45,717 nt of DNA. It comes from Candidatus Nitrosopumilus sp. Its GTDB lineage: Archaea; Thermoproteota; Nitrososphaeria; Nitrososphaerales; Nitrosopumilaceae. The stretch is taken from NCBI GenBank assembly GCA_029864335.1, contig JAOTTS010000017.1, forward strand, positions 1-45,717, read 5' to 3'. The notes beneath the pieces are model-generated. The model searched no databases, was not told where the DNA came from, and saw only the letters and a list, made by a program, of their open reading frames with translations. Position numbers and translations under genes: made by a program. Of the stretch, positions 1-45,717 are shown one piece after another (the stretch's first letter is position 1; each line of letters opens with the position of its first letter).

Positions 1-127
1 AATTGATGGAGTTATTCCAGTTGATGTCTATGTTCCAGGTTGTCCACCTAGACCTGAAACTCTAATCCAAGGTTGTATGTTATTACAAGAGAAAATAAAG
101 AGAATGAAGGCTAGGAAGTTTGTATAA
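1..127 (+). CDS. nuoB: NADH-quinone oxidoreductase subunit B, C-terminal end (partial)
   Basis: The window opens inside this gene; only about the last 41 residues are present, read from base 2 to the TAA at 125-127. The motif [14 protein letters not shown] is the signature of the complex I 20 kDa (NuoB/PSST) subunit, including the last Cys of the N2 iron-sulfur cluster region. Family knowledge: NuoB carries cluster N2 and passes electrons towards the quinone site at the membrane arm; in ammonia oxidisers complex I may run in reverse to make reducing power. The C-terminus is basic, with several Lys and Arg. No nuoC follows within the next kilobase, so this is either the last gene of its transcript or the complex I cluster is arranged differently here. 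Confidence 0.85.
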
Positions 128-187
128 CGGACAAAAGATTACTGGATAAACTAAACTAAAAAATAGATAAAATTTATGAAAATTAAA

Positions 188-289
188 TTATTTCAAAAAT
201 AATACCAATGCTGCAAGAGCAGCTATTATTCCTACAAAAATCAAGGTACTATTAATATTGTAATACCCTGAAATTAGACTACTCATCAT
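188..289 (-). CDS. Tiny single-span membrane protein (33 aa)
   Basis: A 33-codon ORF begins with ATG ATG at 289 on the minus strand and stops at 188. The first 14 residues are polar (SSLISGYYNINS), followed by one clear hydrophobic helix (LIFVGIIAALAALVLFL) and a terminal Lys, which predicts a single membrane span. It lies just downstream of nuoB on the opposite strand. No family was recognised. The clean polar/hydrophobic/Lys layout favours a real gene, but at this length chance cannot be excluded. Confidence 0.4.
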   Translation of the reverse strand: MMSSLISGYYNINSTLIFVGIIAALAALVLFLK

Positions 290-461
290 AGTGTTTTTTG
301 TTCGTCATTAAATTTAAACGGCATTTGATGTGTTCTTAAAACTCATTTAATTAATTTACAATAATTAAAAAATTTTTGATTCTTATAATAATTAAAAATT
401 TACTTAATAGAGAAAAATATGTGTGTAAACCTGAATTATTTAATTCAAAATAAGGGTGGTA

Positions 462-575
462 TTAACTAATTAATCTATAAATTATTTTACACAGATCTGC
501 TCTGCATACGCTACAAACATTACCAAAATCCAATCTTTTGCAGCCACACATACAAGTGCATTCTTGGAGTTCCAT
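462..575 (-). CDS. Cys-rich zinc-binding microprotein (37 aa)
   Basis: A 37-codon ATG-initiated minus-strand ORF contains seven Cys residues: ECTCMCGC in the first dozen residues, then CSVC and a later DLC. The CxCxCxC plus CxxC layout suggests a compact zinc or other metal site. It sits between two tiny minus-strand membrane peptides and could be co-transcribed with the one upstream (start at 697). Family unknown. The Cys spacing, rare in random AT-rich ORFs, is the main support. Confidence 0.45.
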   Translation of the reverse strand: MELQECTCMCGCKRLDFGNVCSVCRADLCKIIYRLIS

Positions 576-586
576 CTGAATTTATC

Positions 587-697
587 TCATTCAAGTGGTT
601 CAGGATGTCCTTTTCCACGAAGTGAAAATAATACTACTGCGAGCGTTATTGCAACTCCTGCTGCTGCACCATATGCTGCAAGTCCAGCTTCTGCCAT
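587..697 (-). CDS. Tiny single-span membrane protein (36 aa)
   Basis: A 36-codon ORF starts at ATG 697 and ends with TGA at 587-589, minus strand. It opens MAEAGLAAYGAAAGVAI, a small-residue, Ala/Gly-rich stretch that runs into the hydrophobic LAVVLFSL, then ends in a charged cytosolic-type tail (RGKGHPEPLE). One transmembrane helix of N-out/C-in topology is predicted by the positive-inside rule. Small membrane peptides of this kind can be accessory subunits of respiratory complexes, and nuoB is about 500 bases away, but that link is inference. Confidence 0.5.
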   Translation of the reverse strand: MAEAGLAAYGAAAGVAITLAVVLFSLRGKGHPEPLE

Positions 698-837
698 GAA
701 ACACTTGACACAAAATCAACAATAAACATGATGGTATCAAAATGAGAAATTTGTTTAATTTAATATTGTAAAACCTGACAAGTTTTCATTATTGTGGTGT
801 TCTACTTTATTGAGGATGTGACCATACTAATTTCAGA

Positions 838-996
838 TTGAATATCTATGATACAAAATCAGTTTCATGTGCAATATGTAAACAGGTAATTGGCGAAGTT
901 GATTTTGATGCGGAGATTATCCGTCCAAAGTGTGGCCAGTGCTCAAACCCCACTCCTCACATTAAAGATAAAATGCCGTACTTGATTCCTCACTAG
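838..996 (+). CDS. Small zinc-finger protein (52 aa)
   Basis: The ORF starts at TTG 838 and ends with TAG at 994-996. It has two knuckles, CAIC near residue 11 and CGQC near residue 34, about 20 residues apart, as in a rubredoxin-like zinc ribbon. The C-terminal half holds HIKDKMPYLIPH. An overlapping ATG at 849 is in another frame and stops quickly, so TTG is the only start that keeps the first CxxC. Probably a leaderless thaumarchaeal zinc-ribbon protein that binds nucleic acid or protein; its target is unknown. Confidence 0.55.
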   Translation: MNIYDTKSVSCAICKQVIGEVDFDAEIIRPKCGQCSNPTPHIKDKMPYLIPH

Positions 997-1057
997 ATCT
1001 TGATTTTGTTTACAGTCAACAAAAAATTTACAATCTATAACGATTTACTACATACTA

Positions 1058-1408
1058 TTGGATTATTCTAAATTATGTTCTTTGATTTTAGGTATAGAGC
1101 CACAAATTAGAGGAGTTTTTGTTTATCATCATAATGGTGAATTATTGGCAGGAGGAATGCGCAATGGCATTCAAGCATATCTTCCTCTAGAAGAAATAAC
1201 AAAATCTATTCACAATACCATTTCACGCTGGCAAACCCGAGAATCGCTTTACCCTTTCTTTGGTGCGGGAAAATATTCCATTACAGAATATAAAAAAGTA
1301 AAAAGGATTACTTTTCCATTAAACACTCATTCCATACTTGTAGTGGGTGTAGAAGTCGAAGTGGATCATGATAAAATAATTGCCAAGATACTTCAATTAA
1401 TAAATTAA
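1058..1408 (+). CDS. Roadblock/LC7-like protein (possible DUF6659), paralogue 1
   Basis: This 116-residue protein starts at TTG 1058. It has the alternating strand/helix pattern of roadblock/longin folds: an opening helix, RGVFVYHHNGELLAGG as a beta-hairpin, then a middle helix with W-Q-x-R and the block EYKKVKRITFPL followed by SILVVGVE. Those blocks recur in the proteins at 3651-4064 and 20803-21150, so three paralogues lie in this window. Related proteins are multi-copy in Nitrososphaerota and sometimes labelled DUF6659; I recall that label but could not check it. Roadblock-fold proteins commonly regulate small GTPases or act as scaffolds. A signalling role here is inference. Confidence 0.6.
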   Translation: MDYSKLCSLILGIEPQIRGVFVYHHNGELLAGGMRNGIQAYLPLEEITKSIHNTISRWQTRESLYPFFGAGKYSITEYKKVKRITFPLNTHSILVVGVEVEVDHDKIIAKILQLIN

Positions 1409-1629
1409 AGAAATTATCAAATTGGTTTATTTTTTGCAAAAAAAGTAAACAAATGTTCATTATTCTTACAATATGATTTTTATTTCATGTTGTTACATCT
1501 AACAACGGTAGTAATCAACTGAATGAAAACGTTGATACAGTAAAAAAGGATCAACGGACAAGGTCAGTGGATCTTGCGTCGAGTTTTTAGATGATTACTA
1601 CGCATAATTTTTGTTCTGCTAGTGTGACT

Positions 1630-2547
1630 ATGGCTCGAAAATATATCACAAGCAAAGAAGAATATGCCTCATGTGACCAAAGTGCAATCATAACTGATTT
1701 TGAAACGGGGGAAATTTTTTGCAGTCACTGTGGCTTTGTGTTATCTGAACGTATTGAAGATTCTGGTCCTGAATGGCGCTCTTTTTATGATGATAAAACT
1801 AACAGTGGAAGGACAGGCAGTGGAACATCTTTGGCAAAACATGATCAAGGCCTATCAACAATAATTAATTCCATAAACAAAGATGCATCCGGGAAACCCC
1901 TTTCATCTACAATGAAAAAAGCCCTCAAACAACTAAGAATGCTGGATAGAAGAAGCCAAATATATGCACCTATAGACAAAAATTTCATTCAGGCATTTAG
2001 CGAATTAAACAGATTAAAAGACAAACTTGCACTATCTAACACCATAACGGAAAAGACTGCCTACATTTATCGTAAAGCCGTTGAAAGAGAATTGGTACGT
2101 GGAAGAACTATCTCTGCAATGATAGCAGCTGCACTTTATGCTGCATGTCGTGACACTGAAACTCCTAGAACACTAAAAGATGTTGCTGAGGCAAGCAACA
2201 TTAAACGAAAAGATATTGCAAGATGTTACAGATTGATCTATCGAGAATTAGATCTAAAAATGCCCGTAGTAAATTCCATTCAATGCATTGCACGGATTTC
2301 TAGCAGACTGGAAATTACAGAAAAAATAAAGCGATATGCGATTAAAGTACTCAAATTATCTCAAGAACATAAAGAATCTGCAGGAAAAGATCCGATGGGA
2401 TTGGCTGGTGCTGCATTGTATTTGTCATGTATTAAAAATAAAGAAGATAAAACACAACGTGAAATTGCAGAAGCTGCAAATGTAACTGAAGTTACAATTA
2501 GAAATAGAGCCAAGAGTTTGAGACTTTGTCATGTTGTGGAACTGTAA
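1630..2547 (+). CDS. tfb: Transcription initiation factor IIB (TFB)
   Basis: TFB recruits RNA polymerase to TBP-bound promoters and sets the start site. An N-terminal zinc-ribbon region (CDQS ... CSHCGFVL) leads into a B-reader/linker (SGPEWRSF, then GSGTSLAKHDQGLST) and two cyclin repeats covering roughly the last 200 residues, with the TFIIB-type stretch AAALYAACR and the repeat-2 block GAALYLSC. The ribbon is odd: the first CxxC is YASC, so one of the four zinc ligands is Tyr. I chose ATG 1630 (305 aa) because an AT-rich element lies about 20 bases upstream; ATG 1591 would add 13 residues. Thaumarchaea usually carry many TFBs; this is probably one of the divergent, specialised copies. Confidence 0.9.
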   Translation: MARKYITSKEEYASCDQSAIITDFETGEIFCSHCGFVLSERIEDSGPEWRSFYDDKTNSGRTGSGTSLAKHDQGLSTIINSINKDASGKPLSSTMKKALKQLRMLDRRSQIYAPIDKNFIQAFSELNRLKDKLALSNTITEKTAYIYRKAVERELVRGRTISAMIAAALYAACRDTETPRTLKDVAEASNIKRKDIARCYRLIYRELDLKMPVVNSIQCIARISSRLEITEKIKRYAIKVLKLSQEHKESAGKDPMGLAGAALYLSCIKNKEDKTQREIAEAANVTEVTIRNRAKSLRLCHVVEL

Positions 2548-2858
2548 AGATGATATTCACATAGATCACATCAAGACGTTCCATCAGTGTTTAGGATATG
2601 TTAAAGAATGCCTGCTATAAGATAACATGCATCCAAATACCACAACGTTCCTATCTTCTTCTGGAAAACGTAATAATCTTCCATGGTTTTCTTACCTGAA
2701 TATTGGGAGCAATTACATTAATTGTTATTTTTAGATGGTTTGATTAGAAATTTCAGCCTGTATTTTGCATAATTGATCCAAGATTTAACTTGTTTTTTAA
2801 AATAATCTTACTGTTGTTTGGAAAATTGTAAAATCATGGAATAATTATTTACGATGAC
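2548..2858. other. Intergenic region with a broken microgene
   Basis: The space between tfb and the next gene is AT-rich. Its only recognisable content is the frame-disrupted small membrane-protein ORF at 2627-2747, described separately. No RNA gene or repeat was seen. Confidence 0.5.
2627..2747 (+). pseudogene. Possible frameshifted small membrane protein
   Basis: From ATG 2627 the reading frame gives a polar N-terminus (MHPNTTTFLSSSGKRNN, then LPWFSYLN) and ends at TAG 2734 after an uncharacteristic polar stretch. In the +1 frame the same DNA continues as LGAITLIVIFRWFD and a stop at 2747, a clean transmembrane helix with a charged end. Joining the frames near base 2700 gives a plausible protein of about 39 residues with one span. 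A single-base indel (mutation or sequencing error) would explain it. Chance remains possible because the pieces are short. Confidence 0.35.
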
Positions 2859-3095
2859 ATGCATACGTTAGTTATGAATCCAGAATCATCAAAGAAAATT
2901 GATGAAATAATATTTGAAACTAATGACAAAATTAATGCCATTGTAGAAGAAATAAGATTGATTAGATTTTCAAAGATGGATGAGGAAGAAAAAGAAAATA
3001 AATTTGATGAACTGCGAAAAGAATTTGAAAAAGTTATGTCTTTAGAAGAAAAACGGGTTGAAGAAGTAATGAAAAACTCTTCTGATCTTTTATAA
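2859..3095 (+). CDS. Small charged coiled-coil protein (78 aa)
   Basis: A 78-residue ORF starts at ATG 2859; ATG 2874 would remove five residues. The composition is almost entirely helical and charged, with long Glu/Lys runs such as MDEEEKENKFDELRKEFEK, and no Cys, Pro-rich or membrane segment. This predicts a soluble coiled coil. The opposite strand is also open here, but its translation is Ser/Phe-rich and lacks structure, the usual complement of a Glu/Lys-rich gene. No family or function was recognised. Confidence 0.5.
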   Translation: MHTLVMNPESSKKIDEIIFETNDKINAIVEEIRLIRFSKMDEEEKENKFDELRKEFEKVMSLEEKRVEEVMKNSSDLL

Positions 3096-3226
3096 ATAAA
3101 TGGCATGAGGCATAATGGTTTTAGTATTTCATCAACTTTCATTAATTTGTTATCCTGTCGTTTTGAAAAATATTTTTGCTTAGTGATTTTGAGGAAATTT
3201 TAATTGGGATGTGTGTTACTTTAGGT

Positions 3227-3373
3227 ATGATTCATCAGTGTTACTATTGCGAACAGATTTTCAATACAAAGGAAAAACTATATCAGCATTTGGAAGAACA
3301 TGCAAAAACAAAAGATGAACAAGAAAAAGAAAAGCAACAAAACGAGAAAAAACAAAGCAAGACAAGTCAATGA
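3227..3373 (+). CDS. Single C2H2 zinc-finger protein (48 aa)
   Basis: The protein opens MIHQCYYCEQIFNTKEKL and continues YQHLEEH: one C2H2 finger (C-x2-C-x12-H-x3-H) with the conserved Phe and Leu core positions. The C-terminus is a Lys/Glu/Gln-rich tail. I prefer ATG 3227, three residues before the finger; TTG 3176 would add 17 mostly hydrophobic residues. Archaeal single-finger proteins of this type probably bind DNA or RNA. The stop overlaps the start of the next small zinc protein by four bases (ATGA), suggesting co-translation. Confidence 0.6.
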   Translation: MIHQCYYCEQIFNTKEKLYQHLEEHAKTKDEQEKEKQQNEKKQSKTSQ

Positions 3374-3603
3374 TTTATTTTACGAAAAATGTTTATGCAA
3401 TAATAACTGAAATAACAGTATTGATGTTTGATGTAGACGATTCCAATTTATGCCCAATATGCAAGTTAAAAAACCATTACACAAAATTAGAACTGACTGA
3501 ATCCATGTTACTTGTATGCAAACGATGTTCTCGTGCATATGAGGTCAGATTCAATGATAAACGTATGCTATTCTGTGGTGATGATGATGAATTAAATTTG
3601 TAA
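3370..3603 (+). CDS. Small zinc-ribbon protein (77 aa)
   Basis: The core resembles a rubredoxin-like zinc ribbon: CPIC near residue 28, then a beta-rich stretch (LELTESMLLV) and CKRC about 20 residues later. The C-terminus is acidic (GDDDELNL) with one more Cys. The ATG at 3370 overlaps the preceding stop; ATG 3424 would remove an 18-residue hydrophobic leader and put the start close to the first knuckle, so it is a serious alternative. Paired with the C2H2 gene it forms a two-gene zinc-finger unit. Function unknown; nucleic-acid or protein binding is likely. Confidence 0.55.
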   Translation: MIYFTKNVYAIITEITVLMFDVDDSNLCPICKLKNHYTKLELTESMLLVCKRCSRAYEVRFNDKRMLFCGDDDELNL

Positions 3604-3650
3604 AACTATTTGCCTTAATTTAAGCATAAATCCAATATCAGGTCAAAATA

Positions 3651-4064
3651 TTATCCTAGATACACTTGTTTGGGTGTATAGTTGGGATCATCTGAGTATT
3701 TTGTTATTAGTTTTATTACATCATCAACGATTTCATGGGGCTCTAGTTCAGGTTCTGTACTTATCATGAGTAAAGACTTAGATGAACAAGGAATTGTAAG
3801 ACGATTGATTTTGTCATACTTTGTAGTTGTGTAAACTGGTTCTCCTATAATTGATGAATCATGTTGGCGAGTTTTCCATCTCATATATGCATGTATGAAC
3901 GTATCCTGCGTTTTTTCTTTGTTAAATAACCTTGTAATTCCTTTTTGCACTTTTTCGTAAAGTTGTACATTTCCTGTATGATATACTCCAGAATATCTAA
4001 TCTTAGAATTTAGTTTTATTATTTCATTATTAAGACTGTTGTAATCCACATATGATGTTATCAT
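3651..4064 (-). CDS. Roadblock/LC7-like protein (possible DUF6659), paralogue 2
   Basis: This 137-residue soluble protein runs on the minus strand from ATG 4064. It shares the layout of the gene at 1058: an N-terminal helix, RYSGVYHTGNVQLYEK hairpin, the middle MRWKTRQ block, then the diagnostic KYDKINRLTIPCSSKSL followed by LLMISTEPE and a closing helix (EIVDDVIKLITKYS). It is longer than paralogue 1 at both ends. Proteins of this type occur in many copies in ammonia-oxidising archaea; their role is unknown, and a regulatory or scaffold function is inferred from the fold only. It is convergent with the zinc-ribbon gene and divergent from the ureohydrolase gene. Confidence 0.65.
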   Translation of the reverse strand: MITSYVDYNSLNNEIIKLNSKIRYSGVYHTGNVQLYEKVQKGITRLFNKEKTQDTFIHAYMRWKTRQHDSSIIGEPVYTTTKYDKINRLTIPCSSKSLLMISTEPELEPHEIVDDVIKLITKYSDDPNYTPKQVYLG

Positions 4065-4172
4065 TACTAGTAGTTTAATTTTTTTAGAGCAAGAAAATAA
4101 AGTGAAATAATTAAGAGAAAATTGGGATCTTTTAAAAAGTAAATATGATGATTAAACAATAATTATAGTTTC

Positions 4173-5021
4173 ATGGAAAAAATTTGCTGGGCAAATACAG
4201 ATAATTTTGAAGAATCTGAATTTGTTATCATTGGGATTCCCGATGAATCACAATCACATACATTAAGAAAAGGAACAGAAGAAGCACCATTCAAAATTCG
4301 TCAAATCTCCAATTTACATGATTCTTACAAACGAGATGAAAAAATCTCTCTTGGGCACCCTTTTCAAGGTTCTGAAAAAAAAGTTCATGACTTTGGAAAC
4401 ATTACTAGACCTCAGATTAAGAATATTTATGACAAAATATCCGCATCTTCAAAAATTCCTATTTCGATTGGAGGCGATCATTCCATCACTCAACAAATAG
4501 TGAATGCCATAGCAAAAAGACACGGAAAAATTTCTTTGGTATATTTTGACGCTCATCCTGACTTTGTAAGTTCAATTACAAACTACTATGGCTCTGTTGT
4601 AAATGATGTACTTTCAAACATTGAAATTTCATCTAGTGTTGAAATAGGGATTAGAACTCCCGAGCAAGAAGAATTGGATAATATTAGAAAATACAATCTA
4701 CAGGTAATCACTCCTTTTGACATAAGAGAGCAGGGAATTAAACAAATAGCAAATTCAATCCTGAGCAGATTAGGTGATAAAGTGTACATTTCATTTGATA
4801 TGGATTGTGTTGATCCTGCCTATGCTCCAGGCGTTTCTGTTCCAGTCCCTATGGGTTTGAACAGTACAGATGCTGTTTATCTACTAAAAGAAATAGCAAA
4901 GAATGGGATTGTAGGCATGGATGTTATGGAAGTCTGTCCCAGATTTGATGTAAAAGACAGGACATCTCATTTGGCTTCAAGAATAATTTCTGAGGTACTT
5001 TACTCATCAGGAGAAAAATAA
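4173..5021 (+). CDS. Ureohydrolase (agmatinase/arginase family)
   Basis: Ureohydrolases split a guanidino group to urea using a two-manganese centre. All metal-binding motifs are visible: GGDHS (residues 100-104), DAHPD (126-130) and the SFDMDCVDP block with DMD at 209-211. Length (282 aa) is normal. The loop after it reads APGVSVPVP where arginases and agmatinases often have PGTGTP, so the substrate cannot be assigned; agmatine is plausible because a pyruvoyl arginine decarboxylase is encoded about 11 kb away at 16028-16591. The P5C dehydrogenase gene starts one base after the stop, so the two are surely co-transcribed, which ties this enzyme to arginine/proline catabolism. Confidence 0.85.
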   Translation: MEKICWANTDNFEESEFVIIGIPDESQSHTLRKGTEEAPFKIRQISNLHDSYKRDEKISLGHPFQGSEKKVHDFGNITRPQIKNIYDKISASSKIPISIGGDHSITQQIVNAIAKRHGKISLVYFDAHPDFVSSITNYYGSVVNDVLSNIEISSSVEIGIRTPEQEELDNIRKYNLQVITPFDIREQGIKQIANSILSRLGDKVYISFDMDCVDPAYAPGVSVPVPMGLNSTDAVYLLKEIAKNGIVGMDVMEVCPRFDVKDRTSHLASRIISEVLYSSGEK

Positions 5022-5022
5022 T

Positions 5023-6594
5023 TTGCCTGAATTTGAAAATGAATACACATGGGGTAAGGCAATAGATAACAATTCTATTGATAATTTTCATGCAGATTTT
5101 GAAAAGGCAATAGATGAAGTAAAAAAAGAACTTGGTAAAAAATATCCGATAATAATTAACGGCAAAGAAATTTACTCTGATGATTGTTTTACAGTAACCT
5201 CTCCTTCAGACAATAGAATTCCTGTAGCAGAATTTCCAAAAGCATCTGTAGAGGATACAAAAAATTCTGTATCTAGTGCAAAAAATGCATTTGAAAAGTG
5301 GCATAATACACCACATCAAAAACGAGCTGAGATATTCAGAGACTGTGCGGATGCTTTTTCAAGTAGAAAATTCTTTTTGGCATCTATAATGACATTTGAG
5401 AATGGAAAGAATCGCATTGAAGCGATGGGAGATATTGATGAAACCATTGACTTTATTAGATTTTATGCATTACAGCTAGAAAAAAATGAAGGGTTCTGTA
5501 AACAAACTTCTCATCCAAATCCCCATGAAAAAACACAGACAGTAATGAAGCCTTATGGAGTCTGGGGAATAATTGCTCCGTTTAACTTTCCATCTGCAAT
5601 TGCAATAGGGATGAGTACTGGTGCACTAATCACAGGAAATACCATAGTCCTAAAGCCTGCAAGCGATGCTCCTTTATCGTCATTTCAGTTTGCAAAAATA
5701 TTGTACCCTAAACTTCCAGACGGTGCAATTAATTTTGTAACTGGTCAGGGAAGTATTGTAGGAAAAACTCTGATTCAAAGTCCAGATGTCGATGGCATAG
5801 CATTTACTGGTTCTAGAGAAGTCGGCATGAAAGGATTTCAGGAATTTACAAAATTTTCGTCAAAACCATTTATTTCTGAAATGGGTGGCAAGAATCCCGT
5901 AATTGTTACAAAATTTGCGGATTTGGAAAAAGCAAGTAATGGCATAATGAATGCCGCTTTTGGTTTTGGAGGGCAAAAATGTAGTGCGTGTTCTAGAGTC
6001 TATGTTCAAAATGAGGTTGCAGAACAATTCATTTCAAAACTAGTTGAAAAAACAAAGAGATTAAAAATTGGAATGCCTTGGAAAAAGGAAGTATTTTTGG
6101 GTCCTGTCATTAACAAAGAAGCAAAAACAAAATTTGAAAATGCCGTAAACATGGCAAAGAAAGACGGAGAAATTCTTACAGGAGGTTCGGTGTTAGCCTC
6201 TTCAGAATTTGAAAACGGTTACTTTGTAGAACCTACAATAGTCACAGAATTACCTGAAGAACATAAACTTGTCAAAGAAGAATTATTCTTGCCCTTTTTA
6301 TGCATTCAAAAATATGATCAATTTGATGATGCAATTCAACTTGCAAACCAATCTGAATATGGTTTAACTGCAGGAATTTTTAGTAATGATAAAAAACAGT
6401 TAGATGAGTTCCTATCAAAAATTCAAGCTGGAGTAGTTTACACTAATCGCTCTGCCAGTGCAACTACTGCAGCATTGGTTTCAAGCCAGCCGTTTGTTGG
6501 ATGGAAACATTCAGGTTCCACTGGAAAGGGGGCGGGTGGTGAAAACTATCTGCAACAGTTTATGAGGACTCAGACTCAAACACGATGTGATTGA
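5023..6594 (+). CDS. 1-pyrroline-5-carboxylate dehydrogenase
   Basis: This is a complete aldehyde dehydrogenase superfamily enzyme (523 aa) that oxidises glutamate semialdehyde, the open form of P5C, to glutamate with NAD(P). Visible features: Rossmann region with PWGVWGIIAPFNFP-like sequence (GVWGIIAPFNFP), nucleotide-binding FTGSREVG, catalytic Glu in SEMGGKNP and the nucleophile Cys320 in GGQKCSACSR, the form usual in P5C dehydrogenases. Assignment to P5C rather than another aldehyde is reinforced by the adjacent proline dehydrogenase. TTG 5023 is the start, one base after the ureohydrolase stop. The 3' end overlaps the convergent ProDH gene by 19 bases. Confidence 0.9.
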   Translation: MPEFENEYTWGKAIDNNSIDNFHADFEKAIDEVKKELGKKYPIIINGKEIYSDDCFTVTSPSDNRIPVAEFPKASVEDTKNSVSSAKNAFEKWHNTPHQKRAEIFRDCADAFSSRKFFLASIMTFENGKNRIEAMGDIDETIDFIRFYALQLEKNEGFCKQTSHPNPHEKTQTVMKPYGVWGIIAPFNFPSAIAIGMSTGALITGNTIVLKPASDAPLSSFQFAKILYPKLPDGAINFVTGQGSIVGKTLIQSPDVDGIAFTGSREVGMKGFQEFTKFSSKPFISEMGGKNPVIVTKFADLEKASNGIMNAAFGFGGQKCSACSRVYVQNEVAEQFISKLVEKTKRLKIGMPWKKEVFLGPVINKEAKTKFENAVNMAKKDGEILTGGSVLASSEFENGYFVEPTIVTELPEEHKLVKEELFLPFLCIQKYDQFDDAIQLANQSEYGLTAGIFSNDKKQLDEFLSKIQAGVVYTNRSASATTAALVSSQPFVGWKHSGSTGKGAGGENYLQQFMRTQTQTRCD

Positions 6595-7448
6595 ATCGAC
6601 GAGATTCCAAGTAACAATATGTTTCTTTTTCTTTCCTTGATTCGTCTAATGGAATATGGTAACCAATTTACACCATATGGAATGTAATCTGAAACAACAA
6701 ATTTCTTTTTAATTAGATTTGATTTGAGTTCTTCTCTTAACCCTTTTAGAAATTGAAACTCAAATTTTCGGGGATATTTTTTTGATAGATTTTGTGCTTT
6801 TTGAATAATTTTGACATCGTGAGATGCTATGGCAAACTCGTTGCCTTTCTTGAACAGTATTTTCATTAGTTTTATGAAATTATCATCTACATCCTTTTTT
6901 GTTTTGAACGATATACTTGCTTTTTCTCTGTATGCGCCTTTTACTAGACGTATTTTTGCACCAATTCCTAGCAAATCATTTAGATCATTTTCTGTTCGTT
7001 TGAGATTTGCTTGTAAGGCGATTCCTAGCCGTTCATATTTTGAAAAGAATTTATGGTAAATCTCAAGGGTTTCATCTGTGTGTTCTGATGATTCCATGTC
7101 CAACCAAACAAAAACATGTGCATTACGAGCATCTTGAATGATCTTCTCAAAATTTCTATGGCATTCTTTTTGACTGATTGAAAGACCAATTTGTGTTGGT
7201 TTGATTGAAATGGCTCCACATATTTTCCATTGTCTAAAAGAATTTACAATTTTTTGATACTCTTGCATAGATATACTGATTTGTTTTTTTGAGGTATGAT
7301 ACTCTCCCAATTTGTTTATGATTGCATGTCTTCCTGATTGATATGCATTTTTTGCCGAGATTAGTGCATCGTCAATAGTGTTACCTGTAATCCACTGTTT
7401 TGCAATTTTAAACAAAAATTTTTCCATTAACTGCGTACCTGTTATCAT
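6576..7448 (-). CDS. Proline dehydrogenase
   Basis: This FAD enzyme oxidises proline to P5C and passes electrons to quinone. The 290-residue TIM-barrel length matches monofunctional archaeal/bacterial ProDH. Signature blocks are present: RLVKGAYREK for the flavin/substrate site, EFQFLKGL, and near the C-terminus YIPYGVNWLPYSIRRIKER, whose paired Arg residues bind the proline carboxylate. It faces P5C dehydrogenase tail to tail with a 19-base overlap, so the two halves of proline catabolism are adjacent but separately transcribed. Start ATG 7448; an alternative in-frame ATG lies seven codons in (MEKFLFK). Confidence 0.9.
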   Translation of the reverse strand: MITGTQLMEKFLFKIAKQWITGNTIDDALISAKNAYQSGRHAIINKLGEYHTSKKQISISMQEYQKIVNSFRQWKICGAISIKPTQIGLSISQKECHRNFEKIIQDARNAHVFVWLDMESSEHTDETLEIYHKFFSKYERLGIALQANLKRTENDLNDLLGIGAKIRLVKGAYREKASISFKTKKDVDDNFIKLMKILFKKGNEFAIASHDVKIIQKAQNLSKKYPRKFEFQFLKGLREELKSNLIKKKFVVSDYIPYGVNWLPYSIRRIKERKRNILLLGISSIQSHRV

Positions 7449-7564
7449 GATGAATATTCTATTATCACAATTATATGATTTTAGACTTTTTTTGGTCTAA
7501 CATTTAAAAAACCTTGAACTAAATTGTCAGGTCATCTCAAGAGATTTTTAAAACCTCCATCGTA

Positions 7565-7660
7565 ATGGTAAAAAAACCTAGTCCTCGTAAAAAATCCAGG
7601 ACAGTCCTTGTACTTCTTCCCATGAAATGGATTTGTTTTGATTGTCTTGATTGCTCATGA
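7565..7660 (+). CDS. Basic Cys-containing microprotein (31 aa)
   Basis: An ATG-initiated ORF of 31 codons. The first twelve residues are very basic (MVKKPSPRKKSR), followed by a hydrophobic TVLVLLPMKWI and a CFDCLDCS end with three Cys in a CxxCxxC array. Basic head plus Cys array suits a tiny nucleic-acid- or metal-binding protein. No family was recognised; at this length the ORF could be chance. Confidence 0.3.
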   Translation: MVKKPSPRKKSRTVLVLLPMKWICFDCLDCS

Positions 7661-7753
7661 TTAGTATTTGTAAAATTTAGATAAAAGCAACACGAATGAT
7701 TTGTTCATCTCATTCATCAGGTGATTTGTATCAATTAATAAAGACAATTTGAA

Positions 7754-7781
7754 AAGGATGGGCAAAAGTTGGCCCACCCTT
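7754..7781. ncRNA. GC-rich hairpin, candidate terminator or structured RNA
   Basis: AAGGATGGGC (7754-7763) and GCCCACCCTT (7772-7781) pair as a ten-base stem with a single A-C mismatch, around an eight-base loop. In this AT-rich genome a GC-rich stem is notable. No U-run follows and no gene ends nearby, so it may belong to an RNA rather than a terminator. Confidence 0.35.
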
Positions 7782-7942
7782 GGACGGTTATGGTCAGTTA
7801 AACGATTCTTACCCGCATGAATCCTAAACTGGTTACTACAGAATTTGTTTAAAAGAGAATAGTATGATTTCTCAGAATGATCTAAATACTATTTCTGATT
7901 GATGATGAATAATTGGAACTCTCACCAAGTAACTAACCGTTA

Positions 7943-8203
7943 TTGGTCTTAAGATCCAATTATCAAAATTTAGTCATTTCTGGTATTTGTTATGCTGAAT
8001 GGGAATCGATGTATCTGACCATTTATTATCACTTGCAAAAATACGACAAGGACTTTGTATCTCTTGTGTCATGGCAAAATCAAATGTTTGAAAAATGCAG
8101 GAAAGAACAATTCAAAGCAGTCATGACCAGTCCAGAAAAAAAGAATATGCTCTCGTTAATTGGCCAAATCAATAGAAATGAAAGGTCCACTCTGGCTTCC
8201 TGA
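7943..8203 (+). CDS. Hypothetical protein (up to 86 aa)
   Basis: An open frame runs from TTG 7943 to TGA 8203. Most of it looks like soluble mixed helix: aromatic YLTIYYHLQKYDKDF followed by WQNQMFEKCRKEQFKAVM and a charged tail. ATG 8009 would give 64 residues and is the likelier start because the upstream part is less protein-like. No family was recognised. It lies upstream of the truncated prepilin peptidase in a stretch where gene remnants dominate, so it may itself be a fragment. Confidence 0.4.
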   Translation: MVLRSNYQNLVISGICYAEWESMYLTIYYHLQKYDKDFVSLVSWQNQMFEKCRKEQFKAVMTSPEKKNMLSLIGQINRNERSTLAS

Positions 8204-8295
8204 AGTTTGGAAGTGAGACTGGATCTTTTGAGATTCGGGGTTTTATTGTTATTTCTGGTTGTTCCTTGTGGAAGCAGTAGTCTCTTCGTATACTT

Positions 8296-8601
8296 TTGCT
8301 TGTATTGATGATGGGCATTGCAGGAATATTTGACGTAAGGTCAAGAAGAATTCCTGATGTAATATGGCTGATTTTTGGCTGGATTGGTGTAATATTATAC
8401 GCCTGGGACTATGATTATGTGATGAGTCCATACCATGTCATTACTATATTCACATCAGTCTTTGCAGGAATGATGTTATGTAGATGGAAAATTGCAGGAT
8501 TGGCAGATTCCTTTGCCGTTCTTGCAATGGCTGTAATTTTACCGGTTCATTACGAGTTTGTAATGATGCCAATAATAATTCTGGTGAGCTATTTCCAATA
8601 G
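8296..8601 (+). pseudogene. A24 archaeal prepilin/preflagellin peptidase, truncated N-terminal part
   Basis: The reading frame encodes the start of a GxGD-type aspartyl peptidase that removes class III signal peptides from archaellins and pilins. The first catalytic Asp is in IFDVRSRRIPD, the second in GLADS (the GxGD-type motif), separated by hydrophobic spans, exactly as in the family. It ends after about 100 residues, less than half the usual length, at a join with an unrelated HYR/RTX sequence near base 8565-8590. A GTG at 8268 in another frame reads VEAVVSSYTFA, a plausible native N-terminus, so a second single-base shift near 8297 is possible. The protein is very unlikely to be functional as it stands. 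Confidence 0.75.
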
Positions 8602-9176
8602 GCATAACTACAGTAACATGTATTGCAACTGATATTTTTGGAAATACTTCTATTGCTAGCTTTAATCTAATCATTCAAGAACTATTCTGTAATGGTCTTA
8701 CCATTGATGAACTAATATCAAGTGGTCAATACAATGTAATTGATAACAGAGATAATTCATTAGGTACTGTTCTACAAGGAACAATCTTCAATGATCTTAT
8801 CTTAGCTTCCAATACGGTAGGTAATGACATTTCTGGCAGGGCAGGAGATGACTGCATCATCGGTGGTGCTGGCAACGACATCATCAACGGTAATGCAGGT
8901 ATTGATGCAATCTTTGGTCGTGATGGTAATGACCGTCTAATTGGTGGTATGGGAAATGACGTACTTGTCGGTGGTAATGGAAACGATGAGATGCTAGGCG
9001 GATTTGGAAATGATGGAATTATAGGCCAGGCTGGAAATGACATAATTCAAGGACAACCAGGTAATGATCTTATTGATGGCGTGGCAGGTGATGATTCCAT
9101 TAATGGTGGTATTGGAACCGATACTTGTGTTTCTGATGTAGGAGATACAACTGCTCCAATAAGATGTGAGCTTTGA
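8565..9176 (+). pseudogene. HYR/RTX calcium-binding surface protein, C-terminal remnant
   Basis: The segment starts inside an HYR (hyalin-repeat) beta-sandwich: SGELFPIGITTVTCIATD and the following FGNTSIASFNLIIQ are the classic second half of that domain. A linker leads to eleven nine-residue RTX repeats of type GGxGNDxxx, which bind calcium between turns, and a Cys-containing tail ending IRCEL. The frame is open back to ATG 8484, but upstream of about 8565 that translation is just the out-of-frame peptidase sequence, so no native start exists. Full-length relatives are usually large, secreted surface proteins; here only the tail survives. Confidence 0.75.
8835..9131 (+). repeat. Eleven tandem RTX nonapeptide repeats (27-bp units)
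   Basis: Eleven consecutive 27-base units encode nonapeptides beginning with Gly and carrying GxD or GND at positions 4-6, for example GGAGNDIIN, GGMGNDVLV and GGNGNDEML. No unit is broken, so reading frame and calcium-binding geometry are intact across the array. The DNA units are diverged from each other, indicating an old array rather than recent slippage. Confidence 0.85.
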
Positions 9177-9249
9177 ATTTTTTTCCAAAAACTAGTTTTC
9201 TCTTTTTTAATTTGCACAATAATATCTTTTCTCTACATTCATGACATAT

Positions 9250-9291
9250 TGCCTAAGGCATGGGAATTTGAACCTGTTAGTAAGAGGTTCA
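9250..9291. terminator. Two adjacent hairpins downstream of the RTX remnant
   Basis: TGCC-TAA-GGCA (9250-9260) is a small hairpin, and TGAACCT (9269-9275) pairs perfectly with AGGTTCA (9285-9291) around a nine-base loop. They lie about 75-115 bases past the RTX stop codon. A transcript-end role is plausible, though no U-tract follows. Confidence 0.3.
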
Positions 9292-9423
9292 CAGAATAAT
9301 TGTGATATTTTAAAAAATATAAAACTCACGAATTACCTTTCAGAAGAAGATGAGGAGTAAATATGTTTTAAAATGTAAATCGAAATGGGATCATATTGTT
9401 CGTGTGGGAGGTATTGAATAAAA

Positions 9424-9525
9424 TTGCCTTATGAATTTTGTAATGATTGCAAAGGTAATCGACATAAAAAATGCTCAGACATAGACTGTGTTTGCTGTGG
9501 AGACAAAAATAAAAGTCAATTTTGA
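9424..9525 (+). CDS. Cys-rich zinc microprotein (33 aa)
   Basis: A TTG-started ORF of 33 codons with six Cys and one His: FCNDCKGNRHKKC, then DCVCC. The CxxC ... C ... CxCC spacing would support one or two zinc sites. A 23-codon ORF ends two bases before its start and may be translated ahead of it. No family was recognised. Confidence 0.4.
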   Translation: MPYEFCNDCKGNRHKKCSDIDCVCCGDKNKSQF

Positions 9526-9902
9526 TATTCATCCATATTCATTTCTCTGAGAAATTGGATTCTATGATCTGCTAGTTGCAACAAGATATCTGAAAATTAG
9601 GTCCAAAATAAGATCCAAATTACATGCCTAGTCCCTCTAGGTTGGAATTTTTTTTAGAGACACGTTACTACCCTACTCCGATCGGATTCAATATGTGCGC
9701 CCAAAATTATGCCCATTTTAGTAGGCGAATCCCATCCGGTCTACCACTCTCATATCCTTTTTATTTTTCCACCTGAATATAGAATGAATAAATGAAACTG
9801 ACAAAAGAGAAATTTAATAGAATTTTAGAACATATGAAGAAAAAATCCATATCAAGAGTTTAGAAAAGACTACTTAAAATGGGCCAAGATTAAACAAGTA
9901 CT

Positions 9903-10034
9903 ATGAAGGCCAAATTTAACGGCAAATGTGTAGAGTGTGGAGAATCGATCAAGGTAGGCAAAGAAATTTTGAAAAATTCTGAAGATAAATGGGTTCACAA
10001 AGCATGCTCAGATTTAGAAGAAGAACTACCATAA
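9903..10034 (+). CDS. Small zinc-finger protein (43 aa)
   Basis: The ATG-initiated 43-residue protein has a treble-clef-like layout: CVECGESIKVGKE near the N-terminus and WVHKACSDLEEE near the C-terminus, giving CxxC plus HxxxC ligands. The pattern of a C-x2-C knuckle followed by KW-V-H-K-x-C recurs in small archaeal zinc proteins. Ordinary codon use and a leaderless ATG support a real gene. Role unknown. Confidence 0.6.
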   Translation: MKAKFNGKCVECGESIKVGKEILKNSEDKWVHKACSDLEEELP

Positions 10035-10091
10035 GTAATTAGAACAAATTAGTAAAAAATTTTTTAAATAACCTTGGAAAAATATATTCAA

Positions 10092-10514
10092 ATGAATTTA
10101 AAACTCAAAGTATTCTTGATGGTATCAATTCTGGCAGTATTATACATTGGAGTTATTCCAGGAGAGATTTATGCAGAAACCAATGAAATTACAGTTACCC
10201 CAATTAATGAGGAGATTAGTTTAGAAAAAACAGTAACTACAATGAATGTACCTAAAGACAACAAGCTTCCATGGGGTTTTGTAAAAGGTGCACCATCTGA
10301 ATTCGTTGAAAGATATCCTGTAATTATTCAGTTTTATAGTGGCGAAGATCCTGTTCACTTTGCACAAGTAGATGTAAAGGGAGATGGCTCATTCGAATAC
10401 AAATTCAGAGTTAGAAATCTTGATTCAAACACAGGAGAATTTGTAAATATCTTCGAGGGAGATTACACAGTAAAAATTTTTAGAGTTATTCCAAATACTA
10501 ATGATTTGATCTAA
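10092..10514 (+). CDS. Secreted hypothetical protein with signal peptide
   Basis: The N-terminus is a typical Sec signal: basic MNLKLK, hydrophobic VFLMVSILAVLYIGVI and an AxA-like cleavage region ending IYAET. The mature part, about 110 residues, is beta-rich (YPVIIQFYSGEDPVHFAQV, then GSFEYKFRVRNLD and GDYTVKIFRVI), resembling an immunoglobulin-like or FixH-like sandwich. I prefer ATG 10092; TTG 10074 would put acidic residues ahead of the signal. Similar small secreted beta proteins are numerous in ammonia-oxidising archaea. It is convergent with the FMN reductase gene, two bases apart. Confidence 0.6.
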   Translation: MNLKLKVFLMVSILAVLYIGVIPGEIYAETNEITVTPINEEISLEKTVTTMNVPKDNKLPWGFVKGAPSEFVERYPVIIQFYSGEDPVHFAQVDVKGDGSFEYKFRVRNLDSNTGEFVNIFEGDYTVKIFRVIPNTNDLI

Positions 10515-10516
10515 AA

Positions 10517-11086
10517 TCAATAAGGCATCCCAGTTTCTCTTTGTTTTGCAAAAGCTGAAACATACCACTCAAATTCATCTAGAAATCTCGAAGTTCTTTT
10601 CTCATAGTTTTCATCTAGTAATTTTCCATCATTATCAAAAACTTCTTGAACTTTGGAAATGGGTAGTTGTGATGGTATTGAAGGCGTACCCATCTCTGCC
10701 AATATTTGTCGGAGATGATTTCCTGCAAGAATTCCACTAAAAGAGCCCACAGAATATGATACAATAGCTGATGGTTTGAAGAAATATTCTTCTAAAAAGT
10801 AGTCTAACGTATTTTTTAATGCAGATGACACACTGTGATTATATTCCGGAGTTATTGGAACATATCCATCTGCATCTTTGATAATTTTTTGAAATTCTTG
10901 TAATTTTTCAGTTGGAGATTCCATTTCTTTGTACATTTTATCGAGTAGGGGAAGCGCCAACTCCATAGGATCTGCCAAAAAAACTTGATGACCTCTGTTT
11001 TGTAGTTTTTCAACTATCCATTTTGCAACTTTAATTCCATTTCTTTCAGATCTAACAGAGCCAACAATAACTACAATTTTTGCCAA
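10517..11086 (-). CDS. NAD(P)H-dependent FMN reductase (flavodoxin-like)
   Basis: Flavodoxin-fold reductases of this family use NAD(P)H and bound FMN to reduce quinones, azo compounds or chromate. The phosphate-binding loop is VGSVRSERNG at the N-terminus, and the diagnostic block PEYNHSVSSALKNTLDY forms the flavin-contacting loop. Length (about 189 aa) is standard. Native start is probably TTG 11086, giving MAKIVVIVGS; TTG 11095 would add three residues. It is transcribed away from the pyrophosphatase gene, so the two share a divergent promoter region. Substrate unknown; quinone/redox protection is the usual role. Confidence 0.85.
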   Translation of the reverse strand: MAKIVVIVGSVRSERNGIKVAKWIVEKLQNRGHQVFLADPMELALPLLDKMYKEMESPTEKLQEFQKIIKDADGYVPITPEYNHSVSSALKNTLDYFLEEYFFKPSAIVSYSVGSFSGILAGNHLRQILAEMGTPSIPSQLPISKVQEVFDNDGKLLDENYEKRTSRFLDEFEWYVSAFAKQRETGMPY

Positions 11087-11190
11087 TAGGCACAAAACAA
11101 GAAAACAGAATAAAAGATTTTTTCTAAATGTTCTAACCAGAAAGAATTCACAGAATTCATATATTGAGTGAATAGTAAAAGAGCTAGAAA

Positions 11191-11730
11191 ATGAGTAAGA
11201 ACTTTTGGCACGACATAGAATCAGGAAATGACATTCCTGAAATTATTAATGTCATAGTTGAAATTCCAAAAGGCTCGATGAACAAATATGAATATGATAA
11301 AAAACACAACATGATAAAATTAGACAGAGTTCTTTTTTCACCTTTTCACTATCCAGGCGATTATGGACTTGTTCCTCAAACTTTATCTGATGATGGAGAT
11401 CCTCTTGATGCACTTGTTTTAGTAACAAATTCAACATATCCTGGAATTCTAATTGAGGCAAGACCAATAGGATTGCTTCAAATGAAAGATGATGGCAAAT
11501 TAGATGATAAAATAATTTGTGTTGCAACAAATGATCCTAGATATTTACACACCACAGATATTACAGATGTTGAAGACCATCACCGTTCAGAAATAGCTCA
11601 TTTTTTCCAAGTGTACAAAGACTTGGAAGGAAAAAAAGTAGAGATATTGGGTTGGAAGTCTGCCAAAGAAGCTAAAATTGTAATTTTTGAGTCAATAAAG
11701 AGATACAAAGATACTTTGAAAAAATATTAA
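11191..11730 (+). CDS. ppa: Inorganic pyrophosphatase, family I
   Basis: This soluble enzyme hydrolyses pyrophosphate, pulling biosynthetic reactions forward. The 179-residue length and key motifs fit family I: VEIPKGSMNKYEYD with the substrate-binding Lys, then YPGDYGLVPQT and the metal-binding DDGDPLDALVL (three Asp ligands). A separate membrane-bound, ion-pumping pyrophosphatase is encoded at the right edge of the window, so the cell can either waste or conserve pyrophosphate energy. The UBP zinc-finger gene starts one base after the stop, implying a shared transcript. Confidence 0.95.
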   Translation: MSKNFWHDIESGNDIPEIINVIVEIPKGSMNKYEYDKKHNMIKLDRVLFSPFHYPGDYGLVPQTLSDDGDPLDALVLVTNSTYPGILIEARPIGLLQMKDDGKLDDKIICVATNDPRYLHTTDITDVEDHHRSEIAHFFQVYKDLEGKKVEILGWKSAKEAKIVIFESIKRYKDTLKKY

Positions 11731-11731
11731 C

Positions 11732-11986
11732 ATGTCAAAAAAATGTGAGCATTTCTCTCAAGAGACAGATGTTTCTCCAAACACAAAAAGTTGTGAAGAA
11801 TGTGAAAAGGAACACTTGCCAGTTGTTGCAATTAGAATGTGTTTGACATGTGGCCATGTCGGATGCTGTGATTCATCAATTGGAAAACACGCCACTAAAC
11901 ATTTTGAGGAAACGGGGCACCCAGTTATGAAAGCAATTCCTAACGACATTTGGAAATGGTGTTATATCCATGAAGAATATTACTGA
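11732..11986 (+). CDS. Stand-alone UBP-type zinc-finger protein (84 aa)
   Basis: The whole protein is a ZnF-UBP domain: CEHF, then CEECEKE, CLTCGHVGCCDSS and HATKHFEETGHPV, supplying the Cys/His ligands in family order. In eukaryotic deubiquitinases and HDAC6 this domain binds the free C-terminal Gly-Gly tail of ubiquitin; prokaryotic stand-alone versions exist, function unproven. It starts one base after ppa. A binding role for archaeal ubiquitin-like proteins or another C-terminus is inference. Confidence in the domain is high, in the role low. Confidence 0.85.
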   Translation: MSKKCEHFSQETDVSPNTKSCEECEKEHLPVVAIRMCLTCGHVGCCDSSIGKHATKHFEETGHPVMKAIPNDIWKWCYIHEEYY

Positions 11987-11998
11987 TTTTAAATCTGA

Positions 11999-12196
11999 TT
12001 AGTTCATTGTTCGTAGTTGTTTTTCAGTATCCCGAATAAAGTCCTCATATTTCATAATCTGTGTAGTTATGCGAAATGCATTCATTTGATCCTCGTTAGC
12101 TTTTGAGCCCAAGAAGGGCTTTCGTAATGCCATTAGTCTCTGTTGTTCTTCAGTTGCCTTTAGAATATCATTTCTAAGGTCTTCTCTTGTTGCCAC
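11999..12196 (-). CDS. Small helical protein (65 aa)
   Basis: A 65-residue ATG-initiated protein, wholly predicted helical and charged (REDLRNDILKATEEQQRL, later ITTQIMKYEDFIRDTEKQL). No Cys, no membrane segment, low complexity absent, so it looks like a soluble helical hairpin. It lies on the minus strand between the UBP gene and pepF and shares the intergenic region with pepF as a divergent pair. Probably conserved among relatives, but I recognise no family. Confidence 0.55.
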   Translation of the reverse strand: MATREDLRNDILKATEEQQRLMALRKPFLGSKANEDQMNAFRITTQIMKYEDFIRDTEKQLRTMN

Positions 12197-12273
12197 ATAA
12201 CCTATATGTGATTTTGAGATTTAAGAATTTCAGTACATATTGATTTTTTAATAGTTACAAAAGGGTATTTTTG

Positions 12274-14046
12274 ATGACAGAATATCAGCTTGGAAAATGG
12301 GATCTATCAGAATTAGCAAAAGATCCAAAAAGCCCAGCATTTCAGAAACAGGTTCGGGAATTAGAAAAACAGTCTGAAAAGTTTGAAAAAATAAAATCCA
12401 AACTAGATCCCAAAATATCATCTGAGAAATTTATGAATATTTTACATCAGGTAGAAGAAATCTCTGAAAAGATGAGCAAGATTGGAGGCTACGCCTCTTT
12501 GTCATATTCATCAGATACACAGTCTGATGAAGCAACATCATTTATGACAAAAATGTCAAAATTAGGTTCAGAGATTTCAAACAAGATATTATTTTTTGAT
12601 TTATGGTGGAAAATACAAGTTGATGATAAAAATGCAAAAAGGCTTATGAAAAATGCAGGAGAAATTACAGAATATCTCGCTCACAAAAGATTATTTGCAA
12701 AATATGCTCTAAGTGAACCTGAAGAGAGAATAATCAACACCCTAGATGTTACTGGAATATCTGCACTTGTAAAACTCTATGACAAGATAACAAATGCCTA
12801 CGAATACAAAATGAAGATAGGAAATAAAACAAAAAAGATGACAAGAGAAGAACTTACAAATTATGTTCGAAGTACAAATTCAAAAGTTCGTGAAACTGCC
12901 TACAAAACAATTCTTACAAAATATACTGAAAACAAGGGAGTAATTGGCGAAATATACCAAAATATTGTTCTTAATTGGAGAGATGAGGGTATCGAGATTA
13001 GGGGATACAAATCCCCAATCTCAATGAGAAATATTGGAAACGATGTAGATGATAAAACTATAGAATCTCTTCTTTCAGTATGCAGAAAAAATTCTTCAGT
13101 ATTTCAAAAATTCTTTATACAAAAAGCAAAGATGCTGAAAATGAAAAAATTGAGAAGATATGATTTGTACGCACCAGCAGGAGCAAATATCAAAGAAAAA
13201 AATTATTCGTACAACAATTCTGTAAAACTAGTTTTTGAGTCTCTAGGAAAATTTAGTGAAACATTAGAAGATTTTGCAAGAAAAGTATTCAATGAAAATC
13301 ATATTGATTCATCAATAAGACAGGGAAAAAGGGACGGAGCATTTTGTAGTACTCTTACTCCAAAAATTACACCATATGTTCTAGTAAACTTTACAGGAAA
13401 ATCAAGAGATGTCTTTACTTTAGCTCATGAATTAGGTCATGCAGTTCACAGTCAAGCTGCACAAAACAGATCAATTCTTGTTCAAGATGCCCCATTGCCC
13501 TTAGCGGAGACTGCATCTACATTTTCAGAATTGTTATTATATGATAATTTGTCAGACAAAATTTCAGATAACGAGAAAAAGATCATGTTATCTGAAAAAA
13601 TAGATGATCTATATGCAACAATTCTCAGACAATCGTTTTTCACAATTTTTGAAGTAGATGCTCATGAACAGATTGGCAAAGGAACAACTGTTGATGAAAT
13701 TTCAAAGACATATCTGAAAAATCTCAAAGAGCAATTTGGAAATTCAGTGAATCTTTCAGATGACTTTGCAATAGAGTGGAGTTGTATTCCACACTTTTAT
13801 CATACACCATTTTATTGCTATGCATATTCTTTTGGAAATTTACTTGCATTATCTCTTTTTCAAAGATACAAAAAGGAAGGAAATGACTTTGTTCCATCAT
13901 ATATTGAAATTCTTGCCGCAGGTGGTTCGAAGAAATCAGAGAAACTCCTCTTAGAGCATGGCTTTGACATAAGATCTCCAAAATTTTGGCAAGAAGGATT
14001 TGATTATGTCAGAAATCAAGTTAGAACATTATCATCATTAAATTAG
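12274..14046 (+). CDS. pepF: Oligoendopeptidase F (M3 family metallopeptidase)
   Basis: This cytosolic zinc peptidase trims peptides of roughly 7-17 residues. The zinc motif HELGHAVHS sits near residue 385, and the third ligand Glu lies in LPLAETASTFSE about 25 residues later, both in family position. Length, about 590 residues, is typical of PepF. The C-terminal PHFYHTPFYCYAYSFG block supplies the conserved substrate-contacting His and Tyr residues. ATG 12274 is preferred over the TTG immediately before it. It probably finishes peptide breakdown after the proteasome. A strong hairpin follows the stop. Confidence 0.95.
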   Translation: MTEYQLGKWDLSELAKDPKSPAFQKQVRELEKQSEKFEKIKSKLDPKISSEKFMNILHQVEEISEKMSKIGGYASLSYSSDTQSDEATSFMTKMSKLGSEISNKILFFDLWWKIQVDDKNAKRLMKNAGEITEYLAHKRLFAKYALSEPEERIINTLDVTGISALVKLYDKITNAYEYKMKIGNKTKKMTREELTNYVRSTNSKVRETAYKTILTKYTENKGVIGEIYQNIVLNWRDEGIEIRGYKSPISMRNIGNDVDDKTIESLLSVCRKNSSVFQKFFIQKAKMLKMKKLRRYDLYAPAGANIKEKNYSYNNSVKLVFESLGKFSETLEDFARKVFNENHIDSSIRQGKRDGAFCSTLTPKITPYVLVNFTGKSRDVFTLAHELGHAVHSQAAQNRSILVQDAPLPLAETASTFSELLLYDNLSDKISDNEKKIMLSEKIDDLYATILRQSFFTIFEVDAHEQIGKGTTVDEISKTYLKNLKEQFGNSVNLSDDFAIEWSCIPHFYHTPFYCYAYSFGNLLALSLFQRYKKEGNDFVPSYIEILAAGGSKKSEKLLLEHGFDIRSPKFWQEGFDYVRNQVRTLSSLN

Positions 14047-14062
14047 ATTTTGAATTAATGGG

Positions 14063-14091
14063 GCTGACAGTCCAACGCATGGACTGTCAGC
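14063..14091. terminator. Perfect 11-bp hairpin between pepF and the convergent membrane gene
   Basis: GCTGACAGTCC (14063-14073) and GGACTGTCAGC (14081-14091) are perfectly complementary around a seven-base loop, 16 bases past the pepF stop. GGGG and CCCC flank it, and GTTC-CCC-CGAAC follows. Stem strength far exceeds its surroundings. The site between convergent genes suits a bidirectional terminator, but there is no U-tract; a small structured RNA is the alternative. Confidence 0.5.
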
Positions 14092-14160
14092 TTGTTCCCC
14101 GAACGGTTTGAATTCGATGTCACCCTACGAAAAATGACAATCTGATTTAAACGTTTGAAG

Positions 14161-14739
14161 TTATTTTAGGCCAAAATTTTTTGGTTTAATTTTCCTAATA
14201 GTGCCAGCTAGAATGCCAATAGTAAATCCTAATTGATAAAGAAAATACAAGAGAACTTCAAATGTACTAGGAGTAAGATCTGTGAATCTACTCAAACCAG
14301 TCAGTAGAAGTAAAAGAACGCTGGAAAATAAAACAAATATTTTTGCTAATTTACTAAGATTTGTAAATTTTAAAAGAACAAAAGTCATTACAGTAACAGA
14401 AATTGCCAGGATAGTAAGAAAACCAGTATTCATCCCAAAAATCAAAAAAAGTGATGAAGCAATCTCACCGGTACTTGCTGCAGGCAAATTGAAGAGATCA
14501 ATTTTTTTAGGAGATGCAAATCTAGTAACACTCAAAATAGCATTTACTAAAAACAAAAAAAACAGTGTTACGGATACTTTCTTTAGATGGTTTTGAAGAC
14601 GTGGAAATCTTACAAGAATAGAGCGTCCAAGAATAATTCCTTGAATAAGACCAATACCAAAAACTGCCAATACAGCAATTACTTGTATTATAGGATCATT
14701 GAAAGTATCAACAAGGAAAGAAATTAGTGCCATGACCAA
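14161..14739 (-). CDS. Multi-span membrane protein (192 aa), paralogue of 28646-29332
   Basis: Five or so hydrophobic helices cover the protein: residues near 20-38 (VIAVLAVFGIGLIQGIIL), 56-70, 95-120 and 133-180. It has no catalytic motif I can recognise. The second half, with GMNTGFL, then a Phe/Leu-rich span and FEVLLYFLYQLGFTIG, parallels GMNSGFL and SGVFLYTFYQAGIVGG of the protein at 28646-29332, so the two are probably distant paralogues. Transcribed convergently to pepF. Function unknown. Confidence 0.6.
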   Translation of the reverse strand: MVMALISFLVDTFNDPIIQVIAVLAVFGIGLIQGIILGRSILVRFPRLQNHLKKVSVTLFFLFLVNAILSVTRFASPKKIDLFNLPAASTGEIASSLFLIFGMNTGFLTILAISVTVMTFVLLKFTNLSKLAKIFVLFSSVLLLLLTGLSRFTDLTPSTFEVLLYFLYQLGFTIGILAGTIRKIKPKNFGLK

Positions 14740-14869
14740 TTAGATTATTGTAATAATGGGAATATTATCCAATGGAATAGTATTTTCATAAAAAATCATC
14801 TAATAATGATTGTTTTAAAGTGTGCAAAATAGGAGTAAATTTTATAATTTCCTCATTATTTGGAACACC

Positions 14870-16027
14870 ATGCAAAAATTAGTTTTTTTATTTGTTTTAG
14901 TTGCATTAATTGGAATTTCAGTAAATTATGCATATTCACAAGAAATAAGTTTTGCAACTTTTCAAGAAACTGCTCAAGTAATCATAGAAAAAAGCATATC
15001 TCAAAATGTTACTGCATCAATAACATTGCAAAGTACAAGTATTCAAGAGATTAAAATTCCATCAGAATTAGAACAGAGAATTCGAGAAAATGGAAATATT
15101 TCAGCAATCATTTTGACAAATCAGAATCAGTGTGTATTAGGAGTAAATAATGAGTCATGTGTTTTGATTAATGTAAAGAGGAATCCTGATGATAAAAACT
15201 TCTTACAGATTCAAAATAGAACTCTTCAGATTGCAGGAGGATTCATTGATGAAATAAATGAGGTTTTTGATACCAAGGCCGAACTTCATTCGACATTTAT
15301 CCATAGTAATGATGATACAAGTGTTGCCCTGAAAACATCAGGAATAATTTCAGGTAGAGGAACTATTTCTGCAGTGTATACAATGCCGATGGAAGATACA
15401 GATTCAATGTATGAAAAAATATCTGCCATATTAATTCCCAGAATTATTAGAGAGTCAGGAGGATTCTATGATGTTGCAAAAAACCTTTCATCTCAAGATC
15501 ATTCAAAAATGACATTCTCAATCATCCCAACTGAAAACAAATCATTGCTTCAGTTAAGATTATCAGTGAATTATCCTCAAACAGCATCAGAAATTAATGA
15601 AGTTAGTCCACTAGAATTTTTAAAAACAAATGAGTTAAAAAGATCAGATTATTTTTCATCAGGATTTTATCCTCTAAATTCAATTATTCAAGTAGTAGTT
15701 CTAGATTCTGAAGATACAAAGGTTTCAGATGTAAAAGGAAACATTGTACCCACACAAATTATAGAAGACGAAAGAATCCCAACAGACATAACAGAGAAGG
15801 GATGGATTTTTGATCCACAAGAAGGACAAATGATTCAAGGAAAATATATTTTTGGTAAAGATACAACAGTTAATAAAAAAGAATTGGAGTTTTCACTTGG
15901 TGGAGAACAATTACAAATTAAACAACCAGAAAAAATAGAATTTGATGAATCAATCATGGTTGTAATCATTATCACTATTGTTGCAATTGTTGCTGCAATG
16001 TTCTATCTTAAAGGATATAAAAAATAA
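14870..16027 (+). CDS. Secreted, membrane-anchored surface protein (385 aa)
   Basis: ATG 14870 starts a classic signal peptide (MQKLVFLFVLVALIGIS ... AYSQ). About 330 extracytoplasmic residues follow, beta-rich with many Ser/Thr/Asn, and the C-terminus has a single membrane helix (VVIIITIVAIVAAMFYL) with a short basic tail, so it is a type I anchored protein. GTG 14822 would add a 16-residue leader that spoils the signal and is rejected. No known domain was recognised. Its stop codon is directly adjacent to the stop of the convergent arginine decarboxylase gene, with no base between. Confidence 0.65.
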   Translation: MQKLVFLFVLVALIGISVNYAYSQEISFATFQETAQVIIEKSISQNVTASITLQSTSIQEIKIPSELEQRIRENGNISAIILTNQNQCVLGVNNESCVLINVKRNPDDKNFLQIQNRTLQIAGGFIDEINEVFDTKAELHSTFIHSNDDTSVALKTSGIISGRGTISAVYTMPMEDTDSMYEKISAILIPRIIRESGGFYDVAKNLSSQDHSKMTFSIIPTENKSLLQLRLSVNYPQTASEINEVSPLEFLKTNELKRSDYFSSGFYPLNSIIQVVVLDSEDTKVSDVKGNIVPTQIIEDERIPTDITEKGWIFDPQEGQMIQGKYIFGKDTTVNKKELEFSLGGEQLQIKQPEKIEFDESIMVVIIITIVAIVAAMFYLKGYKK

Positions 16028-16591
16028 TTACAACAAGAGAACAGCTGCTGCAAACACAGTAGTCCATTTTCCATCTTTATCACCTTTTGTGGACTGGGTG
16101 ATATTTTTTGTATGATAAATTTTACCTGAAATAGACCACTGTTGTCTTTTTTCATCCCAGTTTTTGTCAACATCAAATGGGATTCCTAATGAGGATGCCA
16201 ACATTTGTGCTGCAATGTCTTCAGCATAATCACCAGCTTGAGTCTCATTTTGACCAAAAGATTCGTATTCAGAAAGATAACCATATCTGCTATTATCCTT
16301 GGGCAGTGCAATACCTACAGAAGCTGCACACATCCTATGTGGCTCTCGAGTCTGATTCTTTGAATAAATTGTAAACAATATCTGTCCGGGGCTAATTTGC
16401 TTGAGACCATCTTTTCTTGAAATCAATTTTGCTTTAGGTGGGAATATACTTGAAATCAGTACAAGATTGGTTCCAGCAATTCCTGCATCTCTTAATGCAT
16501 ATTCAAAACTGGTTAGTCTATCTTCATGTACTCCTTTTCCTTTTGTAAGAAATAATTTTTTGGCAACTAAATCAAGCATTTCTGAATTCAT
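16028..16591 (-). CDS. pdaD: Pyruvoyl-dependent arginine decarboxylase
   Basis: The enzyme converts arginine to agmatine and CO2, the first step of archaeal polyamine synthesis. It is made as a proenzyme that cleaves itself between two serines, turning the second into the catalytic pyruvoyl group; that pair is visible as Ser47-Ser48 in NLVLISSIFPP. The N-terminal KLFLTKGKGVH block, SFEYALRDAGI and the later YESFG also match the PvlArgDC family, and 187 residues is a normal length. Agmatine could feed the ureohydrolase encoded at 4173-5021. Some archaeal homologues act on other amino-acid substrates, so arginine is likely but not certain. Confidence 0.9.
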   Translation of the reverse strand: MNSEMLDLVAKKLFLTKGKGVHEDRLTSFEYALRDAGIAGTNLVLISSIFPPKAKLISRKDGLKQISPGQILFTIYSKNQTREPHRMCAASVGIALPKDNSRYGYLSEYESFGQNETQAGDYAEDIAAQMLASSLGIPFDVDKNWDEKRQQWSISGKIYHTKNITQSTKGDKDGKWTTVFAAAVLLL

Positions 16592-16667
16592 GAAAGAGGG
16601 TTATTATTTATACTTTAATTGAGAAGAAAATTTTTGAATATCAATATCAAAAACTTCCAAACTCTGT

Positions 16668-16907
16668 CTAATCACTTTTTCTTTTCTTTTTTCTTTTATC
16701 AGGAGACTTTTGTACTTGTGTCAAAAAGATAAATGTAAAAAATGCCCCTAAACCAACATTGATGACGCCCATAAAAGTAAGCATCATGGTCATTGAAGGA
16801 GGTGCAACAGCTAATCCAATTATAATTCCCATTACTCCTGTAGCATAAAACATCATCATCAGAACCTTAACCCTTGTTGGTTCAATGTATCTCATACGAG
16901 GTATCAA
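16668..16907 (-). CDS. Small two-span membrane protein (79 aa)
   Basis: Two hydrophobic helices, KVLMMMFYATGVMGIIIGLAV (given as residues 14-34) and MTMMLTFMGVINVGLGAFF (39-57), are joined by a Pro-Pro turn, and the C-terminus is a run of Lys/Arg (KRKKKRK), predicting both ends in the cytosol. Start ATG 16907; ATG 16895 is an alternative. Very Met-rich. No family known to me; small Met-rich two-span proteins are frequent in these archaea. Confidence 0.55.
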   Translation of the reverse strand: MIPRMRYIEPTRVKVLMMMFYATGVMGIIIGLAVAPPSMTMMLTFMGVINVGLGAFFTFIFLTQVQKSPDKRKKKRKSD

Positions 16908-16986
16908 AATACGACATTATTATAAACTGACGGTCAAATCAAATAGAACAGTACACAGAAAAGTCTATTAAATAATCTTGGTAACA

Positions 16987-16993
16987 TTTTAAA
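16987..16993 (+). promoter_or_regulatory. Probable TATA box of the tRNA-Thr gene
   Basis: TTTTAAA lies about 26 bases before the first base of tRNA-Thr, the usual archaeal TATA spacing for a tRNA whose transcript starts at or just before its 5' end. It is the most T/A-alternating element in the upstream region. Position and composition are the only evidence. Confidence 0.4.
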
Positions 16994-17018
16994 CCTGAAA
17001 AATTTCATTTTACTTTGT

Positions 17019-17093
17019 GCCAATGTAGCTCAGCCTGGTTAGAGCAGCTGATTTGTAATCAGCAGGTCGTGGGTTCGGATCCCGTCATTGGCT
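17019..17093 (+). tRNA. tRNA-Thr (anticodon TGT)
   Basis: A complete cloverleaf: acceptor GCCAATG pairs with CATTGGC, D-arm GCTC/GAGC with the GG pair in its loop, anticodon arm GCTGA-TTTGTAA-TCAGC giving anticodon TGT, and T-arm GTGGG-TTCGGAT-CCCGT. The discriminator base is T, as expected for archaeal tRNA-Thr. There is no intron and CCA is not encoded. T-loop position 58 is G where A is usual. A short T-run follows directly and probably ends transcription. Reads ACA codons and possibly other threonine ACN codons. Confidence 0.95.
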
Positions 17094-17167
17094 TTTTATC
17101 TTCCTAGAATCAACATACCTACATGTGTCAATACGAATAAGTATGCTGGATTTTGAAATAAATCAAA

Positions 17168-17974
17168 ATGAGTTCTGAAGAATCTGGATTTAGTCAAAAT
17201 GATAAAGAAAATGTAGTTGTAAAAAAATCAACATTTAATGGATTAATAATTAGTTTAATTATAATAGTTGGAATTGCAGCATTTTTTGCTGGATCATATG
17301 TTTCAAATCTAAATTCTAATCAAATTTCAGACCAAGATCTTGATGACGCAATTGCCAAATTAGAACTCAAAATATTACAAAATCAATTACCTACAAAACA
17401 ACCAACTCCCCAAGTAAAAATTTCAGCAGATAATGATCCAATTATCGGAAATCCTGATGCTCCAATTACAATAATTGAATTTTCAGATTTTCAATGCCCA
17501 TTTTGTGCTAGATTCCATATCCAAACACTTCCATTAATTCTTGAACAATACATTGAGCAGGGAAAGGTGAAATTAGTTTTCAGGGATTTCCCTATTCAGA
17601 GCATTCACCCTAATGCATTACCTGCATCTGTTGCAGCAGAATGTGCAAATGAGCAAGGAAAATTCAGAGAAATGCATGACATGTTATTTGACAATCAAAA
17701 TCAATGGAACAAACAAGAAACTGTTGATGCACTTTCTTTGTTTAGTAGTTATGCCATCGAGATTCAATTAGATCAAGAAACATTTGATTCATGCCTTATT
17801 AGTGGAAAATATATCGAAGAGATTAGAAAAGATCTTGATGATGGAAGAGATTACGGAGTATCAGGTACGCCTGGATTTTTTGTAGGAAATGAAGTAATAG
17901 GATTTGTGGAACTTAAAGGTGCACAACCATTTGATAGTTTTAAAAAAATTATTGATGCGCAGCTAGAGGCATAA
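17168..17974 (+). CDS. Membrane-anchored DsbA-like thiol oxidoreductase
   Basis: A cytosolic N-terminal segment is followed by one membrane helix (LIISLIIIVGIAAFFAG, residues about 27-45), then a coiled linker and an extracytoplasmic thioredoxin fold. The redox centre CPFC is at residues 110-113 in EFSDFQCPFCARFH, and the cis-Pro loop is SGTPGFFVG. The FRDFPIQSIHPNA stretch is typical of the DsbA/BdbD group. It should oxidise or shuffle disulfides in exported proteins. Several paralogues are normal for ammonia-oxidising archaea, which rely on many secreted copper proteins. Transcribed from its own promoter after tRNA-Thr. Confidence 0.85.
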   Translation: MSSEESGFSQNDKENVVVKKSTFNGLIISLIIIVGIAAFFAGSYVSNLNSNQISDQDLDDAIAKLELKILQNQLPTKQPTPQVKISADNDPIIGNPDAPITIIEFSDFQCPFCARFHIQTLPLILEQYIEQGKVKLVFRDFPIQSIHPNALPASVAAECANEQGKFREMHDMLFDNQNQWNKQETVDALSLFSSYAIEIQLDQETFDSCLISGKYIEEIRKDLDDGRDYGVSGTPGFFVGNEVIGFVELKGAQPFDSFKKIIDAQLEA

Positions 17975-18024
17975 AAAATAACAAGCGTTTATTAGACCTT
18001 CAGCGACACTATAATTATCGGAAT

Positions 18025-18061
18025 AATGACGTCTAAGCAATGAGCTTTTCGTCATTGCTTA
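18025..18061 (+). promoter_or_regulatory. Alternative hairpins just upstream of the helicase start codon
   Basis: TAAGCAATGA (18034-18043) pairs perfectly with TCATTGCTTA (18052-18061) around an eight-base loop, ending 15 bases before the helicase ATG. A second pairing, AATGACG (18025-18031) with CGTCATT (18050-18056), uses the same 3' arm and excludes the first. Two mutually exclusive stems ahead of an RNA helicase gene could act as an RNA switch. A terminator for the upstream DsbA gene (stop at 17974) is the simpler alternative. Confidence 0.45.
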
Positions 18062-18076
18062 AGAGAAGAAAATAAA

Positions 18077-19393
18077 ATGACAAAATTTACAGAATTAGGA
18101 TTAAAAGATGAGATACTAAAAGGAATTACTGATCAAGGATTTGATGAAGCATTTCCAATTCAAGAGGCAGTTATTCCTGTACTTCTTTCAGGAAGAGATG
18201 TTGTTGGTCAAGCACATACAGGTTCTGGAAAAACTGCAGCCTTTGCATTATCAATGCTGCAAGAGATACAACCAAAGAACGGCATTCAGGGACTGATTAT
18301 GGCACCTACTAGAGAACTTGCAATGCAAATTAGTGATGAAATTAAAAAATTCGGAAAATACACAGGAATCAAAGTAGCGACAATTTATGGAGGACAAGGA
18401 ATGGGAATTCAGTTAGATGCTCTTCATAGAGGAGTAGAGATTGTTGTAGCAACTCCAGGTAGATTAATTGATCACCTCAAAAGAGGTTCAATTGAACTTA
18501 GAGACATTACCCACATTGTACTTGATGAAGCAGATACAATGCTTGACATGGGATTCGTAGATGATATTTCATTTATTTTAGATTTAGCGCCAGAAGATAG
18601 AGTAATGTCATTGTATTCAGCAACAATGCCTACTGAAATCCTAAGATTATCAGAGGAATATCTCAATAATCCAAAACAATTCCTTTTGGATGCAGATGAT
18701 CTCAGTGGAGAGGGAATTGATCAATCATATTTGGTAATTAAAGACCGAGACAAATTCAAGTATTTGATTGATTTTATCAAACAAACTAAAGGTCAATCTA
18801 TTGTATTTTGTTCAACAAAATATAGAACCAGAGATGTAGCAAAATTCCTGCATCAAGAGAAATACAATGCAGTGGCAATTGAGGGAGACATGTCACAGCA
18901 CAGAAGGGAGCAATCTATGGGTAAATTCAGAAGTGGAAAAGCTGATATTCTTGTTGCAACAGATGTAGCATCAAGAGGAATTGATGTTCCAAGAGTAGAA
19001 TTAGTAGTAAATTACGATGTACCAAATCAAGAGTTGGCATACTTTCATAGAATTGGAAGAACAGCCAGAGCTGGAGCTCTTGGCAAAGCAATCACATTTG
19101 TATCATATTCATCAGTAGGTGATTGGAATCTCATTAAACGCCAAATCAAAGTTCCTCTCAGAGATTTAAATCAAGAAATGGGAATTCAAATATCCATCCC
19201 TGACCCCCTAAAAAGACAAACACCTTCAAGAAGATATGGCGGTCAATCAAGATCCAACTATTCCAGAGGAGGACGTTCTGGAGGATATGGAAGATCTGAT
19301 AGAAACAGAAATCCCAGAGATGACAGAGGGGGAAGAAAGAGGTACGGTGACAATGATAATAAAAACAGCTACGGTGGACGTAGTAGATGGTAA
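18077..19393 (+). CDS. DEAD-box RNA helicase with Gly/Arg-rich tail
   Basis: An ATP-dependent RNA unwinding enzyme. All core motifs are in order: Q-motif (FPIQEAVIP), Walker A AHTGSGKT, PTRELA, TPGR, DEAD, SAT, and in the second RecA domain HRIGRTARAG. After the ~370-residue core the tail is rich in Arg, Gly, Tyr, Ser and Asn (RGGRSGGYGRS and similar), a low-complexity RNA-binding tail like those of cold-shock helicases. Likely roles are ribosome assembly and RNA unfolding. The 5' region holds competing hairpins, compatible with autoregulation. Start ATG 18077. Confidence 0.95.
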   Translation: MTKFTELGLKDEILKGITDQGFDEAFPIQEAVIPVLLSGRDVVGQAHTGSGKTAAFALSMLQEIQPKNGIQGLIMAPTRELAMQISDEIKKFGKYTGIKVATIYGGQGMGIQLDALHRGVEIVVATPGRLIDHLKRGSIELRDITHIVLDEADTMLDMGFVDDISFILDLAPEDRVMSLYSATMPTEILRLSEEYLNNPKQFLLDADDLSGEGIDQSYLVIKDRDKFKYLIDFIKQTKGQSIVFCSTKYRTRDVAKFLHQEKYNAVAIEGDMSQHRREQSMGKFRSGKADILVATDVASRGIDVPRVELVVNYDVPNQELAYFHRIGRTARAGALGKAITFVSYSSVGDWNLIKRQIKVPLRDLNQEMGIQISIPDPLKRQTPSRRYGGQSRSNYSRGGRSGGYGRSDRNRNPRDDRGGRKRYGDNDNKNSYGGRSRW

Positions 19394-19445
19394 TCACTGT
19401 AAAACTTAAAGACCTGAACTTTGTTTATTATTGCAAGGTATAGTA

Positions 19446-19679
19446 ATGCATAAAGGATTCATTTTACTAAATTGTGATCTTGGCGCTGAAAAATACATTG
19501 TAGACGAATTAAAACATATGCAAGATGTCAATAATGCATATCTTACTTTTGGTGCATATGATGTAGTAGTAGAAGTGCAAACACAGAAGCAAGAAGAGTT
19601 TGAAAAAGTTATCGCATCAATTAGGAAATTATCAAGAGTTGTCAGCACCATGACACTAAATGTAATTCAGCCCGAATAA
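19446..19679 (+). CDS. Stand-alone Lrp/AsnC effector (RAM) domain protein
   Basis: About 77 residues from ATG 19446 (MHKGFILLNCD). The beta-alpha-beta layout with NAYLTFGAYDVVVEVQ is the Lrp/AsnC regulation-of-amino-acid-metabolism domain, a ferredoxin-like dimer that binds small ligands. The helix-turn-helix DNA-binding half of Lrp proteins is absent, as in the SMART-RAM type. TTG 19431 would add five residues. The next gene begins at the base after its stop, so this domain heads a tight operon; it may sense an amino acid for its neighbours or partner with a full-length Lrp. Confidence 0.8.
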   Translation: MHKGFILLNCDLGAEKYIVDELKHMQDVNNAYLTFGAYDVVVEVQTQKQEEFEKVIASIRKLSRVVSTMTLNVIQPE

Positions 19680-20003
19680 TTGTTATATGAGTTAAATCAG
19701 GATTGTTTCAAATTGCAAAAAATTGATTATGAAGGACCAGTTTGGGTGCTAAATTACAACAATCCAAAACCACTATTAGATCACGCCATTCACATGCTAG
19801 AAAGGCATGGAGTTAAACGAGAAGACATGATAATTACAGAAACTCCAACTGCAAAAGTAGGGGCAATAGTAGTTGAGATTTGGCCATATGAGTTAGTCAT
19901 AGGAAGAGTCAGAACAACTCGTAATGATTCATTTATCAGCGGTACAGAATTTACAGTAGAATTAAAGTTAGACGAAGATGGAAATTACATAGATTATCTT
20001 TGA
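19680..20003 (+). CDS. Hypothetical soluble protein (107 aa)
   Basis: Starts with TTG at the base after the Lrp-domain stop and ends overlapping the next start by four bases, so translation is almost certainly coupled. The sequence is mixed alpha/beta with conserved-looking aromatic blocks (DYEGPVWVLNYNNPKPLL, VVEIWPYELVIGRVRTTR). No Cys, no signal, no membrane segment. I do not recognise a family. Operon position suggests a function tied to the RAM domain or to the membrane protein after it. Confidence 0.6.
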   Translation: MLYELNQDCFKLQKIDYEGPVWVLNYNNPKPLLDHAIHMLERHGVKREDMIITETPTAKVGAIVVEIWPYELVIGRVRTTRNDSFISGTEFTVELKLDEDGNYIDYL

Positions 20004-20689
20004 AGAAAAAGAAAATTCAAAATATCATAATTGTGGTAATAGCAGTTCTCATTATAGGGTCGATTGCAGCTTACAATTTTTCAGTAGAACAGACTAAACA
20101 GAAAGGCCTTCAGTTCGGAATAGAAATAGAACAAATTCAAGAAGATATTAAAGAATTGCAAACAAAATTCTATTCTGAAAAAACAAGATGGGAAGAGGGA
20201 GACATTGCAAAAGAAGAGTTGTCAGAATTCTATGAAAAACATTTGAAAGATTTTGAAGAGATAATTTCCAGATATAATGAATTATCACCTCCAGAGATTT
20301 TCAAGAGTTCGGTAGATCTGTTAAAATTATCATCTGAGGCTCAACTGGAAAGTGATTCACAATTCATAAAATGGATTAAAACCGGAGATGAATCAGCAAA
20401 AATTCGATCAGACACACAAATTCAAGAATCATTAGAATATGAAATGTTAGGCTTGGTTGAATTTTATTCAGCCAAAACAGGTGTAAAAAACTATGATGAG
20501 CCAGAAAAATTTGAAGCACCACAAACAGGACTAACACAAAAAGTAATTCAAATTTCTGAAAATATGAAAAATGAATGTGACAAAAAATATAGAAATGAAT
20601 TAGGAGAATTTAATTCGGACCAAACGGAAATTGAATGGTTCAATTGTATTAATGAGGCCAAAAAATGGAAAATAGAGCATTTACCATAA
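20000..20689 (+). CDS. Membrane-anchored coiled-coil protein (229 aa)
   Basis: The TTG start overlaps the previous stop (TTGA). The N-terminus is basic (MKKKKIQN) then a single hydrophobic span (IIIVVIAVLIIGSIAAY), an uncleaved anchor; the remaining ~200 residues should lie outside the membrane. They are Glu/Lys-rich helices (EIEQIQEDIKELQTKFY, EELSEFYEKHLKDFEEI), consistent with coiled coil, and there are two Cys near the C-terminus that could form a disulfide. Last gene of the three-gene operon. No family was recognised. Confidence 0.6.
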   Translation: MKKKKIQNIIIVVIAVLIIGSIAAYNFSVEQTKQKGLQFGIEIEQIQEDIKELQTKFYSEKTRWEEGDIAKEELSEFYEKHLKDFEEIISRYNELSPPEIFKSSVDLLKLSSEAQLESDSQFIKWIKTGDESAKIRSDTQIQESLEYEMLGLVEFYSAKTGVKNYDEPEKFEAPQTGLTQKVIQISENMKNECDKKYRNELGEFNSDQTEIEWFNCINEAKKWKIEHLP

Positions 20690-20802
20690 TTAAGAAAAAA
20701 TAATTTTTCTATGAATCAAGTACTTTAGTATTAAAATCATTCAAAAATTTATTCTAAAAATATTTTAGTAAATGTTATCATCTAGAATGTTTTGATTCAA
20801 TT

Positions 20803-21150
20803 ATGGAAATTGAAGTAGCTGTTGAAAAGCTGTTGAAGCTAAGTCCATCAGTTAGAGTTGTAACTGTATGTGATCTAAAAGGCAAACTAGTTTATTCAGC
20901 ACGTTCAAAGAAGGTAAGCATTTTGGTATCAAAGAAACAAAGTTTGGCATCATTAAAGGCGGCAGCATATGACTGGAAGCAAAGAAAAAAACTATTGAAA
21001 TCTCTAGGCGCATGTAAATACGTTGTTGCAGAATATGACAAAGTCAAGAGGATAGTAATTCCTGCTGGAAAGAATCACATTTTGTATGTGACTACTACTG
21101 CTTCCTTAGATCATAACAAAGTTGTTCGAAAGACACGCTCTTTCAAATAA
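20803..21150 (+). CDS. Roadblock/LC7-like protein (possible DUF6659), paralogue 3
   Basis: This 115-residue protein follows the same plan as the genes at 1058 and 3651: RVVTVCDLKGKLVYSAR hairpin, a middle helix with DWKQRKKL, then KYVVAEYDKVKRIVIPAG and HILYVTTTAS, closing with a helix. It is more basic than the other two (many Lys/Arg throughout and a KTRSFK end) and lacks the acidic C-terminal helix they share, so it may bind a different partner, perhaps nucleic acid. Function unknown. Confidence 0.6.
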   Translation: MEIEVAVEKLLKLSPSVRVVTVCDLKGKLVYSARSKKVSILVSKKQSLASLKAAAYDWKQRKKLLKSLGACKYVVAEYDKVKRIVIPAGKNHILYVTTTASLDHNKVVRKTRSFK

Positions 21151-21250
21151 TCATAACAACTAAATTTTTTTTCTATTTTTTAATGAGATGATTTCATCAC
21201 GCCAATATTTCAAAAAGGATGAATTGGATTAGCAGTATTTTTTGAGATGG

Positions 21251-21502
21251 TCAGAGTTTTCTCTTACCAGTTCCACGTCCTGAACTTACCCACATACCTT
21301 TTGTGGATGTGGTTTTAGTTGAGGGAATGTCACCAAATTTTATTGTACCAGTTCCTCTTCCAACAGTTACGTACTTGTCTTTGGATGATTCTTTTCTGGC
21401 AGCTTGAATTTTTTTGAACTCTGAACCTGCCCACTTACTGGCATTATCATCAACTTCAATTATTCCTGTACCTCTACCAGATCGTACTTTTATTTTGGCC
21501 AT
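21251..21502 (-). CDS. Small basic protein with three GRGTG repeats (83 aa)
   Basis: Three evenly spaced copies of a GRGTG core are visible: VRSGRGTGIIEVDD at the start, VTVGRGTGTIKFGD in the middle and VSSGRGTGKRKL at the end, 35-40 residues apart. Each is preceded by a short beta strand, so each repeat may form a Gly-rich hairpin turn. Very basic overall (about 19 Lys/Arg against few acids), suggesting RNA or DNA binding. No Cys or membrane segment. I know no family with this repeat. ATG 21502, single gene, divergent from the surface protein at 21666. Confidence 0.6.
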   Translation of the reverse strand: MAKIKVRSGRGTGIIEVDDNASKWAGSEFKKIQAARKESSKDKYVTVGRGTGTIKFGDIPSTKTTSTKGMWVSSGRGTGKRKL

Positions 21503-21665
21503 AATTACTAATTAGTATAGCCGATTCTCATTAATAAGATTTTTAAAAAGACCAATTCTCGAATGAAATCATCCTTGAGAGTTTTCAACTCAATAATGTT
21601 TTCACATAGAAATAAGCTAAAGTGTTTGACATAAACTTCTTTAAAGAATTCAATCAAAGTAAGAT

Positions 21666-22424
21666 ATGGAAAAATCTTTTATCATCATATTTCTGTTTGC
21701 AGGAATTATTCCATCTGCATTTGGCGAAGTATTTATTGAAAATGATCAACAGTATATTGGAGACGACAAATCACTCCACGTAGTTGGAGAAATCACAAAT
21801 AATCTAAAGGTTCCTCTAAGTCAAATCAGTGTTCTAATTACACTGCTTGATGAAGATAAAAATCCTATTGCTGTAAAGGAAGCAAATTCACTGGTCAATA
21901 CAATCATGCCAGGAATGAAGGGGCCGTTTGAACTGATATTGACCAATAATGAAGCAAGAAATACTGAATCATATTCGCTAAAATTAGATTATGAGTTAAG
22001 TTATCCAAAAAGTCAAGTAATTGATATCACTGAATCAAAATTATCAACAGACAAGTATAACAATCTAATGATTACAGGAGTTGTTAAGAATAAAGGAGAC
22101 ATTACAGCAAATACCATAGCAATTGTTGCAACACTTTATGATATCAAAGGTAATGTAGCGGCTGTCTCTAGAGTTCATCCAGAACCGGATTATTTGGGAG
22201 TAAATGACAATGCTTTCTTTTTGGTTACAATACCAGACAAAATTCAAAATAATCAGATAAAAGATTACACATTGGTTGCTGAATCAGAAGAATATGCAGC
22301 AGTTCCAGAATTTCCCATAGGAACGCTTGTTTTACTTGTAGTTGCATTATCTGCATATATTGGCATTACAAGGTATTCAGGCAGAATTATAACAAACCTA
22401 ATTTCTGCAACAAATCTAAAGTAG
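21666..22424 (+). CDS. Secreted, membrane-anchored protein with PEF-type C-terminus
   Basis: A signal peptide (MEKSFIIIFLFAGIIPSAFG) precedes two beta-sandwich repeats of FxLYD/CARDB-like character: LHVVGEITNNLKVPLSQISV and LMITGVVKNKGDITANTIAI share the pattern hydrophobic-V-G-x-[VI]-x-N-x-x-x. Near the end VPEFPIGTLVLLVVALSAY is a PEF motif followed by a membrane helix and a basic tail, like archaeal PEF-CTERM anchors that may be processed by an archaeosortase. The tail after the helix is longer than usual for such signals. The last 38 bases overlap the convergent gene at 22387. Confidence 0.65.
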   Translation: MEKSFIIIFLFAGIIPSAFGEVFIENDQQYIGDDKSLHVVGEITNNLKVPLSQISVLITLLDEDKNPIAVKEANSLVNTIMPGMKGPFELILTNNEARNTESYSLKLDYELSYPKSQVIDITESKLSTDKYNNLMITGVVKNKGDITANTIAIVATLYDIKGNVAAVSRVHPEPDYLGVNDNAFFLVTIPDKIQNNQIKDYTLVAESEEYAAVPEFPIGTLVLLVVALSAYIGITRYSGRIITNLISATNLK

Positions 22425-22845
22425 TAACAAGTTCTTCCAGCAAGTGTTTTTTTTCAAGAGGAGTTGGTTTTGAAAATTTCACTTCAAATGTTATTGTTAG
22501 CATATCTTGATCTGTATGAGATATTCTAATGGAGTGTTTTTGGCGATTAGTTTCAGATAGAAAATTCTTCCATTTTTGTAGATGTTGATTTACTCGAGTT
22601 ACGTTTTGTTCTACTTTAGAGATATCAGTATCTAAATCAGTGTCAAATAAACCAAATTTTACCAGAGGGACCATCATTATACCACCTAAAATTTTATCAT
22701 GGTTTTTTAACATTAATGAGATAATATCTTCTGAATTTTCTTTTGGAAAAATATTTCCATAATCTGGATCAAAGTATCCTGCGACCATTTTTTTTGAATC
22801 GTATATTCGAAAAAACTCTTCGTCAGATTCTAATTTCCACAACAT
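22387..22845 (-). CDS. Hypothetical soluble protein (152 aa)
   Basis: An ATG-initiated 152-residue ORF with balanced composition and an alternation of strands and helices: YDSKKMVAGYFDPDYGN hairpin near the N-terminus, a long central helix (QHLQKWKNFLSE) and a final helical region (KKHLLEELVTTLDLLQKLGLL). No Cys, signal or span. It overlaps the 3' end of the PEF protein gene by 38 bases, convergent. No family was recognised; conserved look and full length suggest it is real. Confidence 0.55.
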   Translation of the reverse strand: MLWKLESDEEFFRIYDSKKMVAGYFDPDYGNIFPKENSEDIISLMLKNHDKILGGIMMVPLVKFGLFDTDLDTDISKVEQNVTRVNQHLQKWKNFLSETNRQKHSIRISHTDQDMLTITFEVKFSKPTPLEKKHLLEELVTTLDLLQKLGLL

Positions 22846-22919
22846 CTAAAAAATAATTCATGAATAAATAAACGATTAATCAAAGACAATTAAATAAACT
22901 AGGAAATAGAGAAAAAATC

Positions 22920-23237
22920 ATGGCAATCTCTAAGGAGAACAAAGATTTTGTTGGTAGTTTGATCGATTATTACATTAATGAATCTGAGTCATACAGACAA
23001 ATTGCAGAGAATTTTGTACCAGAAATAGAATCTGTTCCAGACACAGCATTCGGGATTATTACAGGATGTGTGTATTCAGGATTTTTGCAGGCATATCAAA
23101 ACCAACAACAAACTCCAAGTTTGGAAGATATGAAAGAATTCAACCAGATTATAAAAGAAAGAGCCGCACTAATCAAAAAATCCATTTTAGACCCCCACGG
23201 ATTTGAAATCAACAAAAAAGAAACAGATGATAATTAA
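22920..23237 (+). CDS. Hypothetical helical protein (105 aa)
   Basis: ATG 22920 starts a soluble, mostly helical acidic protein (SLIDYYINESESYRQIAEN, then FGIITGCVYSGFLQAYQNQQ, then EFNQIIKERAALIKKSIL). The central segment is mildly hydrophobic but too polar for a span. The two-helix-bundle pattern suggests a small dimer. I do not recognise a family. It stands alone between a convergent gene and the AT-rich spacer. Confidence 0.5.
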   Translation: MAISKENKDFVGSLIDYYINESESYRQIAENFVPEIESVPDTAFGIITGCVYSGFLQAYQNQQQTPSLEDMKEFNQIIKERAALIKKSILDPHGFEINKKETDDN

Positions 23238-23429
23238 GATTCAATATCAATAATTCACAATTATAATTCGAAAAAGTGCCTGATTGGGTACTCTTTCTTG
23301 ACTCCCCTGTTGAAAAGGGTTGTTCTGCGTAGGTGGTATTAACACAGTTTTTTGGTTGGTAATAACAAAAAATAGGATTTTTTTATTAAAACACTTACGT
23401 AAAAATTATCAGTGAATGGATTTAGAAAA
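23238..23429. other. AT-rich spacer with a GC-richer patch
   Basis: Nothing firm. Around 23275-23335 the sequence is relatively GC-rich and would encode an 18-residue peptide (PDWVLFLDSPVEKGCSA) if GTG 23277 were used. CCCT and AGGG arms around GTTGAAA give a weak hairpin. No support for a gene beyond that. Confidence 0.25.
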
Positions 23430-23919
23430 ATGAAAGACCAGTACAGTTTAATTCTAATTGAACAAAATAAAATTATGAAAGTCGATGGTGGTAAAATTAT
23501 CTTTGGGTTAGGTGTCAGTGCAGCTGTAGCAACAGCAGTAATTGCACTGTATTTCTCAATTCGTTAAAGATAAATCATCAAAAAAAATAAACAAAACATT
23601 GTCAGCAACAAATGAATTCAAAATTACACAGATAGTTGATAATGGACAAATGGTTCAATTGACATTAATTGAAAATGTTTCAACGGAGCCAATATCACAA
23701 AAACAAATGATCATAGAAAATGTTTCAAAAAAGCTTGATTCCGAAACAAAAGAACAAGTAATGCCATTACTTGAAGCTATCCTACAAGCACAACCAACGG
23801 TTAATATCAAATCATATCAACAAACACAAATTACAATAGCTATGCCAAAATCAAGATATGACAACATGGGAAGACCACAAGTTGGAAGCACAATTGAAGT
23901 GAATTTGAAAAAAATCTAA
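23430..23919 (+). CDS. Membrane-tethered protein, apparently split by a frameshift
   Basis: Two overlapping frames look like one gene. ATG 23475 (or 23430) reads [18 protein letters not shown] followed by [12 protein letters not shown], a perfect N-terminal anchor, and stops at 23567. A frame open from TTG 23542 to 23919 encodes a soluble beta-rich domain: [21 protein letters not shown], a helix, then [15 protein letters not shown] and [11 protein letters not shown], but has no convincing start. A +1 shift near 23560-23590, where an eight-A run lies, would give a protein of about 150 residues with anchor and domain. The domain may also start at TTG 23600. Its end overlaps the convergent DUF255 gene by four bases. 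Confidence 0.55.
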
Positions 23920-25943
23920 AGATGTGAATTTATTTCATCTAGTGTGTGTAATGGTAAGGAACAAGAAAAATCCTTACAAACAAAAACGGTAGATTTATCT
24001 TCAAAAGTTTTTCCAGCAAAGAAGGGATATTCAGAAAGAACATCTAATTGAGAAAAATTTTGAATAGTTACAATAAATGAATTGGGCAAATAATTCGTAA
24101 GAATGGAATTGCACAGTTCGGAATGTTCTGTGTTGATAATTGTAATTTCTAAAGGTTTTTCGATAGAGCAAAGAATGGTATTGAGTAAATATCCAAATCC
24201 AAAAGGATTTTCTGCAGCCATCTGTGCCTGAGATTCCATTATTTTTGTGGAAATTTTAAGGAAATTTTGTTTTTGAGATAGATGGTATAGTCTTAGCATT
24301 ACAAAGGCAGAGACAGAGTTTCCAGAGGGTAATGACAAATCATAATTACTCTTTGGTCGAATGATCAGTTTTTCATGATTATCAGAAGTCATAAAGAAGC
24401 TGTTAGTGTTTGAGTCCCAAAAATGATCCACTAAATGATGACCCATTTTTAAGGCCAATTCAAGATATTTTTTTTCAGGTTCAATTTCAAATACATCTAA
24501 CAATGCATTTACAAAATATGAATAATCTTCCAGATATCCATCGATTTTTGCTGTTCCATTTTTGTAAGTACGCAGTAATTTACCATTTTCAAAAAGATTA
24601 TTTTCAATAAAAGAAATACTGTTTTTTGCAGCATCAAGATATCCTGCATCATTAGTAATGCGATATCCTTTTGCAAATGCTGTAATCATCAAAGAATTCC
24701 ATGAAACCAAAATCTTATCATCCAAACCTGGAGGAACCCGTTCAGATCTAACTTTTAATAATTTTTCAGAACATGAATTTACTATTTCTTGAGCTTTTTG
24801 CTCTGTTATTCCAAAATTAAATGCAACAGTTGAAAGATTAAGATTATTACACAGAATATTATTTCCCTCCCAATTTCCTCCATCAGTAACATCAAAGTAA
24901 AGACAAAATAGATCAGCATCATTGCCGAGAATTTCTTTGATTTCACTTTTCTTCCAAACATAGAATTTTCCTTCAACACCATCTGAATCTGCATCATATG
25001 CAGAATAAAATCCACCTTCAGGAGAAGTCATTTCACGTAAAACAAAATCAAGTGTCTTTTTCATTACATCAAGATAGAAAGGATCTTTTGTAATTTGATA
25101 CGCCTCCACATAATTAACAGGTATCAGTGCATTATCATATAGCATCTTTTCAAAATGAGGAACTAGCCACTTTGCATCCGTAGAGTATCTAGAAAAACCA
25201 CCTCCTATTTGATCAAAAATGCCACCCTTTGCCATTTTTTTGAGTGTTTTGAGCGCAAATTCGTTGAATTTTGAGATGCCTGAAAGTTTTGCGTAACGAA
25301 ATAGAAAGGAAATATTTGCTGCATTAGGAAACTTTGGTGCAGAACCAAATCCACCATATGTAGGATCACCTATTTGAAATAAATTCATTGCAGCTTCATC
25401 AAGAATTACTCGTTCTAGTTTTGTTGAAACTGTAATGCTTTCTGTTTTTTGAAGGGCATCAAGGAATTTTTCAGCTGACTTTTCAATATCTTTTGGTTTT
25501 TCATTCCATGCTTGAGATAGCTGCCTACAAATACTTCCAAAGCCGGGTCGTCCGTAAGAATCCAAAACAGGAAAGTATGTACCAACATAGAAGGGCTTTT
25601 GATCAGGTGTAAGAAAAATACTCAGAGGCCAACCACCTTGACCTGTTGCTATCTGGCAGACTTTTTGATAAATATCATCAATGTCAGGTCTTTCTTCTCG
25701 GTCAACCTTAATGTTCACAAAATTTTCATTCATTAATTTAGCAACTTCTTCATTTTCAAATGATTCATGAGCCATCACATGGCACCAATGGCACGAGCTA
25801 TAACCAATGCTAAGAAAAATGGGCTTGTTTTCATCTTTTGCTTTTTTTAATGCAGTTTCATTCCAGCTATACCATTCAACTGGATTATGTGCATGTTGAA
25901 GTAAATATGGACTGGTTTCATGAATGAGATTATTTTCTACCAC
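23916..25943 (-). CDS. DUF255 thioredoxin-fold protein (YyaL/SPATA20 family)
   Basis: Two parts: an N-terminal thioredoxin-like domain with the family hallmark HNPVEWYSW and the redox-like [14 protein letters not shown] (Cys51, Cys54), [11 protein letters not shown] and the cis-Pro region [10 protein letters not shown]; then an alpha/alpha barrel resembling N-acylglucosamine epimerases ([42 protein letters not shown]). Length 675 fits. The family is widespread in all domains, and its biochemical role is not settled; redox chaperone or sugar-related enzyme activities have been proposed. Start ATG 25943, single gene. Confidence 0.9.
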
Positions 25944-25986
25944 GTTTAATCAAAGTTATTTCAATATTAGTAGTTAATTGGACATA

Positions 25987-26220
25987 TTATCCCCAGGTTC
26001 CTCTTCCTTCAGTTAATTCGTAAATTCTAACATTGATTTTTCCTAGCAATTTTACTTTTGATTTGTGAGCCTTTTTATCATGACTATAATCTTTTTTTTC
26101 AACTAGCTCTTGTAGTCGCTGTAATTGTTCTAAAGATAATTTCTTAAATTCATTTTTGGAGGAAGTGATTTGTTGCAACAATTTTACTCTTTCACGATCC
26201 TCATCAGTAATTTCAGTCAT
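25987..26220 (-). CDS. Small charged helical protein ending GRGTWG (77 aa)
   Basis: The N-terminal two thirds are charged helix (EDRERVKLLQQITSSKNEF, LEQLQRLQELVEKKDY), followed by a basic stretch (KKAHKSKVKLLGKINVRIYEL) and a GRGTWG end recalling the GRGTG motif of the protein at 21251. High basic charge suggests nucleic-acid or ribosome association. It lies just upstream of the DUF255 gene on the same strand (43 bases) and may share its transcript. No family was recognised. Confidence 0.55.
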   Translation of the reverse strand: MTEITDEDRERVKLLQQITSSKNEFKKLSLEQLQRLQELVEKKDYSHDKKAHKSKVKLLGKINVRIYELTEGRGTWG

Positions 26221-26293
26221 GCTAAAATTGAATATTAGTCCTTTATTTTTCTAATGAGCGAATCTTAAAATTTCATGCTTTACGGTCTAAGTT

Positions 26294-27328
26294 ATGGAAA
26301 AAATGCGTGCCATGGTACTTTCTGAATGTGCTAAAATTGAAACAAATCCATTGAAACTAACCGAAATTGACAGGCATGAAATTCAAAGATCAAATGAGAT
26401 TTTAATAAAAATTGAGGCATGCGGAGTCTGTCATTCCCAACTTCATGGCATTGAGGGAGATTGGAAAGACATAGGAATTCCACCAACGCTTCCTACAATA
26501 CCAGGTCATGAGATTGTTGGAAAAGTAGTTCAAATAGGAGATTCAGTTTCAAAATTCAAAATAGGAGACAGAGTAGGCATCACCCCACTTTTAGAGGCAT
26601 GTAAAGAATGTCAATATTGCAGAGAAGGTAAAGAGTATCTTTGTGAATCATCAATAATTACAGGAGAGTCATTCAAAGGAGGATATACAGAATACATTAC
26701 AGTTACAGAAGATTTTGCAACAAAAGTTCCAGAAAATATGAAACCAGAGTATGCCGCACCATTGTTTTGTGCAGGCATTACAGCATACAAAGCAGTAAAA
26801 GCAGCAGAACCAAAATCACATAAAAAAATTGGAATTTTTGGAATTGGTGGAGTTGGACATATGGCAGTACAATTTGCCAAAGTTGAAAACTGTGATGTGA
26901 TAGCATTTTCTAGAACCCAAAAACACCTTGATGTAGCAAAGAGATTAGGCGCAGTTGATACAATGACATTTTCTAAAAATCAAGAGGAATTTCTTAACAA
27001 ATTAAAAGAAAAACACGGAATGTTAGATGCAGCCATAGTTTTTGCACCAGCAGATATAGTAACTGATACTGCAATAAAATCAGTAAAGAAGGGAGGCCTA
27101 ATTGTTATTGCTACAGTTGGAAAAAATCCTTCATTTATGGCATTCGAGGAAAAAACAATCAAGGGGACTTTGATAGGCTCGACAAAAGACATGGAACAAG
27201 TCATCAAAATATGTGACGAAAATAATATCGAAGTCATATTCCAAGTATTCCCATTAGAAAGTGCAAATGAAGTACTCAAAAAATTAAAAGATTCGGAAAT
27301 AGAAGCAAGAGCAGTCTTAATACCTTGA
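26294..27328 (+). CDS. Zinc-dependent alcohol dehydrogenase (MDR family)
   Basis: A medium-chain dehydrogenase with GroES-like and Rossmann domains. Catalytic zinc ligands are Cys46 in ACGVCHSQL and the PGHEIVG His/Glu pair; the structural zinc lobe is CKECQYCREGKEYLC with four Cys in standard spacing; the NAD(P) loop is GIGGVGHMAVQFAK. Length (344 aa) is normal. After the Rossmann motif comes AFSRTQKHLD with no acidic residue at the usual NAD position and SRT instead, which suggests NADP preference. Substrate unknown; in an autotrophic ammonia oxidiser, aldehyde detoxification is a fair guess. ATG 26303 is an alternative start. Confidence 0.9.
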   Translation: MEKMRAMVLSECAKIETNPLKLTEIDRHEIQRSNEILIKIEACGVCHSQLHGIEGDWKDIGIPPTLPTIPGHEIVGKVVQIGDSVSKFKIGDRVGITPLLEACKECQYCREGKEYLCESSIITGESFKGGYTEYITVTEDFATKVPENMKPEYAAPLFCAGITAYKAVKAAEPKSHKKIGIFGIGGVGHMAVQFAKVENCDVIAFSRTQKHLDVAKRLGAVDTMTFSKNQEEFLNKLKEKHGMLDAAIVFAPADIVTDTAIKSVKKGGLIVIATVGKNPSFMAFEEKTIKGTLIGSTKDMEQVIKICDENNIEVIFQVFPLESANEVLKKLKDSEIEARAVLIP

Positions 27329-27365
27329 CTTGCAGATTAAATATCGGAGATTCTGATTTTTCAAC

Positions 27366-27518
27366 ATGAATTGTAATAGATGCCATCATACGGATGAAGC
27401 ACATTCTGCAAATAAGAATAGCAATTCTATTATCAAGGTAGGGAAATGTCAAATTCCTACTTGTACATGTCGACAATACTCGGACCCAATTCAAGAGATT
27501 GATGAAGATTTATTGTAA
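27366..27518 (+). CDS. Small Cys/His-rich zinc protein (50 aa)
   Basis: The 50-residue ORF from ATG 27366 has CNRCHHTDEAH near the start and CQIPTCTCRQY after about 20 residues: two Cys/His knuckles adequate for one or two zinc ions. The C-terminus is acidic (EIDEDLL). The opposite strand is open too but its translation has no such pattern. Leaderless ATG; ends 34 bases before the next small gene on the same strand. Function unknown. Confidence 0.55.
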   Translation: MNCNRCHHTDEAHSANKNSNSIIKVGKCQIPTCTCRQYSDPIQEIDEDLL

Positions 27519-27551
27519 CGATTCATATACCAAAATCAATTAAATATACTC

Positions 27552-27785
27552 ATGGACAAACACAAACCATCTGATGAGATGATTAAAGAACTAGATAATC
27601 TGCTATCAAAAATTAATGCAATGGAAATTGTTGCATCAGATGATTATCAAAAAAATTCAATCAAAATTTTGAGAGCATTAGTTGAGGGTCAAATGCATTC
27701 AATCAATGAGTTTCAGCATTTGAAAAAAGCAATTGATTTGCTTACATTACAATTGTTTGATGTCCAAAACAAAGTCAAGAGTTAA
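27552..27785 (+). CDS. Small helical protein (77 aa)
   Basis: ATG-initiated, soluble, all-helical (DEMIKELDNLLSKINAMEI, then SIKILRALVEGQMHSINEF, then LKKAIDLLTLQLFDVQNKV) with regular heptad-like hydrophobics, consistent with a three-helix bundle or coiled-coil dimer. No Cys. The last 11 bases overlap the convergent gene at 27775. Family unknown. Confidence 0.55.
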   Translation: MDKHKPSDEMIKELDNLLSKINAMEIVASDDYQKNSIKILRALVEGQMHSINEFQHLKKAIDLLTLQLFDVQNKVKS

Positions 27786-28290
27786 GTTTTGTATCGCTTA
27801 ATCCACAACTAGTACAACGATAAACAGTAGATTTTTCAAGAATTTGTTCTGCCTTCATTTCAGAGCCACAGCACAAGCAAGAAATTTTTTGTGGGTCTAA
27901 ACTCTCTTCTTCAGATTTTCGAACAGTGTACTCAGGCTCTGTTTTCGGAGTAGTTCCAGAATTACATGGAGGTTTGTAACGGGACAAGATCTTATTGTAT
28001 ACATTTTGCCTCTGAACCTTACTTGATTCAAACATTGGTAATATTGCAAGGTATAATGATTTTTCAGAGCCAGATTTCTGAACCCAGCATTTGAAATCTG
28101 GATGTTGGACAAAAAAGGACTTATCATCAGTCTTTTCACAGTCATCAATATAGAGAATATTGAATTTATCTTGGTCTTTTGACAGGATAAGATACACCAG
28201 TTTTTCCATAGGTGGTCCCCACTCATTAAGAGGTATTGGTCCAAGAAACTCATACTGGAGAATTTGAATGCTCAATGTAGAACTTTTCAA
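27775..28290 (-). CDS. Hypothetical protein with C-terminal zinc ribbon (171 aa)
   Basis: The first ~110 residues form a mixed alpha/beta domain (KLVYLILSKDQDKFNILYID, FKCWVQKSGSEKSLYLAIL), followed by a linker and a zinc ribbon CLCCGSEM ... YRCTSCGLSD at the C-terminus. The linker is Pro/Ser/Glu-rich (PPCNSGTTPKTEPE). The overall arrangement of a small domain fused to a ribbon fits a nucleic-acid-linked protein, but I cannot name a family. The N-terminal extension before about residue 28 may be untranslated if a later Met (MEKLVYL) is used. Confidence 0.55.
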   Translation of the reverse strand: MKSSTLSIQILQYEFLGPIPLNEWGPPMEKLVYLILSKDQDKFNILYIDDCEKTDDKSFFVQHPDFKCWVQKSGSEKSLYLAILPMFESSKVQRQNVYNKILSRYKPPCNSGTTPKTEPEYTVRKSEEESLDPQKISCLCCGSEMKAEQILEKSTVYRCTSCGLSDTKLNS

Positions 28291-28395
28291 GTACTTTCTT
28301 TTCTTTTTTTCCCAAAAAACATACTAGTTTTAGTAAAATGATCGTAAAATCCAAACTTGAAAAGATTAAATTCGAGAGTTTTTGATTTTCTATGA

Positions 28396-28644
28396 ATGAA
28401 AGAGCCTCATAATTATGCAAAAGTTGGATATGCCATGATTTTAGTTTCAGCTAGTCTTGCAGCAGTAGGTCTTTTGGCATTAGCAATTGGTTCAGATGTA
28501 CTTTTTGCAGACAATATGCAAAGAGAAAATACAGCTCATTTCAACGAATGTAAATTAAATGATTTCAAAACTGAGGGCTGTGAAAAATATTGGGAGAGAA
28601 TCAATAATGAAATCTCAGGAATTTACGTAGACCTAGATAAATAA
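28396..28644 (+). CDS. Small membrane-anchored extracytoplasmic protein (82 aa)
   Basis: A cytosolic head (MKEPHNYAKVG) leads into a single span (YAMILVSASLAAVGLLALAI) and about 48 residues outside, with two Cys (ECKLNDFKTEGCEKYW) spaced for a disulfide, and an acidic end. Start ATG 28396. Convergent with the membrane protein gene at 28646, one base between stops. No family known. Confidence 0.55.
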   Translation: MKEPHNYAKVGYAMILVSASLAAVGLLALAIGSDVLFADNMQRENTAHFNECKLNDFKTEGCEKYWERINNEISGIYVDLDK

Positions 28645-28645
28645 T

Positions 28646-29332
28646 TTAGTAACCATTAGTAAAATCTTCAAGCATATTTTGATTTTTTGTTAGTTTATTC
28701 ATTGCATAAAATGCTCCACCAACTATACCAGCCTGATAAAATGTATACAAGAAAACTCCTGAAGATGTAGGATCAGATTTTGTGAAACTCAAAACAAGAA
28801 TTGTCATGAATACAAATGTTCCAACAAATGTTACCACCCTATTCAAAAAACCAGAATTCATTCCAACAATTCGTTTAGTTGCAGATGCCATCAATGTAAT
28901 GCTTGTAATAATCAGGAATGTTGCTCCACCATTAGTGGTTACAAATTCATTTACCCAGGGCAAAAGTCCATCGTCTAAAATGGAAATATCAGGCATAATA
29001 CTACCACCATTAATGGCAAAGTTTACAGCACTGAACATTCCACCTATAACAAAAAAGAACAAGAAAATTTTTACAATGGATCTTTTAAATGGACTACGAA
29101 TTTCTGAGGGGCTAACAGCTCTTTCTGTAATTCTTACCCCATAAAGAAATCCAATTGCCATTGCAGGGAAGAACATAATATTAATCAAAATTGGAGATTC
29201 TTTATTGATAGATTCAATTTGTGGATGAAAGACTAGAAACAGGATTATTGCTAGAGATGCAGAAGATGCAAACAATATCAAACCTAGATATTTGTGGTTG
29301 CTTGACTCATAGGTAGCATCCCAATCATACAT
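28646..29332 (-). CDS. Multi-span membrane protein (228 aa), paralogue of 14161-14739
   Basis: Five or six hydrophobic helices: about residues 15-33, 49-67, 87-106, 137-153, 165-184 and 193-210. GMNSGFLNRVVTFVGTFVF and SSGVFLYTFYQAGIVGG align by eye with the equivalent stretches of the 192-residue protein at 14161, supporting common ancestry. This copy has a longer N-terminal half with conserved charge (GVRITERAVSPSEIRSPFK). No enzyme motif seen. Role unknown. Confidence 0.6.
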   Translation of the reverse strand: MYDWDATYESSNHKYLGLILFASSASLAIILFLVFHPQIESINKESPILINIMFFPAMAIGFLYGVRITERAVSPSEIRSPFKRSIVKIFLFFFVIGGMFSAVNFAINGGSIMPDISILDDGLLPWVNEFVTTNGGATFLIITSITLMASATKRIVGMNSGFLNRVVTFVGTFVFMTILVLSFTKSDPTSSGVFLYTFYQAGIVGGAFYAMNKLTKNQNMLEDFTNGY

Positions 29333-29435
29333 TTTATGAACTCTTAGGAATGTAATTAAAGGCCAAATCGAAAAATCATTTGGTCAAATTATCAATTCTG
29401 TTTACTCTTTTTACTGCTAGAAACCTAGGTATTTT

Positions 29436-29645
29436 GTGAAAAAGGGAATTTTCATGATTGTGGTAGGAGTAGTAATTGGAATCTTAGGAATAATTTTTCA
29501 CCTTCAAGGGCACTCAGTAGTAGGACCTGAATCATCATTTATGTATTCCAACCCAGATTGGATAACTTATGGAATCCAAATTGCAATAATTGGATTGATT
29601 ACGATAGGGATAGGGACAATTATCACAATAATGAAAAAAGGCTAG
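29436..29645 (+). CDS. Small two-span membrane protein (69 aa)
   Basis: Starts at GTG 29436. Two helices (GIFMIVVGVVIGILGIIF and IQIAIIGLITIGIGTIITI) flank an extracytoplasmic loop with HSVVGPESSFMYSNPDW, and both termini carry Lys, placing them in the cytosol. This hairpin layout is common for accessory membrane proteins. No family was recognised. A second tiny membrane ORF follows directly. Confidence 0.55.
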   Translation: MKKGIFMIVVGVVIGILGIIFHLQGHSVVGPESSFMYSNPDWITYGIQIAIIGLITIGIGTIITIMKKG

Positions 29646-29660
29646 TTTGTTACACGAAGT

Positions 29661-29759
29661 GTGATATTACTAATTTTTTGGATTTTTCTTATTTTGGTTG
29701 TTATCATCCCATTCATTTGTGCAGTAGCATATCTAACAGATTTTGCTATCACATCATAA
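29661..29759 (+). CDS. Tiny single-span membrane peptide (32 aa)
   Basis: GTG 29661 to TAA 29759: a nearly continuous hydrophobic helix (ILLIFWIFLILVVIIPFICA) and a short polar end (YLTDFAITS). It starts 15 bases after the preceding membrane gene, so co-translation is possible. Length makes it uncertain. Confidence 0.3.
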   Translation: MILLIFWIFLILVVIIPFICAVAYLTDFAITS

Positions 29760-29935
29760 CTACCATAAATTATCAAACAATTTTTTACATCAGGAATTTT
29801 TTTAATTGTGAATAAAGTGATTGCCCTTCATTGATTTCACAACTAATTAGCATGTATGCTTTTTCCATCTAAATCAAATTTTCTTAAAGACATCAACTTA
29901 AAGACATCTAAGGAATCATCTTTATGAAAATGATC

Positions 29936-31132
29936 TCAAAAGCCTGCAACAATCGGATCTCCAGGTTTCATAATCTCTCTTAACAAAATTGTTGCAAACA
30001 TACCTCTTGATAATGAAAACTCTACTGTATTTTCATGAGACAAATAATCAAAGCAATGTATTGCAGCTTGTCTAAAACCACCTTCACTGCTTACCTCCTG
30101 CATCTCTTTGATGAAAAAATCTTTTGGAGTGATCTCTTCCTGTTTTAGTATTTTAGATATTTGATAGTCAAATCTTGTTTTTTTGTAATATGAATATCCA
30201 ACAAAAGGCAATGCCAGTCTTTGATCTAAACCTTTTACATATTTTCCAATGATACCATGAAAATCAAAACAAACATCACTTGATTGGGCTTCAAAAAGAT
30301 TTTCGCCATCTAAAAAAGATAAACTAAGGGATTGATTGAAGATAAAAGATTGGTAGGCTTGAATATAAAATCGTCTCAAGGATAATGGAATAGCTCGAAT
30401 TGCAGCAATATAGTCATCATGTTCAATCATTTCTTTTAGAACAATTCTTTCAATATCCATTTGACTTGGAACTTGAGCAAAATATTGTTCATAGTTTGCC
30501 TTATCTGAAAGTTTTTCACGAATCTCAGTATTTTCTTTTGAATCATAAGATGATGTAAAAGACAATATCAGTTCAACAGCTTTTTTGAAATCTCGCTGCA
30601 AAATGGCCTTACCAATCAGATGAGTCACAGGTCTTTTTGAGCCAAAACGTTGGTAGCCATAAAAATTCAAGATTTTATCATAATCAGGAAAAGAAGACAA
30701 ATCGTTTGAGCACTCAGAAATTTTAACTTTGAAATGGTTTCCTATCATGTCTTTTTTTGATAAGGGTTTTTTCACATAACCAATTTTTTCCAGAGAGTAT
30801 CTCTCCGTTGAAAAATTTTCAATTGCTTTTCCTTTATTTCCAGAGCAGACAAATTGTTCTGTGATAGCAGATGCGTCTTTTAGTCCAAGAGATTTTAACC
30901 GAATTCCTTTTTTTCTAAAAATACTAGATAGTGCATGATTTGTATCAATTTTTTTCTTTTTTAGTTTGTATACAGCATATCCCTGTTGATCACTAAGGGA
31001 GTTTTTTGCTTTCTCAGAAATTATTTCAGTTACATGAAAATCCTCAGGGTCTACTCGAATTTTCCCTCTAATTCCAGAAAAATTAGTACTGTAAACAGTA
31101 ATGCCAATTTGCGAATCTAAATTTGGTATCAC
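29936..31132 (-). CDS. truD: tRNA pseudouridine(13) synthase TruD
   Basis: TruD makes pseudouridine at position 13 of the tRNA D-arm. The N-terminal block IRGKIRVDPEDFHVTEI and the catalytic LGLKDASAIT, with Asp86, are diagnostic; the later NHFKVKI, YQRFGSKRPVTHLIG and SFIFNQSLS stretches also match the archaeal/TruD family. Length (398 aa) is typical. The start overlaps the stop of the upstream propeller gene by four bases, so truD is probably translated from that transcript; an internal promoter is possible given how different the two products are. Confidence 0.95.
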   Translation of the reverse strand: MIPNLDSQIGITVYSTNFSGIRGKIRVDPEDFHVTEIISEKAKNSLSDQQGYAVYKLKKKKIDTNHALSSIFRKKGIRLKSLGLKDASAITEQFVCSGNKGKAIENFSTERYSLEKIGYVKKPLSKKDMIGNHFKVKISECSNDLSSFPDYDKILNFYGYQRFGSKRPVTHLIGKAILQRDFKKAVELILSFTSSYDSKENTEIREKLSDKANYEQYFAQVPSQMDIERIVLKEMIEHDDYIAAIRAIPLSLRRFYIQAYQSFIFNQSLSLSFLDGENLFEAQSSDVCFDFHGIIGKYVKGLDQRLALPFVGYSYYKKTRFDYQISKILKQEEITPKDFFIKEMQEVSSEGGFRQAAIHCFDYLSHENTVEFSLSRGMFATILLREIMKPGDPIVAGF

Positions 31133-32730
31133 TCTATTGTCACTGTAACAAATTTGCTAATTGCAATATCAGTAGATTGTGCACCAAGCAAAATTTTGTA
31201 AGTTCCAGGAACTGCATCTTCTGAAGCATGAATAGATGTGTGGATTGGACGGGGAGTATCAGAACCTAATTGGAATGTTTTAGGAGAATTGTTGACTAGT
31301 TCAACATTTAGAAAATCATGAGTAGGAGACAGAATTAATGAAACGCCCAACATGTCTTTTTGTGATTTTGGCGATACGGTAAAGTTGAAATGTTTTGTAT
31401 CACCAGGTGCAAGTTCAATTGAATCAGATTCAAATTGAATTTCGAGAGGTAAGGAAACAGAAGTGTCAACAACACCGATATTATTCTCAACCCATTCAGT
31501 AAACCAAATTTTTTCACCATCTATTGCAAAGTCAAAGATTTGAGCCAAACCACAATCAGCTAACATTAAACCAGTCCCAGGGTCACAATCACCCCAATAA
31601 GGATTCTTTGAAGGAACATGATATTCTACAAGAGTTTGAGATCTGGGATCCATCACAGAGATATTGTTTGCAGTTTGTGCATTAAATACAAGTCGACCTT
31701 GGTCATCAGTTTCAATCCAATATGGTCTAGAATTAGGAGTTTTGATAATTCCAGTTTGATTACCATATGTGTTGAGTAAAGGATCAGATGTAACGTATTG
31801 AGTAAATTCTTCAGTAACAGGATCAAAGTTAAAGAAATATGATGTCGTTGTGTCTGCCAACCAAATAGTTCCATCATCAGCAACTACTGAACCATTTGGA
31901 GTAAGTAGTTCCAGAGGTAATTGATAGATTTCAATAAAGTCAAGCAATGGAAGTGATTTTTCATCAGAGTTTGAAACAGAATCAAAATACCCATTTTGAT
32001 TAAATTTAACTAAAACTCCACCTTGTTGGAATAACCAATTCGTAAACCAGACATTGTTACTTGCATCTATTGCAAAATCAGCAGTTACAGAATCATCAAC
32101 AGGTGAAGGAATACTAAGATAATTAACATCATCTTCAGATTGATTTGGATCTAAGAAGGTAATTTTATTTCCAGTGAAATCATTAATTATTATTTGAGAA
32201 CCATGAATTTGAAGTTTTTGAGGTAAGGAATTTCCTTCAGACGGATAAGATAGTCGCCCATATTTTTCATCTATAGTTGAAAACTTCCACACAGAATCAT
32301 ATGTTTCATCAGTGTACCACACAGTGCCATCAGGGGCATAGTCAATTCCCCACATCATAGAACGCCCCCCTTGTGGCCAAGAAGGATTATCATATTCAGT
32401 AAATGTTTCAGTAGCAGGATCAAATTTTGCTAGATTTCCAGTATTTGTTTCAGTAAACCAAACATTTCCATCATAATCAGTTACAATTGCTAAAGGATTA
32501 GTACACAATGTTGGAATAGAAAACTCTTGAATATAATCAGTGGATTTTGCATTACTTGAACCACAAAATTGAGCACGTTGTTCATCAGGAAAATTATCAG
32601 CAGGTGTACCAGTAATTGTCATTTTGGATTCTTCTCCTTCTGGAAGAATGCCAGGAAGTGTAATCATTACAGTAGATGAAAGTAAGATGAATCCAAAAAA
32701 TACAGTTACAAGTATTGCTTTTTTCTTCAT
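31129..32730 (-). CDS. Secreted Vgb/streptogramin-lyase-like beta-propeller protein
   Basis: A signal peptide (MKKKAILVTVFFGFILL) precedes repeated blades with the Vgb pattern: DYDGNVWFTETNTGNLAKFDP, APDGTVWYTDETYDSVWKF, DASNNVWFTNWLFQQGGV, DDGTIWLADTTTSYFFNFDP and DGEKIWFTEWVENNIGVVD, six to seven blades in all. The last ~100 residues are a separate beta-sandwich resembling an NPCBM/CARDB-type domain. The catalytic His residues of true virginiamycin B lyases were not seen in the usual places, so a binding or structural surface role is likelier than antibiotic cleavage. Length 533. Confidence 0.8.
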   Translation of the reverse strand: MKKKAILVTVFFGFILLSSTVMITLPGILPEGEESKMTITGTPADNFPDEQRAQFCGSSNAKSTDYIQEFSIPTLCTNPLAIVTDYDGNVWFTETNTGNLAKFDPATETFTEYDNPSWPQGGRSMMWGIDYAPDGTVWYTDETYDSVWKFSTIDEKYGRLSYPSEGNSLPQKLQIHGSQIIINDFTGNKITFLDPNQSEDDVNYLSIPSPVDDSVTADFAIDASNNVWFTNWLFQQGGVLVKFNQNGYFDSVSNSDEKSLPLLDFIEIYQLPLELLTPNGSVVADDGTIWLADTTTSYFFNFDPVTEEFTQYVTSDPLLNTYGNQTGIIKTPNSRPYWIETDDQGRLVFNAQTANNISVMDPRSQTLVEYHVPSKNPYWGDCDPGTGLMLADCGLAQIFDFAIDGEKIWFTEWVENNIGVVDTSVSLPLEIQFESDSIELAPGDTKHFNFTVSPKSQKDMLGVSLILSPTHDFLNVELVNNSPKTFQLGSDTPRPIHTSIHASEDAVPGTYKILLGAQSTDIAISKFVTVTIE

Positions 32731-32778
32731 GTCTTAAAAAATATCAAGCCTCGTTATATCTTATTCCAAGTATGTGAA

Positions 32779-33132
32779 TTAAAGTAATTTTAGATCAGCA
32801 GTTATTTTGTCAATTAAATTTTCTGGGGCAGGACCAATTGAAATACACGTAGTTGTTCCAGGTGCAATCTGAGTATGTCCAGCATCAGTAACTTCAGACC
32901 ATGGAAGATTCAAATCAATAGCATGTCTTTTAACGTCTTGTAATTCTTTAATTCCAGATACTTTGAGTACAACTTTTTCTTGTCCACTCCACCATTCATC
33001 ATACCATTCAGGATGGGTTCTTCTCACATGTTCTGCACCAAGAACGCAAGCATGTCCTACTTGTGCGGCTATCTTTCCTTTTCCCATTTTTAGATCTGTT
33101 CGAACAACAATTACTTGTTTAATGTCACCCAT
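32779..33132 (-). CDS. pth2: Peptidyl-tRNA hydrolase, archaeal type (Pth2)
   Basis: Pth2 releases tRNA from prematurely dropped peptidyl-tRNA. The 117-residue protein contains the family markers KQVIVVRTDLKMGKGKIAAQ with catalytic Lys, QVGHACVLGA, and near the C-terminus TDAGHTQIAPGTTTCISIGP with the conserved Asp and Thr. Length is standard. Single gene with start ATG 33132. The class is unrelated to the bacterial Pth1. Confidence 0.95.
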   Translation of the reverse strand: MGDIKQVIVVRTDLKMGKGKIAAQVGHACVLGAEHVRRTHPEWYDEWWSGQEKVVLKVSGIKELQDVKRHAIDLNLPWSEVTDAGHTQIAPGTTTCISIGPAPENLIDKITADLKLL

Positions 33133-33237
33133 AATCTAATCAAATATAGGCTTAATGAAAAACTTTTGAATTAAATAACATCTGAAAACGTATACATTTA
33201 CAGGTTTAACAACAATTAGGCGTAGGTAGAACATGTG

Positions 33238-33420
33238 TTAACTTCCTGTGTATGTTGTAGGATTTTCAGTGTCTGGCACTTCTATGGCCTGGATAAACCC
33301 CTCTACGTCCACATTTGCATTGAGTGAAATCATCTCAATTTTTAATACTGCTGCTGCGTCTACTTTGTGTCCAATATGTTTAAATTCATAATTTGCTGTT
33401 TCAACTATAGTTCCATTCAC
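33238..33420 (-). CDS. Hypothetical protein, possibly a C-terminal fragment (60 aa)
   Basis: The frame from GTG 33420 reads like genuine protein: NYEFKHIGHKVDAAAVLKIEM, then NANVDVEGFIQAIEVPDTENP. The frame stays open upstream for 15 more codons (DCQVVLKV and so on) without a start codon, until it runs into DNA that on the other strand encodes cyclase residues. So the native N-terminus is probably lost at a junction near 33430. Family not recognised. Confidence 0.4.
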   Translation of the reverse strand: MNGTIVETANYEFKHIGHKVDAAAVLKIEMISLNANVDVEGFIQAIEVPDTENPTTYTGS

Positions 33421-33434
33421 TTTTAGGACAACCT

Positions 33435-33827
33435 GACAGTCTTTTGTTTTATTTCCCTGAATCTTCTAAGGATAGAAGATATGGATTTATGACTTGCCTG
33501 GAAGAGTGTCTTGCAATGAAGGATATCCATGACTTTGTTTGCATGTGTGCAAAAAAAGAAAACTTACCACCCATTAATTATGGAATAATCCATGATTATG
33601 GACAAGTAATGATAACGGATAGAAACGAATCGCATGGTATGGATATGATTGGGCCTTCTTTGAACATGTGTTCAAAAATAAATCACTGCAACAAAAAATG
33701 AATTTATTATTGGAGGAGATCTATATGAGGCTGCAAAAAAGTACCTGATTATGGTTTCTCATCAAAAGGCGGATTTAATTCTGAACTCAAAAGTGACTAT
33801 CCCATATATACAGTCACCAGGAAATAG
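33435..33827 (+). pseudogene. Class III adenylate/guanylate cyclase domain, truncated and frameshifted
   Basis: From GAC 33435 the plus strand reads DSLLFYFPESSKDRRYGFM, then CLEECLAMKDIHDF, INYGIIHDYGQVMI and DMIGPSLNMCSKINHC, the central and C-terminal portion of a class III nucleotide cyclase-like domain as found in thaumarchaeal signalling proteins. Frame breaks occur at two A-runs: near 33695 (one A too many) then NEFIIGGDLYEAAKK, and near 33743 (one A too few) then VPDYGFSSKGGFNSELK, SDYPIYTVTRK and a stop at 33827. The first half of the domain, including the first metal-binding Asp, is absent. Clearly non-functional unless the breaks are sequencing errors, and even then truncated. Confidence 0.75.
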
Positions 33828-33843
33828 ATCCCATATTGGTTAT

Positions 33844-33871
33844 TTTCATAATCCTATCTAAGATTATGAAA
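33844..33871. repeat. Inverted repeat, copy 1 (TTTCATAATC ... GATTATGAAA)
   Basis: Arms TTTCATAATC (33844-33853) and GATTATGAAA (33862-33871) are perfectly complementary with an eight-base spacer starting CT. Identical arms and spacer length recur at 34332-34359. It begins 17 bases after the cyclase remnant ends. Confidence 0.7.
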
Positions 33872-34011
33872 TGTTAAACAATAAGCCAATCAGAAATTTC
33901 ATCTGAAAAAGGGAGATCAAGAAAACATTTTTCCATAGTCAAAAACTAAACATTGGCTCTATTTTTTATAAAAAGGGTAAAAGGAGGCATGCTAACCCAA
34001 ATTTAGAGCAC

Positions 34012-34161
34012 TTAACTTCTAATGTACCATTGTTCCATGATTACATTAGTTAGATGCTCTCTGATTTCTAATCCTCTTGTAGTGGATGTTTCAAATGTCT
34101 TCATGTAATGGTAACAATAGTGAATGAAGATAATAAGGGATCTGTCTGCATCGCAATGCAT
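34012..34161 (-). CDS. Hypothetical small protein (49 aa) between the palindromes
   Basis: An ORF from ATG 34161 to TAA 34012. It reads MHCDADRSLIIFIHYCYHYM, then KTFETSTTRGLEIREHLTN and VIMEQWYIRS. The second half has helix-like, ordinary protein composition, so it could be a real short gene or the relic of a longer one; a start at ATG 34104 would leave 30 residues. No family was recognised. Confidence 0.3.
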   Translation of the reverse strand: MHCDADRSLIIFIHYCYHYMKTFETSTTRGLEIREHLTNVIMEQWYIRS

Positions 34162-34331
34162 TGCAATTATTTGTAATTAAGAAAATGTCACTTTAAAACC
34201 TGCTTTGATATTAGAAATCTTTAATAGAATAATTCTTAGTTACAAAATTACTTCATGTAAGGATACAACTTATTTCATTAGATGAAGTGGGTTGCATCTT
34301 TTCAATGTGATTTTGTCAGACTTTTTTCTAA

Positions 34332-34359
34332 TTTCATAATCCTGATGGAGATTATGAAA
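34332..34359. repeat. Inverted repeat, copy 2 (TTTCATAATC ... GATTATGAAA)
   Basis: Same ten-base arms and eight-base spacer as copy 1. Here the stem extends by CTAA (34328-34331) with TTAG (34361-34364) past a one-base bulge, giving 14 pairs. It ends about 55 bases before the phasin-like gene start, so it could also be a regulatory hairpin or operator for that gene. Confidence 0.7.
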
Positions 34360-34414
34360 ATTAGTTATTGATTTTCTAGATTAAACTTATTTATCATGAG
34401 CCATATATTATGAC

Positions 34415-34831
34415 ATGAGTAAAACTACAGACGAATCAAAAGATATTTTTACATTCTGTAAAAAAAATACAGAGGAATTTTTTAATGAACTTGAAAAATC
34501 TTCTCCAGTTTACCATCAAATAGCAACAGACATTCAAAAAAGCTATCTTGAGGCATGGAAGAATGTGATTAATTCGTCTATTGCTTTAGAACAAGAATAT
34601 GCTGTAAAATCTGGTCTGAATGTCAGTATGCCTGAAGAAACAATGAAAGCAATTCATAATATGATGGAGAGAACAAGTAATGCATATCAAAATCAAAATA
34701 AATTAGTTTTTGATTCTACTGAAACATCAAAAAAAGTATTTGATATATTCAGTGAAAACACCAAGATACTTGCTTCGCTGAATAAAAATATGATGGAATT
34801 GATGGCATCGAGTATGAAAAAATATACATAA
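34415..34831 (+). CDS. Phasin-like helical protein (138 aa)
   Basis: Soluble, all-helical protein without Cys, starting ATG 34415. Amphipathic helices with the spacing of phasins are seen: KNTEEFFNELEKSSPVYHQI, DIQKSYLEAWKNVINSSIAL, then MKAIHNMMERTSNAYQNQNKL and a final helix ending MELMASSMKKY. Phasins coat polyhydroxyalkanoate granules, and some ammonia-oxidising archaea carry PHA synthase genes; none is in this window. The assignment rests on helix pattern and composition only. The gene is intact although its neighbours on both sides are remnants. Confidence 0.4.
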   Translation: MSKTTDESKDIFTFCKKNTEEFFNELEKSSPVYHQIATDIQKSYLEAWKNVINSSIALEQEYAVKSGLNVSMPEETMKAIHNMMERTSNAYQNQNKLVFDSTETSKKVFDIFSENTKILASLNKNMMELMASSMKKYT

Positions 34832-34833
34832 AA

Positions 34834-35034
34834 TTAGACGCCATGTTTCTTTTTTAGATGAACAACATAGTCCTCAAGCATTGTCTGTAATTGATCTGAC
34901 TCTACTCTCAGAATGGAATCATAGTCTTTAAGATTTATGAATTTCAAAAACCTTTCAAGGTGATCAAGATAATTAATCCGGGTAGCCTTGGATTTGATCG
35001 ATTCTTCAAACAGCAATAGTGAGCGTTGTTTCAT
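34834..35034 (-). pseudogene. Tyrosine recombinase (phage-type integrase), N-terminal fragment
   Basis: The 66 residues match the start of a tyrosine recombinase: RSLLLFEESIKSKATRINYLDHLERFL is the SAM-like core-binding domain opening, followed by KFINLKDYDSIL, QLQTMLEDYVVHLKKKHGV. An intact protein would run another 200-300 residues with the R-H-R-Y catalytic set; here a stop follows directly and no catalytic domain lies downstream, where the phasin-like gene is found. It is therefore the stub of an integrase left by a mobile element or a deletion. Start ATG 35034. Confidence 0.65.
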
Positions 35035-35115
35035 GCAGATAGTAGATCATTCTTGGAAATATATACGCTGAAAGTGTAGCTTTTGAATTAAATAATTGAC
35101 AAAGAAAGGAAAAAT

Positions 35116-36252
35116 GTGTACTTTGATGTAGTAGTTGCTGGAGGAAGTGTTGCAGGATTATTGTGTGCAAGAGAAATTGCTTCAAAAGGATTTTCAGTAC
35201 TTGTTATTGAAGAAGATTATGAAATCGGTACTCCTGAGCATTGTGGAGGTCTAGTCAGCATGACAGGGTTGGAAGAACTTGGAATAATTCCATTTAGAAA
35301 AACTTTTGAGCATATGATAGAATCAGCTGAGATCATATCACCCAACGGGAATATGTTTACAGTTAATTCAAAGAAACAAAAAGTTGTCGAAATCAGTAGA
35401 AGGGAATTAGACAAGCAAATAGCTTTTCAGGCTCAGAATAAAGGGGCAGTAATCAAAGTCAGAACAAGTTTTCAAGAAATCACAGATACAGGAATTAGAA
35501 CAAAAGAAGAGAAAATAGATTGTAAAATTTTTGTTGATGCGAGAGGAGTTTCATCTCTAATTCATAAAGATAGAACTGGAATTTTATCATCAGCTCAATA
35601 TGAAATTTATTCTGATTGGATAAAGAAAGGAAAAGTTGAAGTGATTTTTGATCAGAAAAAATTCCCAGGGTTTTTTGCATGGATTATTCCATCAGGAGAA
35701 GGTAAAGGAAAAGTCGGAGTGGCAGGAAGAGGAATTAACGTATCTGAAACATTAGACAAGATTCTAGAAGAGAAGAAAAATTATTCAGTTATCAGAAAAA
35801 TTTTTGCTCCAATTTGGATTAAAGGTCCAATTGAGAATTTTGTTGAAGGAAAAACAGTAATTGTAGGAGACGCTGCAGGACAAGCAAAACCAACTACAGC
35901 AGGAGGTATTTTTACTAGTGGCATGGGAGGGGTTTATGCAGGACAAGCAATTTCGAAATTTTTAGAAACAAATAACAAATCAGATCTAGATGAATATCAA
36001 AAAAAATGGATGGGTAGATTTGGCAAAGAATTTGAAAAACAATCACTTGCTAGAAAAATTTTAGAACGAATTGATAATAATACAATCAATAAATTATTTG
36101 AATCAATCACACCGGAAATCACAAAAGAGATTTCCGAAAAAGAGGATTTTGATTTCCATACGGGCGCAATTATTAAATTACTAGGAGTGAAGGGCTCGCT
36201 GAAAACTGTTCAAACCTTAATTGGCGGAGAACTCAAAAAATTATTGAGCTAA
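35116..36252 (+). CDS. Geranylgeranyl reductase family FAD-dependent oxidoreductase
   Basis: Members saturate isoprenoid chains, including the archaeal diether/tetraether lipid chains. FAD-binding Rossmann motif VAGGSVAGLLCARE opens the protein; EHCGGLVSMTGLEELGI is the family substrate-side block, and a second FAD contact GDAAGQAKPTTAGGIFTSG lies near residue 255. Length 378 is normal. GTG 35116 is the start, just after an AT-rich element. Several paralogues usually occur in thaumarchaea, so this one may act on lipids or on quinone/isoprenoid side chains. Monocistronic by spacing. Confidence 0.85.
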   Translation: MYFDVVVAGGSVAGLLCAREIASKGFSVLVIEEDYEIGTPEHCGGLVSMTGLEELGIIPFRKTFEHMIESAEIISPNGNMFTVNSKKQKVVEISRRELDKQIAFQAQNKGAVIKVRTSFQEITDTGIRTKEEKIDCKIFVDARGVSSLIHKDRTGILSSAQYEIYSDWIKKGKVEVIFDQKKFPGFFAWIIPSGEGKGKVGVAGRGINVSETLDKILEEKKNYSVIRKIFAPIWIKGPIENFVEGKTVIVGDAAGQAKPTTAGGIFTSGMGGVYAGQAISKFLETNNKSDLDEYQKKWMGRFGKEFEKQSLARKILERIDNNTINKLFESITPEITKEISEKEDFDFHTGAIIKLLGVKGSLKTVQTLIGGELKKLLS

Positions 36253-36306
36253 AACGTGCTGAATTTCTAAGCAAGGTATAAATGATGTTTACAGAAAATT
36301 GGGGAT

Positions 36307-36486
36307 ATGTCGTCTACTATATCATTACCAACATGTAGTTGTTGTCACAGACCCATTATGCCTAATGATAAATGTGTAAAATTCAATTGTCCTAATTGCG
36401 GTGCAGATTTAATTTGGAGATGTCAAAGTTGCAGAGAAGCAGCAAGAAACTATACTTGTTCTTCATGTAATTTTCATGGGCCTTAG
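36307..36486 (+). CDS. Small double zinc-finger protein, HVO_2753/DUF1610 type (59 aa)
   Basis: Four CxxC-type knuckles are visible: CSCC near residue 10, CPNC, CQSC and CSSC near the end, with the family ending NFHGP. The pattern I-x-P-x-x-x-x-V-K-F-x-CPNCGAD-x-IWRC is that of the small archaeal two-zinc-finger proteins represented by HVO_2753 of Haloferax. Its gene commonly sits directly before EF-1 beta, as here, with three bases between. Linked in haloarchaea to motility and biofilm phenotypes; in this organism a translation-related role is suggested by the context. Confidence 0.85.
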   Translation: MSSTISLPTCSCCHRPIMPNDKCVKFNCPNCGADLIWRCQSCREAARNYTCSSCNFHGP

Positions 36487-36489
36487 AAA

Positions 36490-36771
36490 ATGACTCAATT
36501 ACTATTAATAACAAAAATTCTTCCTGATGGAACCGAGATAGATCTTGACAAGTTAGCAGAAACCATCAAAAGTTCACTAAAAGAAGGAATTTCAATGAAG
36601 AGACATGCCAAAGAGCCATTGGCTTTTGGATTAGAATTTCTAAAAGTAGAATTTATTCTAGAAGATGAAGAAGGACAAATGGATTCATTAGAAGATGCCG
36701 TCAGATCAGTAGAAGGCGTAAGTGAATTTGAAGTACTCAACATGAGTCGAATGTCAGTCGACATGAAATAG
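36490..36771 (+). CDS. ef1b: Elongation factor 1-beta
   Basis: aEF-1 beta is the nucleotide exchange factor that reloads EF-1 alpha with GTP. The 93-residue protein has the family pattern: [62 protein letters not shown]. Its ATG comes three bases after the zinc-finger stop and the cdc48 gene starts eight bases after its own stop, so the three genes form an operon. Confidence 0.9.
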
Positions 36772-36779
36772 GTGATATT

Positions 36780-38948
36780 TTGGCACGCAAAGAAGAGCCT
36801 TTGCAAATGAGAATCGGAGAAGCAAAACAAAGAGACGTAGGTAAAAAACGTGCTAGAATTGGTCCAGAAGCTATGGATTTTCTTAGAGTCACACCTGGGG
36901 ATATTATTGAAGTAATGGGTTCAAGAACTAGTTGTGCAGTTGCTTGGCCAGTTGATGAAGATGAAAAATTTGGGGATATCATAAGAATTGATGGACAAAC
37001 AAGAAAAAATGTTGGTGGTTCACTAAATGATTTTGTAAAGATTAGGAAGGTAGCATCAAAATTTGCAAAAGCAGTTTCCCTAACACCAGTAAATGATTCA
37101 GTTACTGTAGACAAGGAATTTACTGATTTTGTGAAAAATAGATTAAAAGGATTACCAATTACACATGGTGATGAAATATCTGTTATGATTTTAGGAAATT
37201 CTATGGACTTTAAAATTACAAAGACCAGTCCAAAGGGAGTAGTAAAAATAGATCGTAGTACAAATCTTGCAATTTCAACTGAATCTACAGTTGATAGAAA
37301 AGTTAGAGTGACATACGAAGAAGTTGGAGGACTAAGGCATGAAGTCAAAGCAATGAGAGAAATTGTAGAACTGCCATTAAAACATCCAGAGTTATTTACA
37401 AGATTAGGAATTGAGCCACATAGTGGAATTCTACTTTATGGTCCCCCCGGATGTGGAAAAACACTACTAGCTAAAGTCATGGCAAGTGAATCAGAAGCTA
37501 ACATGTTTTCAATTAATGGTCCAGAAATTATGAATAAGTATTATGGTGAAACAGAAGCTAAACTTAGAGAGATTTTCAAGGAAGCAAAAGATAATTCTCC
37601 TAGCATAATTTTCATTGATGAAATTGACGCAATTGCACCAAAAAGAGAAGAAGTATACGGAGACGTTGAAAAAAGAGTTGTTGCTCAATTATTAGCACTA
37701 ATGGATGGTCTTACTGATAGAGGAAATGTCATTGTACTTGGTGCTACAAATAGACCAGATAGTGTTGATCCCGCACTAAGAAGACCAGGTAGATTCGATA
37801 GAGAATTTGAAATCTCTGTTCCTAATGAAGATGGAAGATTAGAGATTCTTGAAATTCACACAAGAGGAATGCCAATTAGTGAAGATATTGATTTGAAAGA
37901 CTTATCATTAGAATTACACGGATATACAGGTGCAGACATCAAATCACTTTGTAGAGAAGCTGCACTAAAATCAATCAGAAGATATCTACCAGAAATAGAT
38001 CTTGAAACAGAAAAGATTCCTTCTGAAGTGTTACAATCTATGCAGATTAAACTAATTGACTTTTACGATGCAATGCATGAAGTAGTCCCCACAGCTATGA
38101 GAGAATTTTACGTTGAGAGACCAAAAGTATGGTGGCAAGATGTAGGAGGATTAGACGACATCAAAAAAGCATTAACTGATAACTTAATCGTTGCAATGAA
38201 AGAGCCAAGTAAATTTACAAAGATGGGCATTAGACCGCCAAAAGGCGCTTTGATTTATGGTCCTCCCGGATGTGGAAAAACATTACTTGGAAGAGCACTG
38301 GCTACAGAAACTGGGGCAAATATGATTTTAGTTAGAGGTCCCGAGATTCTTTCTAAATGGATGGGTGAATCGGAAAAAGCAATTAGAGAAATATTCAGAA
38401 AAGCAAAAACAGCATCACCATGTGTTGTTATTTTTGATGAGTTAGACTCACTAGCACGATTCAAATCAGGAGAAGGGGGAATCGGTGAAACTATTCTGAG
38501 TCAATTATTAACAGAAATAGAAGAAGGTATTTCTTCAAGAGTTGTAGTTATCGGAATTACAAATAGACCGGATATTGTAGATAATTCTTTGTTAAGAACA
38601 GGAAGACTAGATCTAGTTCTCTATGTTGCACCCCCAGATGAAAAAGGGAGATTAGAGATAATCAGGATATTAACAAAAAAAATGCCTTTGACAAATGATG
38701 TGAAATTACAAGAGATAGCAGTCGCTACTCAAAATTATACAGGTGCAGATTTAGCTGCACTTTGTAGAGAAGCAGCAGTTCTTGCAATGCGAGATAATTC
38801 ATCAAAAATATCCAGTCAACATTTTGCAAATAGTTTGAAGCGAATCAGACCATCAATTACCAAAGAAGTTGATCAGTGGTACAATACTGTTAAGGAAAGT
38901 ATATCTAACGTCGTACCAAAGACAAGAGATAAATCATTCTACGGATAA
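36780..38948 (+). CDS. cdc48: Cdc48/VCP-type AAA+ ATPase
   Basis: A hexameric ATPase that unfolds proteins for the proteasome. N-domain residues 1-180 (double-psi barrel start [18 protein letters not shown]) precede two AAA modules: Walker A GPPGCGKT near residues 221 and 495, Walker [10 protein letters not shown] and VVIFDELDS, and [23 protein letters not shown] and [20 protein letters not shown]. Length 722 fits. TTG 36780 is the start (MARKEEP). The second module has one Arg fewer (LRTGR), as in several archaeal homologues. A small winged-helix-like gene follows at two bases. Confidence 0.95.
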
Positions 38949-38950
38949 AA

Positions 38951-39247
38951 ATGACAATTCCACTACGAAATACAATATATGACAAAATTAAGGAGGCTAC
39001 TTCATTAACAGATATTGAGCTTTACAAAAGCCTGACAAAAGAGGGATTAATTATTCCAGATGATAAATTCAACAAACTTCTTTTAGATTTAGAGATTCTT
39101 GGTCTTATCACTGTTGCATGGATTACAAAAGATGAACGTAGAATAGAAGCATCAGTGGTTGAAACAGAAGTAGATAGTGTACAAGAACAAAATAAAGAAA
39201 TGATGGAAAAAGATTACGAATCTAGTTTCCCAGGTTTTGAAAAATAA
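38951..39247 (+). CDS. Small winged-helix-like protein in the cdc48 operon (98 aa)
   Basis: Starts two bases after cdc48. Helix-helix-helix-wing pattern: TIYDKIKEATSLTDIELYKS, then DDKFNKLLLDLEILGLITV and the beta wing AWITKDERRIEASVVE, followed by an acidic tail ending SSFPGFEK. This resembles a small winged helix, though without an obviously basic recognition helix, so protein binding is as likely as DNA binding. Conserved partner of Cdc48 in operon position; a substrate adaptor role is conjecture. Confidence 0.65.
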   Translation: MTIPLRNTIYDKIKEATSLTDIELYKSLTKEGLIIPDDKFNKLLLDLEILGLITVAWITKDERRIEASVVETEVDSVQEQNKEMMEKDYESSFPGFEK

Positions 39248-39250
39248 TTA

Positions 39251-40138
39251 TTAAAACAACGGAATGTGAATTGCTGCGTCTAATGCAACTGCAACAAAAA
39301 TAATTGTAAGATAAGGGGCTGTAACTTTGTATGCTTTCCAAGCAAAGTCAGATGTAGGATTCTTTGTTAGTTTATAGTGATATACAAGCATCAGTCCACC
39401 AGAAACTATTGCGATAATGGTGTAAATAATTCCCATTCCATTAGGAATTAATGAGAGTGTTAAAGAATATGGAATTAGAATTAAAGTATTTCCTAAAATG
39501 TACTTTGCTGTTTTTTGCATTCCAATTACAACAGGCAACATTGGAACTTCAGCTTGTGCATATTCATCTTTGATTTTCATTGCAAGACACCAAAAATGAG
39601 AAGGCGTCCAAACAAATACCAAAAAGCCAACTAAGAATCCTAACAAATCCATACTTCCAGTGGTTGCTGACCATCCAGCCCAAGCTGCTGCACTACCGGC
39701 AATTCCACCTATTACGATATTAGATGTATTTCTACGTTTTAACCAAACTGTATAGATGATCACGTATGAAAATATTCCAACAGCAATAAAGAATGCAGAT
39801 ACTGCATTTAATGCAAAATATCCATAGATTACAGAAATGCAGCTTATAACAATTCCATATATCAAAACATTTGATGCTGCCATTCGTCCTGATGGAATAG
39901 GTCTAGTGCTAGTTCGTGTCATTTTTGGATCAATATCTTTATCATAATAGTGATTCAGAGCACTAGATCCTGCTGATGCCAATGCACCTGCAATAATTAT
40001 GTGCAAATATGACCAATAATTAAGATCAGGTGCTCCAGAAACTAGTTTACTTGCAGCATACATGGATGTAACTGCAGTTATTACTAAAAGTACAACAATT
40101 CTGGGTTTTGATATCTCCAGTATTTCATTAAATCCCAA
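39251..40138 (-). CDS. ctaB: Protoheme IX farnesyltransferase (heme O synthase)
   Basis: This UbiA-type membrane prenyltransferase attaches a farnesyl group to protoheme for heme-copper oxidases. Metal/diphosphate-binding Asp motif NHYYDKDIDPKMTRTSTRP and the second motif TPSHFWCLAMKIKDEYAQAEVPML are characteristic; eight to nine helices fill the 295 residues. Ends with two bases between its stop and that of the cdc48-operon gene, convergent. Its upstream region is shared with the divergent twin-cupredoxin gene, which also belongs to respiration. Confidence 0.95.
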   Translation of the reverse strand: MGFNEILEISKPRIVVLLVITAVTSMYAASKLVSGAPDLNYWSYLHIIIAGALASAGSSALNHYYDKDIDPKMTRTSTRPIPSGRMAASNVLIYGIVISCISVIYGYFALNAVSAFFIAVGIFSYVIIYTVWLKRRNTSNIVIGGIAGSAAAWAGWSATTGSMDLLGFLVGFLVFVWTPSHFWCLAMKIKDEYAQAEVPMLPVVIGMQKTAKYILGNTLILIPYSLTLSLIPNGMGIIYTIIAIVSGGLMLVYHYKLTKNPTSDFAWKAYKVTAPYLTIIFVAVALDAAIHIPLF

Positions 40139-40236
40139 TTGACTCTATTCACTCCCAAAGCCATTTAATTTCTTCGTATGTGTGATCTACAATATTTCAA
40201 AAGGAATAAGTATCTCAGCTCTATCAGCTATCTTAA

Positions 40237-41328
40237 ATGAGTAACTGGGACCTCATGATGCCTGGAATGGGACTTACAGCTATAGGCTTAGCTGGCCTTA
40301 CGTTGTCTTATGCAGGTATCGCTCACACCTTTATAGATGGAATGCACGCCTTAACAGGCCTCACCATGTTTGTAGGATTGATTTTCTTATCAGTAGGTAT
40401 TCTTGATGGAGGAATTTCAACCAGTAATAGAGCCAAGGCAACGACTTTGGTAATTCTTTCAATAGCCCTAGGATTTGGAATGTTTGCATTTACAATGAAT
40501 ACATCAAACTACACAATTACAATTGCAGGAATTTTAATGGCAATTGCATTCCCTTCAATCATCATTGCATATCTAGCAATGAAACATCCAGCATTTGTAA
40601 AACCGGTGGGATCAATTGTTGGTATGGCAGCTGCAACAGGAATTATAATGTGGGTAGCTTTTGGATTTGTCAGTCCTGATACATACATGATTCCCCAGCA
40701 AGTAGGAGTTGAAGAACCGATTGAGGAAATTGCAGCAATAGGACCAATCTTTGCAATATCAATTTTAGAAGGTTCAGCTGAAGAAGGAAATCCAGATTAT
40801 GATCCAGATGTTGCAATTGTTACACAAGGACATATAGTAGAATGGACAAATGTAGATTCTGTTGCACACACTGTAACTAGCGCAGTTGACTTTGGGGAAA
40901 CATTTGATTCTAGTTTGATGAGTGCAGGTGAAGTCTTTACATTAGATACTAATAATTTAGAAGTTGGAGATTATGAATACTTGTGTATTGTACATCCATG
41001 GATGGTTGCAACATTAGTAATTGAAGCAGTAAAAGAACCAACAAAAATTATAATCCCAGAAGGTGCAGCAATTCCAGAAGAAGGACAGATGTATTATGAT
41101 CCAGAAGTAATTGATGTTACAGTTGGAACTACAGTACTTTGGGAAAATGTAGACAATACAATGCACACTGCAACTTCAGGAAATCCAGATTCAGGAGCAG
41201 ACGGAGTATTTGATTCAGACATTCTATCTACAGGAGATACCTATGAATTTACATTTACAGATGCAGGAAATTATGATTACTATTGTATTTTGCATCCATG
41301 GATGGTAGGAACAGTTAACGTAGAATAG
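40237..41328 (+). CDS. Membrane protein with two blue-copper (cupredoxin) domains
   Basis: About 155 residues with four to five transmembrane helices precede two plastocyanin-like domains outside the cell. Each domain has a full type 1 copper set: His211, Cys250, His253, Met256 in CIVHPWM, and His310, Cys350, His353, Met356 in CILHPWM. Total 363 aa. Such membrane cupredoxins are thought to replace cytochrome c as electron carriers in ammonia-oxidising archaea. Placed divergent from ctaB, it may pass electrons to the terminal oxidase; that is inference. Tandem domains, both intact, could shuttle electrons within one molecule. The JAMM peptidase gene follows two bases later. Confidence 0.85.
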   Translation: MSNWDLMMPGMGLTAIGLAGLTLSYAGIAHTFIDGMHALTGLTMFVGLIFLSVGILDGGISTSNRAKATTLVILSIALGFGMFAFTMNTSNYTITIAGILMAIAFPSIIIAYLAMKHPAFVKPVGSIVGMAAATGIIMWVAFGFVSPDTYMIPQQVGVEEPIEEIAAIGPIFAISILEGSAEEGNPDYDPDVAIVTQGHIVEWTNVDSVAHTVTSAVDFGETFDSSLMSAGEVFTLDTNNLEVGDYEYLCIVHPWMVATLVIEAVKEPTKIIIPEGAAIPEEGQMYYDPEVIDVTVGTTVLWENVDNTMHTATSGNPDSGADGVFDSDILSTGDTYEFTFTDAGNYDYYCILHPWMVGTVNVE

Positions 41329-41330
41329 AT

Positions 41331-41723
41331 TTGCAGAAGATCAAAATATCACAATTAGATAAAAAAATTCTATCAGTGTATTCAGAAAATCAGAAACCCA
41401 ATGAGTCATGTGCAATATTATTTGGAAAAAAGGATCAAGTATCAGATTTATTTTTAGTAGAAAATATCGAAGAATCACCAATAAATTTTACAATCTCAAA
41501 TGATCAATTGATTGAAGGTTACAAGATTGCAGAAGAAAAAGAGCTTGATGTAATAGGAATTTTTCACTCTCATCCAGATTCTGATGCATTTCCATCAAAC
41601 ACTGACAAAAAATTCATGCAAAGTAATCCTGTAGTATGGATGATTTATTCTGGAATTAATAAGAATTTTAGAGCATTTGTACTTGAATCAGACATTATAG
41701 AAATTCCAATCGAAGAGAATTAA
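41331..41723 (+). CDS. JAMM/MPN-domain zinc metallopeptidase
   Basis: The active site is complete: Glu25 in NESCAILFG, His79 and His81 in FHSHPD, Ser89 and Asp92 in SNTDKKF, the HxHx7Sx2D JAMM signature. Family members remove ubiquitin-like proteins (archaeal SAMP desampylases) or act on sulfur-carrier adducts. Length 130 is a bare MPN core. TTG 41331 starts two bases after the cupredoxin stop, so it may share that transcript, though functional linkage is not evident. Cdc48 is encoded 2.4 kb away. Confidence 0.85.
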   Translation: MQKIKISQLDKKILSVYSENQKPNESCAILFGKKDQVSDLFLVENIEESPINFTISNDQLIEGYKIAEEKELDVIGIFHSHPDSDAFPSNTDKKFMQSNPVVWMIYSGINKNFRAFVLESDIIEIPIEEN

Positions 41724-41724
41724 T

Positions 41725-42114
41725 TTAAGATTTCAAGGAAAATGTGGCACGTTTGCCGTCAACATCATTTAAAATGGATTTATCAGGTGAAACAATTTTC
41801 CCAATGACATTTACAGGTGAAGCAGGAGTAATTTCTCCAGGTTTGCCAATTGGCGTGGGGCCATAAAACAAGCATATAGCTTTTCCAGTTGGCCAATATG
41901 CAACATCATTTAGTTGAACAGGAGACTTTGCATTTTCTTCTGATTGAGAGATAGGTGATTTTAAAGTATAAATTTCATCACCCCACACATTAAGGTTAAC
42001 GGTAAACGGTAATTTTGTAATAAAGTCATCTACAGTTTTTGGTGAATATGAATCATCTAATTCTAAAAGTATGTTTGATGAGTTTGGAATTTTAATTTCA
42101 ATTGCATATTTCAT
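41725..42114 (-). CDS. Cyclophilin-like fold protein (129 aa)
   Basis: All-beta protein with the cyclophilin-like (TM1367-type) pattern: KIPNSSNILLELDDSYSPKTV, DDFITKLPFTVNLNVWGDEIYT, then DVAYWPTGKAICLFYGPTPIG. The WPTGKAICLFYGP stretch is a hallmark of that family. It lacks the Arg/Phe/His active residues of true prolyl isomerases, so a small-ligand-binding role is more likely. One base from the stop of the JAMM gene, convergent. Confidence 0.75.
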   Translation of the reverse strand: MKYAIEIKIPNSSNILLELDDSYSPKTVDDFITKLPFTVNLNVWGDEIYTLKSPISQSEENAKSPVQLNDVAYWPTGKAICLFYGPTPIGKPGEITPASPVNVIGKIVSPDKSILNDVDGKRATFSLKS

Positions 42115-42264
42115 GAATTATGATGATCTTTGAATTAGAAAACCATTGCGAAACGAGGGTTATTTGAGATAATTTTGGAACCAAATATGAGCCCACATGG
42201 GCCCATCAACCAAATTGGGGATAAAAATGGATGTAAATATGAAAATAATTGATTTAATATTTAT

Positions 42265-43605
42265 TCAAACGATTCCACCAAAAAGATCTACTCGATAATA
42301 ATCCCAATGTTCAGGATCAAGCATTGCGACAAACTCCACATTTTCAGAACCCATTCTTTTCTGAATTAAATCACGTAAGGCAAAACTTGTCAAATACCTG
42401 TACCGTTTAGTATTTGCCAATAACGAGAATACCTTTCTGAGTCTAGTGCCTCCGCCAAGTCCCCAATAACCAAGCTTCATTGCAATAGGTTCCAAAAATA
42501 TGGTATTTTTTTTCCCATAATTTTCATCTTTGATTCCTGCATACAGTTGATAGTTTTCAAGAGGACCACCTTTTGCATAACCAACTATAGTGTTATTATC
42601 ATCAGACAGCCTTAGAGTTGTAATGAGGGTATTGGAATCTAAAACAGATTTTGCAAAACCAAACTGTTGTAATTGCAATGGCTGTGGTAATTCATTATAA
42701 ATTGAGGTTAGTGCGTTAATGAATCCATCAGATCCTCTTTCTTCTATAGAATCAACCTTTGTTTGAAATTTTAGATTTTCATACTCAAATTTTGATTCAA
42801 TTCGAATTTCGTCTTGACGAAGTTTCATAAATGCAAGTACTGTATCCATAAAATTTTTTCTTGTTTCAGCGGGTAATGCATGAAGAACACGCCTACACAT
42901 TTGAGATTCATTATTTAGAAGTGTTTCAAAATAATTTACAGACATTCTCACAATAATTGATTGATGCCAAGCAAATGCATGGGCGTTTTTCTTTGCTTTC
43001 TCCATAGCTACTGAAAAATCCCCTAGGGCATAGCCTCCTACCCTATCTGCAACAGACAAGAACCAACCTAACTCTTCATAATGAGATTGTTTTTCAGGAT
43101 TGTCTCTTGTGATCTCTGAACGTTGAAAACACTCTTTCATTTGCATTTCAGGTTTTTGTTTAAATTCTCCAGTCCAAGGATATGCAGTTCTTAAAATCAA
43201 TGCCATTATGATTTCAATGTCAAGTTCAGCCTCATCAATTAATTTTTTTAACTCTCTATCTAATGAGATAAATTGTATTACACTCTCTTCGTGTGGTCTG
43301 TCAACAGATTTTTGGGGATCAAAATCATGAAATAATGCAGCAGTAAAAAGATATTCAACATCACTTTGATTTAATTTTTGTAGTTTTTTCTCCCATAATG
43401 CCGCAAGTAAGGTAATGTAAGCAACTTCTAATTCATGGTCGATATTATGATATCCATAATAGTCTCTTCCGAGTCCTTGAGTTTCAAAAATTTCAACAGT
43501 ATAATCTAGCATCTTGTTATAGCATGCAGTTTTTTCAATTCCAGATGTAACTAGTAATTCCTGAATTTTACTTTTAAGAGGATGATCTGAACTAGAATCT
43601 TCCAT
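42265..43605 (-). CDS. HD-domain phosphohydrolase with a C-terminal GNAT-like region
   Basis: The N-terminal half has HD superfamily ligands: GYHNIDHELEVAYIT near residue 50, then AALFHDFDPQ near 90 with the HD pair and the conserved later Asp in SVADRVGGYA. This group hydrolyses nucleotides or signalling phosphoesters. The C-terminal ~140 residues look like an acetyltransferase (GNAT) fold: IVGYAKGGPLE strand, NTIFLEPIAMKLGYWGLGGGTRLRKVF as motif-A-like loop and helix, and closing YYRVDLFGG. That combination is unusual. 446 aa, start ATG 43605. HD assignment firm, GNAT tentative. Confidence 0.7.
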   Translation of the reverse strand: MEDSSSDHPLKSKIQELLVTSGIEKTACYNKMLDYTVEIFETQGLGRDYYGYHNIDHELEVAYITLLAALWEKKLQKLNQSDVEYLFTAALFHDFDPQKSVDRPHEESVIQFISLDRELKKLIDEAELDIEIIMALILRTAYPWTGEFKQKPEMQMKECFQRSEITRDNPEKQSHYEELGWFLSVADRVGGYALGDFSVAMEKAKKNAHAFAWHQSIIVRMSVNYFETLLNNESQMCRRVLHALPAETRKNFMDTVLAFMKLRQDEIRIESKFEYENLKFQTKVDSIEERGSDGFINALTSIYNELPQPLQLQQFGFAKSVLDSNTLITTLRLSDDNNTIVGYAKGGPLENYQLYAGIKDENYGKKNTIFLEPIAMKLGYWGLGGGTRLRKVFSLLANTKRYRYLTSFALRDLIQKRMGSENVEFVAMLDPEHWDYYRVDLFGGIV

Positions 43606-43709
43606 GATTCTCTTTGTAATTGTATTTTTTAATAAAGTATAATGATTTTCAGTGTTGATTCTTGTAATCTCTTTTCAAATATAGGAATTAGACATTCAAA
43701 TTATTAATC

Positions 43710-44516
43710 TTGACTGAATCAGATTCAATTATTTCTAATCGTTCTCTAAGTGAGCTTTTACAGGATTCACTTACATCAACACCTTGTGTGAATATTAGAA
43801 AAAACGCCAAAGTTCGAGTGGCAACTGGAATGCTCGTTCAATATTTAGAGAGATTTACAGATTCGGTGGTGGTTCGTGACGACACCAAACCAATTGGGGT
43901 GATTGGAGGAAGAGAAATAATTCAAGGAGTATTTAAAAATCCTTCTTCTGATTTCTTTGAGATGAAACAGGTAGATGAAATTGTCGATAAGCATCTCAAT
44001 GTGGTAACTCCAGATACAACTCTCAAAGAGTTAATTTCACTTTGGAAGGAAGCAGGAAGAGCATTTGCAGTAGTGGATATGGGAAATGATGATTATTCAG
44101 TTATTTCTGTAAAAAAATTATTAGAAATAGGAATTAAGAATACTTTTGAATTTCATCTCTCTGAGATTCCTAAAAAGAAAATCATTACATTTGATAAAGA
44201 TGCAACTTTTGGAAATGTTATGAAATTAATGTTGGAAAATAGAACTCGAAAAATATTGCTTGAGGGAACGAATCAATTCATCAATGACAGAATCATCATA
44301 GAAGCCATAGAGAAATTCGATTATCTTCTTGGCAATGATCATTTTTTAGACATTCCAGCAAGTGTTGTATCTCTTGAAGATGCCAAAGTAGTTGCAGATG
44401 ATTTAAGTCTTTCAGAGATTTCAAAAATCATGTATGAAATGTCTCAGCCATTAATAATTCACGAAGAACGAGCAATTAGTCCATGGGATATTTGTATGTC
44501 CTTGGAGAAGAGATAA
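43710..44516 (+). CDS. CBS-domain protein (268 aa)
   Basis: Four CBS motifs in two pairs: VRVATGMLVQYLERF with SVVVRDDTKPIGVIGGREI, then VDKHLNVVTPDTTLKELI with FAVVDMGNDDYSVIS; second pair IITFDKDATFGNVMKLML and ASVVSLEDAKVVADDLSLSE. CBS pairs bind adenine nucleotides or SAM and switch attached functions; no catalytic domain is fused here, so it probably regulates a partner. TTG 43710 is the start. Divergent from the HD gene. Confidence 0.8.
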   Translation: MTESDSIISNRSLSELLQDSLTSTPCVNIRKNAKVRVATGMLVQYLERFTDSVVVRDDTKPIGVIGGREIIQGVFKNPSSDFFEMKQVDEIVDKHLNVVTPDTTLKELISLWKEAGRAFAVVDMGNDDYSVISVKKLLEIGIKNTFEFHLSEIPKKKIITFDKDATFGNVMKLMLENRTRKILLEGTNQFINDRIIIEAIEKFDYLLGNDHFLDIPASVVSLEDAKVVADDLSLSEISKIMYEMSQPLIIHEERAISPWDICMSLEKR

Positions 44517-44526
44517 AGGTCATTCT

Positions 44527-44616
44527 TTAAGACTTGCCTCGTGTTAGAATAACAAAGCGTTTTAGGAATAACATTAATCCTGCTGTAATTCCTAATATGC
44601 CTAAAAATTAAGACAT
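44527..44616 (-). pseudogene. Possible tiny membrane peptide interrupted by a nonsense codon
   Basis: From ATG 44616 the frame reads M-S-stop, then continues open as FLGILGITAGLMLFLKRF and VILTRGKS to TAA 44527. The latter is a clean single-span peptide with a basic tail. Changing the TAA at 44608-44610 to CAA (one base) would restore a 29-residue protein. A real broken microgene or coincidence; short length limits certainty. Confidence 0.3.
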
Positions 44617-44723
44617 TCCTTGAGGCTTGAATCATTTTTGGGATTAATTTTAGATTTACAGTTTTTGTTGAATGATAATTCGAGTTCATTTTGAATTAAA
44701 TATCCCTTTTTTTGATTATGATT

Positions 44724-44981
44724 ATGGAAATTCACGTATACGACACTTATGTCAAAGCAGCAGATGGTCATACCATGCACTTTGATGTAATTACTGGTGA
44801 AAAAGATCACAAAAAGGCCATTACATATGGTAAAGAGTGGTTAGAGTCAATCGGTGAAGGAAAAGCAGATATGACAACAAACGAATGTCAATTCTGTCAT
44901 TCACAAGGTGCGCCAGAGCCTGTAGAGCAGGCAATTAAGGAAAAAGGCTACTTTATCCAAAAGATGGAAGGCTGTCCTTAA
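44724..44981 (+). CDS. DUF2024 family protein (85 aa)
   Basis: From ATG 44724 the protein opens MEIHVYDTYVKAADGHTMHF, followed by KKAITYGKEWLESIGEG, ECQFCHSQGAPEPVEQAI and ends KMEGCP; these are the conserved blocks of DUF2024. CxxCH may bind metal. Known from structural genomics as a small alpha/beta protein of unknown function, found widely in bacteria and ammonia oxidisers. TTG 44712 and ATG 44718 would add only a Met/Ile repeat and are rejected. Monocistronic by spacing. Confidence 0.85.
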   Translation: MEIHVYDTYVKAADGHTMHFDVITGEKDHKKAITYGKEWLESIGEGKADMTTNECQFCHSQGAPEPVEQAIKEKGYFIQKMEGCP

Positions 44982-45035
44982 ACATTTTTTTCTTTTTCTA
45001 TAAGACTTTTTTAGATTAATCGTTTTACAAGTAAT

Positions 45036-45224
45036 ATGTCAGAACACAGGTATTCAAAGTGGACAGTAGAAGGAGATAAGAAAACAAAATGGATTTGCGG
45101 ATGTTTTCAAACAGCAGATAATTATTTCAAGTTCTGTGATACCCACAATACAACTTTACAAAAAGCAATTCAAGCTCAAATTGATGAATTAGATATGACG
45201 CTAATTGTTGAAAATAAAGACTAG
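45036..45224 (+). CDS. Small Cys/His protein (62 aa)
   Basis: ATG-initiated 62 residues. The N-terminal half is beta-like with KWTVEGDKKTKWICGCFQTA, CxC then FKFCDTHNTT supplying a third Cys and a His, so a zinc site of C-x-C plus C-x2-H type is likely. The C-terminus is a helix (LQKAIQAQIDELDM). It overlaps the convergent pyrophosphatase gene by four bases. No named family, but compact conserved look. Confidence 0.6.
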   Translation: MSEHRYSKWTVEGDKKTKWICGCFQTADNYFKFCDTHNTTLQKAIQAQIDELDMTLIVENKD

Positions 45225-45717
45225 ATTGCAAGTATTGCAACAAATGCAGATACAAAGACGATTGCAATTGTGTTAAGTAATTTAATCACAGTGTTAAGTG
45301 CTGGCCCTGCAGTGTCTTTGTAAGGATCACCAATGATGTCTCCTACCACTGCAACTTTGTGTATTTCTGAACCTTTCTCACCTCTCATCTCTACTAGTTT
45401 CTTTGCATTATCCCATGCACCACCAGTGTTTGCTAAGTGATATGCTAGTAAAATTCCAGTTACAACTGCACCCATTAACAATCCGGCAACTGCAGTTGGA
45501 CCTAACAAAATTCCTAAAATTATCGGAGCAAGAATTGCAACAATTGCAGGTTTCCAGAGTTCTTTAATTGAAGCAACAGTTGCAATATCTACACATTTAG
45601 CATAATCAGGTTTTGATGTTCCAGCAAGAATTCCAGAATCTGCTTTGAATTGTCGTCTTACTTCATCTACCATTTTTCCTGCAGCTCTAGACACACCATT
45701 AATGAGTTGGCCTGTAA
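45221..45717 (-). CDS. hppA: Membrane-bound ion-translocating pyrophosphatase, C-terminal part (partial)
   Basis: The gene enters from the right edge; the last ~164 residues are present (frame open to base 45717, reading GQLINGVSRAAGKMVDEVRRQF first). The hallmark C-terminal block NTGGAWDNAKK ... SEIHKVAVVGDIIGDPYKDTAGPALN identifies the H+/Na+-pumping pyrophosphatase, which uses pyrophosphate energy to build an ion gradient. The Lys/Ala residue that decides potassium dependence lies outside the window. GTG 45694 is not the true start. With the soluble Ppa at 11191 the cell has both energy-saving and non-saving routes. Confidence 0.95.
   Translation of the reverse strand, partial: TGQLINGVSRAAGKMVDEVRRQFKADSGILAGTSKPDYAKCVDIATVASIKELWKPAIVAILAPIILGILLGPTAVAGLLMGAVVTGILLAYHLANTGGAWDNAKKLVEMRGEKGSEIHKVAVVGDIIGDPYKDTAGPALNTVIKLLNTIAIVFVSAFVAILAI

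Follow-up and report, generated by a model that had tools for sequence, protein, structure and literature searches.

The helicase locus and two overlapping stems

The window (the whole stretch of DNA analysed, 45,717 nucleotides) carries on its forward strand a gene at 18077-19393 in which both the Pfam DEAD and Helicase_C domains are present and whose nearest NCBIfam model is CshA, with a score under the cut-off of that model (426 of 646 bits). The leader of this gene has as its upstream neighbour the gene of a thioredoxin-fold/DsbA-like protein (17168-17974, referred to as dsbA). The features of the region are as follows.

17980-17998, + strand: promoter box AACAAGCGTTTATTAGACC with the TATA-like TTTATTA at 17988-17994; identity 0.95 in 28 loci
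18017-18021, + strand: putative transcription start region; conserved sequence starts about 26 nt past the centre of the TATA-like box
18017-18076, + strand: conserved 5' leader of the helicase mRNA; present at 28 of 28 same-genus orthologue loci; 164 of 250 family genomes match model R1
18025-18031, + strand: arm A of the family-wide lower helix, pairing with arm C; 99.1% of A:C cells paired, 8 compensating double changes
18034-18043, + strand: arm B of the 10-bp stem; core of 7 pairs complete in 94 of 116 leaders
18035-18038, + strand: 5' arm of the apical stem, AAGC; with A:C enforced, 114 of 116 leaders have a stem of 3 bp or more
18039-18043, + strand: apical loop AAUGA, also within arm B; the usual loop, UUCG in seven leaders of genus g34
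18044-18047, + strand: 3' arm of the apical stem, GCUU; from folds with A:C enforced
18050-18056, + strand: arm C of the lower helix, common to the competing stem; from pairing counts and changes on the tree
18052-18061, + strand: 3' arm of the 10-bp stem, overlapping C; from the sequence and pairing counts over 116 leaders
18062-18076, + strand: purine-rich stretch ahead of the start codon; window folds touch its first bases (to 18064), 18065-18076 open
18077-19393, + strand: gene of a 438-aa DEAD-box RNA helicase with a CshA/DbpA-like core and a tail rich in RGG

An earlier note on this DNA had described two hairpins ahead of the helicase gene, and its geometry is correct in every respect. 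AATGACG (18025-18031) pairs perfectly with CGTCATT (18050-18056) in a stem of 7 bp, and TAAGCAATGA (18034-18043) pairs perfectly with TCATTGCTTA (18052-18061) in a stem of 10 bp with an 8-nt loop, which ends 15 nt before the ATG at 18077. Both compete for one 3' arm, and since positions 18052-18056 are common to both, the two stems are mutually exclusive. They are called A:C and B:C, respectively, in what follows.

Perfect stems of at least 10 bp with a loop of 3-12 nt occur four times in the whole window against a mean of 1.6 in 20 dinucleotide shuffles, and one such 10-bp hairpin somewhere in 45.7 kb is ordinary. Within the 102-nt gap between dsbA and the helicase gene, a perfect stem of this length was held by 3 of 2000 shuffles. 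The isolated 46-nt element folds at -12.4 kcal/mol (z -2.91), an energy as low as which was reached by none of 200 shuffles, while folding of the 161-nt stretch around the hairpins is unremarkable (z -0.50) and two of 12 leaders fold just slightly better than shuffles (z -1.60 and -1.06). At the level of sequence, the reality of the hairpin element is, in our view, decided by conservation. The sole match to Rfam 15 in the window at the gathering threshold is a tRNA-Thr; on both strands of 17900-18150, the best sub-threshold match scored 17.2 bits against a threshold of 55.

Conservation within the genus and a promoter box ahead of the leader

A helicase orthologue (more than 700 bits) was found in 28 of the 37 same-genus genomes searched, and the leader is present at all 28 loci. 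Across these loci the mean pairwise identity is 0.86 in the leader, 0.98 in arm A and 0.95 in arm C, and it is 0.40 in the spacer ahead of the leader. For comparison, the same 28 loci give 0.48 for the gap between the tRNA and dsbA, 0.70 for the gap behind the helicase gene and 0.60 for third codon positions of the helicase.

The order of elements is the promoter box AACAAGCGTTTATTAGACC, an unconserved spacer (17999-18016, 18 nt in the window) and the leader. From the first base of the AGCG within the box to the start of the conserved leader there are 31-35 bp, as expected for a TATA-like box with a transcription start at about 18017-18021. A leaderless helicase transcript starting at or after 18062 therefore appears unlikely, because the box keeps this distance to the leader across a spacer that is not itself conserved. 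The box is conserved over 19 bp, which is longer than a TATA box needs, and has one copy in its own genome with up to three mismatches allowed; on account of both its length and its single copy, a dedicated regulator acting at the box is possible. The hairpin core likewise has no second copy in its own genome at three or fewer mismatches.

The promoter box also bears on the alternative offered in the earlier note, that the stem terminates the upstream dsbA gene; this reading, or that of an attenuator, would suit a first stem that starts 51 nt past the dsbA stop. However, the stem is followed by a purine-rich stretch instead of a T-run and is missing from the terminator scan, the promoter box separates the leader from dsbA, and several genera retain the leader where tRNA-Thr is the upstream neighbour instead of dsbA. 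We consider a terminator or attenuator barely credible.

A single hairpin is conserved across the family

The comparison across the family was based on 76 distinct leaders obtained from 101 fetched copies, some of them from the same genome, with identical leaders counted once; a larger set of 116 leaders includes 40 more from 49 further copies. One leader, L052, was dropped from the pattern set as it is cut by a contig end.

In the 76 distinct leaders, 99.1% of the cells of the A:C helix hold a standard pair, against 71.4% or less in slid controls. Two of its pairs have changed on both sides, a number reached by one of 500 shuffles, with four such cells, reached by none. When the 116 leaders were folded together with RNAalifold, A:C alone was chosen, with 9 pairs, 5 of which show compensating changes. 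Counted by arms, each of pairs 1-7 forms in 112 to 116 of the 116 leaders. Inside the enforced A:C helix, 114 of the 116 leaders form an apical stem of 3 bp or more, mostly AAGC, AGGC or GGGC closing an AAUGA loop with GCUU; other forms are AGCC/GGCU and GAGGU/ACCUU, and AGG-UUCG-CUU is found in seven leaders of g34, which we take to be Nitrosopelagicus. The median A:C energy per genus ranges from -10.1 to -17.3 kcal/mol at 37°C. The 10-bp stem, favoured earlier as the main structure, was set aside as the main fold after constrained folds of the 116 leaders and RNAalifold; the family-wide fold is instead the 7-bp A:C helix with its apical stem.

Changes in the helix were then placed on a helicase DNA tree made by a quick method from 135 of 136 rows and 297 columns (L162, with a short coding stretch, was left out), in which 48 of 132 inner branches are weak and L175 and L176 carry a long-branch warning. 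Parsimony pair counts cover 133 of the 135 rows, 18 of them with hand-assigned arms A and C that lean towards pairing. Two leaders of genus g41, L314 and L315, have no recognisable arm A, so that none could be named, and they were left out of the pair counts and of the B:C complementarity test described below.

On this tree, the nine pairs of A:C underwent 8 double changes that kept pairing, against 0.13 per comparison in 23 controls: two at pair 3, one each at pairs 4, 5 and 6, and three at pair 8. In the core (pairs 3-7), 30 events kept pairing and 3 broke it. Over all nine pairs, 42 events kept and 32 broke pairing, a fraction (0.57) no better than that of the control (0.58) because the end pairs 1, 2, 8 and 9 break often. 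The earlier note would have been contradicted by a lack of covariation in either stem; covariation is present in the A:C core, with its compensating double changes on the gene tree.

The kind of change is also informative. Single changes away from a Watson-Crick pair gave 21 G-U pairs, 1 A-C and 1 transversion in pairs 3-7 (one-sided p 5e-6 for the G-U bias under equal odds), 25, 5 and 5 in pairs 1-7, and 29, 7 and 9 in pairs 1-9 (p 1.6e-4). The preference of core changes for G-U over A-C indicates selection as RNA and argues against a DNA operator, in which a transcription regulator would bind an AATGAC-like motif present three times. AATGA is indeed common to A, B and the complement of C, and the promoter box is also highly conserved, but a ratio of G-U to A-C of 21 to 1 is not expected of DNA, and one leader (L026) changes A and C and not B. 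An operator is therefore a very improbable explanation. In terms of comparative evidence, we regard it as demonstrated that the A:C hairpin exists, that it is selected as RNA and that it belongs with one gene.

The competing stem is not kept in all genera

The earlier note proposed that the two hairpins form a switch, in which an exchange between A:C and B:C on the shared arm sets helicase expression. Several results are in line with such an exchange. The B:C core has all seven pairs in 94 of the 116 leaders, and in the 76 distinct leaders 92.0% of B:C is paired against a shuffled mean of 91.2% (4 of 500 shuffles reached this; 11 of 500 for the covariation score). Complementarity between the middle of the leader and the region of C was scored in 134 leaders and exceeds that of shuffles (p ≤ 0.05) in 108 of them; 17 of 21 genera have one such leader or more. 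In one clade (L079, L097), arms A, B and C have changed together. B:C-type pairing also occurs in new letters in genera g23 and g41, as CCGGC:GCCGG in L312 (p 0.025) and as CGTGC:GCACG in L313 (p 0.02); in L314 and L315 it takes the form GTGTGATG:CGTCGCAC, as judged by eye and left unscored. In the window itself the two folds have nearly equal predicted energies (-12.7 kcal/mol for A:C and -12.9 for B:C), B:C being the lowest by 0.2 kcal/mol.

However, the apical hairpin within the A:C fold accounts for much of arm B, and the repeated AAUGA and self-complementary GC make part of the B:C complementarity automatic. None of the 16 leaders of g34 and g35 passed the complementarity test, and L311 of g23 failed it as well (p 0.255). 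At 37°C, A:C is predicted below B:C in 110 of the 116 leaders by a median of 4.3 kcal/mol, a gap that is exaggerated because B:C was imposed even on leaders in which it is broken. On the tree, B:C shows just 2 double changes, with 45 events keeping and 24 breaking pairing (0.65, against 0.50 in a control of 25 comparisons), and its double changes in the 76 leaders are within the range of pair shuffles (118 of 500). In L026, where A and C have changed together, B:C is broken.

B:C thus stands as a competing fold that is possible in most genera, and a conserved two-state switch is not established because B:C is lost in some genera. Based on these comparisons, B:C is taken as an auxiliary or lineage-specific fold that would not define the element. 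A true two-state switch would be a special case of the explanation we prefer, with which its likelihood overlaps, and we hold it to be possible though doubtful. In the window, where the modelled folds are close to isoenergetic, A:C and B:C could act in this way.

The leader accompanies the helicase gene in most genera of the family

A model of the leader, R1, was built on the 76 distinct leaders, and matches were counted at E ≤ 0.1. R1 matches 164 of 250 genomes in 18 of 22 genera of the window's family, a large family of ammonia-oxidising archaea, at a single place per genome in 158 and at two places in 6 of the 164; the second places in G148, G011 and G072 were counted from the model match alone. 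A simpler pattern (promoter and arm A) was found in 97 of the 250 genomes, belonging to 4 of the 22 genera. The helicase start was read behind the leader in 153 of the 164 genomes, namely the 97 of the pattern and two further sets of 48 and 8. Of the 49 loci read for the second set, 48 matched the helicase by tblastn; at the last, L156, which is cut by a contig end, the start of the helicase gene is visible by eye. The structured leader is accordingly specific to the helicase gene, with a single R1 place in 158 of 164 genomes and a position before the helicase in 153 of 164. The link to this gene made in the earlier note was borne out both at the 28 of 28 same-genus loci and in the 153 of 164 R1 genomes read.

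The helicase itself (E ≤ 1e-90) is found in 205 of the 250 family genomes and in 21 of the 22 genera. Three genera with a helicase and no R1 match (g35, g23 and g41) have diverged forms of the leader as seen by eye. Outside the family, R1 was run on 12 helicase leaders belonging to eight families of the same order and gave no match at E ≤ 10; this negative carries little weight, since 11 of 14 diverged leaders from within the family escaped R1 as well. Three same-genus genomes, 91-96% complete (G021, G032 and G033), have no helicase orthologue at E ≤ 1e-90; G021 and G032 have no leader match and G033 has a weak one (E 0.0118), which is probably due to chance because this genome lacks the orthologue. 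Gene and leader may have been lost together in some lineages, or may be absent from the assemblies.

The leader pattern, when spelled out, matches at least 119 stretches, of which 80 are listed (44 archaeal and 36 other). Among the matches listed, 42 of the 44 archaeal records have a helicase start within 80 nt by tblastn and L202 and L241, the remaining two, are cut off by the end of the contig, while none of the 36 non-archaeal records has a helicase start by tblastn. One of these 42, a contig titled Nitrososphaeraceae, which is another family (L199:1-160), opens with the leader and a helicase start that resembles that of genus g31; a mis-binned contig or a transfer to another family is possible. 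A Spirochaetaceae MAG and a Comamonadaceae MAG (L186, L197, L205, L240, L246 and others) have many matches to the palindromic pattern and no helicase, apparently an unrelated repeat.

Open reading frame, ribosome site and decay

The leader contains an ATG at 18027 that opens a frame of five codons, and a translated upstream peptide would be favoured by the presence of this ATG and frame in 70 of the 116 leaders. Against it, the ATG is lost in 5 of the 116, and a further 41 leaders have a frame that stops at a different place or meets no stop before the leader ends, which makes a peptide highly improbable.

The core helix ends 20 nt before the helicase ATG, and no masking of a ribosome site is seen in the main fold. 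With A:C enforced, 91 of the 116 folds have no pair in the last 15 nt of the leader row and 25 are paired at some base there; with B:C enforced, the numbers are 101 and 15. As a pattern for the 16S 3' end is absent from the genome's own assembly, masking was judged without a located ribosome site. The U-rich loop might in principle pair with the purine stretch, a reading that was rejected: the own combinations gave -3.6 kcal/mol and swapped ones -3.9 (p 0.86, 18 genera). A k-turn consists of tandem sheared G-A pairs beside a 3-nt bulge; by inspection, no tandem G-A was found in the alignment or the folds, and the internal loop is mostly U-rich. The neighbouring genes offer no hint of a ligand for a metabolite riboswitch.

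A hairpin at the 5' end might do no more than protect the mRNA from 5' decay, with no sensing role. The hairpin starts about 8 nt from the putative 5' end and has a consensus stem of about 14 bp, and in g34 the apical loop has been swapped for UUCG, all of which would agree with a stabiliser. Yet the conservation extends beyond pairing, to the 5' GGAAUAAUGACG and in most leaders to the AAUGA loop, and both this and the restriction to one gene exceed the needs of a generic stabiliser. We judge this explanation unlikely, less so than the operator, peptide or terminator.

A candidate structured leader for control of the helicase mRNA

Taken together, the comparisons suggest that the leader is probably a cis-acting structured 5'UTR hairpin that controls the helicase mRNA. 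Of the regulation by a structured leader envisaged in the earlier note, a structured, conserved and covarying mRNA leader is retained, but a conserved two-state switch is not. The main fold would consist of the lower helix A:C of 7-10 bp, a small internal loop and an apical stem, usually of 3-4 bp and usually closed by AAUGA, starting about 8 nt from the presumed 5' end, with the core helix ending 20 nt before the AUG. Such a hairpin could set helicase output via translation or via the life of the mRNA. The most likely input would be the helicase or another RNA-binding protein that binds or opens the hairpin, with temperature as a plausible one, and B:C would act as an additional competing fold in most genera, although not in all. 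More speculatively, the helicase might itself drive the exchange between A:C and B:C on arm C, so that the cell gauges how much RNA-unwinding capacity is free and adjusts its production of helicase, mainly in the cold; this is rather improbable.

Control of helicase output in cis is inferred from three kinds of precedent, namely a long leader of an archaeal helicase, autoregulation by a helicase, and an archaeal protein that binds its own leader. The DEAD-box helicase TK0306 of Thermococcus kodakarensis has a 159-nt 5'UTR according to the accessible text of PMC4247193, and a title cited there terms it cold inducible. The two leaders are alike in preceding an archaeal DEAD-box helicase as a long 5'UTR, whereas the TK0306 leader, as described in that text, holds a tRNA-Lys and the present one has about 60 nt and no tRNA; the likeness is one of description, with no sequence relation claimed. 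In Synechocystis, the helicase crhR adjusts its own expression to temperature, as reported from a mutant in the accessible part of PMC3485376; unlike the present archaeal helicase, crhR is bacterial. L7Ae of Sulfolobus acidocaldarius is controlled via a k-turn in its own leader (PMC5539422, accessible text), in contrast to the present hairpin, which by inspection has no k-turn pattern. For Methanolobus psychrophilus, stem-loops in temperature-selected 5'UTRs were predicted to mask the ribosome site and were proposed to act in cold adaptation (PMC5378194, accessible text); this system works via alternative start sites, whereas the present main fold shows no masking, judged without a located ribosome site. 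In sediment relatives, a cold-shock DEAD-box protein CshA, possibly the counterpart of the present helicase, is reported from all members of one group and tied to low temperature in the accessible text of PMC8397731.

The element combines covariation, an occurrence in 18 of 22 genera by model and in 3 more by eye within a widespread group, and a restriction to one gene. Its exact arms can be mutated, which makes archaeal post-transcriptional control of an RNA helicase directly testable. To our knowledge, archaea have yielded few examples of structured mRNA leaders. Among the titles listed by a search of open-licence papers, there was no structured leader for these organisms, nor this leader. 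A word search of the accessible main text of a survey of 104 structured RNAs (PMC2864571) gave no hits for Nitrosopumilus, Cenarchaeum, Crenarchaeota or helicase.

Other features of the window and related loci

The tRNA-Thr (TGT) of the window lies at 17019-17093. A scan of 48 helicase loci detected a tRNA-Thr in 20, of which 17 have it within about 250 nt before the leader; its absence from a locus says little because most loci hold just about 250 nt of upstream sequence. An upstream tRNA-Thr is an odd parallel to the tRNA within the T. kodakarensis helicase leader described in the accessible text of PMC4247193.

Elsewhere in the window, a near-identical pair of inverted repeats, TTTCATAATC-N8-GATTATGAAA, lies at 33844-33871 and 34332-34359, 488 bp apart, with 0.01 such pairs expected by chance. 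The second ends 55 bp before an ORF at 34415, and from its sequence the pair looks like the operator pair of a regulator. A perfect 12-bp hairpin, GCTGACAGTCCA/TGGACTGTCAGC, is located at 14063-14091 between two convergent ORFs.
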